From Zetaproteobacteria bacterium CG06_land_8_20_14_3_00_59_53 (GTDB lineage Bacteria > Pseudomonadota > Zetaproteobacteria > Mariprofundales > Mariprofundaceae), in NCBI GenBank assembly GCA_002779605.1, contig PEWE01000023.1, positions 28,645 through 65,887 of the forward strand: 37,243 bases of DNA, in the 5' to 3' direction. Positions 1 through 37,243 of this stretch are shown here, piece after piece; positions within the stretch are counted from its first letter, which is position 1; each line of letters opens with the position of its first letter. The position numbers and the translations under genes are program-made. The notes below the pieces were generated by a model. The model was not told the DNA's origin, did not search any database, and saw only the letters and a list, made by a program, of their open reading frames with translations.

Positions 1-2
1 GC

Positions 3-1508
3 CGCCTGGACTGGGCGCAGGCCGCGGAACTGGCCCGTCGACTGGAAATGCGGCTGGTGGCCGTATGGGCGGCCGAAGCCGGGCTGCACGATGCATCGCC
101 ATCCGGCGACCTGCCGCTGTATGCCTATATGGCCTATGCCCACCCCGAGCACCGTCACGCGTTGTTGCGCACCGAGTTGAATACCGATGAGCCTGTGGTT
201 CACTCCATCAGCCCCCACTTTATCGCCGCGTGCCGCATGGAGCGAAGCATGCAGGACATGTTCGGCATCCGCGTGCAGGGCATTCCCGATGACAGGGCAT
301 GGCTGAAACACGAACACTGGCCGGAGGAAGCCCTGCCGCTGAAACGCGATTTCAACGCCGTGCAACCCATGCCTTCCGATCCGGCACGCATGGGAATCGA
401 TTACCCCTATGTGCAGAGCGCCAGTTCCGGGGTGCATGAAATCCCTGTCGGCCCGGTGCATGCCGGCATCATCGAGCCGGGGCATTTCCGCTTTCTTGCC
501 GTGGGTGAACAGGTGCTGAACATGGAGGCAAGGCTGGGCTATGTACACAAGGGTGTGGAGCGCGCCATGCAGGGAAAAAGTGCAGAAAACGGCGTGAAGC
601 TGGCCGGACGAACATCGGGCGATTGCACGGTGGCGCACGCCTGGGCCTTCTCGCAGGCCTGCGAGTATGCCGCTCAGAAACCGCCGCCGTTGCGTGCCAG
701 CTTTATCCGTGGCGTGCTCTGCGAACGCGAACGCATGGCCAATCATATCGGCGACATCGGGGCGATCTGCAACGATGCCGCCTTCGGCTTCATGCATGCC
801 CAGATGCAGCGCCTGCGCGAGGACATGGCAAGGCTGCACGCCGCCATCTTTGGCCATCGCCTGTTGATGGATCTGGTGATCCCGGGCGGGGTAGGCCGCG
901 ACATCCCGGCGGTCGAGCGGGATGCGCTGCTGGCGCAGACACAGGATATCGCCGAAGAGGTGGAGCGCCTGCGCAGCATCTATGCGGATCACCCCTCGAT
1001 CCAGGAACGGGTCATCGGATCGGGCGTGGTGAGCACGGAGGACGCCCTCGATCTGGGCCTGCTCGGCTATGCCGGGCGCGCCTCGGGTAACTATCCGGAC
1101 GAGCGTATCGAGGAGGCGTATCCTCCGTATGACGGACTGCAAATCAGGGTTGCCAAGGGGCGCATGGGCGATGTCGCGACACGCGTCTGGGTACGCTTCG
1201 AGGAGATCGCCGATTCGGCGCGCATCATCGCCCTGTTGCTTGAAGCCATGCCGGAGGGGGCGATTGCCAACCCGTGGAAAGCACCCGAGGCAGGCCTTTC
1301 GGGATTCGCCGCCATCGAGGGCTGGCGAGGCGAGATCGCCGCATGGGTGAGATTCGGGGAAGGCGGTCTGGTGGACCGCTACTTCGTGCGCGACCCGTCG
1401 GTGATCAACTGGCTGGGGCTGGAACTGGCCGTACGCGGCGTGCCTGTGCCGGACTTCCCGCTGAACAACAAATCCTTCAACTGCTCGTATGCGGGCAACG
1501 ACCTCTGA
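3..1508 (+). CDS. Group 4 hydrogenase-like / complex I 49 kDa-like large subunit (HycE/HyfG family, Ehr type), 5' partial
   Basis: The reading frame is open to the left edge, so the true start lies outside the window. Counting from the ATG at 48, residues up to about 100 resemble the NuoC (30 kDa) domain, with MFGI followed by GIPDDRAWLKHEHWPE. The rest is a NuoD/HycE-type large subunit (GPVHAGIIEPGHFRF, then EARLGYVHKGVE). Catalytic group 4 enzymes have a CGIC-type motif near the middle and DPCxxC near the C-terminus. Here the first site reads RTSGDC (188-193), with one of two cysteines, and the C-terminus reads FNCSYAGNDL (477-486), with no CxxC. I infer a hydrogenase-related (Ehr-like) complex that moves electrons and ions but makes no H2. 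The stop overlaps the next gene's start (TGATG), so the two are coupled. The family is clear; the electron donor and acceptor are not. Confidence 0.82.
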   Translation, partial: RLDWAQAAELARRLEMRLVAVWAAEAGLHDASPSGDLPLYAYMAYAHPEHRHALLRTELNTDEPVVHSISPHFIAACRMERSMQDMFGIRVQGIPDDRAWLKHEHWPEEALPLKRDFNAVQPMPSDPARMGIDYPYVQSASSGVHEIPVGPVHAGIIEPGHFRFLAVGEQVLNMEARLGYVHKGVERAMQGKSAENGVKLAGRTSGDCTVAHAWAFSQACEYAAQKPPPLRASFIRGVLCERERMANHIGDIGAICNDAAFGFMHAQMQRLREDMARLHAAIFGHRLLMDLVIPGGVGRDIPAVERDALLAQTQDIAEEVERLRSIYADHPSIQERVIGSGVVSTEDALDLGLLGYAGRASGNYPDERIEEAYPPYDGLQIRVAKGRMGDVATRVWVRFEEIADSARIIALLLEAMPEGAIANPWKAPEAGLSGFAAIEGWRGEIAAWVRFGEGGLVDRYFVRDPSVINWLGLELAVRGVPVPDFPLNNKSFNCSYAGNDL

Positions 1509-2014
1509 TGCTGACCATCCTGCGAAGCATTTTCCGTACCGGCTGCAAGACAGAGACGCTTGCAGAAAGCACTGCCATCGAATCCGGAGCGCAGCTTCTG
1601 GAAGCAGCCATTCGCAAACATTTCAACAGCTCGCTGGCCATCCGGCAGGTGGATGCCGGCTCGTGCAACGGCTGCGAACTGGAAATTCATGCCGTGAACA
1701 ACTGCTACTACGATCTGGAGCGCTTCGGCTGCCATTTCGTGGCCAGCCCGCGACATGCCGACATGCTGCTGGTCACCGGCCCCGTCACCCGCAACATGGA
1801 AACCGCGCTGCGCATGACGTACGACGCCATGCCCGCCCCCAAACTGGTGGTCGCCGTCGGCGACTGCGCGGCCAGCTGCGGGGTGTTCGGCCGCGACAAC
1901 TACGCCATCGCCGGAGCGGTATCGGACATCATCCCGGTGAACATCACCGTCCACGGCTGCCCGCCGACACCTGGCGATATCATTCAGGGCATCCTGCAAG
2001 CCGTCGAAGGGTAG
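1508..2014 (+). CDS. NuoB/HycG-like [4Fe-4S] small subunit of the same membrane complex
   Basis: This 168-residue protein belongs to the NuoB / HycG / HyfI family (complex I 20 kDa, hydrogenase small subunit). It should carry the terminal N2-type [4Fe-4S] cluster that passes electrons to the large subunit at the membrane arm. The cluster ligands are visible: SCNGCELE with two cysteines, then VGDCAASCG, then the closing HGCPPTPGDI. The N-terminus (about 1-50) lacks the long extra domain of uptake-hydrogenase small subunits, as in complex I-like forms. The ATG overlaps the stop of the large-subunit gene, so the start is fixed by translational coupling. The gene appears to be the last of its operon, since the next gene is on the opposite strand. 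Intact cluster cysteines beside a large subunit without metal ligands suggest a working electron-transfer module rather than decay. Confidence 0.88.
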   Translation: MLTILRSIFRTGCKTETLAESTAIESGAQLLEAAIRKHFNSSLAIRQVDAGSCNGCELEIHAVNNCYYDLERFGCHFVASPRHADMLLVTGPVTRNMETALRMTYDAMPAPKLVVAVGDCAASCGVFGRDNYAIAGAVSDIIPVNITVHGCPPTPGDIIQGILQAVEG

Positions 2015-2082
2015 ATGGAAAAAAGAGTAGCCGCTTACCTGCTGCTTTCGCCATGGCGCTTCGCCACTGACAAAGGGCCGGC

Positions 2083-2274
2083 TCACCTGAGCCTTAAAAT
2101 CCCCAGAGCAGCACAGACAGCGCCACCGATCAGCAAGGCATAGGCCTTCATCGGGGCTTCGCCGTCAAAGGCCCGGCTGAGCTGCGATCCGGCCGAGTCG
2201 TAGATATCATAACCCCAGAAGAAAAGTCCCGTTCCGATCATCAGTAGTGCAATGCTGATCATTTTATTATTCAT
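2083..2274 (-). CDS. DUF3185 family small membrane protein
   Basis: A 63-residue protein with two hydrophobic segments (about 4-20 and 44-61) separated by a polar loop containing YDIYDSAGSQLSRAF. That loop and the size match the DUF3185 family of small two-helix inner-membrane proteins, whose function is unknown. The ATG overlaps the 3' end of the PA2778-like gene by 8 bases, so it is probably the last gene of that envelope operon and translationally coupled to it. Family assignment is from the pattern of the loop and helices; no catalytic residues are apparent. Confidence 0.72.
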   Translation of the reverse strand: MNNKMISIALLMIGTGLFFWGYDIYDSAGSQLSRAFDGEAPMKAYALLIGGAVCAALGILRLR

Positions 2275-3280
2275 GGTTCACTCCGTACCCATTGCCGGTT
2301 GCATTACGAATCGCGTCCTGCGTATTGCGGTAAAGCTGCGATTCGCCATCAAGGTGCATGGCCTGCCGGATCGCATCGCGTGCATCATCCTTGCGCCCCT
2401 GCTCAAAATAGACCTGTGCCAGATTGTTGTATGCGGCAGCCGCATCGGGGTGGTCGATCGTGGCCTGATAGAAAGCCTGCCCGGCTTTGTCGAGCTGGCC
2501 CAGCGAGTAGTAGCTGTTCCCCCTGCCCATCCGGGCGGTAAGGCTGAGCGGCCAGCGCTGCAGCGCCGCCTGATAGACCATGGCTGCAGCCTGAGGCTGA
2601 CTGGCTTGCTCCAGGCTCACCGCCGCCTGCATCAAACGCGCCTCATCCACCCTTGCGGGCAGGGTGTCGGGCGGCAGGCTCAGCATGGCCCAGTATCCGG
2701 CGCGCGCCCAGGTGTGCTCGAAGGTCGAAAGCGGGATGCGATGTTCGGCCTCCTGACCGGAATGCAGGGTGATGGTCCGATCATGAAGGTCGTATCCGAT
2801 GACCACCGCATAATGCCACTGCGGATACCAGCTCAGCGCCAGATTCTGGAAAACCAGCACCGGATGCCCGGCTCCGACCTCGCCCAGAAGATCGGCGAGC
2901 TTCGGCGCAAGCGGATAGGCCAGCATGCCGTAGCGGAGTGGCATCGCCAGCATCTCGATCTGCAGGCTGCCGTTTTTATCCGGGATGAAGAGCCCGGGGC
3001 TCAGCTGTTCCGGACTCAGCGGCTTACCGGCCCAGCTCAACATCATGGCCTGAGCGGCGGGGCCGCATTGGAATTCGCTTTGCGCGAAGAACGGCACATG
3101 ATCGACATGCGCCGCAACGGGAAGACTGGCGGGCCTGTGCTGCAGCAGGGCCTGGGATTGCCCGGCGGCACAAGCGCCGAGCATCAGCATCAGGCATGCG
3201 CCCATCATCAGACGGCCACATGCCTGCGCCCTCTGCCACGCTGCCGGCTTATCGAACCGGGTGAACAAACGGGAAAACAT
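2267..3280 (-). CDS. PA2778-family C39-like cysteine peptidase with TPR repeats, lipoprotein
   Basis: A 337-residue lipoprotein. The signal sequence ends in a lipobox (MLGAC, Cys37). The residue after the cysteine is Ala, so sorting to the outer membrane is expected. Next comes a papain-like, C39-like peptidase domain (about 60-200): the probable catalytic Cys72 lies in FQCGPAAQAMM and the probable His156 in PQWHYAVVIGYD. The C-terminal third (about 220-335) is TPR-like (YNNLAQVYFEQGRKDDA). The family is known by its Pseudomonas name PA2778 and normally sits beside PA2779, as here. The gene overlaps the 3' end of PA2779 by 32 bases. A later start at Met25 or Met26 would still keep the lipobox. 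C39 peptidases usually cut after Gly-Gly; whether this one does is unknown, but its neighbour carries such a site. Confidence 0.85.
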   Translation of the reverse strand: MFSRLFTRFDKPAAWQRAQACGRLMMGACLMLMLGACAAGQSQALLQHRPASLPVAAHVDHVPFFAQSEFQCGPAAQAMMLSWAGKPLSPEQLSPGLFIPDKNGSLQIEMLAMPLRYGMLAYPLAPKLADLLGEVGAGHPVLVFQNLALSWYPQWHYAVVIGYDLHDRTITLHSGQEAEHRIPLSTFEHTWARAGYWAMLSLPPDTLPARVDEARLMQAAVSLEQASQPQAAAMVYQAALQRWPLSLTARMGRGNSYYSLGQLDKAGQAFYQATIDHPDAAAAYNNLAQVYFEQGRKDDARDAIRQAMHLDGESQLYRNTQDAIRNATGNGYGVNHE

Positions 3281-3656
3281 CGGTCAAACCGACAATGTCG
3301 GTAATCAGCAGCACCACAAAGATAAACACCGCCGCTCCTACAAGCACACCAACGGCACTGCCACCGGCCGGAAGCTGGTCGATCTTGCCGGAGAGCATCT
3401 GCACCTCCGCATCGCTCAGGCCGGCTACCCGGTCACGGGCATCCTGCAGGGCCACGCCATGCTCCTGTAACTGTTGCTGGACCTCGGCCCTGTCCAGAAA
3501 GGCCACGATGTTTTCGCGCCCCTGTTCGGAGCTTTGTTGTGCCATGAGCTGGGCTGTGCCGACCATGGATGCCTGAGCCAGCGGCATGTGAATATTCAGC
3601 CCCACGATACTCATAATCATCAGGGATACGCAGATTCTGCTGAGAAACTTTTTCAT
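3249..3656 (-). CDS. PA2779-family secreted protein with C-terminal membrane helix
   Basis: I start this gene at the ATG at 3656, which gives 135 residues, because AAGGAG lies just upstream; the longer frame to 3698 has no such support. A Sec signal sequence (1-30, ending PLAQAS) precedes an amphipathic helical region. Next is LSDAEVQMLSGKIDQLPAGG (80-99), directly followed by one membrane helix (about 101-120) and a short tail (VFPFVHPVR). This layout matches the PA2779 family, which is found next to PA2778. The Gly-Gly before the helix, with an upstream LSxxEVxxLSG stretch, looks like the double-glycine leader of C39-processed peptides. The function of the family is unknown. The likely partner or substrate is the overlapping C39-like lipoprotein, but that is inference. 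Confidence 0.82.
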   Translation of the reverse strand: MKKFLSRICVSLMIMSIVGLNIHMPLAQASMVGTAQLMAQQSSEQGRENIVAFLDRAEVQQQLQEHGVALQDARDRVAGLSDAEVQMLSGKIDQLPAGGSAVGVLVGAAVFIFVVLLITDIVGLTDVFPFVHPVR

Positions 3657-3697
3657 CCTGAACTCCTTGTCATACGATTTCTTCATGCATACCGCCA

Positions 3698-4015
3698 TTA
3701 TTTCAGGCGCATATCATCCTTGACCGACTTCACACCCTTCACGCTGCGGGCCAGCTCAACCGCCTTTCTTTCATCATCACTCGAGCTGACAAAGCCGCTC
3801 AACTGGACGATGCCCTTGAAGGTCTCGACGTTGATCTCGCCTGCTTTCAGCGAGGACTCGCCGATGAATGCCGCCATCACCTTGCTGGTGATCACGGTGT
3901 CATCCACATACTCGCCCGTACCCTCCTGCGTGGCGGTCGAGGCGCATCCGAGAAGAGATGCCACCACCATGGCCAGCATGAAGCCCGTGAAGCGTTTGTT
4001 CATATTCAATGTCAT
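3698..4015 (-). CDS. BON-domain lipoprotein
   Basis: A 105-residue protein with a lipoprotein signal (lipobox SLLGC, Cys24) and one BON domain (about 36-104). The domain shows the usual pattern: DDTVITSKVMAAF, then INVETFKGIVQLSGFV, then ARSVKGVKSVKDDM. BON domains bind phospholipid or envelope surfaces and occur in osmotic-stress and outer-membrane stability proteins such as OsmY and DolP. OsmY and DolP carry two copies; this one has one. An AGGAG seven bases before the ATG at 4015 supports the start. It lies 41 bases upstream of PA2779 on the same strand, so it may head that operon. A periplasmic, lipid-anchored stress role is likely but not shown. Confidence 0.85.
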   Translation of the reverse strand: MTLNMNKRFTGFMLAMVVASLLGCASTATQEGTGEYVDDTVITSKVMAAFIGESSLKAGEINVETFKGIVQLSGFVSSSDDERKAVELARSVKGVKSVKDDMRLK

Positions 4016-4083
4016 CTTGGTTCTCCTGTGTATCGTGGGTCATTACAGCTTTGCTGGATCGGGTCCGAACACCCCTTCATGAA

Positions 4084-4112
4084 GGCGGCATGGCTTCAAT
4101 CACCATGCCGCC
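4084..4112 (-). terminator. Hairpin after the ice-binding-like gene (probable terminator or attenuator)
   Basis: A perfect 10-base inverted repeat (4084-4093 with 4103-4112, GGCGGCATGG stem) encloses a 9-base loop. It lies between the stop of the ice-binding-like gene and the BON gene, both on the minus strand. Only a short TT follows the stem in that direction, so it is a weak intrinsic terminator at best. It could instead be a partial attenuator between the two genes. Confidence 0.45.
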
Positions 4113-4164
4113 GACCTATGCTCCGGTTACGCCTTCAACACGCCAGGCGTACCGGCTTTTCAGC

Positions 4165-5628
4165 TTATGGTGCCGGCTGGGTTACCGTATTCACCTGCAA
4201 GGTGACAGCGGTCTGTGATAACAGCCTGCCGTTCACCGTTGCGCCGGTATTCACGGTAATACCCTTTACAGCCAGCATGACACCCTGCATCAGAGCCGTC
4301 GTACCGATGGAAACACCGGTACCGCCGCCCACCTGCCAGAAGATGTTTTTGGGTAGTGCGCCGCCGATGAGCAGAACGCTGGTGCCATTCGCCTGGATGA
4401 CATCCCCGGATACCTGGAAGATCCACACATCGTTCGGACCGCCCGAGAGCGTGACGTTGGTGTTGATATTCACAGTCGTACCCCATTTATACAGACCGGG
4501 AACGAGTGTCAGGCCGCTGATATTGCCGGCGCCCAGTTCGGTGAAATCAGGTGTGGTCCTGCCTGCCGCATCGGTATAGGCGGTGCCCATATCGAGTACC
4601 GCATTGGCGACCAGCGTATTGTCTGCCGGAAGACCGGAAAAACAGGTGACTGCGCCGCTGCCTGTATAGGCGGCATTTGCACCGTAGATCCTGCTCGGGA
4701 CAACCATTTCCGAACAGAACACATTGTTCATTGCCGCAGCGGTGATCGGGCTTGCACCGACATGACCGGTGATCGCCGAGGTATGAACGTTGGTGACGCC
4801 GGTTTTCGTCAGGATGACGAAGTTACCGGATGTTCTGAGATTGACCGCGGCAGGTCCTGCAGCAGCAGCGACGCTGCCGGTCGTGAAGGTCCACACATAA
4901 TCAGCCGCCAGTGCGGTTGCAGGGTTCCCCAGATCGGTGATGGCCGTCGTCAGTGTGGCGGTATAGACCTTGCTGGCAAGCAGAGGGTTCGTCGGGGTGA
5001 AGGTCGCCACCTTGTTCAGATAGCTGACCGCACCTGCGATCGACGTGGCACCCTGCTTCAGGGTAAAGGTCGTGCTGTTTACCGTGGCCGGTGCAAGCGC
5101 CTCGCTGAAGTTCGCAACAACAGTGCTGTTAAGCACCACAGCTGTGGCCGCATTCGCAGGGCTGGTTGTCAGCACAGTCGGGGCGGTGGTGTCTGCCGTC
5201 GTACCTGTGGTGAAGCTCCAGACATAGTTGCTCGCCAGCGTCACGCCACCGGAGCTTCTTATGCTGTTGGTAAGTGTGGCGGTATACAGCTTGCTGGCCG
5301 TCATATTGCCGGTCGGCGTGAAACTCACCGTTTGAGTGGTGGCGTTATAGTTCACGGCTCCGCTGAGTGCTGTCTCAGCCGCACCGATGACAGTAAAGCT
5401 TGAGGTATCAATGGTTGAGCTGTTCATCGCACCACTGAAGGTGGCCGTCACGCTGGCATTGAGCGGCACAGCAATGGCAGTATCTACCGGATTGGTATCC
5501 AGCACCGTGGGGACCGGACCGGTACCTGTGCCGCCACCGCCGCCGCCACCACAAGCTGTAACAAGGGGTATCAGCAGCAGGGCTGCCAGCCATAAACTTC
5601 GGCCAGTAAAGTTGTTTTTCGTTTGCAT
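4165..5628 (-). CDS. Ice-binding-like (DUF3494) lipoprotein with two Ig-like domains
   Basis: A 487-residue surface lipoprotein. The signal sequence ends at LVTACGG (Cys26), followed by a run of glycines. Two bacterial Ig-like (Big_5 type) repeats follow, at about 38-142 and 148-253. Each begins with a TxPxxxATAV-like strand and ends YVWSFTTG or YVWTFTTG. The C-terminal 225 residues match the DUF3494 ice-binding beta-solenoid family: NFVILTKTGVTNV, TDAAGRTTPDFTELG, GLYKWGTTVNI, NDVWIFQVSGD, NIFWQVGGG and LLSQTAVTLQ. Members bind ice or serve as extracellular adhesins; many occur in non-polar bacteria, where the ligand is unknown. AGGAG seven bases before the ATG fixes the start. The Ser/Thr/Ala/Val-rich composition differs from the neighbours but is normal for the family. 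Ice binding itself is not shown. Confidence 0.87.
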   Translation of the reverse strand: MQTKNNFTGRSLWLAALLLIPLVTACGGGGGGGTGTGPVPTVLDTNPVDTAIAVPLNASVTATFSGAMNSSTIDTSSFTVIGAAETALSGAVNYNATTQTVSFTPTGNMTASKLYTATLTNSIRSSGGVTLASNYVWSFTTGTTADTTAPTVLTTSPANAATAVVLNSTVVANFSEALAPATVNSTTFTLKQGATSIAGAVSYLNKVATFTPTNPLLASKVYTATLTTAITDLGNPATALAADYVWTFTTGSVAAAAGPAAVNLRTSGNFVILTKTGVTNVHTSAITGHVGASPITAAAMNNVFCSEMVVPSRIYGANAAYTGSGAVTCFSGLPADNTLVANAVLDMGTAYTDAAGRTTPDFTELGAGNISGLTLVPGLYKWGTTVNINTNVTLSGGPNDVWIFQVSGDVIQANGTSVLLIGGALPKNIFWQVGGGTGVSIGTTALMQGVMLAVKGITVNTGATVNGRLLSQTAVTLQVNTVTQPAP

Positions 5629-6175
5629 GGTGTTTCTCCTGTGGAGCTTTCTAGATCGCCGGCAATGGATCGCCGCGACATTCCGGACTTCGAAGGTCCG
5701 AACAAATGGATGAAGTGAATAAAAAACGGTGAGATGCGAACCACGCTCCCCCGAGCATCATCGTCCGCGTAAAAGGGCTGCCTGTGACAGGGTGACAACT
5801 AACAGCGCTGAAAGGTAAGCCCGGATAAACGCGCTGCTTAGCAAGCCGATGGCTGTATCCTGATGGGTCCTTTGGGTGCCTGTACGACCCGCCTACCACT
5901 GACTCTGGTGTTGCATGCTGATAACAGTCGAATACTGCGCTCAGCCATACCTCCTGAATGAACAGCAATAATAGGGGCGTACCCGGACCCCGTCTGTGCG
6001 CCATCGAACACAGGGGCTACGACAGTTGTATTCATCGCTGTCCGGCGCCGGGTTGAGGAACGCGTCTTTTTCAATTATCGTCGGGCTTACAGACATTCTG
6101 GATGCGGCTGCCGATGGTCGTATGACTGCATTCACCCTTTCTGCGTTTATATCGAATCCAGTGATCGAGGCCCAG
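5629..6175. other. 547-base intergenic region between the divergent ice-binding-like gene and Crp-type regulator
   Basis: No convincing gene lies here; the short open frames have no family features. The region must hold the promoters for both divergent genes. One inverted repeat is visible at 5684-5700 (CGGAC, TTCGAAG, GTCCG), about 55 bases upstream of the ice-binding-like start. It could be an operator, perhaps for the adjacent Crp/Fnr-type regulator, though it does not resemble the TGTGA-N6-TCACA consensus. I saw no clear -35/-10 pair. Confidence 0.45.
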
Positions 6176-6895
6176 ATGTCTGACCAGCATTCTCCGCGTG
6201 AAAATCATCTTCTCGACGCACTTCCAGGCGACGTCTATGAGCGTATGCTGCGCAATCTTGAATCCGTTGATATGCCGCTCGGCAAGGTGCTTTACGAATC
6301 AGGGGAAGCGTTACGCTATGTCTATTTCCCCACCGATTGCATCGTTTCCCTGCTGTATGTCATGGAGAACGGCTCGCCGGCCGAGATCGCCGTGATCGGC
6401 AACGAGGGCATCGTGGGGCTGGCCCTGTTCATGGGCGGAGAAACCACACCGAACCGCGCTGTGGTGCAAAGTGCCGGGCACGCCTACCGCTTAAGCTCGG
6501 CGCTGGTCAAACAGGAGTTCGGCCTGAACGGACCGCTGCTGCGCCTGCTGTTGCGCTATACCCAGGCGCTGATCACCCAGATGTCGCAGACGGCTGTGTG
6601 CAACCGGCATCATTCACTGGATCAGCAGCTTTGCCGCTGGCTGCTGCTCAGCCTGGACCGGCTTTCCGGCAACCATCTGGTCATGACCCAGGAATTGATC
6701 GCCAATATGCTGGGGGTGCGCCGCGAGGGCGTCACCGAGGCCGCGGGAAATCTGCAGCAAGCCGGACTGATCGCTTATCAGCGCGGCCACATCACGGTGC
6801 TGGACCGGCCGGGGCTGGAGAAGCGGGTATGCGAGTGCTATCAGGTCGTCAAACAGGAATTCGAGCGTCTGCTCCCCTATCCTCCGGTGAAATAA
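6176..6895 (+). CDS. Crp/Fnr-family transcription regulator
   Basis: The frame is open from 5996, but I choose the ATG at 6176 (239 residues). It has GAGG five bases upstream, and the family fold begins just after it. The N-terminal half is a cNMP-binding beta-barrel (GKVLYESGEALRYVYFPT, then EIAVIGNEGIVGLALFMGG). The cassette reads GGETTPNRAVV, unlike the cAMP-binding RSA core of E. coli Crp, so cAMP is probably not the ligand. A long dimer helix and a C-terminal winged helix follow (about 163-215: MTQELIANMLGVRREGVTEA). There is no Fnr-type N-terminal cysteine cluster. Members of this subgroup occur across proteobacteria with mostly unknown signals. It is monocistronic here and divergent from the ice-binding-like gene, so it may regulate that gene or itself. 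Confidence 0.85.
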   Translation: MSDQHSPRENHLLDALPGDVYERMLRNLESVDMPLGKVLYESGEALRYVYFPTDCIVSLLYVMENGSPAEIAVIGNEGIVGLALFMGGETTPNRAVVQSAGHAYRLSSALVKQEFGLNGPLLRLLLRYTQALITQMSQTAVCNRHHSLDQQLCRWLLLSLDRLSGNHLVMTQELIANMLGVRREGVTEAAGNLQQAGLIAYQRGHITVLDRPGLEKRVCECYQVVKQEFERLLPYPPVK

Positions 6896-7051
6896 CAAAG
6901 GCTAAATCCAACTCACGCTGAACGGGCCCGGTCAGCTGCCTGTTTCCCGCATCGATCAGCTCCATATACCGCTCAAACGCATCGGGCGTTAACATGTCGC
7001 GCTTCGCGGTGATGAAACACCGGCAACACGATGGCAAAGAGAGAGATACTG

Positions 7052-7771
7052 ATGGGAAGAGCATTCGAGGTCCGCAAGATATCCATGGCCAAGACGGCCG
7101 CGGCCAAGTCCAAGGTGTATTCGCGCTACGGTAAGGAGATCTATGTGGCCGCCAAGAGCGGCAGCCCGGATCCGAATGCCAACCTGACACTGCGCAGGCT
7201 GATCGAAAAGGCCAAGAAGGATCAGGTGCCTGCGCACGTGATCGACCGGGCACTGGACAAGGCAAGGGGTGCCGGCGGCGAGGATTATGCGCCGGCGCGC
7301 TACGAGGGCTTCGGCCCGGGCGGCTGCATGGTGATAGTGGACTGCCTGACCGATAACAACGCGCGCACCTTCGCCGACGTCCGCCTGTGCTTCAGCAAGA
7401 ACGGTGCGAAGATCGGCGCGCCGGGTGCGGTGGCGCATATGTTCGACCATCTGGCCATCTTCAAGTTCAAGGGCGACGACGACGAACCGGTACTTGAGGT
7501 ACTGATGGAAGCCGATGTCGATGTCTCCGATGTGGAATGCGAAGACGGCAATATCACCGTATTCGCCCCGGCCAATGAATTCGACAAGGCGCACACGGCT
7601 CTGGCATCTCTGCCGGGCATCAGTTTTGAAGTCGAGGATATCTCCTGGGTGCCGCAAAACACCGCCCCTATCGGAGCCGAAGATGCAGCGATGATGCAGA
7701 AATTCATGGCAGCCCTCGACGACTGTAATGATGTGCAGGAGGTCTATCACAGCGCCGAGTTGCCAGATTAG
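7052..7771 (+). CDS. YebC/PmpR-family protein (YeeN-like)
   Basis: A 239-residue member of the YebC/PmpR/TACO1 family. Known members bind DNA or act on ribosomes stalled at proline-rich sequences. Family signatures are the N-terminal MGRAFEVRK, then [17 protein letters not shown], then [20 protein letters not shown], then RYEGFGPGG, and the C-terminal [11 protein letters not shown]. The sequence between the start and the [11 protein letters not shown] block looks more like the YeeN branch than classic YebC (which begins MAGHSKWANI). I start at the ATG at 7052 because the family begins MGR; the frame to 7031 adds only seven residues. No ruvABC neighbours are present, in keeping with a YeeN-type paralogue. 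It stands alone and converges on trkH. Confidence 0.9.
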
Positions 7772-7801
7772 GAAAACAGAGCGCAGCGTCCACTCATCTT
7801 A

Positions 7802-7824
7802 CAGCCCCGGTTCTGCCGGGGCTG
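7802..7824. terminator. GC-rich hairpin between convergent yebC-like and trkH genes
   Basis: A perfect 9-base stem (CAGCCCCGG with CCGGGGCTG) encloses a 5-base loop between two convergent genes. Neither side has a T-run, so it does not meet the usual intrinsic-terminator pattern. It may protect 3' ends or act with Rho. Confidence 0.45.
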
Positions 7825-7841
7825 CTTGCCTCGAGACCGGC

Positions 7842-9311
7842 TTATATTTTCCAGAATGCCCGGGTGAAAAGCACCAGCACCGTCATAATCTCCAGCCTGC
7901 CCAGCAGCATGCCGGCGGAAAGCAGCCATTTGGCCGTATCCGACAGCGAGGAGAAATTGCCCGACGGTCCGACGATATTACCCAGACCCGGGCCAACATT
8001 GGTCACCGCCGTCGCGGAGGCGCTCAGGCTGGTCAGGAAATCCAGCCCGGTCAGAGACAGACAGAAGGTCAGCGCGGCGATGGTAAAAGCGAAGTAGAAG
8101 CTGAAGCCGACGATCGAGCGCACGATATCATCGGACACCTCGCGACCGTTGTATCTACTCACCAACATGGCATGCGGATGGCGCATCAGATGCAGCTGGT
8201 TGCGCAGCAGCACGATGGCGATCTGGAAGCGGAATACCTTGATGCCACCGGATGTCGAGCCCGAGCAGCCGCCGACGAACATCAGGTAGAAGAACACCAC
8301 CACAGCATAGGAGCCCCATAGCGTGTAATCCTCGGAGGCATAACCGGTGGTGGTGATAATGGACACGATATTGAAGGTGGAATGCGTCATCGCATCGAAA
8401 AATGAAAGATCACTGTGCAACACCCGCTCGGTGCTGAGCACCAGAACGACAACGGCGATAAAACCGAGAAAACCGTGCACCTGACTATCTCCCCAAAGCA
8501 GGCCGGGCTTGCCGCGCATAGCAGAAACGTACAGACCGAAAGGCAGGGCACCCAGCAGCATGAACAGGCTGCCCACCCAGAGAATCGGCGGATTGTCACC
8601 GAAGAAGCCGACTGAAGCGTCGTAATTGGAAAAACCGCCGGTTGCCACGGTGGTCATCGCATGCACCACCGCATCGAAGATACCCATGCCGGCCAGATGA
8701 TAGCTAATGCAGGCCAGAAGGGTGATGCCGATGTACACAATGCCGATATTCCGGATCAGGGTTTGCGCATGCGGCAGGGCTTTGCCCGACCAGTCGGAGG
8801 ACTCTGTCGAGAACAAGCGCATACCGCCAACCCGCAGAAAAGGCAGAATCGCAATTCCGAGCATGATGATGCCGATGCCGCCGACCCACTGCAGCATACC
8901 CCGCCACAACAACAAGCTATGTGACATGCTGTCCAACCCCATCAGCACAGTCGAGCCTGTGGTAGTAATACCCGACATCGATTCGAAAAAGGCATCGGTG
9001 AAGGAAAGCGGATACAGGCCGAAATACAGCGGCAAAGCACCGACCAGTGCAAACAGACACCAGCCGGACACGGTAATCAGATACAGCTGCATGCTGGTTA
9101 CCTCGAAACGCCGCCCGACTGTGATGATAAAGCCAAGCAGGGCGAACAGCGCGCATGCGACACCTGTAATCATAAAGCCATCCAACACCCGTTCCTCGCC
9201 GGAAAGTCCCAGCAGCAGCGGAGGAATGGTCATGACAGCACACACCATCAGCACGAATGACAGTACCAGCATGATCGGGTGTAATAGTTGGATCTGATGA
9301 AGAAATCTCAT
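7842..9311 (-). CDS. trkH: TrkH-family potassium uptake protein
   Basis: A 489-residue inner-membrane protein that forms the K+-translocating pore of the Trk system. It has the four M1-P-M2 units of the Trk/Ktr/HKT superfamily. Filter loops are visible as TTTGS (116-120), ATGGF (223-227), TTTGY (320-324) and TNVGPG (437-442), each with the key glycine. The third intramembrane region is glycine/serine rich (GGCSGSTSGGIK), as in TrkH gating loops. I start at the ATG at 9311 rather than the TTG three codons earlier. The regulatory subunit TrkA is not in the window, so it must be encoded elsewhere. The gene is divergent from purD, with about 145 bases between the starts. Confidence 0.92.
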   Translation of the reverse strand: MRFLHQIQLLHPIMLVLSFVLMVCAVMTIPPLLLGLSGEERVLDGFMITGVACALFALLGFIITVGRRFEVTSMQLYLITVSGWCLFALVGALPLYFGLYPLSFTDAFFESMSGITTTGSTVLMGLDSMSHSLLLWRGMLQWVGGIGIIMLGIAILPFLRVGGMRLFSTESSDWSGKALPHAQTLIRNIGIVYIGITLLACISYHLAGMGIFDAVVHAMTTVATGGFSNYDASVGFFGDNPPILWVGSLFMLLGALPFGLYVSAMRGKPGLLWGDSQVHGFLGFIAVVVLVLSTERVLHSDLSFFDAMTHSTFNIVSIITTTGYASEDYTLWGSYAVVVFFYLMFVGGCSGSTSGGIKVFRFQIAIVLLRNQLHLMRHPHAMLVSRYNGREVSDDIVRSIVGFSFYFAFTIAALTFCLSLTGLDFLTSLSASATAVTNVGPGLGNIVGPSGNFSSLSDTAKWLLSAGMLLGRLEIMTVLVLFTRAFWKI

Positions 9312-9455
9312 GACTGCCAATCTCTATACTCTCCGGAAAAGCGTCAAGAATAATCCATCCGAATCGTGGCGACAAAGTGCAAAAGGCTCCAATAGGACGC
9401 GAATCCTGTTAGCCTTCGCTGAAGATTCAAAATTGCATTTACACCGAGGTAGCGA

Positions 9456-10736
9456 ATGAAGGTACTGGTAGTCGGCGGCGGTGGTCGCGAACATGCATTG
9501 TGCTGGAAGCTGAAGCGTTCGGCTTCGGTCAGCGAGGTGGTCTGTGTGCCGGGCAATCCGGGTATTGCGCGCGATGCGCGCTGCGTACCGGTTGCCGCGG
9601 ACGATATCGAAGGCCTGACGGAGCTGGCACAAAGCGAGCAACCTGGGCTGGTGGTCATCGGCCCGGAGGCACCGCTGGTTCTGGGGCTTGCAGACAGGCT
9701 GCGTGCTTCCGGCTTTGCCGTGTTCGGTCCCGATCAGGCAGCCGCCGAACTTGAGGGCAGCAAATCCTTCTCCAAGCAGCTGATGGCCGATGCCGATGTC
9801 CCCACCGCCCGCTTCGAGGTGCATACCGTCGCCGAACTGGCCGAAGCCACCATCCGCGAATGGGGAGCACCGATTGTCGTCAAGGCATCCGGACTTGCCG
9901 CCGGCAAGGGCGTGATCGTGGCTTATGATGTCGAGGAAGCCGTGCAAGCCGCCAACGACATGCTCTCCGGCAACTCCTTCGGGACCGCCGGTTCGCAGGT
10001 AGTCATCGAGGAATGCCTGATCGGCGAGGAGGCTTCCTGCCTGTTCCTGGTTTCCGGCGACACCATCCTGCCGCTGGACTCCAGCCAGGATCACAAGGCC
10101 CTGCTCGACGGCGATCAGGGACCGAACACCGGTGGCATGGGTGCCTATTCTCCCGCCCCCTGTGTGACCCCTGAGGTCGCGCAAACCGTTCTGGAAACCA
10201 TCGCCCGGCCCACCATCAACGAGCTGGCCGCGCGTGGCATCGAATTCATCGGCACGCTGTATGCCGGTGTGATGCTGACCGAAGACGGTCCGAAAACCCT
10301 GGAATTCAACGTGCGCTTCGGCGATCCGGAATGTCAGCCGCTGATGAGTCGCCTGCAAAGCGACCTCGGCGAGGTGCTGCTGGCCGCCGCTGAAAAGCGT
10401 CTGCATGGCGTGCAGCTTGACTGGGATCCGCGTCCGGCACTGTGCGTGGTGGTGGCATCGGACGGTTATCCGGAGGATTTCGAAAAAGGCCAGCGCATCG
10501 CAGGTCTCGATGCCGTGGAAGCGGCGGGAACCACCGTGTTCCATGCCGGCACCAGCCTCAAGGATGGAGAGATCGTCAACAGCGGCGGGCGCGTACTGGG
10601 TGTCACGGCACTGGCTTCCACGGTGGGCGCTGCGCAGAAAACCGTTTATGCTGCGCTCGAACATCTGGACTGGCCCGGCGGGATTTACCGCAAGGATATC
10701 GGTTACCGCGCCGTAGCCAGAGAAAACGGAGAGTAA
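9456..10736 (+). CDS. purD: Phosphoribosylamine-glycine ligase
   Basis: A 426-residue ATP-grasp enzyme that joins 5-phosphoribosylamine and glycine to give GAR, the second step of purine synthesis, in the cytoplasm. Typical blocks are the N-terminal MKVLVVGGGGREHALCWKL, then KASGLAAGKGV for nucleotide binding, DHKALLDGDQGPNTGGMGAY, and the metal-binding EFNVRFGDPECQ. Length is normal. GAGG seven bases before the ATG supports the start. It is followed two bases later by purE on the same strand, forming a small purine operon. No PurR-type operator was identified. Confidence 0.97.
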   Translation: MKVLVVGGGGREHALCWKLKRSASVSEVVCVPGNPGIARDARCVPVAADDIEGLTELAQSEQPGLVVIGPEAPLVLGLADRLRASGFAVFGPDQAAAELEGSKSFSKQLMADADVPTARFEVHTVAELAEATIREWGAPIVVKASGLAAGKGVIVAYDVEEAVQAANDMLSGNSFGTAGSQVVIEECLIGEEASCLFLVSGDTILPLDSSQDHKALLDGDQGPNTGGMGAYSPAPCVTPEVAQTVLETIARPTINELAARGIEFIGTLYAGVMLTEDGPKTLEFNVRFGDPECQPLMSRLQSDLGEVLLAAAEKRLHGVQLDWDPRPALCVVVASDGYPEDFEKGQRIAGLDAVEAAGTTVFHAGTSLKDGEIVNSGGRVLGVTALASTVGAAQKTVYAALEHLDWPGGIYRKDIGYRAVARENGE

Positions 10737-10738
10737 CA

Positions 10739-11212
10739 ATGGATGCATTGAAGGTTCTGATTCTGATGGGCAGCAAGAACGATCGCGGCATCATGGAAAA
10801 AACCGAGGCGGTACTCGAAGAGTTCGGCGTCCCGTTCAAAACCATGATCCGCTCCGCGCACCGCACCCCGGAAGCCACCATGCAGGCGGTGAAGGATGCG
10901 GAAGCTGCCGGTTGTCAGGTATTCATCTGTGCCGCCGGTATGGCAGCGCATCTGGCCGGCGTGGTTTGCTCCAAGACCGTCAAGCCGGTGATCGGCGTGC
11001 CGATCGCCTCCGGTCCCCTGCAGGGCGAAGACGCGCTTCACTCCACGGTGATGATGCCGCCCGGTCTGCCGGTGGCCACTGTCGGCATCAACGGCGCGAA
11101 GAATGCCGGGCTGCTGGCCGTGCAGATCCTGGCCTGCACCGATGCTGATTTAAGCCGCAAACTGCTGGCCGAACGCGCCGCACAGGCCGAGGCGATCCTG
11201 GCTGAAGACTGA
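10739..11212 (+). CDS. purE: N5-carboxyaminoimidazole ribonucleotide mutase, class I PurE
   Basis: A 157-residue PurE, which converts N5-CAIR to CAIR in purine synthesis and normally forms a cytoplasmic octamer. The substrate motifs are present: GSKNDRG near the N-terminus, SAHRTPE with the catalytic histidine, and [11 protein letters not shown]. The spacing and the pattern [20 protein letters not shown] fit the class I (bacterial) type, which needs a PurK partner; purK is not in this window. The ATG begins two bases after the purD stop, with GGAG upstream, so the two are cotranscribed and probably coupled. Confidence 0.96.
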
Positions 11213-11291
11213 GCTGTCACGGCTCAAGCGGGGCAACTTTATCAACACACGCTCCCGGCCATTCCGGCACACGCTGCCGGTCAGACACAAA

Positions 11292-11867
11292 ATGCAGTGC
11301 CTGCGCATGGCGCGCCTGCTCAATGCCGGCGGGCTGATCGCGCACCACACCGGCACCCTGCCCGGCATCGCTTCCCGTCCGGATCGTCCGGATGCGATCC
11401 GGCGACTGCGCCGCTTCAAGCAGCGCAGCGGCCCTTTCCTGCTGCTGGCCGATTCGCAGACAACCGCCCTCGGCCTTTGCACCCGACTTCCTGCGGGGCT
11501 GCGTCGCCATATGCGCAAGCTCTGGCCAGGACCCGCCACCTTCATCGTGGCATCCGCAGGAGCGGCGGCCGGCGGCATGTCCCCAGCCTGCTTCTCGGGC
11601 CGCAATGTTGCCGTGCGCGTGGATGCGGACGCTGCCTGCCGTTATCTGGCCGGACTGTGCGGCGGCTGGCTGGTCTCCAGCAGCCTGAATCGCAGGAGCG
11701 ATGCGGCGCGGCAGCCGCATCGCGGTTTGCGCATGCGCTGGCACAGGCATCTTTCAGGCAGCTTGAATGCCGTTACCGGCAAGAGTTCCGCTAGCGGCAG
11801 CGCCTCCTGTCTGCTCAAATGGCAGGGCTCGAAACTGCATGTGCTGCGCGGTGCTTTACCTGCGTAA
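11292..11867 (+). CDS. Divergent TsaC/YrdC/Sua5-family protein
   Basis: A 191-residue protein that I place in the YrdC-like family, whose members make threonylcarbamoyl-AMP from threonine, bicarbonate and ATP for tRNA t6A. Matching blocks, in order, are GGLIAHHTGTLPGIA (TsaC has a YPTEAVYGLG type), RFKQRSGPFLLL (the KxR motif), LWPGPATFIV, NVAVRVDAD and WLVSSSLN (TsaC has STSAN). Order and spacing fit TsaC, but the first block has lost its usual Pro-Thr-Glu and Gly-Leu-Gly residues. The C-terminus is unusually basic and rich in Ser/His. The frame is open upstream to the purE stop, so a non-ATG start is possible; no ribosome site precedes 11292. It could be a paralogue with a changed role. A tsaB gene lies 5 kb away. 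Confidence 0.7.
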   Translation: MQCLRMARLLNAGGLIAHHTGTLPGIASRPDRPDAIRRLRRFKQRSGPFLLLADSQTTALGLCTRLPAGLRRHMRKLWPGPATFIVASAGAAAGGMSPACFSGRNVAVRVDADAACRYLAGLCGGWLVSSSLNRRSDAARQPHRGLRMRWHRHLSGSLNAVTGKSSASGSASCLLKWQGSKLHVLRGALPA

Positions 11868-11927
11868 CAATAGGCGCAAAAAATCCTTGTTTTTTTACGC
11901 CGCCCAGTCCTTTAGCATCCCCGACCC

Positions 11928-13616
11928 ATGAATACACAACACTGGTTTAAACCCTATTTCGATCGTCTGAGTTCCATGTCGCTGGCCATCGCGCTGCTGA
12001 CAGTGCTGGCTATGGCCAGCGCCATCGGCACGGTGCTCAAGCAGAATCAGGAACTGACGGATTACCTCACCCAGTTCGGCCCGCTGTGGTACAACGTATT
12101 TATCAGCCTCGGGCTGTTCGATATGTACCACACGCCGTGGTTCTTCGGCCTGCTCACCTTCCTGATGGTCTCACTGTGCATCTGCCTGTGGCGCAATGTC
12201 CCGACCTTCCTCAAGGAAATGCGCTCACGCAAGGTCGTGATCACCGACAAATCACTGAAGGGCTTCCATCACCTGAAGCACTGGAAGATCAAAGGCATAC
12301 AGGCGGACGAGGCCAGCGCCAGGGTCGGCAAGACGCTTTCAGAGTGGGAGCAGAAGACCGGCGAGGAAGACGGTCGCATCTACATCCGTGGCGACAAGGG
12401 CCGCTACCATAAATGGGGCTACATCCTCGTGCACGGCGCCATCCTTATCATTCTGGTCGGTGGCTGGGTCGGCGCGCAATTCGGCTTCCGCGGCACCATG
12501 ACCGTGGTCGAAAACAGCACCGACAACACCATCCGCTTCCTCAAGGGCACCAGAAGCGATCAACTGAAGATGCCGTTCGATGTGCGCTGCGACAATTTCT
12601 TCATTGACTTCTACCCGACCGGCATGCCCAAGGAGTTCCGCAGCACCCTGTCCATCCTCGAAAACGGCAAGGTGATGGTGGATCACAAGGACATCATCGT
12701 GAACGAGCCCTTGTTCTATAAGGGTGTGCGCATCTATCAGGCCAGCTTCGGCGACGGCGGTTCCGAGGTTTCGTTGCGCCTGTACGACCCGACCAGCGGC
12801 AAGTCCAGGGTCATCAAGACCGAGGTCTATAAAACATGGAAAGACCCGGATACCGGCATCAGCCTTGAGATCACCAACTTCCGACCGTTCAATATCGAAA
12901 ACATGGCGGAAGCGGGCGAGGCCAAGAAGTTCAAGGATCTCGGACCGGCGGTGGAATACATCGTGCGCGGGCCGAACTTGAAAGCGGTGAAGATCAAGAG
13001 CTTCATGAATTCCTTCGAGCTCGACGGCCAGAACCGCGGTCAGATGATCATGGTTTCCATGACCGGCGACGACCGCGATTTCCAACCCTTCCCGCTGGGT
13101 CTTGATGTCAGCAAGCCGACCGACTGGAAGCTCTACACCAGCTTCATCGAGGCACTGAACCGTCGCGGCGGCGCAACCGACAGGGATGCCAATTTCGCAG
13201 CCTTCAAGGAAGCCATGACATCCGTTTACGGGGAAAACCGCCCCGAGGACTTCCAGCAGATGGGCATGCGCGTGCTGCAGGCGATGAGCAGCCTGCCCAA
13301 CCTCCCGTGGCCTTACATCCCGGTACTGGAGGACTACAAACAGGTCTATTACACCGGCCTTGAGCTGACCCAGGATCCAGGCATGAACACCGTCTGGGTG
13401 GGCAGTGCGTTGCTGGTGATCGGTCTGTGCATCATGTTCTATGTGCCGCACCGCAAGCTCTGGGTGGTCTTCAAACCTGTTGACCAGGGGGTGGAAATTA
13501 CCCTTGGCGCGATGACCAATCGTAATAAGCTGGGCTTCGAGAGTGAGTTTAATGCGCTTTTAACCAGGCTTGATGACTCTCTCGCGCCTCAAACCAACAA
13601 CAGGAGTGCTGCATGA
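11928..13616 (+). CDS. resB: ResB/Ccs1-family cytochrome c biogenesis protein
   Basis: A 562-residue inner-membrane protein of the system II cytochrome c assembly machinery. ResB works with CcsA to pass reduced haem to apocytochromes outside the membrane. There are two N-terminal helices (about 16-34 and 60-88), with SAIGTVLKQNQ after the first, as in the family. A third helix (about 163-186) is followed by a large periplasmic domain (about 187-485) and a fourth helix (about 488-505). ResB and ccsA overlap by four bases (ATGA), so they are coupled and probably act as one complex. Just upstream, 11873-11901 holds an AT-rich imperfect inverted repeat (GGCG ... CGCC) that might end the previous transcript. 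Length is normal. Confidence 0.92.
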   Translation: MNTQHWFKPYFDRLSSMSLAIALLTVLAMASAIGTVLKQNQELTDYLTQFGPLWYNVFISLGLFDMYHTPWFFGLLTFLMVSLCICLWRNVPTFLKEMRSRKVVITDKSLKGFHHLKHWKIKGIQADEASARVGKTLSEWEQKTGEEDGRIYIRGDKGRYHKWGYILVHGAILIILVGGWVGAQFGFRGTMTVVENSTDNTIRFLKGTRSDQLKMPFDVRCDNFFIDFYPTGMPKEFRSTLSILENGKVMVDHKDIIVNEPLFYKGVRIYQASFGDGGSEVSLRLYDPTSGKSRVIKTEVYKTWKDPDTGISLEITNFRPFNIENMAEAGEAKKFKDLGPAVEYIVRGPNLKAVKIKSFMNSFELDGQNRGQMIMVSMTGDDRDFQPFPLGLDVSKPTDWKLYTSFIEALNRRGGATDRDANFAAFKEAMTSVYGENRPEDFQQMGMRVLQAMSSLPNLPWPYIPVLEDYKQVYYTGLELTQDPGMNTVWVGSALLVIGLCIMFYVPHRKLWVVFKPVDQGVEITLGAMTNRNKLGFESEFNALLTRLDDSLAPQTNNRSAA

Positions 13617-14848
13617 CGGCAATAACCGCTTCACGATTCACACTCTCCGGTATCAACAGAGGCCTTCCCGGCTTTGCCCGTTTCTGGGCCTATCTGGGTG
13701 CCATCATCGGCGTTTCCGCCTATGCCATGTTCGGCCCGGACGGCTACGGCGAAGACGGTATCTTCTATTTCCTGACTGCATCGGCCTTCAGCTGGATCGG
13801 CATCGGCGCAGTCGCGGGTCTGGCCAGCGGCACTGCCCTCGGCATGGCCAAACCATCGGTGACCGAATCCAAATGGTCGGTCAATCTCGTTCCCTTCCTC
13901 GATGGCGCACTGTTGATGCTGCTGCTGACCACCGTTGAAACATTCTTCGAGCCCTCCGCAGCAAACTTCAACTACCTCGACCAGTCCAACCTGCTGTCCG
14001 GCAGTATCATCATGACGATGAATGTCACGCTGCTCGCCTCGGCCCTGCTGTACATCACCCACCTGTTCGCGCCGGCGTCCATCGTCGGTCGTCTGGCCAC
14101 GGCGTCGGCCTGGGTCGGCATCTATGCAGGCGGTTCGGCGCTGCTACTGCGCTGGTACGAGTCCTACATGCTGGATCCGGCCATCGGTCATGCGCCTGTG
14201 TCCAATCTGTATGAAGTATTCATCCTGCTGTTCTGCATCACCACGATTGTTTACCTGACCCTTGAACGCCGCTACGGCGCACGCGCCATGGGTGCATTCG
14301 TGATGCCGCTGGTGTCCGCCGGCGTGTTCTTCGGAATCTGGCTCTCGGCCCATGGACATGCCGAGATCAAACCGCTGGTGCCGGCCCTGCAGTCCTACTG
14401 GATGAAGATCCATGTGCCGATGAACTTCATCGGTTATGGCTCATTCGCGGTGGCCTGCGGTGCAGGCATGGCCTATCTGGTGCGCGAGCGCCTGGAGATG
14501 CGCGGTGCGAAAGCAAGCCTTCTGGCCGTGTTCCCGAGTCTGGATCAGCTCGATCAGCTGGCCTACAAGGCCGTGGCCATCGGCTTCCCGGCATTCACTC
14601 TGGCCACCATCCTGGGTGCTGCATGGGCTGCCGAGGCATGGGGCGGTTACTGGTCCTGGGATCCGAAAGAGACCTGGGCGCTGATCGTCTGGCTGGTGTA
14701 CGGTGCCTATCTGCATGTGCGCGTGTCGCACGGCTGGAAGGGTCACGCACTGGCATGGTGGACGGTTGCCGGCTTCCTGGTCACCGTGTTCTGCTTCATC
14801 GGCGTGAACATGTACCTCTCCGGCCTGCACTCCTACGGCCGCCTGTAA
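13613..14848 (+). CDS. ccsA: CcsA/ResC-type cytochrome c synthase subunit
   Basis: A 411-residue, many-helix inner-membrane protein that handles haem in system II cytochrome c assembly. The haem-binding WWD signature is plain near the C-terminus (WGGYWSWDPKETWALIVW, about 343-360), followed by VYGAYLHVR. This part is the CcsA/CcmC/CcmF superfamily fold. The N-terminal helices (about 20-150) are longer than in minimal CcsA, as in proteobacterial CcsB-type proteins. The ATG overlaps the resB stop and has AGGAG six bases upstream. A strong terminator follows at 14871-14900, so resB-ccsA forms the end of the transcript. No CcdA or thioredoxin-like ResA/CcsX gene is in the window. Confidence 0.93.
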   Translation: MTAITASRFTLSGINRGLPGFARFWAYLGAIIGVSAYAMFGPDGYGEDGIFYFLTASAFSWIGIGAVAGLASGTALGMAKPSVTESKWSVNLVPFLDGALLMLLLTTVETFFEPSAANFNYLDQSNLLSGSIIMTMNVTLLASALLYITHLFAPASIVGRLATASAWVGIYAGGSALLLRWYESYMLDPAIGHAPVSNLYEVFILLFCITTIVYLTLERRYGARAMGAFVMPLVSAGVFFGIWLSAHGHAEIKPLVPALQSYWMKIHVPMNFIGYGSFAVACGAGMAYLVRERLEMRGAKASLLAVFPSLDQLDQLAYKAVAIGFPAFTLATILGAAWAAEAWGGYWSWDPKETWALIVWLVYGAYLHVRVSHGWKGHALAWWTVAGFLVTVFCFIGVNMYLSGLHSYGRL

Positions 14849-14870
14849 ACAACACAGCTCCTGAAACAAT

Positions 14871-14900
14871 GAAGGCGGCCCATCGGCCGCCTTCTTTTTT
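14871..14900 (+). terminator. Rho-independent terminator after ccsA
   Basis: A perfect 10-base stem (GAAGGCGGCC with GGCCGCCTTC) encloses a CATC loop and is followed directly by TTTTTT. It lies 23 bases after the ccsA stop. Confidence 0.95.
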
Positions 14901-14929
14901 GCCACATCCGGGAAACTGCCTGTCGGCGG

Positions 14930-15397
14930 TCAGTTCGCTTTGCCTTCGCTCAAACTGGCCTTGTGACTGAAGGATACGCTGCGCATGCCGGGATTGGCGA
15001 AATACACCTTGCCGTTGATCGCATAATCCAGTGTCTCGCGATCGGCCAAACCCATCACCTGACGGAACACATCCAGCATGGAGGTGGTGACCACCACCGA
15101 GGTCTTCGCCTCACCGAGACGCGGCACACTGATGGCTTCATTGCTCACCCCGCTGGCAAAACGCGCATCGTTCACATCCAGCCGGAAACTGAAGCCGCTG
15201 ATCATCAGCGCAAAGTCGTTGGGGTTGATCACACGCAGATCCAATCGCACGCGTTGTTCGAACACACCCTCCGATTCCAGCGGGGTGATATTCAGCACAT
15301 GTACATCGGGCGGCTCAACTGAACTCATCAGGGTGGCACAACCATTCATCAGAGGCAGGGCTGCGGCGATCACAAAGGTAAGCAGGTATCGGTTCAT
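14930..15397 (-). CDS. LEA type 2 / WHy-domain lipoprotein
   Basis: A 155-residue lipoprotein. The signal sequence ends in LMNGC (Cys20), giving a lipid-anchored envelope protein. The mature part is one WHy/LEA_2 domain: VHVLNITPLES, then VRLDLRVINPNDFALMISGF, then the closing YAINGKVYF. WHy domains occur in desiccation- and stress-related plant and bacterial proteins; the molecular role of the bacterial lipoproteins is unclear. I use the ATG at 15397; the longer frame starts with TTG and would put seven extra residues before the signal sequence. It converges on the ccsA terminator and is divergent from galU. Confidence 0.87.
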   Translation of the reverse strand: MNRYLLTFVIAAALPLMNGCATLMSSVEPPDVHVLNITPLESEGVFEQRVRLDLRVINPNDFALMISGFSFRLDVNDARFASGVSNEAISVPRLGEAKTSVVVTTSMLDVFRQVMGLADRETLDYAINGKVYFANPGMRSVSFSHKASLSEGKAN

Positions 15398-15432
15398 GCC
15401 GCCAGTATAGACACGCAATCAGCGAAGCGCTG

Positions 15433-15452
15433 CATGTCATGGACATGTCATG
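15433..15452. promoter_or_regulatory. Paired CATGTCATG direct repeats between lea (-) and galU (+)
   Basis: Two identical 9-base units (15433-15441 and 15444-15452) are separated by two bases in the 100-base gap between divergent starts. With flanking bases they also make an imperfect dyad. The position fits an operator, but no regulator is assigned. Confidence 0.35.
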
Positions 15453-15497
15453 CAGCATGCACTTTTTTGTCAACCGGATTAGAGCTAGGCTGACGCG

Positions 15498-16370
15498 ATG
15501 AAACATCAACTGCGCAAGATCGTATTCCCCACCGCCGGCCTCGGCACACGCTTTCTGCCGGCCACCAAGGCCAGCCCGAAGGAAATGCTGACCATCGTGG
15601 ACAAACCATTGATCCAGTACGGCGTGGAAGAAGCACTGGCCGCCGGCATGGACGAGATCATCATGGTCACCGGCCGCGGCAAGCGCGCCATCGAGGACCA
15701 CTTCGACATCTCCGCCGAGCTTGAGGCCAACCTGAAGGCAGCCGGCAAGGAAGCGCTGTATCAGGAGGTCTCGCGTGTGGCCCGCATGGCCGAGGTGATC
15801 TATGTGCGCCAGAAACAGGCGCTCGGTCTGGGGCATGCGGTATCCTGCGCCGCCCACTGGGTCGGCGACGAACCGTTCGGCGTGGTGCTGGCCGATGAAC
15901 TGATCATCGCTGAGAAGCCGGTAATGCAGCAGTTGCGCGAGGTGTTCGAGAAAACAGGCCGTTCGGTGATCGGCCTGATGCGCGTGCCGATGGAAATGGT
16001 CAGTCGCTATGGTGTCGTCGCAGCTGTCGAGGAAAACGACCTGCTGCGCCTGACCGACATGGTGGAAAAGCCGCAACCGGCCGATGCTCCGTCCGATCTG
16101 GCAATCATCGGTCGTTACATCTTCACCCCGCGCCTGTTCGAACTGCTGGAGGAAACGAAACCCGGCAAGGGCGGCGAGATCCAGCTGACCGATGCCGTGG
16201 CAAGACTTGCCAAGGAGGAGCCGGTGTACGGCGTGCTGATCGAAGGCAACCGCTTCGATGCCGGCAATCCGATGGGCTTTCTGATGGCCAATGCGGAACT
16301 GGGCGCAAGGCACCCGCAATTCGGCGGCGAGTTCAGCAACTTCCTGCGCAACCTGCTGCAGAACAATTAA
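15498..16370 (+). CDS. galU: UTP-glucose-1-phosphate uridylyltransferase
   Basis: A 290-residue nucleotidyltransferase that makes UDP-glucose from UTP and glucose-1-phosphate for exopolysaccharide, LPS and glycan synthesis. The N-terminal nucleotide-binding block is clear (FPTAGLGTRFLPATKASPKE), followed by DKPLIQYGVEEA, RQKQALGLGHAV, the metal-binding VVLADE, and VEKPQPADAPS. Length is normal. It is the first gene of a run with tsaB (11 bases later) and a phosphatase. In many bacteria a low-molecular-weight phosphatase sits near polysaccharide genes, so the linkage is sensible. The upstream repeats at 15433-15452 may belong to its promoter. Confidence 0.97.
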   Translation: MKHQLRKIVFPTAGLGTRFLPATKASPKEMLTIVDKPLIQYGVEEALAAGMDEIIMVTGRGKRAIEDHFDISAELEANLKAAGKEALYQEVSRVARMAEVIYVRQKQALGLGHAVSCAAHWVGDEPFGVVLADELIIAEKPVMQQLREVFEKTGRSVIGLMRVPMEMVSRYGVVAAVEENDLLRLTDMVEKPQPADAPSDLAIIGRYIFTPRLFELLEETKPGKGGEIQLTDAVARLAKEEPVYGVLIEGNRFDAGNPMGFLMANAELGARHPQFGGEFSNFLRNLLQNN

Positions 16371-16380
16371 ACCAACCAAG

Positions 16381-17034
16381 ATGCTGCGGAAAAACATACT
16401 GGCGCTGGATATCGCCTTAGGTCCGGCTGCCGCCTGCCTGTTGCGTCGCGATGGCAGCATCCTGACCGCCGGCGGGCAGGACGAACGTCCGCATTCGCAG
16501 GCCATCATGCCATTGCTCGAAGGACTGCTGAAGCGCGGCGGCATGCAATGGAACGATCTGGATATGCTGGCTGCCGGTATCGGTCCCGGCTCGTTCACCG
16601 GCCTGCGCATCGCCGCAGCAAGCATCGCCGGTATCAACAGCGGCCTGAATCTTCCCGTCATCGAGCTTTCCTCGCTGGCCATCAGTGCGCTGCAATGCGA
16701 GTCGGAGAAAGCGGTACATGTGATCGAAGATGCCCGTGCCGGTCTGGCCTATTGCGCCTGCTATCAGGGAAACAAAGCCCTCATGCAGGACTGCTGCATG
16801 AGCTGGGACGACATCGGACAGCTCGAACCGGAAGGCTATACAGCGCAACACACAGATAAAGAACGTCTGTCCGGCTGGCTCTACCTGCCGCCGTCCACAC
16901 CGCGTCCGGTCGCTATGTCGCGCTTGCTGCTTTCCACAGCCCGCGAGTTGAACGATATCGAATCGCTGCCGCGCGTCGCCACGCCGGCCTATCTCATCGC
17001 ATCCCAGGCGGAACGTCATGCCCCACAGAACTGA
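16381..17034 (+). CDS. tsaB: TsaB (YeaZ), tRNA t6A threonylcarbamoyltransferase complex subunit
   Basis: A 217-residue ASKHA-fold protein. TsaB pairs with TsaD and TsaE to transfer the threonylcarbamoyl group to A37 of ANN-decoding tRNAs, in the cytoplasm. Features seen are the N-terminal ILALDIALGPAAACLL strand-turn, HSQAIMPLLEGLL, and the core GIGPGSFTGLRIAAAS. TsaB is a pseudo-enzyme whose role is to scaffold TsaD. The ATG at 16381 follows the galU stop by 10 bases; the longer frame that starts within galU is not needed. It overlaps the next gene by 17 bases. tsaD and tsaE are not in the window. The C-terminal half is poorly conserved, as usual. Confidence 0.92.
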   Translation: MLRKNILALDIALGPAAACLLRRDGSILTAGGQDERPHSQAIMPLLEGLLKRGGMQWNDLDMLAAGIGPGSFTGLRIAAASIAGINSGLNLPVIELSSLAISALQCESEKAVHVIEDARAGLAYCACYQGNKALMQDCCMSWDDIGQLEPEGYTAQHTDKERLSGWLYLPPSTPRPVAMSRLLLSTARELNDIESLPRVATPAYLIASQAERHAPQN

Positions 17035-17518
17035 ATCCGGCCAGACCACACCCATTCGCGTTTTATTCGTTTGCCTCGGTAATATCTGCCGCTCGCCGTT
17101 GGCAGAGTACATCGTGCGCCAGCGCGCCATCGAGCGCGGCTTTTCCGGACGTTTCCATTTAGAATCCGCCGGCACCGGCGACTGGCATATCGGCAAGGGC
17201 GCCGACCGTCGCATGCAACAGACAGCCGCCGCTCACGATATCGATCTGGCCCCGCATCGTGCCAGTCAGATCACGCGCAGCCGCATCGGCCAGTGGGACT
17301 GGTTTATCGCCATGGACGCGACCAATCGCAGCGACCTGCTTTCCATGGGCGCCAATCCCGATCGCACCCTGATGATGCGCCAGTTCGAGCATGAAGGCCG
17401 GACAGCCGATGTGCCTGATCCGTATTACGGCGGCGAGGAAGGGTTTGAAGAGGTATTCCAGCTGTTAAGGGACAACGCCGATGCACTGATCGATCACCTC
17501 AACCGCATACACCAATAG
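17018..17518 (+). CDS. Low-molecular-weight protein-tyrosine phosphatase family protein
   Basis: A 166-residue cytoplasmic phosphatase of the LMW-PTP (Wzb/Etp/PtpA) family. The catalytic loop CLGNICRS starts at Cys19 and ends with Arg25 (the CX5R motif). The general-acid aspartate lies in VPDPYYGG (Asp134), and SAGTGDWHIGKGAD is also typical. Family members dephosphorylate tyrosine kinases of polysaccharide export or other phosphotyrosine proteins; one clade instead includes arsenate reductases, which have a different active-site context. The gene overlaps tsaB by 17 bases and ends before a hairpin terminator. The target is unknown, though galU three genes earlier hints at surface polysaccharide control. 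Confidence 0.92.
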   Translation: MPHRTESGQTTPIRVLFVCLGNICRSPLAEYIVRQRAIERGFSGRFHLESAGTGDWHIGKGADRRMQQTAAAHDIDLAPHRASQITRSRIGQWDWFIAMDATNRSDLLSMGANPDRTLMMRQFEHEGRTADVPDPYYGGEEGFEEVFQLLRDNADALIDHLNRIHQ

Positions 17519-17530
17519 CCTCGCGCGAAT

Positions 17531-17562
17531 AAAAAAAGCAGACCTTCAGGCCTGCTTTTTTT
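17531..17562. terminator. Bidirectional terminator between the phosphatase gene and rho
   Basis: AAAAAAAGCAG is followed by a short loop region and CTGC plus seven T residues. The A-run pairs with the T-run, and each strand ends in U's. It lies between convergent genes, so it probably serves both. Confidence 0.88.
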
Positions 17563-17599
17563 GTCTCTCAGGCGGAGCCACCCCCCGCCTCAATCATTT

Positions 17600-19396
17600 C
17601 TACTGATTCATCTTGTCGAAGAATTCGTCGTTGTTTTTGGTCAGCCCCAGCTTGTCGAGCAGGAACTCCATCGCATCGACGGTACCCATCGGCGAGAGAA
17701 TCTTACGCAGCACCCAGATCTTGTGCAGGATCTCGCGATCCACCAGCAATTCTTCCTTGCGGGTGCCGGACGGTGCGATATCGATGGCCGGGAACACACG
17801 CTTGTCCACCAGCTTGCGGCTCAGGTTGATTTCCATATTGCCGGTGCCCTTGAACTCTTCGAAGATCACCTCGTCCATCTTGCTGCCTGTATCCACCAGC
17901 GCGGTGGCGATGATGGTCAGCGAACCGCCACCCTCGATGTTACGGGCTGCACCGAAGAAACGCTTCGGACGATGCAGGGCATTGGAATCCACACCACCGG
18001 ACAGGATCTTGCCGGAGGACGGCACCACGGTGTTATAGGCACGGGCCAGACGGGTGATGGAATCGAGCAGGATGACCACATCGCGGCCATGCTCCACCTG
18101 ACGCTTGGCCTTTTCGATGACCATCTCGGCCACCTGAACATGGCGCTGTGCCGGCTCGTCGAAGGTCGAGGAGGTCACCTCGCCCTTCACCGAACGCTTC
18201 ATATCGGTCACTTCTTCCGGACGCTCGTCGATCAGCAGTACCATCAGCACGACATCCGGATGATTGGCCTCGATGGAGTGCGCGATGGACTGCATCATCA
18301 TGGTCTTGCCGGTACGCGGCGGAGCCACCAGCAGGGCGCGCTGGCCGCCACCGATGGGCGACACAATATCGATCACACGGCCGGTGATGTCCTTCGAGCC
18401 TTCGACTTCCATCCTCAGACCGCGATCCGGATACAGCGGTGTCAGGTTGTCGAACAACACCTTGGTCTTGGCGACGGCTGGGTCCTCGCCGTTGATCGAA
18501 TCGATATCCTTCAGTGCGAAATAACGCTCACCCTCGCGTGGCGCCTTGATCTCGCCAGCCACGGTATCACCCTTACGCAGCGAGAAGCGGCGCACAAGGT
18601 TCACCGAGACATACACATCGTCGGGACCAGCCAGATAGTTGGCTTCCTGCGAACGCAGGAATCCGTAGCCGTCGGGCAGGATTTCCAGCACACCCTCGCT
18701 GTACAGGATGCCGCTGCGCTGTGCATGCGCCTTGAGGATGGCGAACACCTGCTCGGCCTTGCGCAGGCCGGCGGCATTTTCGACACCGAGGGATTCGCCC
18801 AGCTGCAACAGCGCCTGCGGCGCCATCTGGGTGACCTCGCGCAGATTCATCAACACGCCCTTGGCTTCATCCGAGATCGGCGCATCGCTGCGCTCGTTGC
18901 GACGCTTCGAGCCGCGATTCTGGTTGTCTCTGTTCTGGTTGTCTCTGTTCTGGTTGTCTCTGTTCTGGTTGTCTCTGTTCTGGTTATCGCGGTTCGGATT
19001 GTTGTCGCGGTTCTGGTTGTTGTCCCTGTTCTGATTGTCGCGGTTCTCGTTCCCCTTTCGCCGTCCACGGCCAGCCTGACTGTTGCGACGCGGCTGATCG
19101 TCGGAACGCGGCTGCTCATCCTGACGGAACTGCTCATCCCCGCGCGGCTGCTCGTCTGCCTGCGCCGAAGCATTATCGCGCGGCTGTTCCTCATCCCCGC
19201 CGGAATACGGCGCCGGCTGCACCTCGACCTCGGCAGGCTTGCGGGTCTCGCCCGACTCGACCTCCACCACCTTGCGGCGCCGGGTACGTTTCACCGGTTT
19301 ATCAGCAACAGATTTCTCTGCAGCGGGCATATCAGCGGCAACGGTTTGGCTTTCGACTTTATCGGCAACAACTACATCAGAATCGTGGGATGACAC
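17600..19396 (-). CDS. rho: Transcription termination factor Rho with long disordered N-terminus
   Basis: A 598-residue Rho; E. coli Rho has 419, so about 180 residues are extra, all at the N-terminus. Residues 1-110 are charged, rich in Glu, Lys, Arg and Gln. Residues about 116-161 are a tandem array of NRDNQ-type units; then a standard Rho core begins. The core shows [13 protein letters not shown] (RNA-binding OB fold), GPDDVYVS, the P-loop APPRTGKT (about 360), [25 protein letters not shown] and [19 protein letters not shown]. The start is a GTG with GGAG about ten bases upstream. Long N-terminal tails that bind RNA or form condensates are known in some Rho proteins; this tail could do so, which is inference. 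It lies downstream of odhB but behind a terminator, so it is separately transcribed. Confidence 0.96.
18918..18987. repeat. 15-base tandem repeat inside rho
   Basis: Four perfect head-to-tail copies of TTCTGGTTGTCTCTG (plus strand) run from 18918 to 18977, followed by a diverging copy; degenerate units continue to about 19055. On the coding strand they encode NRDNQ units. Being a multiple of three, copy number can change without breaking rho. Confidence 0.92.
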
Positions 19397-19526
19397 TATA
19401 TGGGTACTCCGGAAGTTTATAACCGCATGGGGACATCACTGCGGCGGTACAATCAATGGGGTGGTTAAAAAAAGAGTGCCTGAATTCGGCAACGAGGGCA
19501 TTGCTACGCCCCGCAATTCATCATGT

Positions 19527-19564
19527 CAAGAAAAGCCGCCCGACCGCGCATCGGCACGGGCGGC
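19527..19564 (-). terminator. Rho-independent terminator after odhB
   Basis: On the minus strand an 8-base GCCGCCCG/CGGGCGGC stem (19557-19564 with 19535-19542) is followed by TTTTCTT. It starts six bases after the odhB stop, ending the odhA-odhB transcript before rho. Confidence 0.88.
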
Positions 19565-19570
19565 AGTATT

Positions 19571-20668
19571 TTACAAATCCAGCAGCACGCGCCCCGGATA
19601 CTCCATGACTTCCTTCACCGTGGTCAGAAACTGCACGGCATCACGCCCGTCCACGATGCGATGATCGTAGGACAGCGCGATATACATCATCGGCCGGATC
19701 ACCACCTGCCCGTTCTCGGCCACCGGCCGCTGCTGGATGGCATGCATACCGAGGATCGCGCTCTGCGGCGGATTGAGGATCGGGGTGGAGAGCAGCGAGC
19801 CGAACACGCCGCCGTTGGTGATGGAAAAGGTTCCTCCCTTCAGATCTCCCGGCTGCAGGGTTCCGCTCCTGGCTTTCTCGGCAAAGCCGGCGATCGCGTT
19901 TTCGATCCCGGCCATACTCAGACCGCCCGCATCGCGCAACACAGGCACCACCAGCCCCTTCTCCGTGGATACCGCGATACCGATATCCTGATAATTACGA
20001 TAGATGATCTCCTCGCCCTCGACACAGGCATTGACCACCGGGAAGCGGCGCAGACCCTCCACGCACGCCTTCACAAAAAACGACATGAATCCGAGATTGG
20101 CCCCGTGGCGCTCCTTGAAGGCATCGCGATAGCGGCTGCGCAGACCCATCACCGGCTGCATATTCACCTCGTTGAAGGTGGTCAGGATGGCGGCTGTGCT
20201 CTGCGCCTCCTTGAGCCTGCGGGCGATGGTCTTACGCAAGGCACTCATCGGCACACGCTGTTCGCTGCGGCCCTCGGCCGGTGGCACATCGGCAACCGGC
20301 TTCGTAGTTTCCGGTTTCGCTTCAATCTTTACAGGTTCCGCCGCTTTCGCCTTGACCGGTTCGACAACAGCCACCGGGGCATCAGCCTTTTTCGCAACCG
20401 CCGCCGGCTTGCGTGGCTGTCTCACCGCCTCGCCTGCCTCGATCAGGCCGATCACTTCGCCGGGCGCAACCATATCGCCATCGCGCTTGCGCACCTCGGT
20501 CAGGGTGCCGGATGCCGTGGCCGTGACCTCCATGGTGATCTTGTCGCTCTCGATTTCAGCCAGCACATCGTCCTCGACCACGGTGTCGCCAACATGCTTC
20601 TGCCAGGCCACCAGCGTCGCCTCGGATTCGGATTCGCCCAGACTGGGCACCTTGATGTCAATATTCAC
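19571..20668 (-). CDS. odhB: Dihydrolipoyllysine succinyltransferase (E2 of 2-oxoglutarate dehydrogenase)
   Basis: The E2 core of the 2-oxoglutarate dehydrogenase complex moves the succinyl group from E1 to CoA in the TCA cycle. The protein has 365 residues. An N-terminal lipoyl domain (about 2-78) carries the modified lysine at Lys43 in [10 protein letters not shown] Pro/Ala/Lys/Glu-rich linker (about 81-135) is followed by the catalytic domain (about 137-365), which ends with SYDHRIVDG, including catalytic His336 and Asp340. The usual peripheral subunit-binding domain (PAARK..GTG..GRV.KEDV pattern) between linker and core is absent; typical bacterial E2o proteins have about 400 residues. 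GTG start with GGAGAGG seven bases upstream. It follows odhA by 19 bases. The lpd (E3) gene is elsewhere. Confidence 0.95.
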
Positions 20669-20687
20669 GCAACAACCTCTCCATCGC

Positions 20688-23546
20688 TCACGGTATCATG
20701 CCGTCAATCGTTTTACTCAGCGCCACATCCACCAACGCCTTCTGCTGCTCCAGATGCCGCTTCATCGAGCCTACCGCAGGCGCCGCAGCAGCAGCACGTG
20801 CCAGATGCAACAATTCCATGCCTTCACTCAGGCAACGGCGCAGGCAGTGGTGAATCTGGAACCATGCGCCCTGATTCTCCGGCTCTTCCTGTACCCAGAG
20901 CATCTCTTTGGCGGCGAAGAACCATGCCACCTGCCCCTTCAATTCGTCGTAGGGGAAGCGATACAACTGCTCCAGACGCACAATGGCCACATCGGTGATA
21001 TTGCGTGCGCGCCGTTCGGCCAGCAGGTCGTAATACACCTTGCCGGAGCATACGATCAGGCGGCGCACATTCGGCGTGTCCAACTGATCGATCTCCGGCA
21101 GCAGCGGCTGGAAGCGTCCATTGGCCAGTTCATCCGCCGTCGAGTAGGACAACTTCTGACGCAGCATGCTTTTCGGGGCCATGAAGATCAGCGGCTTGCG
21201 CGTGCGGATCAGCGACTGGCGGCGCAACAGATGGAACAACTGCGCCGGCGTGGTCGGGCAGACCACCTGGATATTGGATTCCGCACACAACTGCAGAAAG
21301 CGCTCCAGCCTTGCCGAAGAATGTTCCGCGCCCTGTCCCTCATAGCCATGCGGCAGCCACAACACCAGCCCGCTCATGCGTGCCCACTTGGATTCCCCGG
21401 CGGCGATGAACTGGTCGATCACCACCTGTGCACCGTTCACGAAATCGCCGTACTGTGCTTCCCAGATGACCAGCGCACGCGGTTCGGAAAGCGAATAGCC
21501 GTATTCAAAGCCCAGCACCGCCTCCTCGGAAAGCATGCTGTCCACAGCCATGAAATGGGACATATCGCCGTTTTCCACCTGCCTGAGCGGCACGAGTTTC
21601 CTGCCCGTGACATGATCGTAAACCACGGCATGGCGATGGAAGAAGGTGCCGCGACCGGAATCCTGTCCGGAAATGCGTACCCAGCCGCCTTCATCAAGCA
21701 GCGTGGCATAGGCCATGGTCTCGGCACAGCCCCAATCGACCGGCTCGTTGCCGTCCAACATCTGCACGCGCGATTCATAAATCTTCGCCACCTTGGGATG
21801 CAGCGTGAAATCTTCCGGGACACCATGCGCGACGCGCACCAGACGACTGAGGTCTTCACGGCTCACGGCGGTATCCGGCTCCGCGGCATCGCGATGCTGA
21901 AAGCCCTGCCAGCGTCCCGAAAGGCTGTTGTGCCGCTCGGGCGGCCGGCGATTCGGATTGCGCCGCACCTCTTCAAGGTTGGTGCGGTATTCCTGCACCA
22001 TCGCCTCGGCATCGATCTCGCTGATCACACCATCGGTGACCAGACGCTGGCGGTACAACTCGTGCACCTGCGGATGTGCATCCACCTTGCGGTACATCAC
22101 CGGCTGGGTGACGGTCGGCTCATCGGCCTCGTTATGGCCGTGCCTGCGGTAGCAGATCATGTCGATGACCACATCGGACTTGAACTTGTAGCGATATTCC
22201 ATGGCGATCTGCGCCACCAGCACCACCGCCTCCGGGTCGTCGCCGTTCACATGCAGGATCGGTGCCTGCACCATCTTGGCGATATCGGTGCAATACAGCG
22301 TGGAGCGTGCATCGAAGGGATTGGTCGTGAAACCGATCTGGTTGTTCACCACCACATGGATCGTGCCGCCGGTACGGAACCCGCTGAGCTTGGAAAGATT
22401 CAGCGATTCGGCCACCACACCCTGCCCGGCAAAGGCGGCGTCGCCGTGCACCAGTACGGCCAGCACCTGACGGCGCAGATCGTCGCCACGCCGTCGCTGC
22501 CGGGCACGCACACCTCCCAGCACCACGGGGGTGATGATCTCCAGATGCGAGGGATTGAAGGCCAGCGACAGATGCACCGTGCCGCCGGGAGTGGTGACAT
22601 CGGAGGAGAATCCAAGGTGATATTTCACATCACCGGAACGCGCATCGGCATCGACGTATTGCACGCCCTCGAATTCGGCAAAGATATCAGCCAGCGACTT
22701 ACCCAGCAGATTGGCCAGCACATTCAGCCGGCCACGATGCGCCATGCCGAGAATGATCTCCTTGGCACCCTTGCAGCCGCCGTGATGCACCAGCATGTTG
22801 AGCAGCGGGATCAGACTCTCGCCGCCCTCCAGCGAAAAACGCTTCTGTCCGGCATAGCGAGTGTGCAGAAAGTGCTCGAACTCGCCGGCCTGCATCACCT
22901 TGCGGAATATCTGCACGCGTATCTCGTTGGCGAAATCCGGGGTGGAGCGGACGCTTTCCAGACGCTCCTGCAACCAGTGCTTCTGTGCCGAATCGCTGAT
23001 ATAGAGAAATTCGGGGCCGATCTTGCCGCTGTAGCTGCGCCGCAGGATTTCCATGATCTCGCGCAAAGGCAGCTTTCCCGGACCGACCAGATCACCGGTC
23101 GGAAAGACCTTATCCATATCGGCGTCGGATAGACCGTAATAGCGCGGTTCGAGCTCGGGACTTGGCGGCGGCGGGTTCAGATGCAGGGGATCGAGATCGG
23201 CATGCAGATGCCCGTGCACCCGGTAGCCGTGGATCAGATACAGGGCACGTGAGGGATATTCCACTTCATCCGCATCCCGCGGCGCCTGCCGCGCAGGGCT
23301 TACCTGCCGGACGGACTCCCGTGTTAAACGCTGCTCGACATCACGCCGGGAAACGTCCCTGCCGTCCTGCATGGCACGGAAACGCTCAGCCCAAATTGCA
23401 GGTACGGCATCGGGTTGCCGCAGGAAGTCCTCATACAGCGACTCCACCCAGGCGGCATTCACACCACCGAGGTCGGCATCCATTTCCAGCGCATCCCGCC
23501 TGTCGGGGAAGGGGAGAATCTGACCACCCTGCTCGGGTTCCTGCAT
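20688..23546 (-). CDS. odhA: 2-oxoglutarate dehydrogenase E1 component
   Basis: The thiamine-diphosphate-dependent E1 oxidatively decarboxylates 2-oxoglutarate and succinylates the lipoyl group of E2. Length is about 952 residues, close to the family norm (930-950). Typical blocks are [18 protein letters not shown] near the N-terminus, [41 protein letters not shown] for TPP/Mg binding, [13 protein letters not shown], and [15 protein letters not shown]. The frame is open to a TTG at 23576; I prefer the ATG at 23546. It is first in a two-gene operon with odhB. A run of about 27 extra residues precedes the conserved start block. A 986-residue open frame on the opposite strand is a composition artefact. 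Confidence 0.96.
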
Positions 23547-23624
23547 CCGGCTGCTCACGGAAGCTTTATAGCGCAACCATCTGCAAAAGGCGAGAAGCAG
23601 AGACGTTGATGCGCATGCGCAGCC

Positions 23625-24428
23625 TTATTGCCATGGCCAGCGCAGCGTCCAGTCATGCCCGAAGCGCATCCGGTACCAGGCGATCCCGATGTATTCATGC
23701 AGGGCGAGAGACGAATCGGCCAGCACGCCTGCATCCGGAACAAGACCGCGCACATCGAACGCCCTCTGTGACGTCAGGTAATCCACAGGCGCCGGAATCA
23801 CGCTGAACCCCTGCTGCTCGAAACACCAGCGTGAACGGGGCATATGCCAGGCATTGGTCACCAGCACCACGCGCGATACACCCCGATCCTGCAGCAGGCG
23901 ATGCAAGCTGACAGCATTTTCCCATGTGTTGGTGGACATCTGCTCGGCGAACGCCGATCCGGCAGGTACACCGAACTGCAACAGCCGGCGCACCATGATG
24001 GCCCCCTCCGACTCTCCCTCCTGCCTCAATACCCTGCCGCCAGTGGCATAGACCGGAAGATCTGTCTTTATCGCCAGTTCCGCAGCATAGATGGTGCGCA
24101 GCATCGCAGCATGCGGCAGATCGTCGGCGCCGGCGTACTCAGGTGCCGCCTCCCGCACACCGCCGCCAAGCAACACGATCGCCGTACCGGCAGATTGCTC
24201 GCGCAGGTCCGCGACAGCTTGTGCACCGAGGGGGGGCGATGAAAGCTCCAGCGGCCGGATAAGCGCATCGCGCACCGGAATCGTGGAGAGCAGCCACAAT
24301 GCCGCCAGAGATGTCAGCAGAAGCGCCCTTCCCCACCAGCATCTGCGGGCCAGCAGACCGACGATCGCGAGCATGAGAATGCTTCCCGGAGGCAGTAACA
24401 ACTGCCCGGCAAGCTTGCCGATCAGCAT
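23625..24428 (-). CDS. YdcF/ElyC-family membrane protein (DUF218)
   Basis: A protein of 267 residues from the ATG at 24428; a TTG three codons earlier is possible. Two N-terminal membrane helices (about 8-25 and 33-50) are followed by a DUF218 domain. Signatures are AIVLLGGGVRE, LPVYATGGRV, STNTWENAV and VLVTNAWHMPRSRWCF. E. coli ElyC (YcbC) and SanA are relatives with roles in envelope integrity; a broad S-adenosylmethionine-binding role has been shown for YdcF. The gene starts five bases after the cstA stop, so both are on one transcript. The meaning of that pairing is unclear; the substrate is unknown. Confidence 0.88.
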   Translation of the reverse strand: MLIGKLAGQLLLPPGSILMLAIVGLLARRCWWGRALLLTSLAALWLLSTIPVRDALIRPLELSSPPLGAQAVADLREQSAGTAIVLLGGGVREAAPEYAGADDLPHAAMLRTIYAAELAIKTDLPVYATGGRVLRQEGESEGAIMVRRLLQFGVPAGSAFAEQMSTNTWENAVSLHRLLQDRGVSRVVLVTNAWHMPRSRWCFEQQGFSVIPAPVDYLTSQRAFDVRGLVPDAGVLADSSLALHEYIGIAWYRMRFGHDWTLRWPWQ

Positions 24429-24433
24429 CTCAT

Positions 24434-26170
24434 TCAACCGCCGCCTTCCGACATGCTATGCTCATCCGACCGGCTGTGTCCGGCGCGCACACGCATCACC
24501 ACCAGCACCCCCTCGAGCAATACCCACAACGCCAGCAGCAGGATCGCCCCGCCGACGATGGCAACAGTCCATTGTGCCTTGCCGACAGCCTCGCTCACGC
24601 CCATCAGCATGCCGGCAATGGTCGTGGAGAGCACCAGAAACATGGGTAAAAGGGTGTAGAGAATCGGCTTGCGCCTGCGATACAGATAGATGGTCACAGT
24701 GAGTAAGGTGAGACCTGCCAGAATCTGGTTGGTGGTGCCGAACAGGGTCCACAGGAACAGGCCCGCCGGCTTGCCGTCCACCTTGAAGAAGGCGAAGAAC
24801 CCGATGGCGGACACGGCCAGAAAGGTCGCCAGATAGCGGTTGCCCAGTATCCTGATGCCCAGCGTCTGGCCTATTTCCTCGATATTGAAACGCAGCAGTC
24901 GCGCACCGGTATCCACACTGGTCATGGCGAAACCGACCACCACCACACTGATAAAAGCGGCTGCAAAATCCAGCGGCACGCCTAGCTGGTGGATGAAGTT
25001 GGCATTGCCCTGAATGAACACGCCGAGCTTCTGATGCAGACCGACCGCTTTGTCCCATGAGCCGTAGAAACTCTCCCAGTCGGCGCGCGTGGCAAAGGCC
25101 CCTGCCGTGGTGGCCAGCACGGCCAGCAGCGCCAGCAGCGACTCGCCGATCATGCCGCCGTAACCAATGAACGGGGCATCGGACTCGAGATCCAGCTGCT
25201 TGGAGGTAGTGCCGGATGCCACCAGCCCGTGAAACCCGGATACAGCACCGCAGGCGATGACGATGAACAGGAAGGGAAGCAGCGGCGGAGCACCCACCGG
25301 ATGCGGATTGATGGCCGGTGCAGCCCAATCGGGTGAGAGGATGAAAAACCCTATCAGCATCGAGAAAATGGCCAGATACAGCAGCAGGGAATTGAGGAAA
25401 TCACGCGGTTGCAACAACAACCAGACCGGCAGCACACTGGCGCAGAACGCATAGACCAGCAGGCTCCATGTCCAGGTACCGGCGGACACACCGGTGACAG
25501 GCATGCTCAAGCCCCACCATGTGGTGAGCAACATCAGCACGAAACCAGCTGCGATCATCGGCCACATCGGCATATTTCGTTTGTACACCAGATAGCCGAT
25601 CACCATGGCGATCAGCATCAGCGAGTAGGTGGGGAATACCGCTTCCGGATGCGCCGTGACCGGGATATGCGCCGCATCGGGAGCCGAGAACAAACCGGAG
25701 ATAACCAGCACGAACACACCCATGGCCAGTGCCACAAGGAAGAAAATAACCAGCAGGAAAAGCAGCCGGGTACGCGGACTGATCACATCGCGGGCGATCG
25801 TCCCGACACTCTGACCCTTATGCCGCGAAGACAGCACCAGCGCCGAGAAATCATGTACCGCACCGATCATCAGGGTTCCGAAGACCACCCAGCAAAGCGC
25901 CGGCACCCAGCCCCAGATCACGGCGATGGCAGGCCCGAGCATCGGCGCCAGTCCGGCGATGGAAGCATAATGGTGTCCGAACAGGATGAAGCGGTTGGTG
26001 GGCACGAAATCCACATCGTCGCGCAGGGTGTGCGCCGGCGTGGGCAAATCGTCGTTCAGTTCGAATACCCGGCGCGCCAGTACCCGTTTGGCATAAAAAC
26101 GGTAAAACACCACATACAGGCTCAACACCAGTATCGCCATCACTACAGGTGACATCATTCCTCCGTGCAT
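24434..26170 (-). CDS. cstA: CstA-family carbon starvation / peptide or pyruvate transporter
   Basis: A 578-residue inner-membrane protein with many hydrophobic segments. CstA-family proteins import peptides or pyruvate; E. coli CstA is induced on carbon starvation and BtsT/YjiY takes up pyruvate. Family blocks are TNRFILFGHHYASIAGLAPMLG-like sequence near residues 55-80, VHDFSALVLSSRHKGQSVG, CGAVSGFHGLVASGTTSKQL and FAMTSVDTGARLLRF. The ATG at 26170 is first in frame; the sequence GGAGGA just before a second ATG pair (26158/26155) could set a shorter start. It is divergent from a parvulin lipoprotein by 31 bases, so the promoters overlap. Substrate cannot be told from sequence alone. Confidence 0.93.
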   Translation of the reverse strand: MHGGMMSPVVMAILVLSLYVVFYRFYAKRVLARRVFELNDDLPTPAHTLRDDVDFVPTNRFILFGHHYASIAGLAPMLGPAIAVIWGWVPALCWVVFGTLMIGAVHDFSALVLSSRHKGQSVGTIARDVISPRTRLLFLLVIFFLVALAMGVFVLVISGLFSAPDAAHIPVTAHPEAVFPTYSLMLIAMVIGYLVYKRNMPMWPMIAAGFVLMLLTTWWGLSMPVTGVSAGTWTWSLLVYAFCASVLPVWLLLQPRDFLNSLLLYLAIFSMLIGFFILSPDWAAPAINPHPVGAPPLLPFLFIVIACGAVSGFHGLVASGTTSKQLDLESDAPFIGYGGMIGESLLALLAVLATTAGAFATRADWESFYGSWDKAVGLHQKLGVFIQGNANFIHQLGVPLDFAAAFISVVVVGFAMTSVDTGARLLRFNIEEIGQTLGIRILGNRYLATFLAVSAIGFFAFFKVDGKPAGLFLWTLFGTTNQILAGLTLLTVTIYLYRRRKPILYTLLPMFLVLSTTIAGMLMGVSEAVGKAQWTVAIVGGAILLLALWVLLEGVLVVMRVRAGHSRSDEHSMSEGGG

Positions 26171-26201
26171 ACTCCGGATTTGCGCGCTACGCTCACTGCT
26201 T

Positions 26202-27113
26202 ATGCAAACCCTACCCCGTCATTCTCCAGCGGCATCAAGCCGCATCAGCCTTATGGCAGCGGCCATTCTGCTTGCTTCGACTGTCGCATGCCAGCAGCAG
26301 CCCAGCACGCCGAAAGCCCCGCCGATGCCTTCCTCACCGGCAGCAGCCGTGATCGGCGGCAAGACCATCACCGAGGCGGACATCGATGCCGCCATCCAGG
26401 CCCTGCCGGAAACCCTGCAGGCGCAGCGCAACGACCCGCAACTGCGCAGCCGCGTGCTGCATGTGCTGCTGCGCCGCCAGGCGCTCAGCCAACAGGCCCT
26501 CGCCCTGCATCTGGATTCCGACCCGCTGATCCACCACCGCATCGACAAGGCACGCGACGATATCCTCATCGAAAGCCTGCAGGAATGGAAAATGCGCCGC
26601 CTGCCGGAACCGGACGAAGCCGCTATCGCCAACTATTATCAGGCACATCTGGCAGATTTCACCATCCCCGAGCAGGTGCATGCGCGGCATATCCTGTTGA
26701 GCAGTGAAAAGCAGGCGCAGGAAGTACTGAAGAGCCTGCGCAAGGGCAAGGGCAAGGATTTCGCCACGCTGGCCGCCGAATTCTCGCGCGATGACGGCAC
26801 CAAAGCCCTCGGTGGAGACCTCAACTGGTTTCCGCGCGGCGTGATGGTCAACAGCTTCGAGGAAGCCGTATTCGCGCTGCAAAAACCCGGCGATATCTCG
26901 GAACCGGTCAAGACCCCGTTCGGCTGGCATATCATCGAACTCATCGGCAAACGGCCGGCGAGCCGGCAGTCGCTTGCCGAGGCCAGAGAGGACATCGCAG
27001 CCACCTTCAAACAGCAGGCGATGAGCAACTGGATTGAAGAGCTGACCGAAACCGCCGGCGCGCAGATCAGCAACCCCCAATACACCGGCAGCCCGGCCGA
27101 CCGGGCTCCCTGA
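26202..27113 (+). CDS. Parvulin-type peptidyl-prolyl isomerase lipoprotein
   Basis: A 303-residue periplasmic chaperone-like protein. The signal sequence ends STVAC (Cys30), a plausible lipobox, so it is probably membrane-anchored. A SurA_N-like helical region (about 55-150) precedes one rotamase (parvulin) domain (about 157-250): VHARHILLSSEKQ, KDFATLAAEFSRDDG, LGGDLNWFPRG and PFGWHIIELIG. Relatives are PrsA, PpiD and SurA-type folding factors for exported proteins. SurA has two parvulin repeats; this has one. It stands alone, divergent from cstA and followed 22 bases later by a DASS transporter on the same strand. The client proteins are unknown. Confidence 0.9.
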   Translation: MQTLPRHSPAASSRISLMAAAILLASTVACQQQPSTPKAPPMPSSPAAAVIGGKTITEADIDAAIQALPETLQAQRNDPQLRSRVLHVLLRRQALSQQALALHLDSDPLIHHRIDKARDDILIESLQEWKMRRLPEPDEAAIANYYQAHLADFTIPEQVHARHILLSSEKQAQEVLKSLRKGKGKDFATLAAEFSRDDGTKALGGDLNWFPRGVMVNSFEEAVFALQKPGDISEPVKTPFGWHIIELIGKRPASRQSLAEAREDIAATFKQQAMSNWIEELTETAGAQISNPQYTGSPADRAP

Positions 27114-27135
27114 TCCGGCACGCGATGAGCCCGGC

Positions 27136-28584
27136 TTGAACGGCAACCTGATCGCCCTGATCATCGGCCCGCTGGCCGCCGTTTCGATCGCCTTCGGTCT
27201 GGACATCCCCGACCACCCCGGAGCTCCCGCCATGCTCGGCATCGCAGCCTGGATGGCCATCTGGTGGATCACCGAATGCGTGCCCATCGCCTTCACGGCG
27301 ATGATCCCGCTGTTCGCTTTCCCGCTGTCCGGTGTCGTCGATGCCCAGGGCATCGCGCCAAAGTACATGAACAGCATCATCTTTCTGTTCATCGGCGGCT
27401 TTCTGATCGCTCAGGCACTGGAGCGCAGCGGCCTGCACAAGCGACTGGCTCTGGCCCTGTTGTCTCGCCTGCAGGCAGGCCCGCTGCAACTGGCGATGGG
27501 CTTTTCCATCGCCACTGCGCTGCTATCCATGTGGATCTCCAACACCGCCACCGCCATGCTGATGGTCACCATCGCCGTACCGCTGCTGGCCCGCTTGCGC
27601 GAGGAGCACGGGGATACGGTCATGCAACCGGTCGCCGTGGCCTTCCTGCTGGCCATCGCCTACGCGGCCAATATCGGCGGCATGGGAACGCCTATCGGCT
27701 CACCACCCAATCTGGTTTTCCTCGAGACCGTGAATGCCATGGCTCCGGCCATGATGCCGTCCTTCCTGCAATGGATGATGCTCGGCGTGCCGGTGATGAT
27801 CGTCGGTCTTGGCTTGCTATACCTTTTCCTGCGCCCGCTGCTGGCGGGGGTGGACTGGCAGGCTTCGGACGTATCGGTGCTGCAACATGATCGGCAGGAA
27901 CTGGGGCCGGTGCGACGCGAGGAAAAGATCGTCGGCTGGGTATTGGGCCTCACGGCGCTCGCCTGGATGACCCGCACGGGCATCCGGACGGATGCCTTCG
28001 ACATCCCCGGATGGGCCTCGGCTCTGCCCTACAAGGGGGTGGACGACGGCACAGTGGCCATCTTCGGGGCCATCTGGCTGTTTCTGCTGCGCGGCGACGA
28101 TGGCCGGCCGGTGCTGGGCGGCGAGGCATTCAACCGCCTGCCCTGGGATATCGTCATGCTGTTCGGAGGCGGTTTTGCACTCGCCCACGGCATGCTGCAT
28201 TCCGGGGCATCCATCTGGCTGGGCGACCAGATGGGCTTCTTCACCGGCCTGCCCCTGCCCTTGATGATGCTGGGCATCGCGCTGGTCATGACCTTTCTGA
28301 CCGAGATCACCAGCAACACGGCCATCACGCAGGTGATGCTGCCCATCCTTGCCGCCGTGGCGCTGAGCAACCAGATGGATCTGCTGCTGGTTCTGTTGCC
28401 GGCCGCGCTATCCGCCTCCTGCGCATTCATGCTTCCGGTCGCCACGCCGCCGAATGCCATCATCTTCGGCACCCATCAGATACCCATGCAGCAGATGGTG
28501 CGCACGGGTTTCCGGCTGAACCTGAGCATGGCCGTGGTTATTGTGTCGCTCGTCTGGCTGATCCGCCCACTGCTCGGCGGCTGA
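27136..28584 (+). CDS. SLC13/DASS-family anion:Na+ symporter
   Basis: A 482-residue inner-membrane transporter of the divalent anion:Na+ symporter family, which moves di- or tricarboxylates or sulfate. Both Na+/substrate SNT motifs are present: MWISNTATAML (about residue 134) and TEITSNTAITQVMLP (about 391). Two-fold repeats and the loops MGTPIGSPPNLVF and LPVATPPNAIIFG are also typical. The start is a TTG at 27136, preceded by GATGAG; no in-frame ATG lies nearby upstream. It follows the parvulin gene by 22 bases. The adjacency of a dicarboxylate carrier to odhAB (4 kb away) is not an operon link. Substrate specificity cannot be told. Confidence 0.93.
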   Translation: MNGNLIALIIGPLAAVSIAFGLDIPDHPGAPAMLGIAAWMAIWWITECVPIAFTAMIPLFAFPLSGVVDAQGIAPKYMNSIIFLFIGGFLIAQALERSGLHKRLALALLSRLQAGPLQLAMGFSIATALLSMWISNTATAMLMVTIAVPLLARLREEHGDTVMQPVAVAFLLAIAYAANIGGMGTPIGSPPNLVFLETVNAMAPAMMPSFLQWMMLGVPVMIVGLGLLYLFLRPLLAGVDWQASDVSVLQHDRQELGPVRREEKIVGWVLGLTALAWMTRTGIRTDAFDIPGWASALPYKGVDDGTVAIFGAIWLFLLRGDDGRPVLGGEAFNRLPWDIVMLFGGGFALAHGMLHSGASIWLGDQMGFFTGLPLPLMMLGIALVMTFLTEITSNTAITQVMLPILAAVALSNQMDLLLVLLPAALSASCAFMLPVATPPNAIIFGTHQIPMQQMVRTGFRLNLSMAVVIVSLVWLIRPLLGG

Positions 28585-28593
28585 ATATATGGC

Positions 28594-29421
28594 TCAGACC
28601 CCCGGCATCACCGCATAGCAGGCAAAGCACTGCCCGCCGCGCTCATGCAACAGCGCCTGCTCATCGAGATACAGCGACTGTAACTCCATATCCACAGAGC
28701 TCTCGAGCTGACCCTGCATGATGCTGCTGAAATCATTACCGCCCAGCAGCCTGTGACGCTGGGTGAGAAACAGCAGATCCAGCCCACCGCAAAGCAGGGT
28801 GCGATGCACCTCGGGACCGGCGATCATATAAGCCGAGCGATACCCTTCTGCGGCCAGCATGCTGCGGATCCCGGCACCGTCGAGCTCGAACTGTTCGTTT
28901 TGCAGCACGCGCACACCCGGCAGGGTCAGTCTTTCGATATCCCTGACATCGGCATCCCGGCCTGTCAGCACCAGCACCTTTCTGTCGCCTACCGCTTCGA
29001 GCGCCGCCTGCGGGATATCCAGTGAGCGTGACAGGATGGCCACATCCGGCTGCGCCTGCAGCCCTTCATCCAGCCGCCATGCAGCCAGATCGGCATATTC
29101 CTTCTCCCGCCCGACCGGCAGCAGATCCTGCGCCTTCCCACGGGCCAGTTGCCGGAAATAGCGCGCACTGGTCAGCATAATATCGCTCTGCGCGGCCAGC
29201 TCCTGATACAGCCGCCAATCACGCTTGTTGGCCAGTGTGGCCGGCACCCCCTGCTCGCCATGCGCATCGGGCAGCGAGATCCGCCCGTCCAGACTGGCGA
29301 TATAGTTGGCATAGATCAGCAGGCCGCCAGCCTGCGACCTGCGATGAAGGCGCAGGGCAAGATACAGGCCATGCAAGGGCATCTTGCGCTGTGGCGGCGG
29401 ATACAGGCGCAATACAGTCAT
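28594..29421 (-). CDS. RibD C-terminal domain (DHFR-like) reductase
   Basis: A 275-residue protein with only the RibD_C / DHFR-like fold; no deaminase domain is present. Motifs are YANYIASLDGRISLPD (residues about 37-52), an internal DIMLTSARYFRQ, KVLVLTGRDADVRDIE, and GYRSAYMIAGPEVHRTLL followed by LDLLFLTQ. Complete RibD carries an N-terminal deaminase, so this is a stand-alone reductase of the family that also includes DHFR-like and riboflavin-biosynthesis-like enzymes. NADPH-dependent reduction of a pterin- or ribitylaminopyrimidine-like substrate is plausible but not shown. It converges on the DASS gene, 9 bases apart. No riboflavin genes are nearby. Confidence 0.85.
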   Translation of the reverse strand: MTVLRLYPPPQRKMPLHGLYLALRLHRRSQAGGLLIYANYIASLDGRISLPDAHGEQGVPATLANKRDWRLYQELAAQSDIMLTSARYFRQLARGKAQDLLPVGREKEYADLAAWRLDEGLQAQPDVAILSRSLDIPQAALEAVGDRKVLVLTGRDADVRDIERLTLPGVRVLQNEQFELDGAGIRSMLAAEGYRSAYMIAGPEVHRTLLCGGLDLLFLTQRHRLLGGNDFSSIMQGQLESSVDMELQSLYLDEQALLHERGGQCFACYAVMPGV

Positions 29422-29509
29422 GCCGGGATGGTAATACCTTGCGCAGCAGATAGCAGCAGGCGCAATGTAAGAATTTCACATACAAACTGAAGGTCTGAAG
29501 CTACCCTGC

Positions 29510-31389
29510 ATGCATGGGAAGCAGGCGAGCATGGTTCAAAAAATTGAGCTCTGGCTGATAAATCTGCGCATGCGAGAGGGTATCGGCGCTTACCTGTTGT
29601 TTGTGCTTACGATCGCTCTGCTCACCACGAACCCTCTGGTGGCCGCCTTCGATATGCTGTTGACCGGCCATATCGAACCGACGGTCCTGTATATAGTCGC
29701 GATAACTGCACCTCTAGTGGCCGGAATCACCGTTCTGATCATCAACCCCTATGTAAAGCACATCCTCCGCATGAAGAAGCGCATCGAGACGTCGCAGCGC
29801 ATCACCGGTATCGGCAGCTGGGAATGGATGCTGGACGACGGGGAGGTGGACTATTCAGCGGAGTCCAGACGCATTTTCGCTCTCGACCACGACTGTGCCT
29901 GTTTCGAATGCATGCTTGAACACGTCGCCACAGCCGATCGCGAACGGGTAAGCGCGTGGGTGCAAGCGGTGTGTGCCGGAGAAGCGCCGCTCGGCAGTTC
30001 CTCACAGCCATCGAGCAATCGCCGGATGCGCTGATGCTGCTGAATGCCGAAGGCGTGATTGAATACGAACACTGCCACCTCCGACATCAGCGGCTATGCG
30101 GCCGGAGAACTGCTTGGCAAAACAGCCTTTTTCCTGCGCCCCGAGGTGCGTCGTAACGCACCCTATGCCGGCATCGTGCGGCAGATCACCCTTTATGTCT
30201 GCGGCCAGCAGGATCTGCACGAAAAGGAATCACTGGAAATGCAACTCGATCAGGCGCAGAAGATGGAGGCGCTCGGCACGCAGGTCGGTGGCATCGCGCA
30301 CGATTTCAACAATATGCTGGGCGGCATCACCAGCAGTCTCTTCCTGGCGCGCAACATGGCCGGTGACAATCACGCACTGCTTGAAAAACTGAAACGTGCG
30401 GATGCACTGTGCTTCCGCAGTGCGGACATGATCAAACAGCTGCTCGCTTTTGCGCGTAAGGATCATGTCGCGATGAAAGTCCTCGCCCTGAATTCCTTCA
30501 TCAAGGAAGCCATGAAACTGCATGCCTCCGCCATCCCTGAAAGCATCCGGATCGAGTTGCGCGCCTGCTCCGAGCAGGCCGTGGTATGCGCCGATGCGAC
30601 CCGGATGCAGCAGATGCTGCTCAACCTGCTGAACAACGCCTGCCATGCAGTCCGGCAAACAGACAAACCGCGCATCAACATCTCCACCCGTGTGCTCGAG
30701 CCGGATGGAATACTGCTCTCCACCCACCCCGAGGCGGTCGCAGGTCTGCATATCGGCCTGAGCGTGGCGGACAACGGTGCGGTATCGAGAAACAACATCG
30801 GCATCGCATCTTCAAGCCATTCTTCACCACCAGGGAGGTCAGCGAAGGCACAGGACTCGGTCTCTCGACCGTCTACGGCATTGTCAAACGCCATAGAGGC
30901 TTCATCACTGTCGAGAGCCATGTGGGCAAAGGCAGCACGATGTCGATCTACCTTCCCCTTTCTCAGGATCACACCAGCATCAAGAGTCAGGTGTTCAGCG
31001 ACACCGTGGACATCAAACGGGGCAAGGGGGAAACGCTGCTGCTTGTTGACGATGAGCCCGGCTTTGTCGATGCGCACTGCCAGGCACTGAAGCTGCTGGT
31101 CTACTTGACCCCGACCGCCAGCACCGGCCTGGAGGACGTCAGGATATTTGCGGAAAACCCGACCGGTATCGATGTGGTTCTCACCGATGTGGTCATGCAG
31201 GAAATGGGCGGGGTGGAGGCTGCCGAGCATATGCCCAGAATCAGGCCGGATGTGCATATCCTTTTCACCTCGGGCTACGAACTCGGCCGGGATCGCAACC
31301 CGTTGCTCGACAGACGAGAAATCGTGCTCACCAAGCCATTCTCCATCATCGAGTTAAGCCACGCCCTGCGCCAGCGTCTGGACAGCTGA
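29510..31389 (+). pseudogene. Frameshifted hybrid histidine kinase (TM-PAS-HisKA-HATPase-receiver)
   Basis: Fragments of one protein lie in order but in changing frames. Frame 2 from 29510 or 29531 gives two membrane helices and a PAS start (GIGSWEWMLDDGEV), ending at a stop at 30032. Frame 1 gives RQFLTAIEQSPDALMLLN (from about 29995), the start of a second PAS. Near 30067 it returns to frame 2 (TSDISGYAAGELLGK), as if two bases were lost from GVIEYVN. The HisKA block MEALGTQVGGIAHDFNNMLG and the N-box QQMLLNLLNNACHAV follow. Near 30790 it shifts to frame 1 for IFKPFFTTREVSEGTGLGLS and the receiver (LLLVDDEPGF, VVLTDVV, TKPFS). The PAS parts are also shortened. Three breaks in one gene, with intact neighbours, suggest real decay; sequencing error is not excluded. 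Confidence 0.85.
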
Positions 31390-31521
31390 CCGGACCGTCA
31401 CCTCGAACGACAGTTCCTCTCCTTCCCTGCATCCGGATTCGCCAGCCCGGCTGCGTGCGAAATATCACCGGGAGGCAGGAACACCGACGGATAGCTTCAG
31501 CGACAATCCGGGAGGAAAACC

Positions 31522-32304
31522 ATGAAACAACCGAACATGAAAACCGCACTGTGTGCCGCAACATTGCTGCTGGCCGGCACGCCTGCCGTGGCCATGGACC
31601 TGTCCACAGGTCTGGGCGGCCTGATGGGAGCGCTTGGTGGCAACGACAAGCCGGCGGCAACCGCGCCTGCGACATCCACATCCGCCGCCCTCAGCGCGCT
31701 CTCCAATAGCGATATGATCGCCGGTCTGAAGGATGCGCTGAGTGTCGGCTCCGGGCGCGTGGTCGCGCAACTGGGCAGGACCGATGGCTTCAATGCCGAC
31801 CCGAAGATTCATATCCCGCTGCCGCAAAGCATGCAGACGGTGAAATCAGCACTGGATTCCGCCGGCATGGGCTCGCTGATGGATGATCTCGAGCTGAAGA
31901 TGAACCGCGCCGCCGAGGCCGCCACCCCTAAGGCCAAAAAACTGTTCGGCGATGCCGTGACCGCCATGACGATTGACGATGCGAAGCATATCCTCAACGG
32001 CCCGCAGGATGCGGCCACCCAGTATTTCAAATCAAAGATGTCCACCCCGCTGGCCAGAGAGATGCAACCGATCATCGATTCCGCGCTGAGTCAGGCTGGT
32101 GCCGTACAGGCCTTCGATACCGTGATGGGCAAATACAAGGACATCCCCTTCATGCCGGATGTGAATGCCGACCTGAACCGGCATGTGCTCGATCTCGGCA
32201 TGCAGGGCATCTTCACCTACATGGCTGCCGAAGAGGCCGCCATCCGCAAGGACCCGGCAAAGCGCAGCACCGATATCCTGAAAAAGGTGTTCGGCGCGCA
32301 ATAA
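31522..32304 (+). CDS. DUF4197 family exported protein
   Basis: A 260-residue protein with a Sec signal sequence (1-24, cut after PAVA) and a mature DUF4197 domain (about 50-257). Features are ALSNSDMIAGLKDALSVG, FNADPKIHIPLPQSM, AMTIDDAKHILNGPQDAATQ and YFKSKMSTPLAREMQPII. The family is widespread in proteobacteria and of unknown function; it is mostly helical and periplasmic. GGGAGG six bases before the ATG gives a strong ribosome site. A short Gly/Ala/Pro/Thr-rich stretch (about 28-55) lies between signal and domain. It stands alone, downstream of a broken kinase, with no clear partner. Confidence 0.9.
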   Translation: MKQPNMKTALCAATLLLAGTPAVAMDLSTGLGGLMGALGGNDKPAATAPATSTSAALSALSNSDMIAGLKDALSVGSGRVVAQLGRTDGFNADPKIHIPLPQSMQTVKSALDSAGMGSLMDDLELKMNRAAEAATPKAKKLFGDAVTAMTIDDAKHILNGPQDAATQYFKSKMSTPLAREMQPIIDSALSQAGAVQAFDTVMGKYKDIPFMPDVNADLNRHVLDLGMQGIFTYMAAEEAAIRKDPAKRSTDILKKVFGAQ

Positions 32305-32306
32305 AC

Positions 32307-32344
32307 TGCGCCAAACAGGCGCATCAGTGCCCGGCTGGTGCGCC
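32307..32344 (+). terminator. Overlapping hairpins after the DUF4197 gene
   Basis: TGCGCC, GGCGCA and TGCGCC occur in series (32307-32312, 32318-32323, 32339-32344), so two alternative stems can form. The second is followed by only TTT. It lies at the convergent ends of the DUF4197 and cytochrome-like genes. Confidence 0.45.
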
Positions 32345-32722
32345 TTTCTGCTGCTCTTCCAGCATTTCCTCTTCGGGGGACTCCAGCGCCTCGTGCTCAT
32401 CCCCTTCCTCGATCATTCCGCTATCTTCCGGATGACCATTCAACCTTTCCAGCGGCCGCTTTTCCGGATGCCCGATACTGCGAGGCTGCGCCGACTTTCC
32501 CTCCCTTTCGCGCCGATCTTCGATCATCTTCTCTGTTTCAGAGTAACTATGCATGAGAAACTCGCGGCCGTAGGCATTGAGCGAGCGCATGTCCTGATAG
32601 TGGCAGGTCGCGCAATCCGCCCCGGTCTGCCGGGTGTAGTCAGGGCTTGCCTGGGCTCGCGGAACAACACCCGGCAGGACACACAGCAGCATCCACAGAG
32701 GGAAAACAGCGTAGCGCAGCAT
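32324..32722 (-). CDS. Small exported monoheme c-type cytochrome-like protein with acidic tail
   Basis: I start at the ATG at 32722 (132 residues), because a signal sequence begins there (MLRYAVFPLWMLLCVL, cut after AQA at 25); the longer frame to 32929 has no family features. The mature protein begins SPDYTRQTGADCATCHYQD, with one CxxCH haem-attachment site (37-41). SLNAYGREFLMHSY follows. The RQTG..C..CH...LN..GR.F pattern resembles the first haem site of larger envelope cytochromes. The rest (about 60-132) is highly charged, with an acidic tail (EEGDEHEALESPEEEM), and shows no second haem. It lies 62 bases downstream of the SMR gene on the same strand and may be cotranscribed with the FAD/Fe-S dehydrogenase. 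Haem loading would use the ResB/CcsA pair in this genome. Confidence 0.75.
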   Translation of the reverse strand: MLRYAVFPLWMLLCVLPGVVPRAQASPDYTRQTGADCATCHYQDMRSLNAYGREFLMHSYSETEKMIEDRREREGKSAQPRSIGHPEKRPLERLNGHPEDSGMIEEGDEHEALESPEEEMLEEQQKGAPAGH

Positions 32723-32784
32723 GCAACTAGCATAGGATATTCCAGGGCCGGCTGCGCCCCCGGCAGGCATGTCGGGGTTTGCCT

Positions 32785-33123
32785 TCAGGCGGTGGACGTC
32801 CGGGAAAGATGCAACATGATCACACCCGTGATGATCAGCATGATGGCGATCATTTTCAGTGTGGATGCCGGCTCTTTGAAAAACAGTATGCCGATGGCTG
32901 CAACGATCGCCGTGCCCACACCCGCCCACACGGCATAAGCGATGCCGAGATCAAGACGTTTCAGGGCCATGGTGACAGCCGCCATCGAGCAGCCGTAAAA
33001 CACGAAGATCAGGATCGAGGGAAGCAGCCTGGTGAAGCTCTCGGCCAGCTTCATGCACATCGTGCCGGACACCTCGAGAAAGATGGCGGCAGCCAGCCAG
33101 GCCCATGCCGCCGCCAGACTCAC
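32785..33123 (-). CDS. Small multidrug resistance (SMR) family transporter
   Basis: A 112-residue protein with four membrane helices, matching the SMR family (EmrE, Gdx, QacE). The proton/substrate-coupling glutamate is Glu17 in AAAIFLEVSGTMCMKLAE. LGIAYAVWAGVGTAIVAAIG and a FFKEP loop are also typical. Members act as dimers and exchange protons for quaternary amines or guanidinium. The start is a GTG at 33123 whose GTGA overlaps the TGA of the large dehydrogenase gene by four bases, so translation is coupled. This is an odd partner for a dehydrogenase. Whether it exports drugs, guanidinium or polyamines cannot be told from the sequence. Confidence 0.92.
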   Translation of the reverse strand: MSLAAAWAWLAAAIFLEVSGTMCMKLAESFTRLLPSILIFVFYGCSMAAVTMALKRLDLGIAYAVWAGVGTAIVAAIGILFFKEPASTLKMIAIMLIITGVIMLHLSRTSTA

Positions 33124-36100
33124 ATCAGGACCCGCTCGATACCGCCGTTTTTCACGCGGCTGACGAAGTCATCCTGCCAGTTGTCGCCATGCAGACGCTT
33201 GGCCAGCTCCACGACAATGTAATCGGCTGCAACGCCGGTCTCGCCTTCCAGCCGCGACAGCCCCTGCAGGCAGGACGGGCAGGAGGTGAGGATCTTCGCA
33301 TCGGCCTGCGTGGTGAGCTTCGCCTTGGCCTTCTCCATCTCCTCTTCCTTGCGGGCACGGATCTTGCCGGCGATCGCCGGACTGGCCACGGCCAGCGTCC
33401 CCGCCTCGCCGCAGCATTCGGCGGAGGCCACCGACGGTGCCTTGAGCAGCGAGGAGATGGCAGATTCCGAGCCGTGCCGTTTCAACGGTGTATGGCAGGG
33501 CTCGTGATACAGATACTGCTGCCCTTCCACACCATCGGCACACACATCCTGCGTGACCAGATACTCATGGATATCGATCAGCGGAGCGCCGGGAAACACC
33601 TGCTCCAGCTGATAGCGGGTGAGCTGGTCGTAGCAGGTGCCGCAGGACACGATCACCGCCTCGAAATCAAGGTAGGAAAGCGCATTCTTCAGGCGATGGA
33701 ACAGCACGCGGTTGTCGTAGGTGATCTGGTCGCCGCGCGCGTGGTCGCCGCTGGCCGTGGAAGGGTAGCCGCAGCACAGATAGGACGGCGGCAGCACCAC
33801 GTTCAGACCGAGATCATACAACATCGCTTGCGTCGCCAGCCCCACCTGCGAGAACAGGCGCTCGGAGCCGCAGCCCGGGAAATAGAACACCGCCCGCCCG
33901 TTAGCCTTCACCGGGTCGCGCAGAATCGGGATCTCATTCTTGTTGCGCCCGTCGATGCCGAGGGTGGAGCGCGCCGTATCCAGTGGCAGGTTCGGCAACG
34001 GTCGTTCGACAAAGTTGATCACCTGTGCCGCCACACCGGTCAGGTTACGCTTGGCGGCGGGAATCTCCTGCACCAGACCCACGGCCTTCGCCAGCTTGTG
34101 CAGCAGACGATGTCCGGCATAGCCCCAGCCGATCACCGTCTTGCGCATCAGATTCACGGTATCCGGGTTCTTGGTCACCAGGAACAGCATGGCCAGCTTC
34201 GAACCGAGGCTGAAACGCGCCTGCCCCTTGTCCTTGAGGATGCCGCGCATGCGCTCGGTCACCATGCCGAAATCGATGTTCACCGGGCATGGCGATTCGC
34301 ACTTGTGGCAGATGGTGCAATGGTCGGCCACATCGCCCAAGCCCGCGAACTGCTCGAAGGAAATGCCGTTGCCGGTCTGCGATTCGTACAGGAAGGCCTC
34401 GATGATGGCGCCCGTCGCCTGGATCTTGTTGCGCGGCGAATACAGCATCGAGGAGCGCGGGAAATGCGTGTTGCACACCGGCTTGCACTTGCCGCAGCGC
34501 AGGCAGGGGGAGATCTCCTCGGACAACGCCGTTAAGTCGGCGGCCTCGAGGATTACAGCCTCCATCTCCAGCAGGTTGAAGCTGGGCGTGTAGGTAAAGG
34601 TCAGATCGGTGCCGGGCAGAAGCTTGCCACGGTTAAACAAGCCCGACGGATCGACCTGCTGCTTGTAAACGGCCATCTCATCAAGCCACTCCGCCTGCAT
34701 ATAGGGCAGCTTGGTGATACCGATACCGTGCTCGCCGGAGATCACGCCTTCCAGTTCCACCGCCTTGGCCATGAACTGCTCCACGGCATGGTGCGCATGC
34801 TGCATCATCTGATAGTCGTTGGAGTTCACCGGCACATTGGTGTGCACATTGCCGTCGCCGGCATGCATATGCGTGGCGATCACGATACGGCGGCTCAGGG
34901 CCTTCTTGTGGCAGTCCTGCAATTTTCCCAGCAGCACCGGATGGCTGCGCAACAGATCCATCAGCACCGCCTCCACCTCGCGGCGGTAGGACACGCGCAT
35001 CGCACCGCGCTGCATCACACGGAACAGGGTCTCATCCGGCGAATGCGGCACACTCTCCAGCCAGGAGGCGCAGTTGCCTGCAGGCTGATCCAGACCGGTC
35101 AGGAAAGCGGACCAGCGGGCCTCGGCCTCGCGCACGGTCTGCCTGCACTGATCCAGCTTGTCGGTGAAGAAAGCGGCGTTTTCCACATCCAGCTCTTCCA
35201 TCACCAGCTTGTCGTTCGCCGTCACGCAGGCGCTCACCTTGTCGAGCATAGCGGCGATACTGTTCATGGCTTCCAGCTTGTTGCTCAGCGAGTTCTCGAT
35301 GTTCAGATGCTCGATGAAATCATTGTATTCGGAGAGATGCTGCAGCGGGATCACCACGTCTTCATTGAGCTTGAAGGCGCGGGTGTGCCTGGCGATCGCC
35401 GCCATGCGACCGCGATCGTCCCAGAAACGCTTGCGGTCCGCCGGCTGCATGGCGATGAAGCCTTCGCCGTTGCCGGTGGAGGTGATGCGGCAGATATCCG
35501 AACAGGCCGCAGCTACATCGCGCTGTTCATCACCGGACACATCGATCAGCAGCACCACGCGCGGCCGGTCCCGGCGCGACGATTTGGCCTTGTAGTCGAT
35601 GGCCTTCACATATTTCTGATCGAAATGCTCCAGACCTTCCAGATGCACGCCGGGCAGCGCGTCCACATGCTCCTTGATCTCCACCATGGCGCGCGTGGCG
35701 GCACTCAGTTCCTGACCGTAGAACTCGCAGCACACGGTATGGGTGTGCGCATACGGCTGATGCAGGATGAAGGTGGCCTCGGTGATGAAACCGTCCACGC
35801 CTTCCTTCTGCACGCCGGGCAATCCTCCCAGCGCCTTGCGGGTCACATCCTTGCCCAGTCCCTCGCGGCGGAACACCGAGCCTGCGATGACCAGTTCTTC
35901 CGGCTCGCCAAGCGGGGTCTTTCCATCCCCGGCAAAGCGGCTGAGCCTGAAGCGTGCCTCGCCCTCGGGATCGATGCGCCCCATATTGTGCTCGATGCGC
36001 TCCACCAGCAGCCAGTTACCGTCCGGTGTCACCATGCGGTAGGACAACAGATTGTCCACGCAGGTTCCCCAGATCACCGCATGCTTGCCGCCGGCATTGG

Positions 36101-36923
36101 AGGCCACATTGCCGCCGATGGTGCAGGCCCACAGGCTGGTCGGATCGGTTGCGAACACATAGGGGAGCGATGCCTGCATCACCTTGCCGGTGACCGCGCC
36201 CGCCTGTGCGGTGATGGTGCGGGCCTTGCGGCCCTTGCCGATGTCGCGCTCCTCGACCGGGCCGAAGCCGTCGAGTTTCTCCACATTGATCATCACCGTA
36301 TCGGCATGCAGGGGCACGGAACCGCCGCACAGGCCGGTGCCGCCGCCGCGCGGGATCACCGTCATGCCCAGTTCGCGGGCGACGTTGATCAGGCCGGGGA
36401 TCTCCTCGGCGGAATCCGGGGTGAGCACGCAGAACGGGTGCTCCTGCCGCCAGTCGGTGGCATCGGTGGCGCTGTGCGTCAGCGTGAAGGCATCGAAATG
36501 AACGTTGTTGGCATGCGTGTGTCTGGCGAAGGCGCGCGCGGCTGATTTGCGCTTGCCCGGAGTCTCGATGAACCAGCGTTGCTGATCGTCCAGCATGCGA
36601 CGCGTGGCAGCCACGATGCGCATCACCCGCGCGTTGTCCTCGGCCGTGGCCTCGATGCGGTTCAGGCGGTCGTTGTGCAGGGTCTGCATGGCTTTGAGGC
36701 GCTTCTTGTTTTTCAGCAGGTCGTTCTTCAGGTACACGTTGCGCGACAGCACCCAGACATCGCCGAGGATCTCGAACAGCTTGCGCGCCGAACGACCGGT
36801 GCGGCGCTTGGCGCGCAGCGCGTTCAGATCGTCCCATGCCTGCTCACCCAGAAAGCGCAACACGATCTCGCGATCGGAATAAGAGGTGTAGTTATAGGGA
36901 ATCTCGCGGATATTCTCGTTCAA
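33120..36923 (-). CDS. Giant DUF3683 / FAD-linked oxidase / Fe-S (GlcD-GlpC-like) fusion dehydrogenase
   Basis: A protein of 1267 residues. I choose the TTG at 36923 because GGAG lies seven bases upstream and the family opens NIREIPYNYTSYSDREIV; the frame is open to 37109 with no support. Order: DUF3683 (about 1-130); FAD_binding_4 (about 165-330, PRGGGTGLCGGSVP); FAD-oxidase C-terminal domain (to about 790, with MHAGDGNVHTNVPVN and SGEHGIGITKLPY); two 4Fe-4S motifs (CLRCGKCKPVC about 805, CTICHKCESPCP about 868); and two CCG-type heterodisulfide reductase domains (CCGYPS about 1049, CCGEAG about 1168). This layout is like D-lactate or glycolate dehydrogenases fused to their Fe-S partner. It probably feeds electrons from a hydroxy acid to the respiratory chain. 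The substrate is unknown. Confidence 0.93.
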   Translation of the reverse strand: MNENIREIPYNYTSYSDREIVLRFLGEQAWDDLNALRAKRRTGRSARKLFEILGDVWVLSRNVYLKNDLLKNKKRLKAMQTLHNDRLNRIEATAEDNARVMRIVAATRRMLDDQQRWFIETPGKRKSAARAFARHTHANNVHFDAFTLTHSATDATDWRQEHPFCVLTPDSAEEIPGLINVARELGMTVIPRGGGTGLCGGSVPLHADTVMINVEKLDGFGPVEERDIGKGRKARTITAQAGAVTGKVMQASLPYVFATDPTSLWACTIGGNVASNAGGKHAVIWGTCVDNLLSYRMVTPDGNWLLVERIEHNMGRIDPEGEARFRLSRFAGDGKTPLGEPEELVIAGSVFRREGLGKDVTRKALGGLPGVQKEGVDGFITEATFILHQPYAHTHTVCCEFYGQELSAATRAMVEIKEHVDALPGVHLEGLEHFDQKYVKAIDYKAKSSRRDRPRVVLLIDVSGDEQRDVAAACSDICRITSTGNGEGFIAMQPADRKRFWDDRGRMAAIARHTRAFKLNEDVVIPLQHLSEYNDFIEHLNIENSLSNKLEAMNSIAAMLDKVSACVTANDKLVMEELDVENAAFFTDKLDQCRQTVREAEARWSAFLTGLDQPAGNCASWLESVPHSPDETLFRVMQRGAMRVSYRREVEAVLMDLLRSHPVLLGKLQDCHKKALSRRIVIATHMHAGDGNVHTNVPVNSNDYQMMQHAHHAVEQFMAKAVELEGVISGEHGIGITKLPYMQAEWLDEMAVYKQQVDPSGLFNRGKLLPGTDLTFTYTPSFNLLEMEAVILEAADLTALSEEISPCLRCGKCKPVCNTHFPRSSMLYSPRNKIQATGAIIEAFLYESQTGNGISFEQFAGLGDVADHCTICHKCESPCPVNIDFGMVTERMRGILKDKGQARFSLGSKLAMLFLVTKNPDTVNLMRKTVIGWGYAGHRLLHKLAKAVGLVQEIPAAKRNLTGVAAQVINFVERPLPNLPLDTARSTLGIDGRNKNEIPILRDPVKANGRAVFYFPGCGSERLFSQVGLATQAMLYDLGLNVVLPPSYLCCGYPSTASGDHARGDQITYDNRVLFHRLKNALSYLDFEAVIVSCGTCYDQLTRYQLEQVFPGAPLIDIHEYLVTQDVCADGVEGQQYLYHEPCHTPLKRHGSESAISSLLKAPSVASAECCGEAGTLAVASPAIAGKIRARKEEEMEKAKAKLTTQADAKILTSCPSCLQGLSRLEGETGVAADYIVVELAKRLHGDNWQDDFVSRVKNGGIERVLM

Positions 36924-37243
36924 GCATTCACTCCGTGCACGGCCTTGGCATCGGCGCATGATAACCCAGATGGGTGAAGAAACCATCAGCCCCTTCCCCC
37001 GCCCGTTTTGCGGACTTTTCCCCGCCGTAGTCTTTGCTTTTGACCTAGACTTCGGATCCCGCTTGTAGCTGTGCCGGCCCAAGTGCATGCCCGGCGGGGC
37101 TTTGCGCAAAAATAGGCGGCCTTACTGCCGGTTTGCGCCCGCGGGCGTGTGCTTGGGCCGGGAATTCACAGATACTTGTGGTGGCCTTCTTTGCTTCTTT
37201 CCTGGCCATTCAAGAAAGAAGAAGGGTGAGGGCAGAGTGCTTC
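36924..37243. other. 320-base region upstream of the FAD/Fe-S gene, to the window edge
   Basis: No convincing gene. The minus-strand frame of the dehydrogenase stays open to 37109 but shows no family features beyond the chosen TTG. The region must hold the operon promoter. The right end carries a CT-rich then GA-rich inverted repeat (see 37194-37221), which looks like a dispersed-repeat element. Composition is GC-rich with short CT tracts; I saw no clear -35/-10 pair. Confidence 0.4.
37194..37221. repeat. Inverted repeat, possible dispersed palindromic element
   Basis: CTTCTTTC (37194-37201) pairs with GAAAGAAG (37214-37221) around a 12-base loop. The CT-rich arm, short GC-rich loop and GA-rich arm are typical of dispersed palindromes seen in many proteobacterial intergenic regions. 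Only one copy is visible here. Confidence 0.4.

Follow-up and report, generated by a model that had tools for sequence, protein, structure and literature searches.

Comparative analysis supports PA2779 and the C39-like lipoprotein PA2778 as a probable dedicated enzyme-target pair

We analyzed two overlapping genes of the PA2779 and PA2778 families in a 37,243-nt stretch of DNA from Zetaproteobacteria bacterium CG06_land_8_20_14_3_00_59_53, hereafter called the window. The comparison across genomes supports the view that the two products form a dedicated enzyme-target pair. In the reading that we consider probable, PA2778 is a dedicated C39-type protease that cuts PA2779 at a PAG(G) motif and frees its periplasmic domain from the hydrophobic tail. 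On comparison of the homologues, the two families always occur together, the catalytic residues of PA2778 are selected only in the presence of the partner, and the putative site is kept independently of the tail that follows it. The physical complex, the cut and the bond at which it falls, and what becomes of the domain once freed, are inferred.

Both genes were confirmed from their open reading frames and family profiles as placed in the preliminary description, and all positions given for them and their products are on the minus strand of the window. The gene of the proposed target, a PA2779-family protein (DUF6627) of 135 aa, starts with an ATG at 3656 and occupies 3249..3656, and that of the PA2778-family cysteine peptidase, a lipoprotein of 337 aa, occupies 2267..3280, giving the described overlap, which amounts to 32 nt. 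The pair is preceded by a gene for a BON-domain (OsmY-like) lipoprotein (3698..4015, minus strand) and followed by one for a DUF3185 small membrane protein (2101..2274, minus strand). The neighbourhood comparison revealed no third gene conserved with PA2779 and PA2778; the flanking genes vary between loci, and the BON and DUF3185 neighbours are therefore local to the window. No conserved transporter or immunity gene and no conserved acceptor or second component was found near the pair in the same comparison, and a search for links to phages, viral contigs and defence systems returned nothing. Elsewhere in the window, we observed an Ice-binding-like protein (PF11999) with two Big_5 domains (4165-5628, minus strand) and a fused Complex I 30 kDa/49 kDa-type hydrogenase large subunit (48-1508, plus strand), with an apparent small subunit after the large-subunit gene, inside the open reading frame at 1274-2014.

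The window PA2779 is a clear member of NF033919 (PA2779_fam; 130.9 bits, cut-off 40) and of PF20332 (DUF6627; 111.1 bits, cut-off 27). As previously described, it begins with a Sec-type signal peptide (residues 1-29, 3570..3656), which ends in AQA at 27-29; PA2779 and PA2778 are both predicted to be exported. Alignment and models delimit a periplasmic four-helix domain of approximately 65 residues (30-95, 3372..3569), in which Gly67 and Arg76 are present in all 117 homologues aligned and Glu84 in 116. The alignment further places the proposed processing site, PAGG, at residues 96-99 (3360..3371), ahead of a hydrophobic C-terminal tail (100-135, 3252..3359) that contains Asp120 and the pattern T-x-V-F-P-F. 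No relatives of PA2779 were found in the PDB, either by sequence or by fold. One homologue, encoded by a minus-strand open reading frame at 1356 of locus L239 (310 aa), consists of the PA2779 domain, PAGA, a hydrophobic helix and then an extra domain of about 156 aa without any Pfam match, which would show whether the product lies before or after the cut.

The second protein was described earlier as a lipid-anchored C39-like peptidase with Cys72 and His156, and this holds with exact numbering. It is a clear member of NF033920 (C39_PA2778_fam; 330.6 bits, cut-off 150) and also matches the C39_2 profile PF13529 (35 bits, cut-off 24). The sequence contains the lipobox LGAC at residues 34-37 (3170..3181), with Cys37 as the lipid-bearing residue, and the Ala at position +2 predicts retention in the outer membrane according to the Lol +2 rule. 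The alignment identified the oxyanion Gln67 (3080..3082), the catalytic Cys72 (3065..3067) and the catalytic His156 (2813..2815), and a Foldseek search with the modelled chain retrieved the C39-like peptidase 3erv (probability 1.00, TM 0.63 by target length). The protein thus has a C39-type fold with Gln, Cys and His. The stretch after the His, which aligns with the third C39 triad position (Asp), reads L-[HR]-S-G, and the Asp is not evident. TPR repeats were detected by profile at about residues 214-317 (2330..2640), and TPR proteins were also among the Foldseek matches. In the PA2778 tree, the window protein groups with two copies from one genome family, which shares identical sequences with named Mariprofundus loci, marking the window genome as a relative of Mariprofundus.

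The preliminary description regarded the pair as a known conserved neighbourhood, and indeed both families have already been named by NCBI. In a survey of 299 Pseudomonadota genomes, for which the start sites are approximate, PA2779 exceeded the cut-off in 35 genomes and PA2778 did so in all 35, with PA2778 adjacent to and downstream of PA2779 in 37 of 37 copies. Likewise, canonical PA2779 was found in 29 of 249 genomes from one genus (Pseudomonas or close), and full-length PA2778 in the same 29. Among 80 named loci in GTDB genomes, PA2779 adjoins PA2778 at 78; at the remaining two it is located elsewhere in the genome (on another contig for L197, and at a contig end for L196), showing that the pair stays together even when unlinked (L197/G542). 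A single protease may be accompanied by several PA2779 copies: two in L160, and three in tandem plus one unlinked in L194. The pair is widespread in Beta-, Gamma- and Zetaproteobacteria and in Desulfobacterota, and is also present in one MAG labelled Nitrospirota. In genome G108, an in-frame TAG interrupts one PA2778 gene (contig C9; L016/L089) whose neighbouring PA2779 is intact, and this genome also carries a second, intact pair.

A natural control was provided by PA2778 homologues without a partner. In 211 further genomes of the 249-genome sample, only a shorter PA2778 homologue was found, without TPRs and with no PA2779 nearby. Since one genome (G389) carries both forms, the short homologue is a paralogue at other loci and not a decayed copy in place. 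In 121 PA2778 proteins from genomes with PA2779, the Cys was kept in 120 of 120 readable sequences, the His in 121 of 121 and the Gln in 119 of 120; the corresponding numbers for 25 TPR-less, unpartnered paralogues were 0, 1 and 2. The catalytic residues are thus kept with PA2779 and lost without it, and selection on these residues therefore goes with PA2779. Absence of the Cys or His from most PA2778 homologues had been named beforehand as evidence against the proposal; this objection clearly failed, as every copy with a partner has both residues and it is the copies without one that have lost them. This partner dependence is the strongest single result, and at the level of sequence comparison it shows a functional dependence rather than cleavage. 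The TPR-less paralogue itself (L068-L071, L114-L134), which lacks the Cys, the His and a partner, is kept in approximately 211 of 249 genomes and is thus a conserved pseudo-enzyme.

The putative site was examined in 117 PA2779 sequences. Pro is present at residue 96 in 116 of these and Ala at residue 97 in 113, and residue 98 is Gly in 112 and Ala in 5. Residue 99 is Gly in 81, Ala in 25, Gln in 6, Glu in 3 and Ser in 2, and the residue pairs at 98-99 are GG (76), GA (25), GQ (6), AG (5), GE (3) and GS (2), of which GG, GA and GS agree with a double-glycine site. Judged from the alignment, the small-residue motif ahead of the tail is conserved far beyond chance. The Gly-Gly of the preliminary description thus stands in part: a juxtamembrane P-A-G-[G/A] motif is conserved, but the second Gly varies and the motif is really PAG-[G/A/S/Q/E]. 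The motif also persists where the tail does not, since PAG-[G/A/Q] is kept in all 11 sequences, from 10 loci, that have unrelated tails, one of which (L170) reads LPAGAA. PA2779 copies within multi-copy genomes agree in the motif; in L194, the three tandem copies read PAGQ and the unlinked copy in the same genome PEGQ. LPA[G/A]G has also been kept, with another tail, in an orphan PA2779-like gene that is flanked by a YciO-like gene and trpS (L101-L113). This tail is short and stops directly after the hydrophobic stretch. The pair is present in 12 of the 13 host genomes of the orphan; the exception, G418, has the orphan with PAGG and no intact PA2778, only Cys-less homologues. In one genus only, PVGE or PTGE at the site goes with LHTD replacing LHSG in PA2778, as seen from the covariation of residues 98-99.

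The site had been likened to the leader of C39-processed peptides (LSxxELxxIxGG), and this likeness failed. The substrate consensus of the peptidase-containing transporters (PCATs) is L(-12)xxxE(-8)L(-7)xxxxGG (PMC6959990). In the window PA2779, LSDAEV spans residues 80-85, at -20 to -15 from Gly99, with LSxxE 8 residues too far upstream; the hydrophobic stretch starts at about 103. For a cut after residue 99, position -12 fits in 117 of 117 sequences, while -8 (Ile/Leu) and -7 (Asp) fit in none. For a cut after residue 98, position -7 is hydrophobic in 116 and -4 in 110 of 117, while -8 and -12 do not fit and P2 is Ala. No register satisfied L(-12), E(-8) and L(-7) together for either cut in the 117 sequences, and PA2779 is therefore placed outside the double-glycine leader family, a membership that we rejected. 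Nor does it have a cytosolic N-terminal leader with an ABC transporter; it has a Sec signal and no conserved transporter neighbour. The site may nevertheless be cut in a manner similar to that of double-glycine leaders. A small P1 residue is present in 117 of 117 sequences for a cut after 98 and in 108 of 117 for a cut after 99, and on the sequences we lean towards Gly98 over Gly99 as the position of the scissile bond.

Analysis of 116 PA2779-PA2778 pairs (effective number 64) identified the PA2779 tail residues Asp120 and Thr125 with PA2778 Arg193 (2702..2704) as the top inter-protein signal (z 5.4). The tail pattern TD...T.VF.F is present in 105 of the 116 pairs, and with such TD tails residue 193 is Arg in 103 of 105 (Lys in the other 2). 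Conversely, Arg is absent from position 193 at 8 of the 9 loci that have non-TD tails only, and two plasmid pairs agree with this pattern, having TD with Arg and another tail with Lys. The tail has changed approximately four times on the PA2778 tree, twice on supported branches, so a sign test cannot reach significance and the covariation is kept as suggestive. If real, it fits poorly with a simple inner-membrane helix whose end is cytosolic, since Arg193 is outside the cytoplasm. If the link between Asp120 and Arg193 is direct, the tail would have to be accessible from the periplasm; it would then differ from an ordinary inner-membrane helix with a cytosolic end, and might be extracted or relocated by PA2778. 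It is conceivable, though doubtful, that the two proteins are a sorting pair, in which a lipid-anchored soluble C39 enzyme reads its target on both sides of the cut, recognizing the helical domain ahead of PAG(G) and, through Arg193 and the Thr-Asp of the tail, the part that follows. Compared with the tripartite C-terminus of GlyGly-CTERM proteins (motif, hydrophobic stretch and basic end), PA2779 has the motif and the hydrophobic stretch in all sequences and basic residues among the last 12 in 101 of 117.

For structure prediction, PA2779 and PA2778 of a Gallionellaceae locus (L144), which are in one frame, were modelled as a tethered chain with the single stop read as Ser, using a naturally paired alignment of 101 rows, 26 of which are tethered pairs. 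AlphaFold2 gave a mean pLDDT of 89 and a pTM of 0.82 for the tethered chain, as compared to 77 and 0.42 for PA2779 alone, a comparison confounded by the tether and the differing alignments. With the same confounders, the helix after the signal peptide (blocks 31-50) rose from pLDDT 57-81 alone to 92-94 in the tethered chain (residues 31-40 from 57 to 94), while the tail fell from 80-85 to 61-65. The block containing the PAGG loop changed from 65 to 69 and was not clearly docked. The model suggests that the helical domain is placed against PA2778, as a pTM of 0.82 is otherwise hard to reach at this length. Modelling of the complex, proposed earlier as a check, thus yielded a confident tethered chain but little gain at the loop itself.

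Under the preferred cleavage model, PA2779 would be exported by Sec, with the helical domain in the periplasm and the hydrophobic tail holding the protein in a membrane. PA2778, as an exported outer-membrane lipoprotein, would use its C39 and TPR domains to grip the helical domain. Its cut in the P-A-G-[G/A] linker, behind either Gly98 or Gly99, would detach the helical domain from its tail. Against this model are the Gln or Glu at residue 99 in 9 of 117 sites, the small gain of the PAGG loop in the tethered chain, the third C39 triad residue that is not evident and the G418 orphan without intact PA2778. A further difficulty is that PA2778 in the outer membrane would have to act on a protein whose presumed anchor is in the inner membrane.

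The main rival, which we consider rather unlikely, is that PA2779 regulates PA2778 from its membrane anchor, as an activator or a pseudosubstrate inhibitor, with PAG held in the active site without being turned over and the true substrate elsewhere. Strict co-occurrence and partner-dependent catalytic residues fit such a regulator equally well, and the strongest gain in the model was in the N-terminal helix of PA2779 and not in the motif loop. However, tandem and unlinked extra copies per protease are commoner for targets than for inhibitors, and 108-117 of 117 sequences retain small residues in the motif, as at C39 sites that can be cut. Even less probable is a sortase-like transfer, in which PA2778 would cut PAG(G) and attach the C terminus so formed in PA2779 to a second molecule instead of water. 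The succession of motif, hydrophobic stretch and often basic end, the one-to-one adjacency and the occasional several-to-one pairing all resemble the GlyGly-CTERM/rhombosortase system; yet C39 enzymes are known as hydrolases, and the neighbourhood holds neither a conserved acceptor nor a second component.

Two further explanations appear highly improbable to us. One follows the preliminary description: the hydrophobic C-terminal peptide, there proposed to be released, would be a bacteriocin- or signal-like product behind a double-glycine leader. Its length was correct, with 36 residues after Gly99 in the window, the tail is well conserved in most members, and the L239 homologue has its extra domain beyond the hydrophobic helix. 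However, four branches of the tree keep the site but have an unrelated hydrophobic stretch in place of the tail, the nearby genes include no conserved transporter or immunity gene, and the leader consensus is out of register. As tails of different sequence can replace one another, the system in general is unlikely to serve the release of a 36-residue peptide with a conserved function of its own. We give just as little credence to mere operon co-inheritance, with PA2778 not acting on PA2779 at all. Adjacency of the genes, which usually overlap or nearly do so, would alone suffice for co-occurrence, but it does not account for a pair kept in one genome when unlinked, for the loss of exactly the catalytic residues in unpartnered paralogues, or for PA2779 residues that covary with Arg193.

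The cleavage model has parallels in known systems. LapG, which acts on LapA, is a periplasmic papain-like cysteine protease with a small-residue site beside a membrane-anchoring segment, as proposed here; unlike PA2778, it belongs to another papain-like family, has a c-di-GMP receptor as its partner and acts on giant adhesins. The rhombosortase/GlyGly-CTERM system shares a dedicated protease co-distributed with its target, a glycine motif followed by a hydrophobic stretch and often a basic end, and genes that are adjacent for a single target and unlinked for several (PMC3237569, PMC6219818). Transfer to another molecule has been proposed for rhombosortase. In contrast, PA2778 is a C39-like lipoprotein with a soluble domain and no intramembrane rhomboid, and its target is one small family, whereas GlyGly-CTERM is a tail shared by many unrelated proteins; lipid attachment is not known here. 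The proposed pair would work in the manner of rhombosortase and GlyGly-CTERM, with a soluble C39-type lipoprotein as the enzyme. FapD, from the Fap amyloid system of Pseudomonas, is, like PA2778, a Sec-exported periplasmic cysteine protease of the C39 family with proposed GG/GA sites; its Cys38 is needed for secretion, which the Cys38Ala mutant blocks (PMC5557850). PA2778 differs in being a lipoprotein with TPRs and in having PA2779 as partner instead of fap genes. With the C39 domains of PCATs and bacteriocin ABC transporters it shares the C39-like fold, Gln-Cys-His and small residues at the presumed site (PMC6959990), but it is periplasmic and without a transporter, and the motif precedes a C-terminal hydrophobic tail and does not follow the leader consensus.

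The original observation is real and better supported than from the window alone, although the families were already named and the leader analogy was wrong in detail. The new element is comparative support, drawn from homologous sequences, for an enzyme-target pairing of PA2778 and PA2779. A full-text literature search found no functional study of PA2778, PA2779 or DUF6627, although the relation may have been suggested before by a curator of the families. In RNA-seq of Pseudomonas stutzeri DSM4166, the PA2779-family gene PSTAA_2481 is one of 39 genes whose read counts fall within the top 3% under all four conditions (PMC10155442), and such high counts suggest an abundant envelope protein instead of a rare signal. 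If shown, a dedicated protease-target pair would provide a function for two large families of conserved hypothetical proteins, and it would add release from a membrane to what periplasmic C39 proteases, of which FapD is a known case, can do.
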